Shown here piece by piece: positions 1 to 36,646 of a stretch of DNA of 36,646 bases. The position numbers and the translations under genes were made by a program. This DNA comes from Candidatus Omnitrophota bacterium (lineage in GTDB: Bacteria; Omnitrophota; Gorgyraeia; Zapsychrales; JANLHA01): NCBI GenBank assembly GCA_029560465.1, contig JAKQKX010000064.1, positions 1-36,646 of the forward strand, written 5' to 3'. Position 1 is the first letter of the stretch, and the number at the start of each line of letters is the position of its first letter. Under the pieces are notes generated by a model that ran no database searches, was not told where the DNA came from, and worked only from the letters and a program-made list of their open reading frames with translations.

Positions 1-1
1 G

Positions 2-925
2 CGATACCGGCGGCGAGAGATCTCGGTGGAAGAAGCGATGATGGAAATGTATTTGGCGGGAGTATCGGTGCGGCGGGTGGAAGATATTACCGAAGCGCTA
101 TGGGGCTCGAAGGTGTCGGCCAGCACGGTGAGCCGGATCAACAAGAAGTTATATGAGCGGATTAATGAATGGCGCAATGAGGGTTTAGAAGAAGAATATC
201 CGTATGTGTATTTGGATGGGATCAGTTTAAAGCGCAGTTGGGCAGGAGAAGTCAGCAACGTGTCGGTGCTGGTGGCGGTTGCGGTGGACTGGTCAGGGCA
301 CCGGAAAGTCATCGGGATCATTGAAGGCGGGCGGGAAGACAAGGCCGGATGGAGCAACTTTATGAAGCATTTGAAAGAGCGCGGATTAAAGCGAATACAG
401 TTAGTGATTTCGGATAAATGTTTAGGATTGGTGCAATCGGTGGAAGAATATTATCCGATGGCCAAGTGGCAGCGATGCATGGTGCATTTTTACCGGAACG
501 TGTTCAGTTATGTACCGCAGCAAAGGGTTTACGAAGTGGCGCGGATGCTTAAGGCGATCCACGCGCAGGAATGCCCGTCTGCGGCCACGAACAAAGCCCA
601 GGCGATCTATCAGAAGCTCAAAGACATGAAGTTGCCTAAAGCGGCCGAATGCCTGAATGAGGGGATCAACTAGACGCTGGTGTATATGAATTTTCCGGTT
701 GAGCATTGGATCCGCATCCGGACGAATAATCCGCTGGAACGGATCATGCGGGAGATCAGACGCCGGACGCGCGTGGTGGGCTGCTTTCCGGATGGCGAAT
801 CGGCGTTGATGCTGGCGGCTGGCCGGGTGCGGCATATCGCTGGTTCATACTGGAGTCAAAAGAAGTATTTAAACATGGAATATCTGCGCAAGCAGCAGCT
901 GGAACCGGCACTCGTACTGAATTGA
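2..925 (+). pseudogene. IS256-family (mutator-type) transposase, 5'-truncated by the window and broken by an in-frame stop
   Basis: The reading frame is already open at base 2, so the first part of the gene lies outside the window. Visible are the IS256-type sequence RYRRREISVEEAMMEMYLAG, a first catalytic Asp in YLDGIS, a second in ISDKCLGL, and the catalytic Glu in NNPLERIMREIRRR. The frame is interrupted by TAG at 671-673, where related transposases usually have Glu (context GIN-stop-TLVYMNFP). It then continues in the same frame to TGA at 923-925. A single base change from GAG would explain the stop, so this looks like a recently inactivated DDE transposase. Suppression or readthrough cannot be excluded but nothing supports it. 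Confidence 0.88.
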
Positions 926-971
926 GGACTTTTATGCTCTTTGAAATGTGCGAAAAATTCTGGACACTACC
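926..971 (+). repeat. Right terminus of the IS256-family element
   Basis: The stretch after the transposase stop ends in TTCTGGACACTACC. It recurs as the reverse complement at 2008 and 2108. The shared sequence stops abruptly at GGTAGTGTCC in all three copies, with different flanking bases, which defines the element end at about 971. The left terminus is outside the window. Confidence 0.7.
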
Positions 972-1661
972 ATCATTGATCCAGGTCTTAAGATCATCCT
1001 GAAGATCGAAAGGACTGTCCCATTCATTGATCCAGATGAAGTCTTCTTTGATTCTGCGCATCACGCGTTCGGTATCAGCATTGCCTTTGGGGTTCGACCA
1101 GGTTGTAAAGATTTGTTTGATGCCGGCTAAAGAGCAGTTGAGTCTGAACCTGCCGCTGGTAGGCTGACAGCCGTTATCTGAGATGAGATACAGTTGTTCT
1201 TTCTTATTAATCGTGTCACGAATGCCGTTGGGGAAGCGGTTATCAATGGCCATTTCCAGAGCGTCCAGCCAGTCATCTGTTTTAGACTGGATACTTAGAG
1301 AATAGCCGACGATTTCTTTGGTGTACCAGTCCAGGACAACGGTCAGGTAAAACCATCCCCAGGTGGCGAGTTTGATTTTGGTCATATCGATGCCCCAGAA
1401 CTGATTGGGGCGTGTGGCACGGGGTTTCCGGCGGAGGATGCCGCGTTTGGCTTTGAGGCGATCGTTGGGTTTGACCGTCAGTTGGTTTTCCTGCATGAGA
1501 CGCTGGACGCAATTTTTACCGATTTTGTAATGTTTGCGGTTGTTCAAATAGGCCCAGACTGAACGGTAACCCCAGAGAGGATGTTTCTTTTTCATTTGCT
1601 GGATTTTGACCAAATGTTTTTGGTCTTGTTCCATGCGTTTGAGTGACCGCCGTCTTTTCAT
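972..1661 (-). pseudogene. IS3-family transposase OrfB (rve/DDE integrase core), C-terminally truncated
   Basis: OrfB shows the HTH_21-like segment (HPLWGYRSVWAYLN) and then an rve integrase core. The acidic triad is visible: Asp in FWGIDMTKI, Asp in LISDNGCQP, Glu in ADTERVMRRIKEDF. Homology ends at LKTWIND. The open frame then runs on to base 756 through the terminus and antisense strand of the IS256 element, giving a nonsense tail. The usual C-terminal motif (proline-rich, SP..F/Y) is therefore lost. The start ATG at 1661 overlaps the orfA stop as ATGA. The catalytic residues survive, but the lost C-terminus and right end make autonomous movement unlikely. Confidence 0.85.
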
Positions 1662-1933
1662 AGCTCGTACTCGTTTTTTTTTAATTCAACGGTCAGGTCG
1701 CCGATAATGCGTTTAAGTTTGATGTTTTCGGTTTCAAGGCGTTGTTCTTTCTGAGATTGTTGTTTGACGTCAAAGGCCGTATGGCATTCTTTCAAGAATT
1801 GGTCGCGCCATTTGTAGTATTGGGTTTGGCCGATCTGGTATTTATTACACAGTTTGCTGATGTCGATTTTGCCGCTGAGGCCTTCAAGCACGATTTGGGT
1901 CTTTTGCTGGCTGGTCCATTGACGTTTTTTCAT
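1658..1933 (-). CDS. IS3-family OrfA, helix-turn-helix transposase subunit
   Basis: This 91-residue protein has an HTH_Tnp_1-type domain (RQWTSQQKTQIVLEGLSG, then a recognition-helix region ending YYKWRDQF) and a C-terminal leucine-zipper-like segment (EQRLETENIKLKRIIGDL). I chose ATG at 1933 because AAGGAG sits just upstream; a start 10 codons earlier lacks such a site. Near its end, the minus strand carries a run of nine A's at about 1673-1681, read as AAA AAA AAC. This is a plausible slippery site for the -1 frameshift that makes the OrfAB fusion in this family. OrfB lies in the -1 frame, as expected. Confidence 0.85.
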   Translation of the reverse strand: MKKRQWTSQQKTQIVLEGLSGKIDISKLCNKYQIGQTQYYKWRDQFLKECHTAFDVKQQSQKEQRLETENIKLKRIIGDLTVELKKNEYEL

Positions 1934-2007
1934 GAGAATTGGCTCCTTTCCTTGGGAACTCAATTCTACACCATTTGCTTAAATCTGTTAACTGGGGTCA
2001 GTATAAT

Positions 2008-2107
2008 GGTAGTGTCCAGAATTTTTCGCACATTTCAAAGAGCATAAAAGTCCTCAATTCAGCACGAGCGCCGGTTCCAGCTGCTGCTTGCGCCGCACCC
2101 GGCCAGC
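2008..2107 (-). repeat. Solo IS256-family right-end fragment, copy 1 of a tandem pair
   Basis: About 100 bp, reverse complement of the IS256 right end and of the codons for its last residues (LEPALVLN). Relative to the copy at 680-971 it lacks the 54 bp corresponding to 834-887, an in-frame 18-codon difference. It abuts copy 2 directly. Confidence 0.75.
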
Positions 2108-2240
2108 GGTAGTGTCCAGAATTTTTCGCACATTTCAAAGAGCATAAAAGTCCTCAATTCAGTACGAGTGCCGGTTCTAACTGCTGCTTGCACCGCACCC
2201 GGCCAGCCGCCAGCATTAACGCCGATTCGCCTCCGGCAAC
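2108..2240 (-). repeat. Solo IS256-family right-end fragment, copy 2 of a tandem pair
   Basis: Its first 100 bp match copy 1 apart from a handful of mostly transition differences, and it carries the same 54-bp gap. It continues further into the transposase sequence (GCCAGCATTAACGCCGATTC) and then decays by about 2240. Confidence 0.7.
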
Positions 2241-2379
2241 CCGCCACATTATCAATTAATTTAAAGAGAATCTGTACATAATTTTAAAATTTTAATGTAA
2301 TATACAATTTACTAAGAATTATTTTTGTAAAGTTAAAAAAATAGTTAAAAGCAACAAAGCGTAAATCAGGCCTTATTTT
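2241..2379. other. AT-rich spacer before the radical SAM gene
   Basis: No gene is seen here. The stretch is strongly AT-rich and probably holds the promoter for the gene at 2380. Only weak -10-like boxes such as TAATAT near 2300 are visible, so no promoter is called. Confidence 0.4.
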
Positions 2380-3765
2380 ATGAAACTTCTATTGATTTGC
2401 CCCCGGTTTAAATATGCCAGCGGTGATGTGCCCATCGGCCTGGTGAGCCTCGCCACCTTCATCAAAAGCAACGTCCCGGATATCCAAATCACTCTCATCG
2501 ACGGCGCGGTTCAGAGGGACAAGGCGGCTGTCGTGAAATGGCTCATGAGAAACCGCCCTGATATTGTGGGGATCTACGCCGATTCCTTGATGTATGACGA
2601 CGCCATGGAAATGGGGCGTGCCGCCAAGCAAAGCGGCGCCCATGTCATCGTCGGCGGCCCCCACGCCACGGTGTTGCCGGACACGGTGATTTATCAAAGT
2701 TTTATTGACGCTGTGTGCGTTGGGGAAGGAGAGCATGTCCTGCTGAAGTATATTCAGGGTTATTCCGACAAAAAAGGACTCCCGGACATCCCAGGCTTGT
2801 GGTATAAAGAAAACGGGAACATTGTCAAGAACGCACGGCCCGGCGGCTTTGAGGACCTGGACCTTCATCCCAGGCTGGACTTCGGGTTCCTCGACCTGGA
2901 GCGTTATTTGTGCCAGTGCATCCACCTGGATTCCTACAGCCCGGGATTAAGGCTCCTGTCCGTCATGGCGTCCCGGGGATGCCTTTTTAATTGCGCCTAT
3001 TGCCAGCCGGTGCTTAATGACATGTTCGGCAGAAAATTAAGGATCCGTTCCGCAGGCAAAATGCTCGATGACCTCATTTATTGGAGAGACCGGTATCGCA
3101 TCAACGCGGTTTTTTTTCAGGATGACACGTTAACCTTATTCCAGGAATGGATGAAAGAATTCTGTGAGCTGGCCATTGAGAGAAAATTAAAGATGGTCTG
3201 GGCCTGCAACAGCAGGTCCGATACTCTGAATTTTAAAATGCTGGATTTATACAGGGAGGCCGGGTGCGTCAAAATCCGGCTCGGCATAGAAACGGTTTCC
3301 GACCGGGTCAGAAACGGCGTGTATAATAAAAAATTGAACCTGGATGTGATCCGGGAGTCGATCGTTCGATTGAAAGAGAAGAAAATCCAGGCCTCCGGTT
3401 ATTTTATGATCGGCGCGCCGACAGAAAGCGATGAGGAAATACGAAGCACGATCCGTTTCGCCTGCGAATCCCGTTTGGATGAAGCCGTGTTTACGATATG
3501 CTCCCCGTTGCCGGGCACGCATCTTTACGCGCAGGCGAATGATGCTGGATGGAATTTGTCAGGGCAGTTCGGCGATTTTGATTATTATCAAGCGAGGACG
3601 GAGCGGTTCACGCCGTCAGATGTGGCAACGGACAAGCTGAATTATTATAAAAAACTCGCCTACTGTCAGTTTTATTGCCATCCTAAAAGGCTGGCCCATA
3701 CGTTGAAGACTGTCCTGGCCGGGAATCCTGTTAAAACGATCAATAAATTGAGGGTTTATTTTTAA
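2380..3765 (+). CDS. B12-binding-domain radical SAM protein
   Basis: 461 residues. The N-terminal half (about 1-150) has the Rossmann-like layout of cobalamin-binding radical SAM enzymes: MKLLLICPRF, then VGGPHATVLP (91-100) and GEGE (115-118). No DxHxxG lower-ligand motif is visible, as is common in this class. The radical SAM core begins at about 195, with the cluster motif CLFNCAYC (Cys 201, 205, 208), then FFQDDTL and a TIM-barrel-like segment with LGIETVS and GYFMIGAPTES. Known relatives carry out methylations or rearrangements on lipids, natural products or cell-wall precursors; the substrate here cannot be read. ATG at 2380 is preceded only by a weak AGG. The antiporter gene follows after 5 nt, so the two may be cotranscribed. 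Confidence 0.85.
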   Translation: MKLLLICPRFKYASGDVPIGLVSLATFIKSNVPDIQITLIDGAVQRDKAAVVKWLMRNRPDIVGIYADSLMYDDAMEMGRAAKQSGAHVIVGGPHATVLPDTVIYQSFIDAVCVGEGEHVLLKYIQGYSDKKGLPDIPGLWYKENGNIVKNARPGGFEDLDLHPRLDFGFLDLERYLCQCIHLDSYSPGLRLLSVMASRGCLFNCAYCQPVLNDMFGRKLRIRSAGKMLDDLIYWRDRYRINAVFFQDDTLTLFQEWMKEFCELAIERKLKMVWACNSRSDTLNFKMLDLYREAGCVKIRLGIETVSDRVRNGVYNKKLNLDVIRESIVRLKEKKIQASGYFMIGAPTESDEEIRSTIRFACESRLDEAVFTICSPLPGTHLYAQANDAGWNLSGQFGDFDYYQARTERFTPSDVATDKLNYYKKLAYCQFYCHPKRLAHTLKTVLAGNPVKTINKLRVYF

Positions 3766-3770
3766 AAGGT

Positions 3771-6212
3771 ATGCCATCCATAGAAATAACAAGCCCTGTT
3801 TTGATGTTCGCTTTTATGCTGTTCCTGGTCCTTTTTTCGCCGGTTTTCTTCAGGCGGATCCGGTTGCCCGGGATCGTGGGGCTGATCGTGGCCGGGATTG
3901 TCGTCGGGCCCCACGCCCTTGGGATTCTTCAGTCGACAAAGTCTCTGCAACTGTTTTCCACCGTGGGGCTGATTTATATCATGTTCCTGGCGGGACTGGA
4001 GATCAACTTAAACGAGTTCAGCCGGCAGAAAAAGAACAGCTTCCTTCTCGGAGCGCTGACGTTTTGTATCCCCATGTTGGCCGGGACCCTGGGCGCGAAA
4101 TATTTTTTTCCTTTGTCCTGGCCCGCGGCCCTGCTTTTGGCCAGCATGTTCGCGTCCCACACCTTGATCCCGTTTCCTATCACCGCGCGCCTGGGGATCA
4201 ACAAAGAAAGGTCTGTGGTGGCCACGGTGGGCGGCACGATCATCACCGACACCGCGGCGATGCTGGTTTTGGCCGTCATCGCGGAAAGCGCGGTAACACG
4301 GTTGACGGCGGTGTTCTGGGCGCGGCAAATCATTTTCCTCCTGGCGCTTGTCTGGTTCGCGTTATGGGTTTTGCCAAGGATCGCGTACACGCTTTTTAAA
4401 ATATTCGCCCCTGACGGGGAAAACGAATTCTTGCTCACGCTGGCCCTGGTCTTCCTCACGTCTCATTTCGCGCATTTGGCCGGGGTGGAAGCCATCATCG
4501 GGGCTTTTTTCGCCGGGCTGTCCTTAAGCCGGCTGATAGCGGACTCCAGCCCCCTGAAGAACCGGCTGGAGTTCGTGGGGCACACGTTATTTATCCCGTT
4601 TTTTCTGATATCAGTCGGCATGCTTGTCAATCTGCGGGTCATGTTGTCGGGCTGGGAGGTCTGGGGCATCGCGTTGTTTATGGTTGTTTCCGTGATTATG
4701 TCCAAATACGCGGCGGCGTTTATTTTTGCGAAAACGGTCCGGTTCACGAAAGATGAAATGAACGTGATCTTCGGGCTGAGCGTCAACCAGGCGGCTGCGA
4801 CCCTGGCGGCGGTGATTGTCGGCTTCCGCCTGGGGATCTTCAACGAGGCCATTTTGAACGGGACGATTTTCATGATTTTTATCACCTGCCTGATCGGCCC
4901 CTGGTTCACGGAAAAGTACGGACAGAATGTCGCGCGCGCGCGCCATTTAAAGGCCGGGGAACACAGGCCGGAGGGCGGGGACAGGATCATGGTCGCCGTC
5001 AGCCGCGATGAGTCCGCGGAATTCCTCACGGACGTGGCGTTAAGTCTGCGGGTGCCCGGTTCGAAAGAGGTGATTTACCCTCTTTATGTTGTTCAGGATG
5101 GCATTGATATTGAACGCCGTGTCAGCGCGGGGGAAAAGGTTTTAAGCGGGGTTGTCGCCCGGATTGTGTCGGCCGATGTGCCGGTCTCTCCCGTAACCAG
5201 GATCGATGTCAATATCCCGGGCGGGATTTTGCGGGCCGTCAAGGAATGTCATGCGGACACTTTAGTTTTGGGGGTGACCCCTTCGCGGGAAATGAATTTC
5301 AAGGCCAGGCTGTTTGATGTTTCAGATAAAGTGTGTGATGAGAGCCATCAGCTTCTTTTGTTATGCCAGATGGCCCACGCTTTGAATATCGGGAAAAATC
5401 TTTTCGTGCTGATCCCGCCTGTCCTGGAATGCCAGGACGGGTTCAGGCAGGCGTTGGAATCCCTTAAGAATCTGGCCGCCGGTAACAAGCTGCGCCTCTG
5501 CCTGATCGGCATGGCGGACACGGTCCGGTTCCTGGAGGATAACGTGTTGAAAGGGCTCTCTGTCGGCGGCGAGGTTTCCTTGCACACGCTGGATCAATGG
5601 AAAGATCTCCCCGCTTATATCAAGAAAGCCGGCTTGCAGGCATCGGATTCCATCATCCTGATGGCGGCAAGGAAAGGGCGCCTGGCTTGGCGGCCGTCTA
5701 TGAAGAGCCTCGCGCACGCTTTGACCATGGAATGCCCCGCCAATAATGTCATCATGGTTTATCCGGCGGACGCCGGCCCGGAGGATGGGGAGGAAGAGTC
5801 ACCGCAAGAAGACCGTGCTTCGGCCCATGCGTTGTTGACCCGCCCCGCTGTTCCCATTGACAGCAAAAATCCGGAGAAAGGGATACGCCAGCTTTTAGAA
5901 TCACAATTTTCCCCCGGCTCTTTAATTTTTTCTGAGGTTATGAATAAATTGTCTCCCCCTGCCCCAGTGGCGTTGTCGCCCGGGATTCTTCTTTTTCACA
6001 CGCATTCCGCGTATCTTACGGAGCCGGTCATACTGTTGGGGCTGGGGCGTCATGGGAAAACGCGCGCTTTTTTTATCCTGATCAGCCCTGCTAACCAGAT
6101 CAATGCCCATTTGCAGGCGTTAACAAAAGTGGCGCGGATGGCGCGCACGCTCGAAGACCGGGAATTCAAAACGTCTGAAACGCTGAAAGGCCCGGGTTCA
6201 ACCCGGGAATAG
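3771..6212 (+). CDS. CPA2-type cation/proton antiporter with a long cytoplasmic C-terminal region
   Basis: 813 residues. About 1-390 form a Na+/H+-exchanger-type membrane domain with roughly a dozen hydrophobic segments, including LPGIVGLIVAGIVVGPHALG and YIMFLAGLEINLNEF, typical of the KefB/CPA2 family. The remaining 420 residues are soluble. The segment from about 405 (DRIMVAVSRDESAEFLTDVA) resembles a universal-stress-protein fold, and a second similar unit may follow from about 545; this is inferred from general pattern only. The protein probably exchanges K+ or Na+ for protons at the inner membrane under control of the C-terminal domains. The start ATG lies 5 nt after the upstream stop, with AAAAGG nearby. 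The gene ends inside a CCCGGG palindrome. Confidence 0.85.
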   Translation: MPSIEITSPVLMFAFMLFLVLFSPVFFRRIRLPGIVGLIVAGIVVGPHALGILQSTKSLQLFSTVGLIYIMFLAGLEINLNEFSRQKKNSFLLGALTFCIPMLAGTLGAKYFFPLSWPAALLLASMFASHTLIPFPITARLGINKERSVVATVGGTIITDTAAMLVLAVIAESAVTRLTAVFWARQIIFLLALVWFALWVLPRIAYTLFKIFAPDGENEFLLTLALVFLTSHFAHLAGVEAIIGAFFAGLSLSRLIADSSPLKNRLEFVGHTLFIPFFLISVGMLVNLRVMLSGWEVWGIALFMVVSVIMSKYAAAFIFAKTVRFTKDEMNVIFGLSVNQAAATLAAVIVGFRLGIFNEAILNGTIFMIFITCLIGPWFTEKYGQNVARARHLKAGEHRPEGGDRIMVAVSRDESAEFLTDVALSLRVPGSKEVIYPLYVVQDGIDIERRVSAGEKVLSGVVARIVSADVPVSPVTRIDVNIPGGILRAVKECHADTLVLGVTPSREMNFKARLFDVSDKVCDESHQLLLLCQMAHALNIGKNLFVLIPPVLECQDGFRQALESLKNLAAGNKLRLCLIGMADTVRFLEDNVLKGLSVGGEVSLHTLDQWKDLPAYIKKAGLQASDSIILMAARKGRLAWRPSMKSLAHALTMECPANNVIMVYPADAGPEDGEEESPQEDRASAHALLTRPAVPIDSKNPEKGIRQLLESQFSPGSLIFSEVMNKLSPPAPVALSPGILLFHTHSAYLTEPVILLGLGRHGKTRAFFILISPANQINAHLQALTKVARMARTLEDREFKTSETLKGPGSTRE
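6195..6212 (+). repeat. Left copy of an 18-nt direct repeat flanking the acyltransferase pair
   Basis: GGTTCAACCCGGGAATAG overlaps the antiporter stop codon. The copy at 9083-9100 differs at one base. The left copy is also half of a palindrome (CCCGGG at 6191-6196 and 6202-6207). Confidence 0.65.
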
Positions 6213-6223
6213 CAAGTTAAAGG

Positions 6224-6268
6224 AAAGGACCCATGCGGGAGGGCAGGGTAAAGTGTGCCCGTCCTTTT
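6224..6268 (+). terminator. Possible intrinsic terminator after the antiporter gene
   Basis: AAAGGAC (6224-6230) pairs with GTCCTTT (6261-6267), and inside it GGGCA (6241-6245) pairs with TGCCC (6256-6260). A 10-nt bulge separates the two helices on the left side. The helix ends in a short T run only, so termination strength is uncertain. Confidence 0.35.
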
Positions 6269-6413
6269 GCTGATCGCATTGGCAAAATTCCCCGCATTTT
6301 ATGATTAAAGACTGGTAAGTAACATTTAATATTGGTATGCAAGAGTATTAAGACTATCAGAGGAAAATAAAGTTAATTTGGGCGGGGTGCCGCTATGTCC
6401 GACAAGGTTATGT

Positions 6414-7844
6414 ATGCTTTTTAATTCATTGGAATTTGTGGCTTTTTTCTTGGGTGTTTATTGCTTGTACCTTGTGCTCACGCATCGCTGGCAAAACAGA
6501 ATGTTGCTTGTGGCCAGTTATGTTTTTTACGGGGCATGGGACTGGCGGTTCCTTTCTTTAATTTGGCTGTCTACGATTATTGATTACTTTTGTGGTGCTA
6601 AGATACATGAGGCCCAAGATGCCAGAAAGCGAAAATTATTCCTGTATTTAAGCCTTGCCACGAATTTACTACTCTTGGGGTTTTTTAAATATTTCAACTT
6701 TTTTTCCGCCAGTTTTCAGGAGCTGTCCGCGATATTGGGGTTTTCCGTGCAGCCGAATTTTCTCCGCATTGTTTTGCCTGTTGGGATTTCGTTTTATACG
6801 TTTCAGACAATGAGTTATACCATTGATATTTATCGTTATAAACTGCGGCCAGCCGTAAATTTTTTTGATTTTGCCCTTTTTGTCGCGTATTTCCCGCAGC
6901 TCGTCGCGGGTCCTATTGAAAGGGCGAAGCAGCTTTTGCCACAGATCGAAAATCCCAGAACTATCACCTTGGAAAAGATATCCGAAGGCATGTATCTCAT
7001 TTTATGGGGGTATGTCCTTAAAGTTTTCGTCGCCGATAACATCGCAGGTATTGCCGATGACATCTTTTTGAGCAAGGCTTTCTGCAACGGGGCTTTCTTG
7101 CCGCTGGGTTTGTACGCTTTTGCCATACAAATATTCGGGGATTTCGCAGGATATTCCAATATCGCCCGCGGGTTAGCGAAATGTATGGGTATCGATTTAA
7201 TGGTGAATTTTAACTTGCCCTATTGCGCGAAGAATCCCCAGGATTTCTGGCGGCGTTGGCATATAAGTTTGTCGACTTGGCTGAAAGATTATTTGTATGT
7301 TAGTTTGGGAGGCAACAAGCGCGGCAGATTCCTTACTTATAGGAATTTGTTTATTACAATGGTTTTGGGCGGACTATGGCATGGTGCGGCATGGACATTC
7401 GTGTTGTGGGGGGTGTACCATGGGGTGGGGTTGGCGATTCACCGTTCCCTGCAGCCCTTTTTGACCCGTGTTCCTGAGTTCAAGAATGCCGTTGTCCGCC
7501 ATGTCTGGTCGGGTTTTCGTATGTTATGTTGTTTCCATTTTGTTTGTTTCGGGTGGCTTATTTTTCGTGCGGAATCCCTGTCGCATCTTAAGAGATTGGT
7601 CGCTATTTTAACCGGTAATTTTCATTTTGGCTCCGGATTCGGTCTGAAAGACACGCTTTTGCGCATAATTCTCTACTCGTTACCCGTCATCGTTATGCAA
7701 TTTTTTCAGTATCGGGGGAATGATTTGATGGTCGCGCGAAAGCTTAACCCTGTCGCAAAGGCAATTTTGTATAATATTTTTTTAGCCCTTATCATTTTTT
7801 TCGGAAATTACGGTGGGAATGAATTTATTTATTTTCAATTTTAA
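6414..7844 (+). CDS. MBOAT-family membrane O-acyltransferase (AlgI-like)
   Basis: 476 residues with about ten or more hydrophobic segments. Family hallmarks are visible: LPVGISFYTFQTMSY (121-135), PQLVAGPIERA (161-171), FWRRWHISLSTWLKDY with His 283, and the catalytic-type GLWHGAAWTFV with His 323. Relatives such as AlgI move an acetyl group across the membrane for O-acetylation of an exopolysaccharide. ATG at 6414 is chosen because ACAAGG lies 6 nt upstream and family members start MLFNS; a TTG 12 codons upstream is open but less likely. The 3' end overlaps the SGNH-like gene by about 26 nt, so the pair is coupled. The polysaccharide target is unknown; no polymer synthase is nearby. Base composition is lower in GC than in the flanking genes. 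Confidence 0.9.
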   Translation: MLFNSLEFVAFFLGVYCLYLVLTHRWQNRMLLVASYVFYGAWDWRFLSLIWLSTIIDYFCGAKIHEAQDARKRKLFLYLSLATNLLLLGFFKYFNFFSASFQELSAILGFSVQPNFLRIVLPVGISFYTFQTMSYTIDIYRYKLRPAVNFFDFALFVAYFPQLVAGPIERAKQLLPQIENPRTITLEKISEGMYLILWGYVLKVFVADNIAGIADDIFLSKAFCNGAFLPLGLYAFAIQIFGDFAGYSNIARGLAKCMGIDLMVNFNLPYCAKNPQDFWRRWHISLSTWLKDYLYVSLGGNKRGRFLTYRNLFITMVLGGLWHGAAWTFVLWGVYHGVGLAIHRSLQPFLTRVPEFKNAVVRHVWSGFRMLCCFHFVCFGWLIFRAESLSHLKRLVAILTGNFHFGSGFGLKDTLLRIILYSLPVIVMQFFQYRGNDLMVARKLNPVAKAILYNIFLALIIFFGNYGGNEFIYFQF

Positions 7845-9042
7845 ACGTGAGATCTTTTCTCGCGAAGCTGTATCCCTTATAACGCGCAAGTTGACCCGCT
7901 TTGCCCCCTTGATGGGTATTCTTTTTTTGATATTATTGTTCCCTCTGGTTGTGTTGGTCTTGTCCGGGGAAACTGTCCCCGTGAAAACGGTGATACATAG
8001 GCAACAGAATAGCCCCCGGGAAGTGTTTTGGGGGAGGGCTTATACGGGGGTTGACCGATATTATAAAATCCTGTCTTTAAAGATACGGGAGCCTGGGATT
8101 ATCGTATTGGGAAGTTCCAGAGTAAATCAGATCAGAGCGAACTTTTTTAAGGATAGCCGGGAATTTTATAACGCCGCTCAAACCATTGAACGCACCGAAG
8201 ATTTACGGGCTGTTTTAAGAAGGATCCCCAGGAGGAAAGAACCCCGGCTTCTTCTTCTCGGGTTGGATCATTGGACTTTTAATGACCATTGGGCCGGATA
8301 TAAAATTCATAAGATTTCAAAGAGGGAACAGGGAGAACCCTTTTGGCCTTTTGTCCTTCTTTCCAAATGGCGGGAAATTTATCAGGATTTTTTTGCAGAT
8401 AAGTTTTCTTTGAATGCCCTGTTGTCTGCAGAAAAACGACGTGACGCGATAGGGCTGAGCGCTTTTATGAGCCATCGGGGCTACAGAAATGATGGAAGCT
8501 ACTGTTATTCCGACGTGGGTAGTGATTATGAAGTTTCTTCCCCGACCCATATAGAATTTAAGCATGAAATGGGACGGATAGCGGATGGGGGCAACCGTTT
8601 TGAGTACGGGGAAGCTGTTTCTGCTCGTGCTGTGCGTGAAGTCGATCAGTTTCTTAAAGAGTGCCGGGCCAGAAATATTCATGTCATCGGGTTCTTGCCT
8701 CCTTTCGCCCATGTTGTTTATGAGAGATTACAGGAATACGGTGAGAAGTATGACTATATGTGGAAGCTCGAGCAATCTTTGAAACCCTTATTTGAAGCTT
8801 ACGGCTTTGAATTTTATGATTTTTCAGACTTGGCCGGACTAGGCGCTTCTGATTATGAAACTTTCGACGGGTTTCATATTACGGAAAAAGCGTATTTGCG
8901 GTTGTGCCTTGCCATTGCCGGGGAAAGTCAACGCTTGGCATCGTATATTGATGTCCTATTACAAAAAAAACGATTAGACGCAACGCGTGGGGATTTAACC
9001 GTTTTTTTGTTTGAAGAAACTCCAGAAGAAGTAAAGAAGTGA
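7819..9042 (+). CDS. Membrane-anchored SGNH-hydrolase-like protein, probable partner of the MBOAT acyltransferase
   Basis: 407 residues. A basic N-terminus is followed by one transmembrane segment (about residues 31-48), so the rest should face the periplasm. A GDS-like nucleophile motif is seen in IIVLGSSRVNQ (near 98). The matching Asp/His lies near the C-terminus in FDGFHITEKAYL (Asp and His near 350 and 353). This arrangement resembles AlgJ/AlgX and DltD-type proteins that complete acyl transfer onto polymers. Assignment rests on the motifs and on overlap with the MBOAT gene. ATG at 7819 is preferred; GTG at 7813 is an alternative. A polysaccharide deacetylase or esterase role is also possible. 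Confidence 0.75.
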   Translation: MNLFIFNFKREIFSREAVSLITRKLTRFAPLMGILFLILLFPLVVLVLSGETVPVKTVIHRQQNSPREVFWGRAYTGVDRYYKILSLKIREPGIIVLGSSRVNQIRANFFKDSREFYNAAQTIERTEDLRAVLRRIPRRKEPRLLLLGLDHWTFNDHWAGYKIHKISKREQGEPFWPFVLLSKWREIYQDFFADKFSLNALLSAEKRRDAIGLSAFMSHRGYRNDGSYCYSDVGSDYEVSSPTHIEFKHEMGRIADGGNRFEYGEAVSARAVREVDQFLKECRARNIHVIGFLPPFAHVVYERLQEYGEKYDYMWKLEQSLKPLFEAYGFEFYDFSDLAGLGASDYETFDGFHITEKAYLRLCLAIAGESQRLASYIDVLLQKKRLDATRGDLTVFLFEETPEEVKK

Positions 9043-9082
9043 ACGGTCCCTTGTTGAAAGGCCATTTTGTCATGAATTTTCT

Positions 9083-9100
9083 GGTTTAACCCGGGAATAG
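9083..9100 (+). repeat. Right copy of the 18-nt direct repeat flanking the acyltransferase pair
   Basis: GGTTTAACCCGGGAATAG matches 6195-6212 at 17 of 18 positions. It lies 40 nt after the SGNH-like gene. The stretch from 9101 to 9195 that follows holds no gene. Confidence 0.65.
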
Positions 9101-9195
9101 AAATTAAAATAATGGAAATTTTAAAAAATTGGCCGTCTTTTTTGATTTTCGCGGGATAGGGGAGAAGGGGCCATAAAAAAGGGAAAGGGTTGATT

Positions 9196-10143
9196 ATGAC
9201 TTTATCGGCTGTTGAAGCGAGCCAGCGGATGAAAGCCGTTTGTGATAACCTCGCGCAGGTGATCCGCGGGAAGGAAGACAAAATTGAGCTGGTGGTGCTG
9301 GCCCTGGTCGCCGGCGGGCATGTCCTGATTGAAGACATCCCCGGCGTGGGCAAAACCACCCTGGCCCGGGCGCTGGCTAAAACCGTGGACGGCAAGTTCA
9401 ACCGCATCCAGTTCACGCCCGACCTTTTGCCGACCGATATCACCGGCATTAATATTTTTAACCAGCATGACAACAGTTTTTCCTTCAATCCCGGGCCGCT
9501 GTTCGCGCATATCCTGCTGGGCGATGAAATCAACCGCGCTTCCCCGCGCACGCAGTCCGCGCTTTTGGAAGCGATGAGCGAGGAGCAGGTGACGGTTGAC
9601 GGCGTCAGCCACAAATTGCCGTCGCCGTTTATCGTCCTGGCCACCCAGAACCCTATTGATTACCACGGCACGTACCCGCTTCCCGAAGCCCAGCTCGACC
9701 GGTTCATGCTGCAGATCGACCTCGGCTACCCGCCCCAGGATAAAGAGCAGGCGCTTTTAATGAACCGCACGCGGCAAGACCCCGTGGATCAGATCAGCCC
9801 GATCCTGTCTCTGGAATTTCTCGAACAGTTACGGGTCGTGGTGGACACGATCCGGCTGGAGCCTTCGGTCAGCGAGTATCTTTTGAAGATCGTCCTGGCG
9901 TCCCGGTCGCATCCCCAGTTAAGGCTCGGGGTTTCCACCCGGGGCACGCTGCTTTACGGCCGCATCGCGCGGGCCCGCGCGGTCATGCAGGGGCGCGATT
10001 ACGTGATCCCCGAGGACGTGAAAGACCTGGCGGTCCCGGTCCTGGCGCACCGCATTCTGCTTGACACCAAAGCGCAGTACGGCGGCATCGCCCGGGCGAA
10101 CATCGTTTCTGAAATTTTGTCATCCGTCAAAATACCGCGATAA
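9196..10143 (+). CDS. MoxR-family AAA+ ATPase
   Basis: 315 residues, the usual length for the family. Walker A is IPGVGKTT (about 48-55), Walker B is ILLGDEINRA (about 106-114), and sensor-1 lies in VLATQNPIDYHGTYPLPEAQLDRFM. A C-terminal lid domain carries STRGTLLYGRIARA. MoxR ATPases act as chaperones that mature or insert partner proteins, often working with DUF58 proteins encoded just downstream, as here. ATG at 9196 is preceded by GGGAAAGGG; a TTG two codons upstream is less likely. The stop TAA overlaps the next start as TAATG, giving translational coupling. Confidence 0.93.
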   Translation: MTLSAVEASQRMKAVCDNLAQVIRGKEDKIELVVLALVAGGHVLIEDIPGVGKTTLARALAKTVDGKFNRIQFTPDLLPTDITGINIFNQHDNSFSFNPGPLFAHILLGDEINRASPRTQSALLEAMSEEQVTVDGVSHKLPSPFIVLATQNPIDYHGTYPLPEAQLDRFMLQIDLGYPPQDKEQALLMNRTRQDPVDQISPILSLEFLEQLRVVVDTIRLEPSVSEYLLKIVLASRSHPQLRLGVSTRGTLLYGRIARARAVMQGRDYVIPEDVKDLAVPVLAHRILLDTKAQYGGIARANIVSEILSSVKIPR

Positions 10144-11387
10144 TGCCGAAACGCACGTATTCATTCTTTATGCCGGCGGAAGACCATCTGTTCATTAAAA
10201 GGGCGGTGGTTTACACGCGCATGTGGCTCACGGATTCCGGCCGGATTCTCTGCGGCATTGCTTTTGTCGGCATCATGGTGTCTTCGCCGGGGTTGCACAT
10301 TTCCGCGTATCTTCTGCCGAGTTTCATTATCACGCTGTTTATGACCGCGTTTATGTTCGCGTTTTTCAGCAAGCCCCGGGTCGAGGTAAAACGGCTTCTG
10401 GCGCCCAGCCCCTGCGCCGGTGAATATTTGGTGTATCAGGTGGTCGTTAAGAACGCCGGCAGACATCCTGTGAGGGATTTGAATATCTGCGAAGACGTGC
10501 TCCCTTACGGGCTTTATGACGCGCCGGACCATCCGGAATACAACAGCACGGCCCCCTGGCTGGAACCGGGGGAAAGCGTCGTGGTCAAGCTCATCATCCG
10601 CTGCAAGTTCCGGGGGTGTTATGAATTGCCGCGTATTCTGGTAGGGACGAGTTTCCCTTCCGGGCTGCTGCGCTGGCCGGTCCGGGTGGGGCATCAGGCC
10701 CGGCTGATCGTTTACCCGAAATTCATTTCCCAGGCCGGTTTCCTGGTGCCGTTCAAACGGGTTTATCAGCCCGGTGGCATCGCGGTCAGTTCGCATGTGG
10801 GGGACTCGAATGAATTCTTGAGCACCCGCGAATACCGGCGGGGCGACCGCCTGAAAGACATCCACTGGGCTTCGTTCGCGCGCACGGGCCGGCTGATCGT
10901 CAAAGAATACGTGGATGAGTATTTTATCCGGGTGGGGCTTTTTCTGGACACGGAACTGAAACGCCGCCAGAGCCAGAAATTTTTCGAGCGCCGGATTTCG
11001 ATCGTGGCCGGCATCGCGGACGCGATCGCCAAAAAAGATTACATCATAGACCTTTTCGCCGCCGGGGATGTGCTGCATCATTTCCAGATGGGCCGGGCCC
11101 TGGCGCACTTGGAGAACTTGCTGGAACTGTTGGCCTGCATCGAGCACGCGCGTTCCGTTAACTTAAAACGGCTCATGCTCGGGCTGGAACCTTATCTGGA
11201 TAAATTATCATCCATGATTATTCTGCTGGGGGACTGGGATGAGGAGCGGGCCGCGTTCTGCCGGATGGTCGAGAGCCACGGCACGAGCATCCGGGTGATT
11301 GTGGTGAGGGACACTCCGCTGTCGCTTGCCCCGGACCGGGAATTGACAGTGGTGGCGTCTGACGATGACGAAGGGACAATCCGGTGA
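10143..11387 (+). CDS. DUF58-domain membrane protein
   Basis: 414 residues. Two adjacent hydrophobic segments lie near residues 30-80 (ILCGIAFVGIMVSS and AYLLPSFIITLFMTAFMFAF). A beta-rich extracytoplasmic or cytoplasmic region follows, and then the diagnostic DUF58 motif, STREYRRGDRLKDIHWASFA, at about 224-243. The C-terminal part has a von Willebrand-A-like flow (VGLFLDTEL). In other bacteria this gene sits between moxR and a transglutaminase gene, as here, in an operon of unknown exact substrate linked to envelope processes. It overlaps moxR by one base and the next gene by one to four bases. Confidence 0.88.
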   Translation: MPKRTYSFFMPAEDHLFIKRAVVYTRMWLTDSGRILCGIAFVGIMVSSPGLHISAYLLPSFIITLFMTAFMFAFFSKPRVEVKRLLAPSPCAGEYLVYQVVVKNAGRHPVRDLNICEDVLPYGLYDAPDHPEYNSTAPWLEPGESVVVKLIIRCKFRGCYELPRILVGTSFPSGLLRWPVRVGHQARLIVYPKFISQAGFLVPFKRVYQPGGIAVSSHVGDSNEFLSTREYRRGDRLKDIHWASFARTGRLIVKEYVDEYFIRVGLFLDTELKRRQSQKFFERRISIVAGIADAIAKKDYIIDLFAAGDVLHHFQMGRALAHLENLLELLACIEHARSVNLKRLMLGLEPYLDKLSSMIILLGDWDEERAAFCRMVESHGTSIRVIVVRDTPLSLAPDRELTVVASDDDEGTIR

Positions 11388-13369
11388 TGATGACCAAACG
11401 CGAACAGACTGAGGTCTTTATTTCTTTGTCGGGGGCCTGGCTCGTTTACGCGTTCTGCCAGGGGGATTTCTTGGCCCCGGCCCTGGCGTTTTTGCTGGTT
11501 TTTCCGTCTTACTTGAAACAGGTGTTCGGACGGCCGTCCCGGAAATCGGCGGTGAACATGTCGTGGCGCTCGCTCATCAGCATGGCGGTGATTTTCGGAG
11601 GCACCTGGCGGAATTTTTTTGAGCCGCCGGACACGGCAGTATCGTTCATCCCGATTTTAATCCCGGCTTTGCAGACGGCGTCCATTGTGGTGGCGGTCCT
11701 GGCGTGGTTCCGCTTTGATTATCAGTGGCGGGCGTATTACCTTAAATTTTTGCCCTGGCTGACAACCGCTTTGTCCGTGAACGTGCCGTTTAACGCTTTA
11801 ACCCAGCTGGTTTTCTGGCTGTTCTGTCTTATCAGCGTCGGCTTCATGGCCGCGCAGTTGTATATCCCGGTTTCCGACGCTTCAAGAGAGGCGCTTAAAA
11901 GGTCGAAGCACAAACATCCTTTGATGTACGCGTATCCGGTGTTCCTGGCGGTGATCGCCATGGGGCTTTTTTCCGTGTTGGTCCGGGGTATCAAACTCGG
12001 GGACGATATTTTTATGACGCTGATTCAGGATTACGTGGGCCGGCGGCACCTGAATCTGTTTGATTCAACATTGAGCCTGGCCGGGTCAGGCAACACCCGC
12101 AGCGATGTCCGGCCTATCCTTGAAATTGACCGGGGCGGGGTTGACACCGCTTATCTTATCGGGCAGGTGTTTGAGGATTACGGAAACGGCGTGTGGAAAG
12201 CGCCGGTTGACGTGCCGATGGCGCCGCTTCCGTCCGTCCTGCCGTCAGGCATAAAGACGGTTGAACTGGTGATGTATGAATATCTCGCGGATGTGATCCC
12301 GGCCCCGCGGGGCACGGCCGCCATGACAAGTAAAGGCGCTTCCTACAAAAAAGATTTAAACGGCATCGTCTATAACGTTGATAAAAAAATACCCAAGGCC
12401 AAATTGCAGGTGAGCGGCCCGTATCCGGAAGGATTTTTAAACGAGGCCGAGCGCGGGCGCCTGACCGCGGTGCCGGATTTCCTGCGCATGCATTTAAAGC
12501 CCCGCGACGACGCTATTGTGGGGAAGGAAACCGATCCTTGGCGGGTGGCGAAACGCATTGAGCGTTTTTTTAAACAGAATTTCCAGTATAACCTTTATGT
12601 GGATTTTATCGGCGATGACCGTGGGCTTTTGTATATGCTGGATTACCAGAAACCGGCTTATTGCTCCTATTTTGCCGCGGCTATGACCTTGATGCTTCGC
12701 GAGCGGGGCATCCCCGCGCGGATGGTGGCTGGGTTTATGGCCACGGAAGTGTCCCGCTTGAGCGAAGAAAAGTATGTCGTGAGGGGCCGGGACGCGCACG
12801 CCTGGGTGGAGGCGTTATTGCCCGTGTCGGCAGAACCAGGGCCGGTTGTTCTGCGCTGGGTCCGGTTTGACCCGACCCCGCCGGATTTCCGTTTGGCCGC
12901 GATTCAGGCCGACAGCCGGCTGAATAAAATCGCGGACTGGATATGGTGTTCACAAAAACGCCTCAAAGCGTTTATCCTGGATATTGAAACTAAAACGTTG
13001 GTCGGGATATTATTCGCGGTGGTTATGATCATCGCTTTGGAAGAAGTGATTAAAAAAGTGTTCGCCCGCTATTTTAAAAAAGGACAAGCGGGCCGTGAAT
13101 ACGGGGCGGAAGGCCTGGTCAAGAACGCGAACCCATATTTGCCGGTGTACCAACGCTTCGAGCTTTTCCTCAAGAAGAAGCTGGATGTGGATCGCCTGGA
13201 AACGGAAACGGATGCCGAGCTGGTTCAACGGCTGCGCGTTTTGCCGGGCATCCCGGCGCGGTTAGTTGGAGATATCGAACATTTTTTTAAAGAGTATCAT
13301 GACGCCCGTTTTGGAGGGAAAAGGGTGCAGGGCCTGGAGAATATTATCAGACTCTTAGGAGAAAATTAA
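11387..13369 (+). CDS. TgpA-like transglutaminase-domain membrane protein
   Basis: 660 residues. The N-terminal region (to about 205) is hydrophobic with several membrane segments of the DUF3488/TgpA type. A periplasmic transglutaminase-like domain follows with a visible Cys-His-Asp triad: Cys in KPAYCSYFAAAM (about 426), His in RDAHAWVEALL (about 471), Asp in VRFDPTPP (about 495). One further transmembrane segment (LVGILFAVVMIIALEEVI) precedes a DUF4129-like C-terminal tail with ETDAELVQRL. Probably a papain-like peptidase or transglutaminase at the cell envelope, working with MoxR and DUF58. ATG at 11387 overlaps the preceding TGA; GTG at 11384 is also open. Confidence 0.9.
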   Translation: MMTKREQTEVFISLSGAWLVYAFCQGDFLAPALAFLLVFPSYLKQVFGRPSRKSAVNMSWRSLISMAVIFGGTWRNFFEPPDTAVSFIPILIPALQTASIVVAVLAWFRFDYQWRAYYLKFLPWLTTALSVNVPFNALTQLVFWLFCLISVGFMAAQLYIPVSDASREALKRSKHKHPLMYAYPVFLAVIAMGLFSVLVRGIKLGDDIFMTLIQDYVGRRHLNLFDSTLSLAGSGNTRSDVRPILEIDRGGVDTAYLIGQVFEDYGNGVWKAPVDVPMAPLPSVLPSGIKTVELVMYEYLADVIPAPRGTAAMTSKGASYKKDLNGIVYNVDKKIPKAKLQVSGPYPEGFLNEAERGRLTAVPDFLRMHLKPRDDAIVGKETDPWRVAKRIERFFKQNFQYNLYVDFIGDDRGLLYMLDYQKPAYCSYFAAAMTLMLRERGIPARMVAGFMATEVSRLSEEKYVVRGRDAHAWVEALLPVSAEPGPVVLRWVRFDPTPPDFRLAAIQADSRLNKIADWIWCSQKRLKAFILDIETKTLVGILFAVVMIIALEEVIKKVFARYFKKGQAGREYGAEGLVKNANPYLPVYQRFELFLKKKLDVDRLETETDAELVQRLRVLPGIPARLVGDIEHFFKEYHDARFGGKRVQGLENIIRLLGEN

Positions 13370-13398
13370 GAGAGGGTGGCAAGGAGATTAAAAGAGGT

Positions 13399-14886
13399 AT
13401 GAATATCAGTAAAAAAAACCTATTTAACCTGACGATACTATTTATCATCTCCCGGATCATTTTTTATATGTTCGGGGTCCGGTTCGACGCCAACACCCTG
13501 CACTATTTACAGGTTCTGGATACAGATCTTTTAAAGACCCGTTTGCTGGAAAGCCTGTGGCACCTTCACTCCCAGCCGCCTTTGTTTAACCTGGCCTTGG
13601 GGCTGGGGCTTAAAATGTTCCCGCACAGTTATCCGCTGGTGTTCAATGCGGTTTATCTGGTTATGGGGTATGGGTTGGTCTTGGCCATGTTTCTCTTGAT
13701 GAAAAAACTGGGTGTCGGCTCAACTTTAAGTTTTTTCCTGACATGCCTGTTTATGGTGAACCCGGCGGTCATCCTGTACGAAAATTGGCTATTTTATTCT
13801 TACCCGGTGGCGGTCCTCTTGTGCCTGTCCGCCCTGTTTTTGCACCGTTATGTACAGTGTGGCCGCACCTGGGATTTGACAGGTTTTTTCTCATGCGGCG
13901 CGCTGCTGGTCCTTGTGCGGAGCCTGTTTCATGTGTTCTGGTTTTTAGGGGGGATGCTGGTGCTGTTGTGTTTCAGAAAAGAGCGGCGGAAACAAATTGT
14001 CCTGACCGGCCTTATTCCGGTCCTTATCCTTAACGGCGTTTATTTGAAAAACTATCTGATTTCCGGGAATTACACCACAAGCTCAACATGGTTCGGCTGG
14101 ACTTTGGCCGGGATGACGATCCCGTTTGTTTATGAAGACGAGTTCAAACAGATCAGGAAAGACGGGGGGATCTCTTTTGTTACCGATGAAGAATTCGGCG
14201 ACCCGATGGATATCGGGAAAGTGTACGCGCGGCATTATCCCGTCCCGGAAACCGGGGTGCCGGTCCTGGACCGGCGGATGAAAGCTGACGGCCGGACCCC
14301 GAATTATAACAGCCTCTTGTCCCTTCAAACATCCCGCTTGTATTTGAAAGACGGGCTTTATGTCCTGACGCGGTATCCCCAGGCGTACGCCCGCGCGGTT
14401 AAACGGGCGTTTTTTGTTTATTTTTTCCCGGGGCCGACCGACATCCGCATGGTCAACCGCCCGGCCATCCGAGCTTATGAAAATGCGTATAATTTCATGT
14501 TCGCGCGTCTGACCCGGATCAACAGCCAGGACATTAACTGGTATAGCAGCGTGTTTTACCCGGTGCGCTGGGATTTCCTGAGCCTGATCCTGTTTTTTTC
14601 CGTGGTTGAATATTATTTGGTACTTTTTTTCTTCCTGGGGTGGGCGCTGTTCAAGGCTTTCCAGCGTGAACCTTTTGACCAGGCCTTCGCGTTGACACTT
14701 CTGTACGTGACAGTTAATATCCTTTACATCACGTTGCTCATCAACGCCTTTGAGCCAGTCGGGAATAACCGTTACCGTTTCACGATCGATCCGTTTTTCT
14801 GGATTACCTCAGGCCTTTTGCTGGCTCATTATAAAGACCGGCTGTTTAAGAAGAAAAAGAAGGAAGGGCCTGAGGTGTTGTCTTGA
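13399..14886 (+). CDS. Polytopic membrane protein, GT-C glycosyltransferase-like
   Basis: 495 residues with about ten hydrophobic segments. An acidic residue after the first segment (VRFDANTLHYL) and the following LHSQPPLFNLALGLG segment resemble the first luminal loop of GT-C enzymes (PMT/ArnT type), which move sugars from lipid carriers. A long loop (about 225-345) faces outside, and the C-terminus is highly basic (KDRLFKKKKKEG). I cannot name the family with certainty. It lies 29 nt after the transglutaminase gene with its own AAGGAG-type site, so it may be the last gene of the moxR operon. Confidence 0.6.
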   Translation: MNISKKNLFNLTILFIISRIIFYMFGVRFDANTLHYLQVLDTDLLKTRLLESLWHLHSQPPLFNLALGLGLKMFPHSYPLVFNAVYLVMGYGLVLAMFLLMKKLGVGSTLSFFLTCLFMVNPAVILYENWLFYSYPVAVLLCLSALFLHRYVQCGRTWDLTGFFSCGALLVLVRSLFHVFWFLGGMLVLLCFRKERRKQIVLTGLIPVLILNGVYLKNYLISGNYTTSSTWFGWTLAGMTIPFVYEDEFKQIRKDGGISFVTDEEFGDPMDIGKVYARHYPVPETGVPVLDRRMKADGRTPNYNSLLSLQTSRLYLKDGLYVLTRYPQAYARAVKRAFFVYFFPGPTDIRMVNRPAIRAYENAYNFMFARLTRINSQDINWYSSVFYPVRWDFLSLILFFSVVEYYLVLFFFLGWALFKAFQREPFDQAFALTLLYVTVNILYITLLINAFEPVGNNRYRFTIDPFFWITSGLLLAHYKDRLFKKKKKEGPEVLS

Positions 14887-14914
14887 GCTTCACCTTCCCA
14901 TCACCCCTTTCCTG

Positions 14915-14943
14915 TTGACGGGTAGAACACATTTTTATATAAT
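14915..14943 (+). promoter_or_regulatory. Near-consensus sigma70-type promoter upstream of acnA
   Basis: TTGACG (14915-14920), a 17-nt spacer, then TATAAT (14938-14943). Transcription should start near 14950, leaving an untranslated leader of about 160 nt before acnA. Confidence 0.65.
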
Positions 14944-14987
14944 GACTTCGTTTGATTTTTATTGTCTTAATATTTTTCGAAGATAAG

Positions 14988-15062
14988 AGGACGCAAGGGA
15001 TGCAGGAGTGAATGAGCCCTTTTTGTTTTTTAAAAAACAGGGCGCTTGAACGACGGCGTCCT
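14988..15062 (+). promoter_or_regulatory. Nested inverted repeats in the acnA leader
   Basis: The outer stem is AGGACGC (14988-14994) with GCGTCCT (15056-15062). Inside it, GCCCT (15016-15020) pairs with AGGGC (15039-15043), and GTTTTTT pairs with AAAAAAC, with a 4-nt T bulge. It could be a terminator, an attenuator or a protein-binding RNA; the sequence does not decide which. Confidence 0.45.
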
Positions 15063-15110
15063 TTGCCTCCCCTTGTAATTAAATAATTTATAATTCTTAA
15101 GGATTAATCG

Positions 15111-17789
15111 ATGCCTGCTTCTAAAAAAGACACGTTTAAACTGTTAAAGACCGGCGGGAAAACGGTCGGGATTTATCATCTGGCTAAATTAACCAAGTTG
15201 GGATTATCCGAACCCGGTAAACTCCCGTATTCTATCAAAGTCCTGCTGGAGAACGCCCTGCGGAACTGGGACGATTATCAGGTGCAATTTGAGGACATTA
15301 GGAAACTGGCGTCCTGGCGGGGGCGTGACTTGCCGCAGACGGAGATCGCGTTTAAGCCGGGCCGTGTGATTCTGCAGGATTTTACCGGCGTGCCTTGCGT
15401 GGTCGACCTGGCGGCGATGCGCTCTGCCATGAAGCGTTTGGGCGGGGATTACAGGAAGATCAATCCGCAGGTGCCGTGTGACCTGGTCGTCGACCATTCT
15501 CTGCAGATCGACGCGTATGGCTCGCCCCGGGCGATTAAGACAAATGTCCGCCAGGAATTCCGGCGCAACCGTGAACGGTATGAATTTCTAAAATGGGGGC
15601 AGCGGGTTTTTAAGAATTTCCGTGTGGTCCCCCCATCAACGGGAATTATCCACCAGGTCAACCTGGAATACCTTGCCCACGGTGTGCTCATAAAAAAAGC
15701 GGGGAAAGACCGGGTGGCGTATCCGGACAGTGTTGTGGGGACCGACAGCCACACCACAATGATTAACGGGCTCGGGATTGTGGGCTGGGGAGTCGGCGGC
15801 ATTGAGGCCGAAGCCGTGATGCTGGGAGAGCCGATTTACATGCTGCTGCCGGAAGTGGTGGGATTTAAATTGACTGGCGAACTGCCTGATAGCGTGACCG
15901 CGACAGACCTGGTTTTGACGGTCACCCAGATTTTAAGGACGAAAGGGGTGGTCGGAAAATTTGTGGAATTTTTCGGGCCCGGGCTGAAGACGCTAAGCCT
16001 TCCGGACCGGGCGACCGTGGCCAACATGGCACCGGAATACGGCGCGACCATGGGGATTTTTCCCATCGATGAGGAAACCCTGGATTATTACCGCCTCACC
16101 GGCCGTAAATCCGCCCAGGTTGACTTGATAGAGCGCTACGCAAAAGAACAGGGGATGTTTTACACGAGCCGGGCCCCAGAGGCGGATTACACCGATATTT
16201 TGGATTTGGATTTATCGACGATTGAGCCATCGCTGGCTGGCCCCAAACGGCCGCAAGACCGGGTCCTTCTAAAGAATATGCAGGAGTCGTTCCGCAACGC
16301 TTTACGCGCACCGCTTAAAGAGAGAGGCTTCGAGTTAAGTGAGCCCGCTTTATCCGCGCGGGAGGGCTGCGTGTCTCACGGCGCGGTGGTGATCGCGTCC
16401 ATCACCAGCTGTACCAACACCTCTAATCCCGCGGCGCTGATTGCTGCCGGGCTGTTGGCGAAGAAAGCCGTGGGGCGGGGGCTGAGCGTGCCCGCGTATG
16501 TCAAGACAAGCCTGGCGCCGGGATCATTGGTGGCTGAAGAATACCTGTCCGCGTCAGGGTTGCTGGCGTATCTGGAGCAATTGAAGTTTCATATTGTTGG
16601 CTACGGGTGCGCGACGTGCATCGGTAACAGCGGGCCGCTGGCGCCGGAAGTCGTCGGCATGATCCAAAAACACAACTTCGTCGCGGCCGCGGTCTTAAGC
16701 GGGAACAGGAACTTCGAGGGGCGGATCAACCCGTACACAAAAGCGAATTATCTTGCCAGCCCGCCGCTCGTTGTGGCCTATGGCTTGGCCGGGACCGTGG
16801 ATATTGATTTTATGACCCAGCCGGTCGGCCTGGACAAAGAAGGGAAACCGGTTTTTCTCAATGACATCTGGCCGTCCCGTCAAGAGGTTCGGGGCGTCAT
16901 GGAGCGTTTTGTCACGGCCAAAGCTTATGCCAAACGCTATAAAAATGTGTTTAGCGGCAGCGCGGACTGGGAGAAGATTAAAGCGCCGGAGAGCGAGTTG
17001 TTCCGTTGGAAATCCAAAAGCACGTATATTCAGGAACCCCCGTTTTTCAGCGGCATGTCCCGGGAAGCCGGCATGGTCCAGCCCGTCATAGGGGCCCGGG
17101 TTCTGCTCAAAGTGGGGGACTCGATCACGACGGACCACATTTCCCCGGCGGGCGCGATTGCGGCGGAAAGCCCGGCCGGTTCTTATCTGCGCTCCCTGGG
17201 AGTCGCGCCGGATCAGTTTAACAGCTATGGGTCCCGGAGAGGGAATGACCGGGTCATGGTCCGCGGCACATTTGCCAACATCCGGTTGCGGAATCAGCTG
17301 GCGCCCGGCACCGAAGGGTCCTGGACCGTCCATTTCCCGTCCCGGGAGAAAATGACGATCTATGATGCCGCGCGGAAAAACCAGGAGAGCCAAACGCCGC
17401 TTCTGGTCCTGGCGGGCAAAGAATACGGGACCGGCTCCAGCCGGGACTGGGCCGCAAAAGGCACCGCGCTTCTTGGAATCAAGCTGGTCTTGGCGCGGAG
17501 TTTTGAAAGGATACACCGCAGCAATCTTGCCGGAATGGGGCTGTTGCCTCTTGAATTCTTGCCTGGGGAATCCGCGGACACCCTGGGGCTGACCGGAGAG
17601 GAGATTTTTGACGTGCCGGAGCTGTGTAACGACTTAAAGCCCCGGCAGGCTCTTAAAGTCAGGGCGGCTGGCGCCGACGGTGGTGTTAAAGAGTTCCAAT
17701 GCGTTTGCCGCTTGGACACGCCGGTTGAAATCGATTATTACCGCAACGGCGGGGTCTTGCCGTCCGTGTTGCGGAAGCTTTTAAGATGA
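15111..17789 (+). CDS. acnA: Aconitate hydratase A
   Basis: 892 residues, the normal size for the AcnA/IRP-type enzyme. It interconverts citrate and isocitrate in the TCA cycle using a [4Fe-4S] cluster. The three cluster cysteines are visible: Cys 434 in [10 protein letters not shown], and Cys 500 and Cys 503 in [14 protein letters not shown]. Other hallmarks are [14 protein letters not shown] (209-222), [12 protein letters not shown], and the swivel-domain motif [18 protein letters not shown] at 15111 has AAGGA about 8 nt upstream. leuC, encoding a paralogous dehydratase, follows after a 75-nt gap. Confidence 0.96.
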
Positions 17790-17864
17790 CGCGCCCGGGC
17801 TTGAAAATGGGCCGGTTATTTTTAGGATATGAAATCGTATACAATCATGAGTGAAGGAGCGACG

Positions 17865-19271
17865 ATGCCAAAAACATTATATGACAAGATATGGGACACC
17901 CACCTGGTGAGGGAAAGCACAGAGGAGATTTCGATCATTTATGTTGACCGCCACCTCGTCCATGAGGTGACCAGCCCCCAGGCGTTTGAGGGGTTAAGGC
18001 TGAGCGGCCGGCAGGTGCGGTGCCGGCATAAAACTTTCGCAACCATGGACCATAATGTTTCAACCCGCACCCAGGACTGGGCCCAACTCGGAGGCATGGC
18101 CCTCACGCAGATGGAAACATTAAAGGAGAATTGTAAACAGTTCGGCGTGACATTGTATGAGTTCGGCACCCCTGAACAGGGGATTGTCCATGTGATCGGC
18201 CCGGAGAAGGGAATCACCCAGCCGGGCATGGTGATTGTTTGCGGGGATTCCCACACCGCGACACACGGCGCCTTCGGAGCTTTGGCCTTCGGGATCGGCA
18301 CGTCGGAAGTGGAGCATGTCCTGGCGACCCAGACCCTGCAGCAGAACAAATCCAAGTCTATGCTGATCCGGGTGGACGGCACATTGGGCCGCGGGGTGAC
18401 GGCAAAAGATGTTATCTTGTATATCATCGGGCGAATAGGCACGGACGGCGCGACCGGGTACGTGGTCGAATACGCGGGCGACGCGATCGAGAATTTGTCC
18501 ATGGAAGGCCGTATGACGGTCTGCAATATGAGCATCGAAGCCGGCGCCCGGGCCGGGATGATCGCGCCTGATGAGAAAACCTTTGAATATTTAAAAGGCC
18601 GCGAATGCGCGCCGCGGGGGGCAGATTGGGATAAGGCCGTCGCTTACTGGCGGACGCTTAAAACCGATGCCGGCGCGTCTTTCGACCGGGTCGTGGAGAT
18701 TCGGGCGGAGGAGATCACCCCGCAGGTGACGTGGGGAACCAGCCCGGGGCAGGTCACGTCAATTGACGGAGTCGTGCCGGACCCGGAAACCCTGGGAGAT
18801 CCTGTGAAAATAGCCGCGGCGAAAAACGCCTTGGCCTATATGGACCTGAAACCGCTGACTCCGATGAAAGGGATTCCGGTCACGAACGTGTTTATCGGGT
18901 CCTGTACCAACGGCCGGATCGAGGATTTTCGGGCCGCCGCCAAGGTCGTCAAAGGCCAGGCTGTCCATGCCGGGGTGCAGGCGATCGTTGTGCCGGGGTC
19001 GGAACGGGTGCGGCGTCAGGCCGAAGAAGAGGGTTTGCATACAATTTTCACGGCCGCCGGCATGGAATGGCGTTTTTCAGGGTGTTCCATGTGCCTTGGC
19101 ATGAACGACGACCAGTTAAAACCAGGAGAGCGGTGCGCCGCAACCAGCAACCGTAATTTTGAGGGCCGGCAGGGACCGGGCGGCCGCACGCATTTGATGT
19201 CGCCGGCCATGGCCGCTTTAGCCGCCATAAAAGGGCACGTGGCTGATATCCGGGAGTATGATAATCAATAA
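17865..19271 (+). CDS. leuC: 3-isopropylmalate dehydratase large subunit
   Basis: 468 residues, matching the bacterial LeuC length. With LeuD it isomerises 2- to 3-isopropylmalate in leucine synthesis. Cluster cysteines are Cys 347 (IGSCTNGR), Cys 407 and Cys 410 ([14 protein letters not shown]). [27 protein letters not shown] and [17 protein letters not shown] are also typical. I chose ATG at 17865 because AAGGAG lies 5 nt upstream and [11 protein letters not shown] is the usual N-terminus; an upstream in-frame ATG at 17829 is not preferred. leuD follows after 30 nt. Confidence 0.96.
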
Positions 19272-19301
19272 AAGTCGTTTTGACATAAAAAGGAAAAGAC
19301 T

Positions 19302-19916
19302 ATGAGACCTTTTATTCAGCATAAAGGCATTGCCGCTCCGTTAGACCGGGCTAACGTGGACACCGACGCGATCATCCCGAAACAGTTTTTGCGCAAGATT
19401 GAACGGACAGGTTTTGGGAAACACTTGTTTCATGAATGGCGGTACACGGATTATGACGGCAAAAACGAGAATCCGGACTTTGTCCTTAACCAGAGGGAAT
19501 ACCGGCACGCGACGGTTTTGCTGGCCCGTGACAATTTCGGATGCGGGTCCAGCCGGGAGCACGCGCCCTGGGCCCTGGCGGATTACGGGTTCCGGGTCAT
19601 CATCGCGCCGAGTTTCGCGGATATTTTTTATAATAACTGCGGCAAGAACGGGATCCTGGCCGTGCGCTTGTCTCCGGAAAACGTGGAGAACCTGTTTCAG
19701 CAGGCGTTAAAATTCCCGGGAATTGAACTGGCCGCCGACCTTCCTAAACAAATCATTATTGACCGCAGCGGCCGGGAATACCGGTTTGACATTCATCCGT
19801 TTATTAAATATTGTCTGATTAAAGGGCTGGACCAGATCGGCTGGACGATGCAGTTTGACGATCAGATCGACGCGTATGAGGCCGGGCTTAAAATCGAGCG
19901 GCCCTGGCTGGCGTAA
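19302..19916 (+). CDS. leuD: 3-isopropylmalate dehydratase small subunit
   Basis: 204 residues, of the E. coli-type length. It supplies the swivel domain of the LeuCD heterodimer. Diagnostic segments are NVDTDAIIPKQFL near the N-terminus, DNFGCGSSREHAPWAL and IIAPSFADIFYNNCGKNG. The start has AAGGA upstream. It is paired with leuC in the standard order. leuA and leuB are not in this window. Confidence 0.96.
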   Translation: MRPFIQHKGIAAPLDRANVDTDAIIPKQFLRKIERTGFGKHLFHEWRYTDYDGKNENPDFVLNQREYRHATVLLARDNFGCGSSREHAPWALADYGFRVIIAPSFADIFYNNCGKNGILAVRLSPENVENLFQQALKFPGIELAADLPKQIIIDRSGREYRFDIHPFIKYCLIKGLDQIGWTMQFDDQIDAYEAGLKIERPWLA

Positions 19917-19918
19917 TT

Positions 19919-19943
19919 GTCCTCCATGTTTTTTTGGGAGGAC
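19919..19943 (+). terminator. Hairpin directly after leuD
   Basis: GTCCTCC (19919-19925) pairs with GGAGGAC (19937-19943) around a T-rich loop. There is no T tract after the stem on the plus strand, so this may be a transcript-end stabiliser rather than an intrinsic terminator. Confidence 0.4.
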
Positions 19944-19946
19944 TGC

Positions 19947-19974
19947 TTGCGCTCATTTAAAACAGTGCTATGAT
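19947..19974 (+). promoter_or_regulatory. Possible promoter for aroC
   Basis: TTGCGC (19947-19952), a 16-nt spacer, then TATGAT (19969-19974). The -10 box is good and the -35 box is weak. It lies between the leuD hairpin and aroC. Confidence 0.3.
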
Positions 19975-20050
19975 GAATATCATTGTTGATGCGCGATAAT
20001 CGGTGCCTGTTCGCTTGCGTTTACAGGCCGGCCCGTGTCAGGAGAGGAAC

Positions 20051-21118
20051 ATGGCAGGAAATATTTTTGGAGAATTATTCCGTATTATGACGTTCGGTGA
20101 GAGCCACGGCCCGGGCGTGGGGGTCGTGATTGACGGCGTGCCGCCTTTATTGGAGATTTCTGAAGCCGATATCCAGTCGGACCTGGACCGCCGGCGCCCC
20201 GGGCAGAGCGCTATCACCACACAGCGCCAGGAGCCGGATCACGTGGAAATTTTATCCGGGGTCTTTGAGGGGAAAACAACCGGGGCTCCTCTGGCCATGC
20301 TGATCCGCAACCAGGATCAGCGGCCTAAAGATTATTCTAATATTATGGAGGCTTACCGGCCGGGGCACGCGGATTACACTTTTCAGATGAAATACGGCAT
20401 CCGGGATTACCGGGGAGGAGGCCGATCTTCCGGACGGGAGACAGCGGCCCGGGTGGCGGCCGGCGCGGTGGCTAAAAAATATTTGGCGCAGGCCGGAATT
20501 AAAATTACAGCATACACGATCGCGGTCGGTCCGGTCCAGACGGATAAAAGGGATTTCAGTGTTATCGAGCAGAACCTTGTCAGGGCGCCGGATATGGACG
20601 CGGCACAGCGGATGGTTCAGGTGATCGAAGCGGCCCGCCATGATTGTGATTCGGTGGGAGGCGTCGTCGAGGCCCTGGTCCAGGGCTGCCCGCCCGGGCT
20701 AGGGGATCCGGTGTTTGACAAACTCAACGCCCGGCTCGCGCACGCGGTGATGTCGATCGGAACGATCCGGGGCATTGAATTCGGTGACGGGTTTGCCGCC
20801 GCGTTATTAAAGGGCTCGGAACATAACGACCCGTTCGCCATTCATGAAGGCCGTATCATCCCGGCGACAAATCATGCCGGAGGTATTTTAGGCGGCATTT
20901 CAACAGGAGCGGATATCGTTTTACGGGCCGCGGTCAAACCCCCGTCATCCATCGCCAAACAGCAAAAAACCGTTAATAAAGATCAAGATGAAATCGAAAT
21001 CCAGGTCCGGGGGCGTCATGACCCGTGTTTATGCCCGCGCATTGTCCCTGTTATTGAAGCCATGATCGCCTTGACGCTGGCGGACTGTTACCTGATCCAA
21101 AAAAGCACGCGTGCCTAA
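20051..21118 (+). CDS. aroC: Chorismate synthase
   Basis: 355 residues, the normal length. It converts 5-enolpyruvylshikimate 3-phosphate to chorismate using reduced FMN, the last step of the shikimate pathway. Signature segments are FGESHGPGVGVVIDG (His near 17), DLDRRRPGQSAITTQR, the SRGGGRSS-like DYRGGGRSSGRETAARVAAGA, and HAGGILGGISTG. I chose ATG at 20051 because GGAGAGG lies just upstream and MAGNIFGELFR is the expected N-terminus; a start 16 codons earlier is open but unlikely. The stop overlaps the next start as TAATG. Confidence 0.96.
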   Translation: MAGNIFGELFRIMTFGESHGPGVGVVIDGVPPLLEISEADIQSDLDRRRPGQSAITTQRQEPDHVEILSGVFEGKTTGAPLAMLIRNQDQRPKDYSNIMEAYRPGHADYTFQMKYGIRDYRGGGRSSGRETAARVAAGAVAKKYLAQAGIKITAYTIAVGPVQTDKRDFSVIEQNLVRAPDMDAAQRMVQVIEAARHDCDSVGGVVEALVQGCPPGLGDPVFDKLNARLAHAVMSIGTIRGIEFGDGFAAALLKGSEHNDPFAIHEGRIIPATNHAGGILGGISTGADIVLRAAVKPPSSIAKQQKTVNKDQDEIEIQVRGRHDPCLCPRIVPVIEAMIALTLADCYLIQKSTRA

Positions 21119-21999
21119 TGGCCCAAACCATCCCAACTCAATCAAGGACGATTCTAATAACCGGTTGTTCCAGCGGCTTCGGGCTTCTGACGGCGGCCCG
21201 GCTGGCTTCCAAAGGGCACACAGTTATTGCCACCATGCGTAACCTTGATAAACAGGGGCCTCTGCTTGAAGAATGCCAGCGCCGGAACACAACCGTTCAT
21301 ATTATGCCGTGTGACGTGACGGACCGGCTGTCCGTGCATAACTGCTTTAAGGAGGTTGGCGCCCGGTACGGTTCGATGGATGTCCTCGTGAACAACGCCG
21401 GATACGGGATCGCTGGCTTTTTTGAGGATTTGACCGATGAGGAAATCCGGGCTCAAATGGACACGAATTTTTTCGGGGTGCTCAATGTCACCCGGGAAGC
21501 GATCCCGTTTATGCGGCCCCAAAAACACGGGAAAATTATTAATATTTCCAGTGTCTCCGGATTCTCAACGGGGCCTTGCTTTAGCGCTTATTGCGCAAGC
21601 AAGTGGGCGTTAGAAGGTTTTTCGGAGAGCCTGCGGTATGAGCTGAAACCGTTCGGGGTCGATGTCTTTCTCATTGAGCCGGGAACATATAAGACTAAGA
21701 TTTTTTATGAAAACGGACGCTACGCGAAACAGTTCCATGACCCGGCCAGCCCGTATTGCGAGATGTCCGCTTATATGGAAAAAAAAGTTAAAGCTTTTGT
21801 CAATGATTCTTACAAAGACCCTGAAGACATCGCCATCCTGGTTGAGAAATTGATACACTCGAAGTCCCCTTCTTTCCGCAACCGTCCGGACATTGAAACC
21901 CAGGCGCTGTTCCTGTTGAGAAAATTTCTGCCTTTCCGTCTCTATGCGTTCCTTATCAACAAGGCGATCCCTTTGGCTAATCTCCCCGGTAGGAAATAA
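21118..21999 (+). CDS. Short-chain dehydrogenase/reductase
   Basis: 293 residues, classical SDR fold. The NAD(P) site is ITGCSSGFG (about 14-22). NNAGYGIAG (about 91-99), the catalytic Ser in ISSVSGFS and the YCASK motif complete the active site. The C-terminal 80 residues are longer than in minimal SDRs and resemble those of the retinol/steroid-type oxidoreductases. The substrate is unknown. The one-base overlap with aroC implies coupled translation, though no functional link to chorismate is evident. Arg in TMRNLDKQ after the second strand suggests NADPH preference, by inference. Confidence 0.9.
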   Translation: MAQTIPTQSRTILITGCSSGFGLLTAARLASKGHTVIATMRNLDKQGPLLEECQRRNTTVHIMPCDVTDRLSVHNCFKEVGARYGSMDVLVNNAGYGIAGFFEDLTDEEIRAQMDTNFFGVLNVTREAIPFMRPQKHGKIINISSVSGFSTGPCFSAYCASKWALEGFSESLRYELKPFGVDVFLIEPGTYKTKIFYENGRYAKQFHDPASPYCEMSAYMEKKVKAFVNDSYKDPEDIAILVEKLIHSKSPSFRNRPDIETQALFLLRKFLPFRLYAFLINKAIPLANLPGRK

Positions 22000-22039
22000 G
22001 TTCCATAGGAAAATCTGATAGGGGTCCAGGATGATAAGG

Positions 22040-22687
22040 TTAAGCCATCAGGCCTGTCAGGAATTCCTCCCTGGACCGGCATTGAAGATACGGGTTGGTT
22101 TTTCTCTGATCCTCCAGGGTCGCGGACCCCGCCTCTCCGTAATCGTGGCCGGGATAAATCAACGTGGTTGCCGGGAGTTTCAGGATGACCTCGTAAAGAG
22201 AGGCGTACATCTTGCGGGCATCGCCTCCGGGCAGGTCACAGCGGCCGCAGCCATTAATAAAAAGCGTGTCTCCGGAAAGAAGCAGGCCCCCGGCTAAAAA
22301 GCACTGTGAGCCGGGGGAGTGCCCGGGGGTATGGAGGCAGAGGATTTTGAGCCCTCCGATACGGATTTCCTCCCGGTCATCAACGAAGCGGATATCCCCG
22401 CACTCCGGCCGGTAATACTCCGGTTCATATTTTGAAAGATACACAGGCACGGAACACTGCTTCAGCAGCTGCGGCACCCCGTTCACGTGATCATAATGCC
22501 CGTGGGTGAGCAAGATGGCGGCGATGACGTAATTTTGCGCCCGGCAATAATTGATGATGTTCTCGGGGTCCCAGCCCGGGTCAACGACCCCGACGTTACG
22601 GTCAGCGGCATCGCCAATCAGGTAGGTGAAGTTGTTCATCGGCCCTAAAGGAAGCTGTTCTAAAATAACGGAGTTATTGGTCTTCAA
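22040..22687 (-). CDS. Metallo-beta-lactamase-fold hydrolase, glyoxalase II-like
   Basis: 215 residues. The metal-binding motif is LLTHGHYDHVNG, followed by His in HTPGHSPGS, Asp in SGDTLF and His in YPGHDYG. NFTYLIGD at the N-terminus and GCGRCDLPGGD are typical of the YcbL/glyoxalase-II-like group that hydrolyses thioesters. I chose a TTG start at 22687 because AAGGAG lies 6 nt upstream; an open ATG at 22735 would add 16 atypical residues. It converges on the SDR gene with a 40-nt gap and stands alone on the minus strand. Confidence 0.88.
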   Translation of the reverse strand: MKTNNSVILEQLPLGPMNNFTYLIGDAADRNVGVVDPGWDPENIINYCRAQNYVIAAILLTHGHYDHVNGVPQLLKQCSVPVYLSKYEPEYYRPECGDIRFVDDREEIRIGGLKILCLHTPGHSPGSQCFLAGGLLLSGDTLFINGCGRCDLPGGDARKMYASLYEVILKLPATTLIYPGHDYGEAGSATLEDQRKTNPYLQCRSREEFLTGLMA

Positions 22688-22816
22688 AAGAAGCTCCTTT
22701 TTATAAGAGGTTTCATGATGATCCGGCTGCCACACGTGGTTACATTATTATACACAAAGTTCCGTTTATGCCTATGCAGAATCACGCTATTCTTCCCCAG
22801 AGGCCTTATAATATGC

Positions 22817-22844
22817 TTGACATAAGAAAGCATGCCCTTATAAT
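22817..22844 (+). promoter_or_regulatory. Consensus sigma70-type promoter for the FIST gene
   Basis: TTGACA (22817-22822), a 16-nt spacer, then TATAAT (22839-22844): both hexamers match consensus exactly. Initiation is expected near 22851, about 75 nt before the FIST start codon. Confidence 0.7.
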
Positions 22845-22874
22845 TATAAAAATTATAAGAAAGACGAGGGCATG
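22831..22874 (+). promoter_or_regulatory. Nested inverted repeats over the -10 box and start site
   Basis: The inner repeat is CTTATAATT (22837-22845) with AATTATAAG (22851-22859). The outer repeat is CATGCCCT (22831-22838) with AGGGCATG (22867-22874). Their position over the -10 box and start site suits an operator for a dimeric repressor; a transcript hairpin is the alternative. Confidence 0.5.
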
Positions 22875-22924
22875 ATGCCGTTCTTTCCTGTGGGAGAATC
22901 CTTTAAAATGGAAAAACAAGACCG

Positions 22925-24094
22925 ATGGAATTTTTAAGCCGGATTTCAACAGAAACCGAACTGGATAAAATTTTCGCAGACCTTTCTCAAGGAGTCTCCG
23001 GGCGCTGGGATATTGCGTTTATTTTTATTTCCGGATTTAATGAAGAGTCGACCAAGCTTATCGCCGACCATATCCGCGACGGCCTGGGCCTGGACCCCCT
23101 GATTGGCTGCGCGGGGTTTGGCGTGATCGGGCCCGGGAAAGAAATCGAGGATTCCCCATCGGTTTCTTTGCTCCTGGGCCGCCTGCCGGGCGTGCGCTGC
23201 ATGCCGTTTTATTTTGACCAGGCCCGTTATGAATCCCTGACTTCGGCGGAAGAATGGTATGATTTGATGGACGTGTACCCGAATGAAAAACCAAAGTTTA
23301 TTGTCTTCACGGAATCGACCAACACCGCGATGAACGTGTTCCTGGAAGGCATCAACCAGTCTTACCCTGACAGCCCGGTCGTCGGCGCCCTTACGGGCGT
23401 GGACAATAATCCCAAACAGAACCTTTTCATCTTTAACCAGAAATATTATTCCCAGGGCCTTCTAGGCGTGTGCCTGATAGGAAACATCCATATTGAAACC
23501 ATTGTTTCACAGGGGTGCCGTCCGATCGGAGAGAGCTATATCGTGACCCAGGTGGAAGACAATATCATTTATGAACTGGCCGGCCGGCCGTTTTATGAGG
23601 TCCTGGAAGACGTTATCAATGACGCGACCGAAGGGGATCAAAAACTCGCCCAGGATGCGATTTTTATCGGGATCGCCATGAATGAGTACAAGCACCGGAT
23701 GAAACAAGGCGATTTTATGATCCGGCTCCTCATGGCGATCGATGACGAATCCGGCGCGGGCATTATCACAGACACCGTTCAGGTGGGGCAGACCGTCCGT
23801 TTTCATGTCCGTGACCCGGTGTCTGCCGATCTGGATTTAAAATCCATGTTAAATGAACATAAAAATGAACTCGTGTGGATTGCTCCTAAAGGGGGCCTGA
23901 TTTTTTCATGCAGCGCCCGGGGCGAGGAACTGTTCGGGACACAGAATCATGATACCGGCCTGTTGACCGAGTACCTCGGGGATATCCCGGTGGCGGGGTT
24001 TTTTAGCGCTGGAGAACTGGGCCCGGTGTACGGGAAAAATTACCTGCATGGGGTGTCAATTTGTATAGCGCTGTTTTTCCCCGAGGAGAAGTGA
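22925..24094 (+). CDS. FIST-domain sensory protein
   Basis: 389 residues. The N-terminal half matches FIST_N in layout (WDIAFIFISGFNEES, then LIGCAGFGVIGPGKEIE and SVSLLLGRLPGV). The C-terminal half is FIST_C-like, with GGLIFSCSARGEELFG and VAGFFSAGELGPVYGKNYLHG. FIST domains are thought to bind small ligands, possibly amino acids, and are often linked to signal transduction, but no output domain is fused here and no kinase or cyclase is adjacent. No clear ribosome-binding site precedes ATG at 22925. thiC follows closely (14 or 74 nt depending on its start). Confidence 0.85.
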   Translation: MEFLSRISTETELDKIFADLSQGVSGRWDIAFIFISGFNEESTKLIADHIRDGLGLDPLIGCAGFGVIGPGKEIEDSPSVSLLLGRLPGVRCMPFYFDQARYESLTSAEEWYDLMDVYPNEKPKFIVFTESTNTAMNVFLEGINQSYPDSPVVGALTGVDNNPKQNLFIFNQKYYSQGLLGVCLIGNIHIETIVSQGCRPIGESYIVTQVEDNIIYELAGRPFYEVLEDVINDATEGDQKLAQDAIFIGIAMNEYKHRMKQGDFMIRLLMAIDDESGAGIITDTVQVGQTVRFHVRDPVSADLDLKSMLNEHKNELVWIAPKGGLIFSCSARGEELFGTQNHDTGLLTEYLGDIPVAGFFSAGELGPVYGKNYLHGVSICIALFFPEEK

Positions 24095-24102
24095 TACAAT
24101 AA

Positions 24103-25938
<1,836 letters not shown>

Positions 25939-26007
25939 GATTTTAATCTCCGCGGGAATTCCCCCTCTTGTGAAGGCACGGGAATCTACTTTTGTTAGAA
26001 ATCTTTG

Positions 26008-27840
26008 TTAAGATGGGGCGGGGACCACGAACGATTCTGGGCAGGTCTCCAGGAAACGGCACAGTTTTTCCTTCTGGGTGTGCAGTTCTTTTTCGATGGC
26101 GGCCGCCTGTGACCACCATCCTCGGAAACGGTCGGTTTTGACCAAATTGAGGTAATATTCAATCCCTTCACAAAGGTTGGCTTTGATGTCTTCGAGGTTA
26201 AGCTCATCAGCGCTGATATGAAAAAGCAGGCTTTTCTGAACGGTTTTAATAAAATACTTAACGTAGATTTCCGATTCCTGAACAAACATGTGCGGCCGGG
26301 TTACGGTGGTTTCAAAAGACTGACGGCCGTAAATACGGTCCAGCATTTCACGGAGGGTGAGGATTTTGGAATAATATTTCAGGGTTGGCCCTGGGCAGAT
26401 CGCCGGGTTTAATTCTGACGAAGAAGAGATGCCATACTTCTTGAGCGCGCCAGCACCCAGATCATGGCAGAGGCAGGATTTATCAACCAAAGCGTCATAT
26501 TGCCGTTGATACTCATCAGGCGTGAGGCCCAGAGTTTTAAGCTGGTCAATTTTCAATTTCTGATAGGTCCGGGAGGCCGTACAGATCGGCTTGTCTGTAA
26601 ATTCCGTGTTGTTAGCCAGATGCCCTCTTGGGCAAGGGCTACCCGGTCGGTTATCGGCGATCCGCTGATTTTTCCTGCGCTCGGAAGGGCTGGTGAAAAG
26701 ATTGTTGAAAGGGACCCCCAAGGGAGAAACATCACTCAGGTCCAGCTCCTTGTTCCCGGCGTTCTTCAGAAGCCCCAGGGTTTCCTCATCAACCTCTGTC
26801 ACTTCCGGGCATAAAAGAAAAGGGGTGCCCCATCCGGTGGCATCGAGGTCATAATAATCTTTTATAAATTGGTCTTCAGCATGCGTCCCGATTCCGCCCT
26901 GGGCGGTGATATGGACTGGAAGCGGATTTGAAAAGGTGACGTAGTTTTTTATTTTTAGGGCTTCCGAACAAATTTTATGAAGATTATTGATGAGTTCCTG
27001 CTTGCGGTTTTTAAATTCTTCAAGAATGGGTCCCAGCATCTGCCCGGACCCGACAAAAGCGTGCCCACCACAGTTTAACCCTGATTCAAAGCGGTATTCA
27101 GAAACCCACAGCCCTTTCTTCGCGAGAAATTTCCCCTGGATTAAAGACGAGCGGTAATCGCTGACTTTTAAAATGATCCTTTTTTTGATATATCCGGTTT
27201 TATCCGCGTAAAAGTCTTTGAACTCACTGATATAATTATAGAGGCGCCGGTTAAACCCTGCGGAGAACACGATCGCCGCGTGCAGCGTGCTTTTCGCGAA
27301 GCCTCTTAAAGCCGCCAGCGCGTCCGAATATTCCTGGGGAAGAAGTTCCTGAGTTTTTGGATCATAATTCGACCGGTCCAGTTTGGTCATGATATTGACA
27401 TCAATCCGTCCGATTTCCATGGAGTCCCGCAATTGTTCCTGCAGGTCTTTTTTAAGGGCCGTGTCCGTGGTGTCGAGCATGGCCCGGTATTTCTTTTTAA
27501 GAGGGGAGGACTCCGGCAGCAGTTCAAAATACTTCGTGATTTCAGAGCCGGTCTCAAAAGCGGATTGGCGGATCTCCTGAAACTGCTGTTTGACGATTTT
27601 GTCGATCAGGTTCAGGTAAGCGGTAATGCGCCGGGCCCGGGAATCCTCGTCGTTTTTATTGATGGCCTGGTAGCTTTCTCCGAATTTCTCGCAGTAGTGT
27701 TTGCGCATTTCTTCAATTAAGGTGTCGTCAACCAGGGAAATAACCGAAGAGATGCCATATTTGGCGATGCGGATGGGGGTGTCGATGGTAAACCCGGTGC
27801 CCATGACAGGAACAAATGTTTTATGGCCTACGTAATTCAT
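26008..27840 (-). CDS. Large conserved-looking protein of unknown function with a cysteine-rich middle
   Basis: 610 residues from the preferred ATG. I cannot assign a family. N-terminal VPVMGTGFTIDTP and YGISSVISLVDD, later RFESGLNCGGHAF, and then HITAQGGIGTHAEDQF with GWGTPFLLCPE loosely recall flavin-dependent TIM-barrel enzymes such as nitronate monooxygenases; this is an impression only. Five cysteines cluster at about 403 (CPRGH), 420 (CTASR), 456 and 458 (SCLCHD) and 482 (CPGP), which could bind a metal or Fe-S cluster. ATG at 27840 is preceded by a TATAAT box at 27863-27868. A TTG at 27894 with AAGGAG would add 18 residues forming a hydrophobic N-terminus. It converges with thiC and diverges from the cas genes. 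Confidence 0.75.
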   Translation of the reverse strand: MNYVGHKTFVPVMGTGFTIDTPIRIAKYGISSVISLVDDTLIEEMRKHYCEKFGESYQAINKNDEDSRARRITAYLNLIDKIVKQQFQEIRQSAFETGSEITKYFELLPESSPLKKKYRAMLDTTDTALKKDLQEQLRDSMEIGRIDVNIMTKLDRSNYDPKTQELLPQEYSDALAALRGFAKSTLHAAIVFSAGFNRRLYNYISEFKDFYADKTGYIKKRIILKVSDYRSSLIQGKFLAKKGLWVSEYRFESGLNCGGHAFVGSGQMLGPILEEFKNRKQELINNLHKICSEALKIKNYVTFSNPLPVHITAQGGIGTHAEDQFIKDYYDLDATGWGTPFLLCPEVTEVDEETLGLLKNAGNKELDLSDVSPLGVPFNNLFTSPSERRKNQRIADNRPGSPCPRGHLANNTEFTDKPICTASRTYQKLKIDQLKTLGLTPDEYQRQYDALVDKSCLCHDLGAGALKKYGISSSSELNPAICPGPTLKYYSKILTLREMLDRIYGRQSFETTVTRPHMFVQESEIYVKYFIKTVQKSLLFHISADELNLEDIKANLCEGIEYYLNLVKTDRFRGWWSQAAAIEKELHTQKEKLCRFLETCPESFVVPAPS

Positions 27841-27944
27841 ATTTAAAAATATTAGTACAGCTATTATAAGAAAGCAAGAGATATATTGAAACAATTTACT
27901 CCTTAGCCGGGTGGATGGAGAACGTTTTAGCCGCCTTCACCCAA

Positions 27945-28034
27945 AACCACGGGCATACCCCAAGTTCCGCGCCCATGGGCGTGGAGCTGCCCGATGAGAG
28001 CCGTGGTTCATTGACTCCAGAGCTTGCTCCGGGG
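27945..28034. other. Structured non-coding segment between the unknown gene and the cas locus
   Basis: AACCACGG (27945-27952) pairs with CCGTGGTT (28001-28008). Between them lies a near-perfect palindrome centred on GCCCATGGGC (27967-27984), and GGGCA (27951-27955) can pair with TGCCC (27988-27992) in an alternative fold. A small GAGC/GCTC hairpin follows at 28017-28034. The segment is GC-rich between AT-rich flanks. The strand is unclear: it could be a leader of the minus-strand gene, a small RNA, or an end of a decayed mobile element. No gene is seen in 27895-28129. Confidence 0.4.
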
Positions 28035-28129
28035 TTTATACTTCTGATTTTAACTCTTTTAATTTGTAAAATTTAGGTCTATTATGAATGATATTAATTC
28101 ACATCCTCTTTCAATAATGGATTAACCTC

Positions 28130-28489
28130 ATGTGCCCACCTGCAGAATATATCGCTCATGCTGCCCAAGCGGCCGATGCCTCAGAATGGAAAATTCATGC
28201 TTTAGAAGATCACCTGCGGAGCGTTGCTGAACAAGCGGGGGAATTCGCGGAGAAGTTTGGCAGCAGTGATTGGGCGGCATTGTGCGGTTTGTGGCACGAT
28301 TTGGGCAAATTCCTTCCGGGGTGGCAGGCCTATATCCGCCGGCAGACGGGGTATGACGAAGACGCGCATATAGAAAACTATCCCGGCCGTCCTAACCACA
28401 GCTCTGCGGGCGCGGCATTAGCTATGCAGCGTTTTAATAAATCCCCTAGAGAAATGGGACGTTCCGATTATATAGTTACTCATTTTTAA
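28130..28489 (+). pseudogene. Remnant of a Cas3 HD-nuclease domain (N-terminal fragment)
   Basis: 119 residues. The HD-domain order is visible: HALEDHLRSVAEQAGEFAEKF, the HD pair in GLWHDLGKFLPGWQAYI, and HSSAGAALAMQRF. It then departs from the family near 28438 and soon stops, lacking the GHHGG motif and the whole helicase. It is clearly homologous to the N-terminus of the intact Cas3 that begins 4 nt later. Its base composition (about 52-57% in sampled stretches) is like cas4-cas1-cas2, not like the adjoining cas3 (about 37-38% at its start). A functional stand-alone HD protein is unlikely because a metal-binding motif is missing. Confidence 0.75.
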
Positions 28490-28493
28490 TAAC

Positions 28494-30683
28494 ATGAATG
28501 ATTTAAACAGTATTTTTGCTCATACTCCTCCAAAAGACTTGCCAAACTGCTGGCATGTTTTGGAAGATCATTTGAAAGAGGTTGCAAAACTTGCTAAAGG
28601 GCTTGCGGATAAATTTGATGCTGGAAATTTAGCATACTGTATCGGGTTATGGCATGACTTGGGGAAAGTTAACCCCGAATTTCAAGATTACCTCAAGGCA
28701 TGTGTGCAAAATAAACGATACGAGAAAGTCCCTCATTCAATATGGGGCGCTGTTTTAGCATATTGGCTGATTAGGCAAAACAAAGAAGATGACCGTTGGC
28801 AAGAAATTGCTTTGGTGATTGCCGGTCATCATGGCGGCATGGATCATCCAGGTTCACTCTCACAGAAACTTGAACAGCGCATTCAAAACAATTCGATGAT
28901 GTTTAATAAGATCGTTGAGTATGCAAAACAACTCCCATCTCCCCCTAGAATTCAATTACCAGAATTGAACCGTACTCAGCGGGAATTGTTTATCAGAATG
29001 GTTTTCTCTGCTCTTGTTGATGCTGACTATCTGAACACTGAAAAACATTTCAACGAAAAGCAGTACATTTTGAGGCAAAATCAAATTCGGGTTGAAACTC
29101 TTTGGAGCATATTCGATGCAGAGCAAAGGCGATTTATCAATACTGCCGATTCAGAGTCGAAGGTCAATAAGGTTCGCAAGGAAGCTTATGATTTATGCGA
29201 TAAAGCAGCAGCAGGAAAGCCAGGCGTCTATCGGCTCACGGTACCAACCGGCGGCGGCAAGACCAGAAGCAGCCTGGCTTTTGCGTTAAAACATGCTGTT
29301 GAAAACAAGATGGACAGGGTTATTGTTGCAATCCCTTATACGAGCATCATTGATCAGACGGCAACGGAATACAGAAAGATTCTTGGGGCTGACGCAGTGC
29401 TTGAACATCACAGTCAAGTCAGTGTTCCTGCCGATGAGGGTCAGGATATGGGGCAAATTTCATCAAGACTCGCCATTGAGAATTGGGACGCGCCTCTTGT
29501 TGTGACTACAACGGTTCAGCTTTTTGAAAGCCTATTTTCATGTAAGCCGGGGAAGGTGCGTAAACTTCACAATCTCTGCCGGAGTGTTATTGTAATAGAC
29601 GAAGTTCAGTCCCTGCCACCGGAATTATTGACTCCGACACTTGATATATTAAAGGAGCTTGTCAAGCGATACAGTATATCCGTTGTACTTTGTACCGCAA
29701 CCCAGCCCGCATTTGAAGACAGCCATTATCTACAACCGTTTCAAGGAGTGCAAGTCCATGAAATAGTGCCTAAAGAAATTTATAAAGGGCATTTCAAAAA
29801 ACTTGAACGAATAAAATATTCCAGAAAAAAAGACCCGATCTCCTGGCAGGAATTGGCTAAAGAAACCTCAGAGGAAAAGCAAATAATGGTTGTTCTGAAC
29901 ACCCGCAAAGATGCCCTGTCACTTATTGAGTCTCTTGCTGACACGGAGAATATTTATCATTTATCCACTCTTCTTTGTGGGATACATAGAAGGCAAATAC
30001 TCAGAGAGGTCAAGAGTAGACTTAAACATGGATTGCCTGTCAGACTTATCAGCACTCAGGTTATTGAAGCAGGTGTAGATATTGACTTCCCGGTAGTTTA
30101 TCGCGCAACCGGACCGCTCGACCGAATTGTTCAAGCTGCAGGACGGTGTAATAGAGAGGGCAAACTTCCTCAAGAGCAGCCCGGACGTGTTGTTATTTTT
30201 GAACCAGCGGAGGGCCACGCTCCGAGAGGCCCATATAAAACAGGAATTGAAAAGGCAAAGCTTTTATTAGCGCAACATGATATTGCAGAGCTGCACAATC
30301 CCGAACTATATCGGATGTATTTTGAGAAACTGTTTACTGATGTTAATACCGACAGAAAAAAGATACAAGCTTACAGAGAGGTTCTTGATTATCCAACGGT
30401 TGACGCCGAGTACCGGTTAATAGAAGAAAATACAGTCCCTGTTTTGATTGATTGTGATTCATCGGCCCGGAGACTCAAAGAGTGGAAGAATCGGCCTTGC
30501 AGGAGAACGTGGCAAAGATTACAGCCTTTATTAGTAAATATGTTTGACTATGAGGTTCAAAAGCTTAAAGCAGAAGGATGGCTCGAACCCATATCGGAAG
30601 GGTTATATCTCTCAAGAGGGATGTATGACAAGCTGAAAGGATTAGTTCCGGCGATTTATGATCCAAGCGATCTTATTCAATAG
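28494..30683 (+). CDS. cas3: Type I-C CRISPR-associated helicase/nuclease Cas3
   Basis: 729 residues, full length for type I-C. The HD nuclease domain has HVLEDH (21-26), WHDLGK (His 54, Asp 55), and AGHHGGMDH (His 112, 113). The superfamily 2 helicase has Walker A TGGGKT (252-257), Walker B VIDEVQ (368-372, DEVQ rather than DEAH/DECH), CTATQP, and motif VI in IVQAAGRCNREG. It is recruited by Cascade to unwind and degrade the non-target strand. ATG at 28494 has no clear ribosome-binding site and lies 4 nt after the HD remnant stop, which fits an acquired junction. cas5c follows after 10 nt. Confidence 0.95.
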   Translation: MNDLNSIFAHTPPKDLPNCWHVLEDHLKEVAKLAKGLADKFDAGNLAYCIGLWHDLGKVNPEFQDYLKACVQNKRYEKVPHSIWGAVLAYWLIRQNKEDDRWQEIALVIAGHHGGMDHPGSLSQKLEQRIQNNSMMFNKIVEYAKQLPSPPRIQLPELNRTQRELFIRMVFSALVDADYLNTEKHFNEKQYILRQNQIRVETLWSIFDAEQRRFINTADSESKVNKVRKEAYDLCDKAAAGKPGVYRLTVPTGGGKTRSSLAFALKHAVENKMDRVIVAIPYTSIIDQTATEYRKILGADAVLEHHSQVSVPADEGQDMGQISSRLAIENWDAPLVVTTTVQLFESLFSCKPGKVRKLHNLCRSVIVIDEVQSLPPELLTPTLDILKELVKRYSISVVLCTATQPAFEDSHYLQPFQGVQVHEIVPKEIYKGHFKKLERIKYSRKKDPISWQELAKETSEEKQIMVVLNTRKDALSLIESLADTENIYHLSTLLCGIHRRQILREVKSRLKHGLPVRLISTQVIEAGVDIDFPVVYRATGPLDRIVQAAGRCNREGKLPQEQPGRVVIFEPAEGHAPRGPYKTGIEKAKLLLAQHDIAELHNPELYRMYFEKLFTDVNTDRKKIQAYREVLDYPTVDAEYRLIEENTVPVLIDCDSSARRLKEWKNRPCRRTWQRLQPLLVNMFDYEVQKLKAEGWLEPISEGLYLSRGMYDKLKGLVPAIYDPSDLIQ

Positions 30684-30693
30684 GGGGTGAAAT

Positions 30694-31407
30694 ATGAGTA
30701 AAGCGACATTTTTTATCAAAGCAGGCGGTGATTATGCCTGCTTTACAAATCCGGGCTTAAAGGTTGAGCGATGTACCTATCCTGTTATGACTCCTGCGGC
30801 GGCCAGAGGGATTTTGGAAGCAATTTACTGGAAGCCTCAGTTCAGATGGGAAATCAGAGAGATCAAAGTGCTTAAGCCTATCAAACAAATCAGCATCATG
30901 AGGAATGAGATAGAGGATCGTCAGAATAAAGAGCCAATTATTATTGAGCGCAAGCGGCAGCAACGAACAAGCCTAATCTTAAAAGATGTCGAGTATGTCA
31001 TCACAGCAGACCTTGTGCTTAAAGAAGGAATCAATAACATTGAGGGCTACATTAGTCAGTTCGCTCGAAAGTTTGAAAATGGCCAATGCCATCATACTCC
31101 ATATCTTGGCACCCGTGAATTTGCAGCATGGTTTGAATCTGCAACCGGCGATGAAGAAGCGGAACCCAATGCAAAAATAGAAAAACTGTCCATTGGGCAG
31201 ATGCTTTTTGACAGCGCGTATATAGAAGACGCTGAGCGCAAGGAGATAGATTTTCATCTTCATAGCCATACGCATCCGGACGATAAACGTGTTGCACAAG
31301 GTTATCAGAGCGCTATTTATTTTGACGCTGTGGTTGAAAATAACATTCTCAAAATTCCTCCTGAAAAATATTTTGAACTCTATGAAAAGGAGGGTGTCCA
31401 TGTTTAA
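30694..31407 (+). CDS. cas5c: Cas5c, pre-crRNA processing subunit of type I-C Cascade
   Basis: 237 residues. The N-terminus (FIKAGGDYACFTNPGLKVERCTYPVMTPAAARGILEAIYW) is characteristic of the Cas5c/Csd family. In type I-C systems, which lack Cas6, Cas5c itself cleaves the repeat and then caps the 5' handle of the crRNA. No cas6 gene is present here, consistent with that role. GGGGGTG precedes the ATG. The stop overlaps the cas8c start by 8 nt. Confidence 0.95.
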   Translation: MSKATFFIKAGGDYACFTNPGLKVERCTYPVMTPAAARGILEAIYWKPQFRWEIREIKVLKPIKQISIMRNEIEDRQNKEPIIIERKRQQRTSLILKDVEYVITADLVLKEGINNIEGYISQFARKFENGQCHHTPYLGTREFAAWFESATGDEEAEPNAKIEKLSIGQMLFDSAYIEDAERKEIDFHLHSHTHPDDKRVAQGYQSAIYFDAVVENNILKIPPEKYFELYEKEGVHV

Positions 31408-33313
31408 GGAGATCATTGAGCTTGGAAAGAGACTTGAATCGGAGGGGGAACTTGTACCCACCGGCTTTTATTCGTATTCCCAACCAATCAAATGGGTTGT
31501 TCATATATTAAGCACTTTTCCGCTGAAGTGTTATATCTCAGAAGAAGATATCAAAAAACCTCGCCCAATGAGTGGGAGAAGAAACAGGACAGATTTGGCT
31601 CATCCAATTGTTGATGAGGCTGGTTATGTTTTGGGGACAGTACATAAAAAAGGCGGTGGTGAGGATGAAGATGCCGAGAAAAAACAAACAGCATATAAGT
31701 TGCTCTTAGAAAAGATAATTCAAAGCATCGATGATGACAATGAACTGCGGCAAGCAGTTTTAACTATTAAGGAGATTTTGCAAGAAAAGATTCTTAAATC
31801 TGATGCTCGATTCAGTGATGTTTTAAGTAAAGACTGGGTTTCTTTTGTGTTGGAATATGGTCAGTTAGCAGGCACACATTTATTTGAGCATCCCGCGATA
31901 AAAGCCTTTTGGGTTAATGAATTACAGGAGAATTCGGAGAAAACCAAGAATCGCGCCTATCAGATAAAAGGTGTATGTTCTATATGTGGAAAGGTTAGAG
32001 TGTTAACAAAACGTATTCCTGGGATAAAACTTTTTAAGACAAACCCATTACATTCTTACAATAAAGATTCTTTCGTATCTTTTTTCACTGGAAGAGAGAT
32101 TTATAAGAAAAGTCACCTTGGCCAGTGCTTGCTCTGTGGAGATACTATAGCAAGAACTACAAATTATCTCCGGGCAAGTCCATTACATCACAAGATAATC
32201 GTGCAGGTTTACAAGGACGCCAATAAGAAGAAAACTGACATGGATTCTGCCAAGAACCAGCTTGGCCTATTCTGGCTAAAGGATGAACAGCCTGTAAAAG
32301 CTGGTGAAGCTATACTTGATCCGGCAGAGTTATTGAAAAACGTAAGCCTTGTCATGGACCGAACCGATCCAGCCGGGAAAAAAGCTCCGCCGCCTGACCT
32401 TATGCAATTGGATAACATGTTGAGCACGCCATGGACAGGCAGGGATGCGTCAGTCAATATTGCGAATAATGCATTCTACCTTCTCACTCTGTCGCCCAAC
32501 AAAGGACGAATTGCGGTCAGGGACTGGTTGGATATCTCACTCGATAAATTGCAGCAGAATCTCAAAACATTTCTTGATGCGCAACGTATTATTGACCCGG
32601 TGGGGAAAGAGAGACGATGCTTCGGGATACCTGAAATTCTGAAAGCAGTGGAGGCATCAAATATATCTAAAGAAGAGTATAAGGCTGTTGAAATAGGCAA
32701 TCCCAATATAAGCCGTCAGCTATTGCGAACGGCTTATTTAGGGGAGCCGCCTCCGTCAGTTCTTCTTGAAGCGGCAGTGATGTGCATGAGGAATCCGAAA
32801 ATCTTTGATGATAAGAAAAGAACTACTCACCATGTACTAATGGCAACTTTAAAAATGCTTTTAACTCATAAAAAGGAGGGCATGAAAGAGATGGAAACGC
32901 TTGATACAAAACGAAACACTATAGGGTATCTTTGCGGACAGCTTCTATCAATCCTTGAAGAAGCGCAGTTGAGAGCGGCGCGATGGAGAATCAATACTAC
33001 CCTTGTCGAAAGGTTTTATGGCTCAGCCTCATCTGCGCCGATGTCGGTTTTCGGCACTCTTGTAAGGAGAGCTACTACAGACCACTTTTCCAAAATACGG
33101 AAACAGCAACTTGGATATAAAGATTTAGAAGCGAGGATAGAATCTGTTACAACCGCAATTGACCAGACAGGCGGCTATCCTAAAACTCTTTCACTGAAAG
33201 AACAGGCTGAGTTTTCTCTCGGCTTTTACCACCAACGCGCAAAGTTTAGCGAAAATAGGAATATCAACAAACAGAATGATAAAAAGGAGGAGGGCAGCAA
33301 TGAGCAACAATAA
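31400..33313 (+). CDS. cas8c: Cas8c large subunit of type I-C Cascade (Csd1 family)
   Basis: 637 residues. N-terminal MFKEIIELGKRLESEGELVPTGFYS and later LLTLSPNKGRIAVRDW are Csd1-like. Two CxxC pairs, CSICGK and CLLCGD (about 195 and 240), suggest a zinc-binding loop. Cas8c recognises the PAM and contacts Cas3. I chose ATG at 31400 because AAGGAGGG lies just upstream; the frame is open further upstream within cas5c. The C-terminal part, from codon 495, is probably also translated separately as Cas11c. The 3' end overlaps the cas7c start by 14 nt. Confidence 0.93.
   Translation: MFKEIIELGKRLESEGELVPTGFYSYSQPIKWVVHILSTFPLKCYISEEDIKKPRPMSGRRNRTDLAHPIVDEAGYVLGTVHKKGGGEDEDAEKKQTAYKLLLEKIIQSIDDDNELRQAVLTIKEILQEKILKSDARFSDVLSKDWVSFVLEYGQLAGTHLFEHPAIKAFWVNELQENSEKTKNRAYQIKGVCSICGKVRVLTKRIPGIKLFKTNPLHSYNKDSFVSFFTGREIYKKSHLGQCLLCGDTIARTTNYLRASPLHHKIIVQVYKDANKKKTDMDSAKNQLGLFWLKDEQPVKAGEAILDPAELLKNVSLVMDRTDPAGKKAPPPDLMQLDNMLSTPWTGRDASVNIANNAFYLLTLSPNKGRIAVRDWLDISLDKLQQNLKTFLDAQRIIDPVGKERRCFGIPEILKAVEASNISKEEYKAVEIGNPNISRQLLRTAYLGEPPPSVLLEAAVMCMRNPKIFDDKKRTTHHVLMATLKMLLTHKKEGMKEMETLDTKRNTIGYLCGQLLSILEEAQLRAARWRINTTLVERFYGSASSAPMSVFGTLVRRATTDHFSKIRKQQLGYKDLEARIESVTTAIDQTGGYPKTLSLKEQAEFSLGFYHQRAKFSENRNINKQNDKKEEGSNEQQ
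32882..33313 (+). CDS. cas11c: Probable Cas11c small subunit from an internal start within cas8c
   Basis: Inside cas8c, AAAAGGAGGG at 32871-32880 precedes in-frame ATG codons at 32882 (MKEMETLDTKRN) and 32891. Independent translation of a small subunit from the 3' part of cas8 is established for type I-C systems. The product would be about 140 residues and helical, with LLSILEEAQLRAARW. Spacing is short for the first ATG and long for the second, so the exact start is undecided. Confidence 0.6.
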   Translation: MKEMETLDTKRNTIGYLCGQLLSILEEAQLRAARWRINTTLVERFYGSASSAPMSVFGTLVRRATTDHFSKIRKQQLGYKDLEARIESVTTAIDQTGGYPKTLSLKEQAEFSLGFYHQRAKFSENRNINKQNDKKEEGSNEQQ

Positions 33314-34421
33314 TATTCATACTGATCCTGCGAGGAGACATGATTTTGTCCTGGTGTTTGAAGTAGAAAGCGGAAATCCAAACGGCGACCCGGATGCTGG
33401 CAATCTCCCGCGTGTCGATCCCGAAACCGGGCATGGCATTGTTACTGATGTGTGTCTTAAAAGGAAGGTTAGGGATTATTTACAAATAACAAAAGGGATT
33501 CCTATTTTTATTCAGAGCGAGACAGCTTTAAACCGACTCATTTCAGACGCGGCGAAAGAACTTAATATTGATCTCTCGATATGCACTATCGATGATGAAG
33601 GAGTGATCGAATGGTTTCAAACGAACACTCCGGAGAATTTTGAATTGGACGGTAACGAGCTTACATATTCTGGTGATCTCAAGGACATTAAGAAAGCATT
33701 CGCTGCTATCAATGACAAGGAAATGAAGAAGAAACTCGATGCGATTGCAAAAAAGTTGTCTGGCAAAAAAACATTATCAAATGAAGATCGTGCAAGGACT
33801 CAAAGAAGGATGATCGACAAGTATTTCGACATTAAAATGTTTGGAGCAGTTCTTTCGACCGGTATTAATGCTGGTCAAGTTCGTGGGCCGGTGCAATTAA
33901 CATTTGCAAAGTCAGTCGATCACATTTTCAGACTTGATAATGCCATAACGCGTAAAGCCGTTACAAAAGAAGAAGACAAGAAAAGGAAAGAAACCGAAAT
34001 GGCCCGCAAGCCAATAGTGCCTTATGCTTTATATGTGGCTCATGGCTTTTATAATCCGTACTTTGCATTAGAGAAGAAGGAAAAACCTGAGGACCCAGAT
34101 AAATTTAAGGTATCTAAAGACGACCTTGCCAATCTTTGGGAAGCATTGGAATGGATGTTTAACAACGACACTGCTGCAGCAAGGGGACGCATGGCAACAA
34201 GAGGATTGTATGTGTTTTCACACGACAGCAAAAGAGGCAACGAGTATGCTCATAAGCTGTTTGACCGAATAAAGATATGTCTTGGCGATGAGAAACGCCA
34301 GAAAGATGAATCGGCAGAACAGTTTTGTGATTATAAAATAGACATTATTGAAGATGGCCTTAAAGAAAAGAATGTCACATTAACCAAGTTAATAGATGAC
34401 AGAAAGAAAGAAAAAGCCTGA
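33300..34421 (+). CDS. cas7c: Cas7c backbone subunit of type I-C Cascade (Csd2 family)
   Basis: 373 residues. The N-terminal FEVESGNPNGDPDAGNLPRVD is the hallmark of the Csh2/Csd2 group of Cas7, with GIVTDVCLKRKVRDY next and the FGAVLSTGINAGQVRGPVQ segment at mid-protein. Multiple copies line the crRNA spacer. I chose ATG at 33300, with AAGGAGGAGG upstream; an open start 8 codons earlier is less likely. A Lys/Glu-rich C-terminal tail (KLIDDRKKEKA) ends the gene. cas4 begins after 14 nt, where composition shifts to higher GC. Confidence 0.95.
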   Translation: MSNNNIHTDPARRHDFVLVFEVESGNPNGDPDAGNLPRVDPETGHGIVTDVCLKRKVRDYLQITKGIPIFIQSETALNRLISDAAKELNIDLSICTIDDEGVIEWFQTNTPENFELDGNELTYSGDLKDIKKAFAAINDKEMKKKLDAIAKKLSGKKTLSNEDRARTQRRMIDKYFDIKMFGAVLSTGINAGQVRGPVQLTFAKSVDHIFRLDNAITRKAVTKEEDKKRKETEMARKPIVPYALYVAHGFYNPYFALEKKEKPEDPDKFKVSKDDLANLWEALEWMFNNDTAAARGRMATRGLYVFSHDSKRGNEYAHKLFDRIKICLGDEKRQKDESAEQFCDYKIDIIEDGLKEKNVTLTKLIDDRKKEKA

Positions 34422-34435
34422 TTTACTTTAAACCT

Positions 34436-35068
34436 ATGTATTCCGATGAAGAATTTCTTCCATTATCCGCGCTACAGCACTTTGTTTATTGCCCGCGGCA
34501 GTGCGCGCTGATCCACATCGAGCAGGTGTGGGTGGAAAACATGTTTACGGCCGAAGGCAGGATCATGCATGATAAAGTGCATGAAGAGAGCGTGGAATAC
34601 CGGGACGGTGTCAAAATAGAGCGCGGTATGTTTCTTCGCTCGTTGGAACTGGGCCTCATCGGTAAGGCGGACGTGGTGGAATTCCATAGCGCGGCCGGCG
34701 GGGCTTGGCGTCCTTTCCCGGTAGAGTATAAAAGGGGAAAGCCCAAAAAGGACTCTTGCGACATGGTCCAGTTGTGCGCTCAGGCCTTCTGCCTGGAGGA
34801 AATGCTTAACGTAAAAATAGAAAAGGGTGCCTTGTATTATGGCCGCACGCGGCACCGGCATGAAGTCGTTTTTGATGAAGAGCTAAGGGCTGTTACCCGG
34901 GACACCGCATCCCGGGTGCGGGCGTTTCTTGAAAAGGGGGAAACACCCCTTTCGGAATATTCGCCCAAGTGCAAGGCCTGCTCGATGCTTGCGGTATGCT
35001 TGCCGAAAGTCATGGGCCGGCATCAGTCTGTAACCTGTTACCTGGAGGAGCAACTGAAAGACCCGTGA
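34436..35068 (+). CDS. cas4: Cas4 RecB-like nuclease
   Basis: 210 residues. The Fe-S cysteines are Cys 19 (FVYCPRQC) and Cys 179, 182 and 188 (KCKACSMLAVC). RecB-type nuclease motifs are GKADVVEFH (76-84), VEYKRGKPK (96-104) and QLCAQAF (112-118). Cas4 trims prespacers and selects the PAM during adaptation. No ribosome-binding site is obvious before ATG at 34436. The stop TGA overlaps the cas1 start as GTGA. Confidence 0.95.
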   Translation: MYSDEEFLPLSALQHFVYCPRQCALIHIEQVWVENMFTAEGRIMHDKVHEESVEYRDGVKIERGMFLRSLELGLIGKADVVEFHSAAGGAWRPFPVEYKRGKPKKDSCDMVQLCAQAFCLEEMLNVKIEKGALYYGRTRHRHEVVFDEELRAVTRDTASRVRAFLEKGETPLSEYSPKCKACSMLAVCLPKVMGRHQSVTCYLEEQLKDP

Positions 35069-36096
35069 AGAAATATTTAAATACTTTATATGTTACCACC
35101 CAGGGGGCCTATCTGTCGAAAGAGGGGGAAACGGTGGTTGTGAAGGTGGAAGATGAGAAACGCCTGCAAATACCTGTTCATACTCTCGACGGCATAGTGT
35201 GTTTCGGACAGGTGGGCATGAGCCCGTTCTTGATGGGGCACTGCGCTGAGAACAACGTGGCCGTGAGTTTCTTAACCGAGTATGGCCGGTTTTTGGCGAG
35301 CCTGCGAGGGAAGGTCTGCGGTAATGTGCTGCTTCGCCGGCAGCAGTACCGCAAAGCGGACGATCCGGGCTTTTCGGCAGAGGTGGCGCGCAGCATTGTC
35401 CGGGGCAAGATTGCGAATGCCCGGGCTGTATTGCAGCGAAGGTTGAGGGACCACCCCGAAAAAGATAATTCTCCTGATGTCCAACAGGCCTCGGGGCGGT
35501 TAAGTTATTCTTTGGACAAGTTGTCCCGGCCGCTTGACCTGGATATGATCCGGGGCATCGAAGGCGAATGCGCGCACACGTATTTTAGTGTTTTTAATCA
35601 TCTGATCGTCGCGCAAAAAAATGATTTTGTTTTTGAGGAGCGCAACCGCCGGCCGCCGCTGGACCGGGTGAATTGTCTTTTATCTTTTATTTATACTCTG
35701 GTTATGCATGATGTGCGTTCCGCGCTCGAAACCGTAGGGCTCGATCCTGCCGTTGGGTTTTTGCATCGCGATCGGCCCGGCCGGCCGGGGTTGGCTTTGG
35801 ATATGATCGAGGAATTCCGGCCGTTTATGGCGGACAGGTTAGTCTTGTCTTTGATTAACCGGGAACAGGTGCAGGCCAAGGGCTTCATACAATCGGAATC
35901 CCGTGCCGTTACAATGGATGACGATACCCGAAAAAGCATTCTTGTGGCCTATCAGAAAAGAAAGCAGGAAGAAATAACCCATCCCTATTTGCAGGAAACC
36001 GTGCCGGTAGGGCTATTGTTTTACATTCAGGCCCTGCTCATGGCGCGGTTTCTTCGGGAGGATATAGACGGCTATCCCGTATTTATCTGGAAATAA
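35065..36096 (+). CDS. cas1: Cas1 integrase
   Basis: 343 residues, type I-C size. The N-terminal domain starts KKYLNTLYVTTQGAYLSKEG. Catalytic residues are seen as Glu in GIEGECAHTYFSVFNH, His in VGFLHRDRPGRPGLALD, and the acidic residues in LDMIEEFRPFMAD. Cas1 with Cas2 inserts new spacers at the leader end of the array. The start is GTG at 35065, overlapping the cas4 stop; this is where homology begins, and the frame open to 34969 is a shadow within cas4. Confidence 0.95.
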   Translation: MKKYLNTLYVTTQGAYLSKEGETVVVKVEDEKRLQIPVHTLDGIVCFGQVGMSPFLMGHCAENNVAVSFLTEYGRFLASLRGKVCGNVLLRRQQYRKADDPGFSAEVARSIVRGKIANARAVLQRRLRDHPEKDNSPDVQQASGRLSYSLDKLSRPLDLDMIRGIEGECAHTYFSVFNHLIVAQKNDFVFEERNRRPPLDRVNCLLSFIYTLVMHDVRSALETVGLDPAVGFLHRDRPGRPGLALDMIEEFRPFMADRLVLSLINREQVQAKGFIQSESRAVTMDDDTRKSILVAYQKRKQEEITHPYLQETVPVGLLFYIQALLMARFLREDIDGYPVFIWK

Positions 36097-36107
36097 GAAG
36101 GTGGACC

Positions 36108-36398
36108 ATGTTGGTGTTGATCAGTTATGATGTGAAGATGGACGACAGCGGTGGCCCCCGGCGGTTACGTCGGGTGGCAAAGGCCTGCAAAAATTTTGGC
36201 CAGCGGGTGCAGTACTCTGTCTTTGAGTGCAACGTAGACCCGGCCCAATGGGCCAAATTGCGCCAGCAATTGATCGACGAAATTGATTTGAAAAAAGACA
36301 GTCTCCGGTTTTATTTTTTAGGTTCCAACTGGAGACGGCGGGTTGAGCACATGGGGGCTAAGGAACCTGTTGATTTGGAAGGGCCGCTTGTCGCGTAG
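36108..36398 (+). CDS. cas2: Cas2 adaptation subunit
   Basis: 96 residues. N-terminal LVLISYDVKMDD carries the conserved Asp 8, with RRLRRVAKACKNFGQRVQYSVFEC next and DSLRFYFLGSNW at the second half. Cas2 forms the scaffold between two Cas1 dimers. AAGAAGGTGG precedes the ATG, 11 nt after cas1. The leader follows directly. Confidence 0.95.
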   Translation: MLVLISYDVKMDDSGGPRRLRRVAKACKNFGQRVQYSVFECNVDPAQWAKLRQQLIDEIDLKKDSLRFYFLGSNWRRRVEHMGAKEPVDLEGPLVA

Positions 36399-36585
36399 TA
36401 TGCTGCCGTGCGAACCATGAGAGTGTGTGCTGTATGCGGGAGGTTCGCAGGGGAGATATGTTCTTTGACAACAATAATTTATTTCAATCCTATATATAAG
36501 TTGTTTGTTTGATCGCAGCAAATCCGCAAAGGTTCGCGGAAATCGAAGTTTTAGTTGTTGGTGTTGTAACAGATAGAAGAAGACA
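36399..36585 (+). promoter_or_regulatory. CRISPR leader
   Basis: 187 nt between cas2 and the first repeat. It holds TTGACA (36465-36470) followed by a TATATA stretch at 36491 (20-nt spacing, weak as a promoter). GCGAACC (36410-36416) is inverted relative to GGTTCGC at 36442-36448, which recurs at 36531-36537. A TCCGC/GCGGA hairpin lies at 36523-36540. These may guide integration or drive array transcription. Confidence 0.7.
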
Positions 36586-36646
36586 GTCGCGCCCTTCGCG
36601 GGCGCGTGGATTGAAACGGGATTAACCCGACGAGATAATCAAGGTT
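36586..36646 (+). CRISPR. Start of a type I-C CRISPR array: first repeat and part of spacer 1
   Basis: The 32-nt repeat (36586-36617) begins GTCGCGCCC and ends GTGGATTGAAAC, with a GCGCCC/GGGCGC stem; this matches the known type I-C repeat form. Spacer 1 begins at 36618 and runs off the window after 29 nt. Repetition itself is not visible here, so the call rests on repeat identity and position after cas2. Confidence 0.9.

Follow-up and report, generated by a model that had tools for sequence, protein, structure and literature searches.

What is the cysteine-rich protein encoded beside a CRISPR-Cas locus in a Candidatus Omnitrophota genome, and does it have any part in that system? The window, by which we mean the whole 36,646-nt stretch of DNA that was analyzed, is one entire contig (C22) of its genome. 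A first-pass annotation, made from the letters and their open reading frames, had recognized no family for this protein, had gained a faint impression of a flavoenzyme resembling the TIM barrels of nitronate monooxygenase (NMO), and had considered the CRISPR neighborhood as either chance or functional. The answer that emerges below leads away from CRISPR and toward a conserved redox protein whose function we infer from the company that its gene keeps and from its predicted fold.

The open reading frame and its start codon

The frame lies on the reverse strand (26008-27894) and is open for 628 aa from a TTG codon and for 610 aa from an internal ATG at 27840. That it encodes a real protein, as first assumed, is supported by its conservation far beyond chance across the order and in Bacteroidota. 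The relatives do not support the proposed hydrophobic N-terminus from a TTG start, nor the membrane location that it would allow, although an AAGGAG sequence does sit four bases 5' of this TTG, 18 codons upstream of the ATG. Sequence comparison revealed no hydrophobic extension common to the relatives, and 26 of 38 relatives from Omnitrophota have an in-frame stop at most 19 codons upstream of the chosen ATG. An SD-like tetramer precedes the ATG in just 12 of these 38, so that its absence is no argument against the ATG. In 94 of 101 relatives, a methionine stands 1-18 residues (median 5) ahead of a conserved HxFHIPVMG-like segment, a count that arises partly by construction because the nearest methionine was taken. 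The optional 18-codon extension (27841..27894, reverse strand) is probably upstream sequence read through, with a TTG start possible for the window gene. The product is most likely the 610-aa form, a cytosolic protein (26008..27840, reverse strand, stop codon included), for which the start was picked from the relatives.

An unnamed family and its distribution

Judged by its sequence, the protein belongs to a bacterial family that is common yet without a name, known from no sequence-family model. The best matches of the window protein in Pfam (E 0.034) and NCBIfam (E 0.055) were far below the curated cut-offs, PADLOC returned no match to it at E up to 1, and PHROGs contained no match to 10 family members at E up to 0.01. 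Over 48 members, the best Pfam match reached E 0.0034, while the NCBIfam model NF001645, annotated as a "hypothetical protein," matched 16 of the 48 (best E 8.2e-5) and not the window protein. PDB sequences, searched with the window protein and with the 48-row profile, gave weak or chance matches, mostly to apolipoprotein; the apolipoprotein match, located on the C-terminal helices, was dismissed as chance. With matches at the level of chance in all these libraries, the earlier statement that no family could be recognized is borne out, and no paper on this protein family was noticed in the openly accessible literature that was searched.

The gene is an Omnitrophota gene. Relatives were present in 49 of the 54 genomes of the order, the own genome included, with 50-61% identity in the matching genomes apart from its own, and a sample of 97 genomes from across the phylum contained the gene in seven, namely all five of the same order and two of the 92 others. 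It was also matched in 112 of 296 sampled genomes of Bacteroidota, the phylum of Pedobacter G146, where identity is 42-53% for the full-length matches; one of the 112 matches is a 107-residue stretch alone, and 111 genomes were used in the co-occurrence counts. Omnitrophota and Bacteroidota are the phyla sampled in depth. Elsewhere, a pattern scan of named genomes, which reaches close relatives only, retrieved nine loci, of which one belongs to Pedobacter agri and the other eight to Candidatus Omnitrophota. Tblastn searches of plasmids and phages did not find the gene, and viral contigs had no match either to the protein or to the alignment. A FastTree tree of 115 copies placed 45 of the 49 leaves from Omnitrophota in one group with a single further leaf (support 0.95). 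A protein of 600 residues that occurs this widely in the order and in Bacteroidota is yet uncovered by Pfam and NCBIfam in the copies searched.

Conserved residues

Conservation was counted over 100 aligned sequences, one masked fragment and one duplicate having been dropped, with residues numbered from the ATG. The five cysteines and the glycine motifs that had been singled out at the outset proved to be conserved: C403 (CPRGH), C420 (CTASR), and C456 and C458 (SCLCHD) are cysteine in all 100 sequences, C482 (CPGP) is cysteine in 99 with an X in the remaining one, and Q314, G315, and G316 are present in 100/100 and G318 in 98/100. A sixth cysteine, C257, located immediately before the GGH motif, is likewise invariant (100/100); the window protein's remaining cysteines are variable. 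The segment around C257 is equally constrained (E252, S253, G254, N256, C257, G258, G259, H260, and F262, each 100/100) and contains the NMO-type histidine within its GGH motif; H6, G336, and W337 are also invariant where present.

On the basis of this conservation, residues 252-262 (ESGLNCGGHAF; 27055..27087, reverse strand) are a predicted FMN-site loop with the candidate catalytic His260 and the invariant Cys257. Residues 314-319 (QGGIGT; 26884..26901, reverse strand) are a predicted FMN phosphate loop, from their conservation and a non-significant profile alignment onto the GGI of NMO, and residues 403-482 (26395..26634, reverse strand), which carry C403, C420, C456, C458, and C482, are by their invariance a candidate Fe-S site. 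The following residues 516-600 (26041..26295, reverse strand) are weakly conserved, with few invariant columns, and are predicted from the AlphaFold2 secondary structure to form long helices. That the flavin-type loops and the cysteines are invariant together suggests that both may belong to a single working enzyme with two cofactor sites.

Predicted fold and likeness to known flavoenzymes

An AlphaFold2 model built from 10 sequences (the window protein and nine related loci) reached a pLDDT of 63 (63.2) and a pTM of 0.54, with mostly good confidence between residues 21 and 310 and values below 50 at residues 254-267 (the GGH loop), at 315-319 (the QGGIGT loop), and over most of 337-512. VIA-align placed model residues 13-346 closest to PfaD (4z9r; Z 13.6, rmsd 3.2, 206 aligned), followed by PfaD 6lkc (Z 13.2), the MlnA enoyl reductase (13.1), and FabX 7e1q (12.7). 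Yeast fatty acid synthase came at 11.2, and the FabK and NMO-type entries at 10.3-10.9 were not separated from it or from IMPDH (up to 10.5). Foldseek gave two matches under E 0.001, both to the DfnA enoyl reductase (best 2.2e-4), with PfaD next at 3e-3; its best rows had TM-scores near 0.2 and rmsd of 17-19. The best reading of the model is that residues 13-346 would form an FMN-type TIM barrel with PfaD and FabX as its nearest relatives, and the further step from a TIM barrel to the NMO superfamily would be taken by a narrow margin. Residues 1-345 (26806..27840, reverse strand) are thus entered as a predicted FMN TIM barrel of that superfamily, from AlphaFold2, Foldseek, and VIA-align together. 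The cysteine region modeled alone (residues 346-610) had a pLDDT of 58 and no Foldseek match under E 0.49, a result that says nothing on the novelty of its fold.

Profile-profile comparison with hhalign was made against 28 NMO-type ORFs (two of 30 were dropped by length, and L168 among the 28 is perhaps read in the wrong frame). The 48-row alignment scored 24.7, with thiC and bioB controls at 18.5 and 18.2, and the N-terminal part of the larger alignment scored 20.98, with controls at 18.5 and 17.7; as 7 of 100 column-shuffled profiles scored as high as the N-terminal profile (best 27.9), this is not significant. The same non-significant alignment pairs GGH with GGH, QGGIGT with AGGI, and GTPFLL with GTAFLV. 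The window protein had no match to the NMO family PF03060 at E up to 1. The one match of PF03060 across the own genome lies on another contig, away from this gene, with none over the cut-off, and none of its four matches in Pedobacter G146 is at this gene. The 48 members together matched 20 NCBIfam families at E up to 1, and the PfaD family TIGR02814 was absent from these; it was over the cut-off in none of 198 Bacteroidota genomes, and its listed matches were never at the places of this gene. The initial flavoenzyme impression is therefore favored by the matches of a modest model (pLDDT 63), whereas the sequence profiles do not confirm it.

Among known systems, PfaD and the trans-AT polyketide enoyl reductases (TIGR02814; 4z9r, 6lkc, 4cw5, 4z38) may resemble the protein as FMN TIM barrels, with VIA-align Z-scores of 11.9-13.6 for the modest model, and differ from it in the missing profile match, in the added cysteine-rich region, and in that no synthase genes were seen near ours. 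FabK and NMO (PF03060) may share the barrel predicted by the model and, in a weak alignment, have GGH and GGI loops in register; however, PF03060 does not match our protein and the hhalign result is not significant against shuffles, and classical NMO is not known to have a cysteine domain.

Helicobacter pylori FabX (7e1q), an FMN plus [4Fe-4S] dehydrogenase/isomerase, is also similar in its barrel, again through the modest model, and in having cysteines after the barrel. In PMC8626469, FabX is described as a TIM-barrel protein of the NMO family that carries a [4Fe-4S] subdomain at its C-terminus (C300, C304, C308, and C320) and a catalytic H182, and a cluster of this type is called absent in other characterized family members. 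The GGH histidine is a candidate counterpart of H182, and by this analogy His260 may have a catalytic role. FabX is smaller (363 aa, compared with 610 aa here), its neighbor genes differ, and its cysteines are spaced C-x3-C-x3-C-x11-C rather than C-x16-C-x35-C-x1-C-x23-C, so that the conserved cysteines here do not reproduce the four-cysteine [4Fe-4S] motif. The protein would accordingly not be FabX itself, although a coupling of FMN to a cluster may resemble that of FabX.

Neighborhood in Omnitrophota and the adjoining cas operon

The usual place of the gene in Omnitrophota is between bioB and thiC. Of the 40 order loci, 38 of which have a downstream ORF, 33 carry a convergent thiC no more than three ORFs away on the 3' side, and 31 a divergent bioB no more than three ORFs away on the 5' side. 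In the window, thiC keeps this position (24109..25938, forward strand; assigned through its neighbor cluster, a member of which matches Pfam ThiC_Rad_SAM), and the bioB side is taken up by the cas operon, in which the PADLOC profiles identified cas3, cas5c, cas8c, cas7c, cas4, cas1, and cas2, that is, type I-C. A bioB-like gene (55% identity) is located on contig C102 of the own genome, which fits a displacement of bioB by the cas operon. Other recurrent neighbors in Omnitrophota encode TrxB-like, 2-oxoacid:ferredoxin oxidoreductase, UbiE-type, and IscA-type (Fe-S_biosyn) proteins, and NifS-like and NifU-like genes, named by eye, occur near L028.

It is extremely improbable that the gene belongs with CRISPR-Cas or another defense system. 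It does adjoin the type I-C cas operon in the window, but homologues of the window's seven Cas proteins, which served as queries, were absent from all 119 other loci (114 distinct), most with flanks of 6-8 kb and some on shorter contigs; PADLOC does not match the protein, and the usual neighbor on that side is bioB. As far as Cas neighbors can tell, a functional link to type I-C or to defense is already refuted, and the adjacency seen here is most likely chance. A scan for promoters between the gene and the cas operon found none.

Neighborhood in Bacteroidota

Our survey of Bacteroidota revealed a different companion. RIC (TIGR03652, over the cut-off) lies within 1 kb of the gene in 13 of the 74 genomes holding both genes, and in 12 of these 13 it is directly upstream on the same strand, with 58-195 nt between the match ends. 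All 13 RIC-adjacent copies belong to a single supported clade, which has 18 leaves, and share 60% or more identity with one another; the adjacency counts as one lineage and may be one event kept by descent. A chance estimate of 6e-28 for this adjacency was disregarded on account of this shared clade. Within the clade, the gene sits in denitrification islands directly after RIC (ScdA/YtfE), often behind an Rrf2 regulator; the order Rrf2 regulator, RIC, and this gene is found in six loci (L211, L213-L217), and three cysteines are common to all 10 aligned Rrf2 proteins of that Pfam-identified cluster. Around these copies are nosZ, nosD, nosL, SCO1, HemN, an FGE-like gene, and a multicopper oxidase gene, which we take as nirK-like.

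Similar genes recur in several clades, where nos, nirK-like multicopper, cbb3, CcoI-type ATPase, HemN, and SCO1 genes lie near the gene. Outside the RIC clade, L127, L225, and L149 have nos genes close by, L104, L118, L126, and L132 have genes for cbb3 oxidase, and the copy in L222 is immediately preceded by an Rrf2 gene; these cases represent four further places of the tree. Among the matches listed, and picked by eye, CcoN is at most 8 kb from the gene in at least seven genomes. Many other Bacteroidota loci are without any recurrent neighbor. A search for FNR/CRP boxes upstream of 41 Omnitrophota and 52 Bacteroidota loci, compared with plain shuffles, gave no consistent enrichment; TTGAC-N4-GTCAA, seen at scattered positions in 3 of 41 against 0.2 expected, was discarded.

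Co-occurrence across genomes and a natural fusion

Over the 296 Bacteroidota genomes, with kinship ignored, the gene and RIC occur together in 74, the gene alone in 37, RIC alone in 33, and neither in 152 (odds ratio 9.2). The corresponding counts for CcoN (over the cut-off) are 82, 29, 62, and 123, kinship again ignored. RIC was over the cut-off in none of the 54 genomes of the Omnitrophota order, eight of which gave weak partial matches, and RIC therefore cannot be a general partner: it accompanies the gene closely within a single clade of one phylum.

The hybrid cluster protein Hcp (TIGR01703), an NO reductase, keeps similar genomic company, namely an Rrf2-family regulator and RIC. Unlike a homologue, it shows no credible relationship to our protein (one of the 48 members matched TIGR01703 at E 0.072 and one NF003658 at 0.038; the window protein matched neither), and the two genes are almost mutually exclusive. 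Both were found in one genome, the gene alone in 110, Hcp alone in 66, and neither in 119, so that Hcp occurs in 1 of 111 genomes with the gene and in 66 of 185 without it, counts that ignore kinship. This contrast is likely a split between groups, that is, a clade effect; most of the Hcp genomes are of 2-3 Mb. In the 229 genomes without Hcp, the association of the gene with RIC remains (73, 37, 33, and 86; odds ratio 5.1, kinship ignored).

A possible source of electrons is indicated by L048, a second copy in genome G017, which continues in one open frame of 1168 residues into Flavodoxin_1, FAD_binding_1, and NAD_binding_1 domains. No other ORF among the loci searched was matched by its reductase part, so that the fusion is known from one gene. 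This single natural fusion suggests that pyridine-nucleotide electrons reach the protein via a flavodoxin-type domain.

Proposed function and rival explanations

We propose that the protein is a cytosolic FMN and Fe-S reductase that serves the NO and low-oxygen response in Bacteroidota and a related redox-protective task in Omnitrophota, a proposal whose chances we regard as close to even. Residues 1-345 would fold into an FMN-binding TIM barrel belonging to the superfamily of NMO, FabK, PfaD, and FabX, and C403, C420, C456 or C458, and C482 would bind an iron-sulfur cluster. A flavodoxin, a diflavin reductase, or a ferredoxin would give electrons to this cysteine-bound cluster, from which they would pass to the FMN in the barrel and on to a substrate held near H260, with His260 as the candidate active-site acid-base. 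This order is supported by the fusion, the ferredoxin-linked neighbors, and the analogy to FabX. In Bacteroidota, the enzyme would act in the response to NO and low oxygen, joined in one clade by the di-iron protein RIC (ScdA/YtfE), and in Omnitrophota, it would fulfill its redox-protective task beside other Fe-S enzymes.

The leading candidates for its activity are that it reduces a nitrogen oxide or a nitro compound, or that it re-reduces RIC. The portions of PMC9052748 used here state that YtfE needs an external reductant, for which ferredoxin with an associated reductase has been suggested, making RIC re-reduction an attractive possibility; they also report that NsrR of E. coli controls Hcp, with its partner reductase Hcr, alongside YtfE, which renders a nitrogen-oxide substrate attractive too. 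Sections of a review favor iron donation for Fe-S repair as the role of RIC (PMC9268430). Among the core members of nitrogen-oxide regulons named in sections of a comparative study (PMC1274295) (hcp, hmp, dnrN, nnrS, norVW, nir, nor, and nos), a gene like this one was not seen. More specifically, an unnamed class of FMN and Fe-S reductases might form, with RIC and an NsrR-like regulator, an NO-defense module in Bacteroidota lineages without Hcp, working as an NO or nitrite reductase or as the electron donor of RIC; we put this forward tentatively and consider it rather doubtful.

The same observations can be arranged in other ways. A protein that holds a transferable cluster beside a regulatory or vestigial barrel, and that serves RIC as an Fe-S scaffold, carrier, or repair partner, would account for the RIC adjacency and for the Fe-S genes nearby (IscA-type, bioB, and thiC in Omnitrophota, and the NifS-like and NifU-like genes near L028). 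We nevertheless judge it unlikely, since the invariance of the cysteines is matched by that of H260, C257, and the glycine loops, a pattern that fits an active flavin site better than a scaffold. The nearest folds (PfaD, trans-AT enoyl reductases, FabX, and FabK) instead recommend an acyl-chain flavoenzyme, either an enoyl reductase or a FabX-like dehydrogenase/isomerase making unsaturated fatty acids. FabX is the solved relative with FMN plus [4Fe-4S], as portions of PMC8626469 describe, and the own genome is without a PF03060 match over the cut-off. The named neighbors, however, are respiratory, nitrosative-stress, and vitamin genes, with no fatty-acid synthesis genes seen among the recurrent neighbor clusters that were named, and the tight motif of FabX is not seen here, so that we hold such an enzyme to be quite unlikely. 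A nitronate- or nitroalkane-detoxifying enzyme of the classical NMO kind appears to us very unlikely: the superfamily fold of the model, the GGH motif, and the nitrosative-stress neighborhood agree with it, but PF03060 does not match, and the cluster is called absent in the other characterized members in those same portions of PMC8626469.

The reductase proposal thus starts from a protein that is real, conserved, and unnamed, for which the modest model favors the original flavoenzyme guess. If it is true, the protein would constitute a second cluster-bearing branch of the NMO superfamily, beside FabX, and where its gene directly follows RIC, such a flavo-Fe-S protein would be a candidate for the external reductant of RIC/YtfE.

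In the window, cas2 of the type I-C operon is followed immediately by the contig end (36398-36646), and no repeats of at least 24 bases were detected between positions 25900 and 36646. The CRISPR array was probably lost at the assembly break. Directly 5' of the full cas3 gene, a 119-aa Cas3 HD-domain fragment is encoded on the + strand (28130-28489), sharing 42% identity over 76 residues with the N-terminal part of the full Cas3; it resembles the beginning of a second, truncated cas3 gene. Near the window start (779-2245), self-BLAST additionally revealed repeats in both direct and inverted orientation, 54-100 bp long and 91-98% identical.

The studied cysteine-rich family weakly matched the NCBIfam model NF001645, annotated as a "hypothetical protein", in 16 of the 48 aligned members (best E-value, 8.2e-5). 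Unnamed membrane-type proteins were repeatedly found close to the studied gene in Bacteroidota loci, namely in L104 (7994-9235, + strand), L211 (6569-7834, - strand), and L215 (7540-7974, - strand); the L104 protein returned no NCBIfam match at 1e-10, and the L211 and L215 proteins returned no Pfam match at 1e-5. A second family copy, fused to a diflavin reductase, was present in genome G017 (locus L048, 4204-7707, - strand), where its gene neighborhood differed from that of the bioB-thiC site, the usual location of the gene in Omnitrophota.
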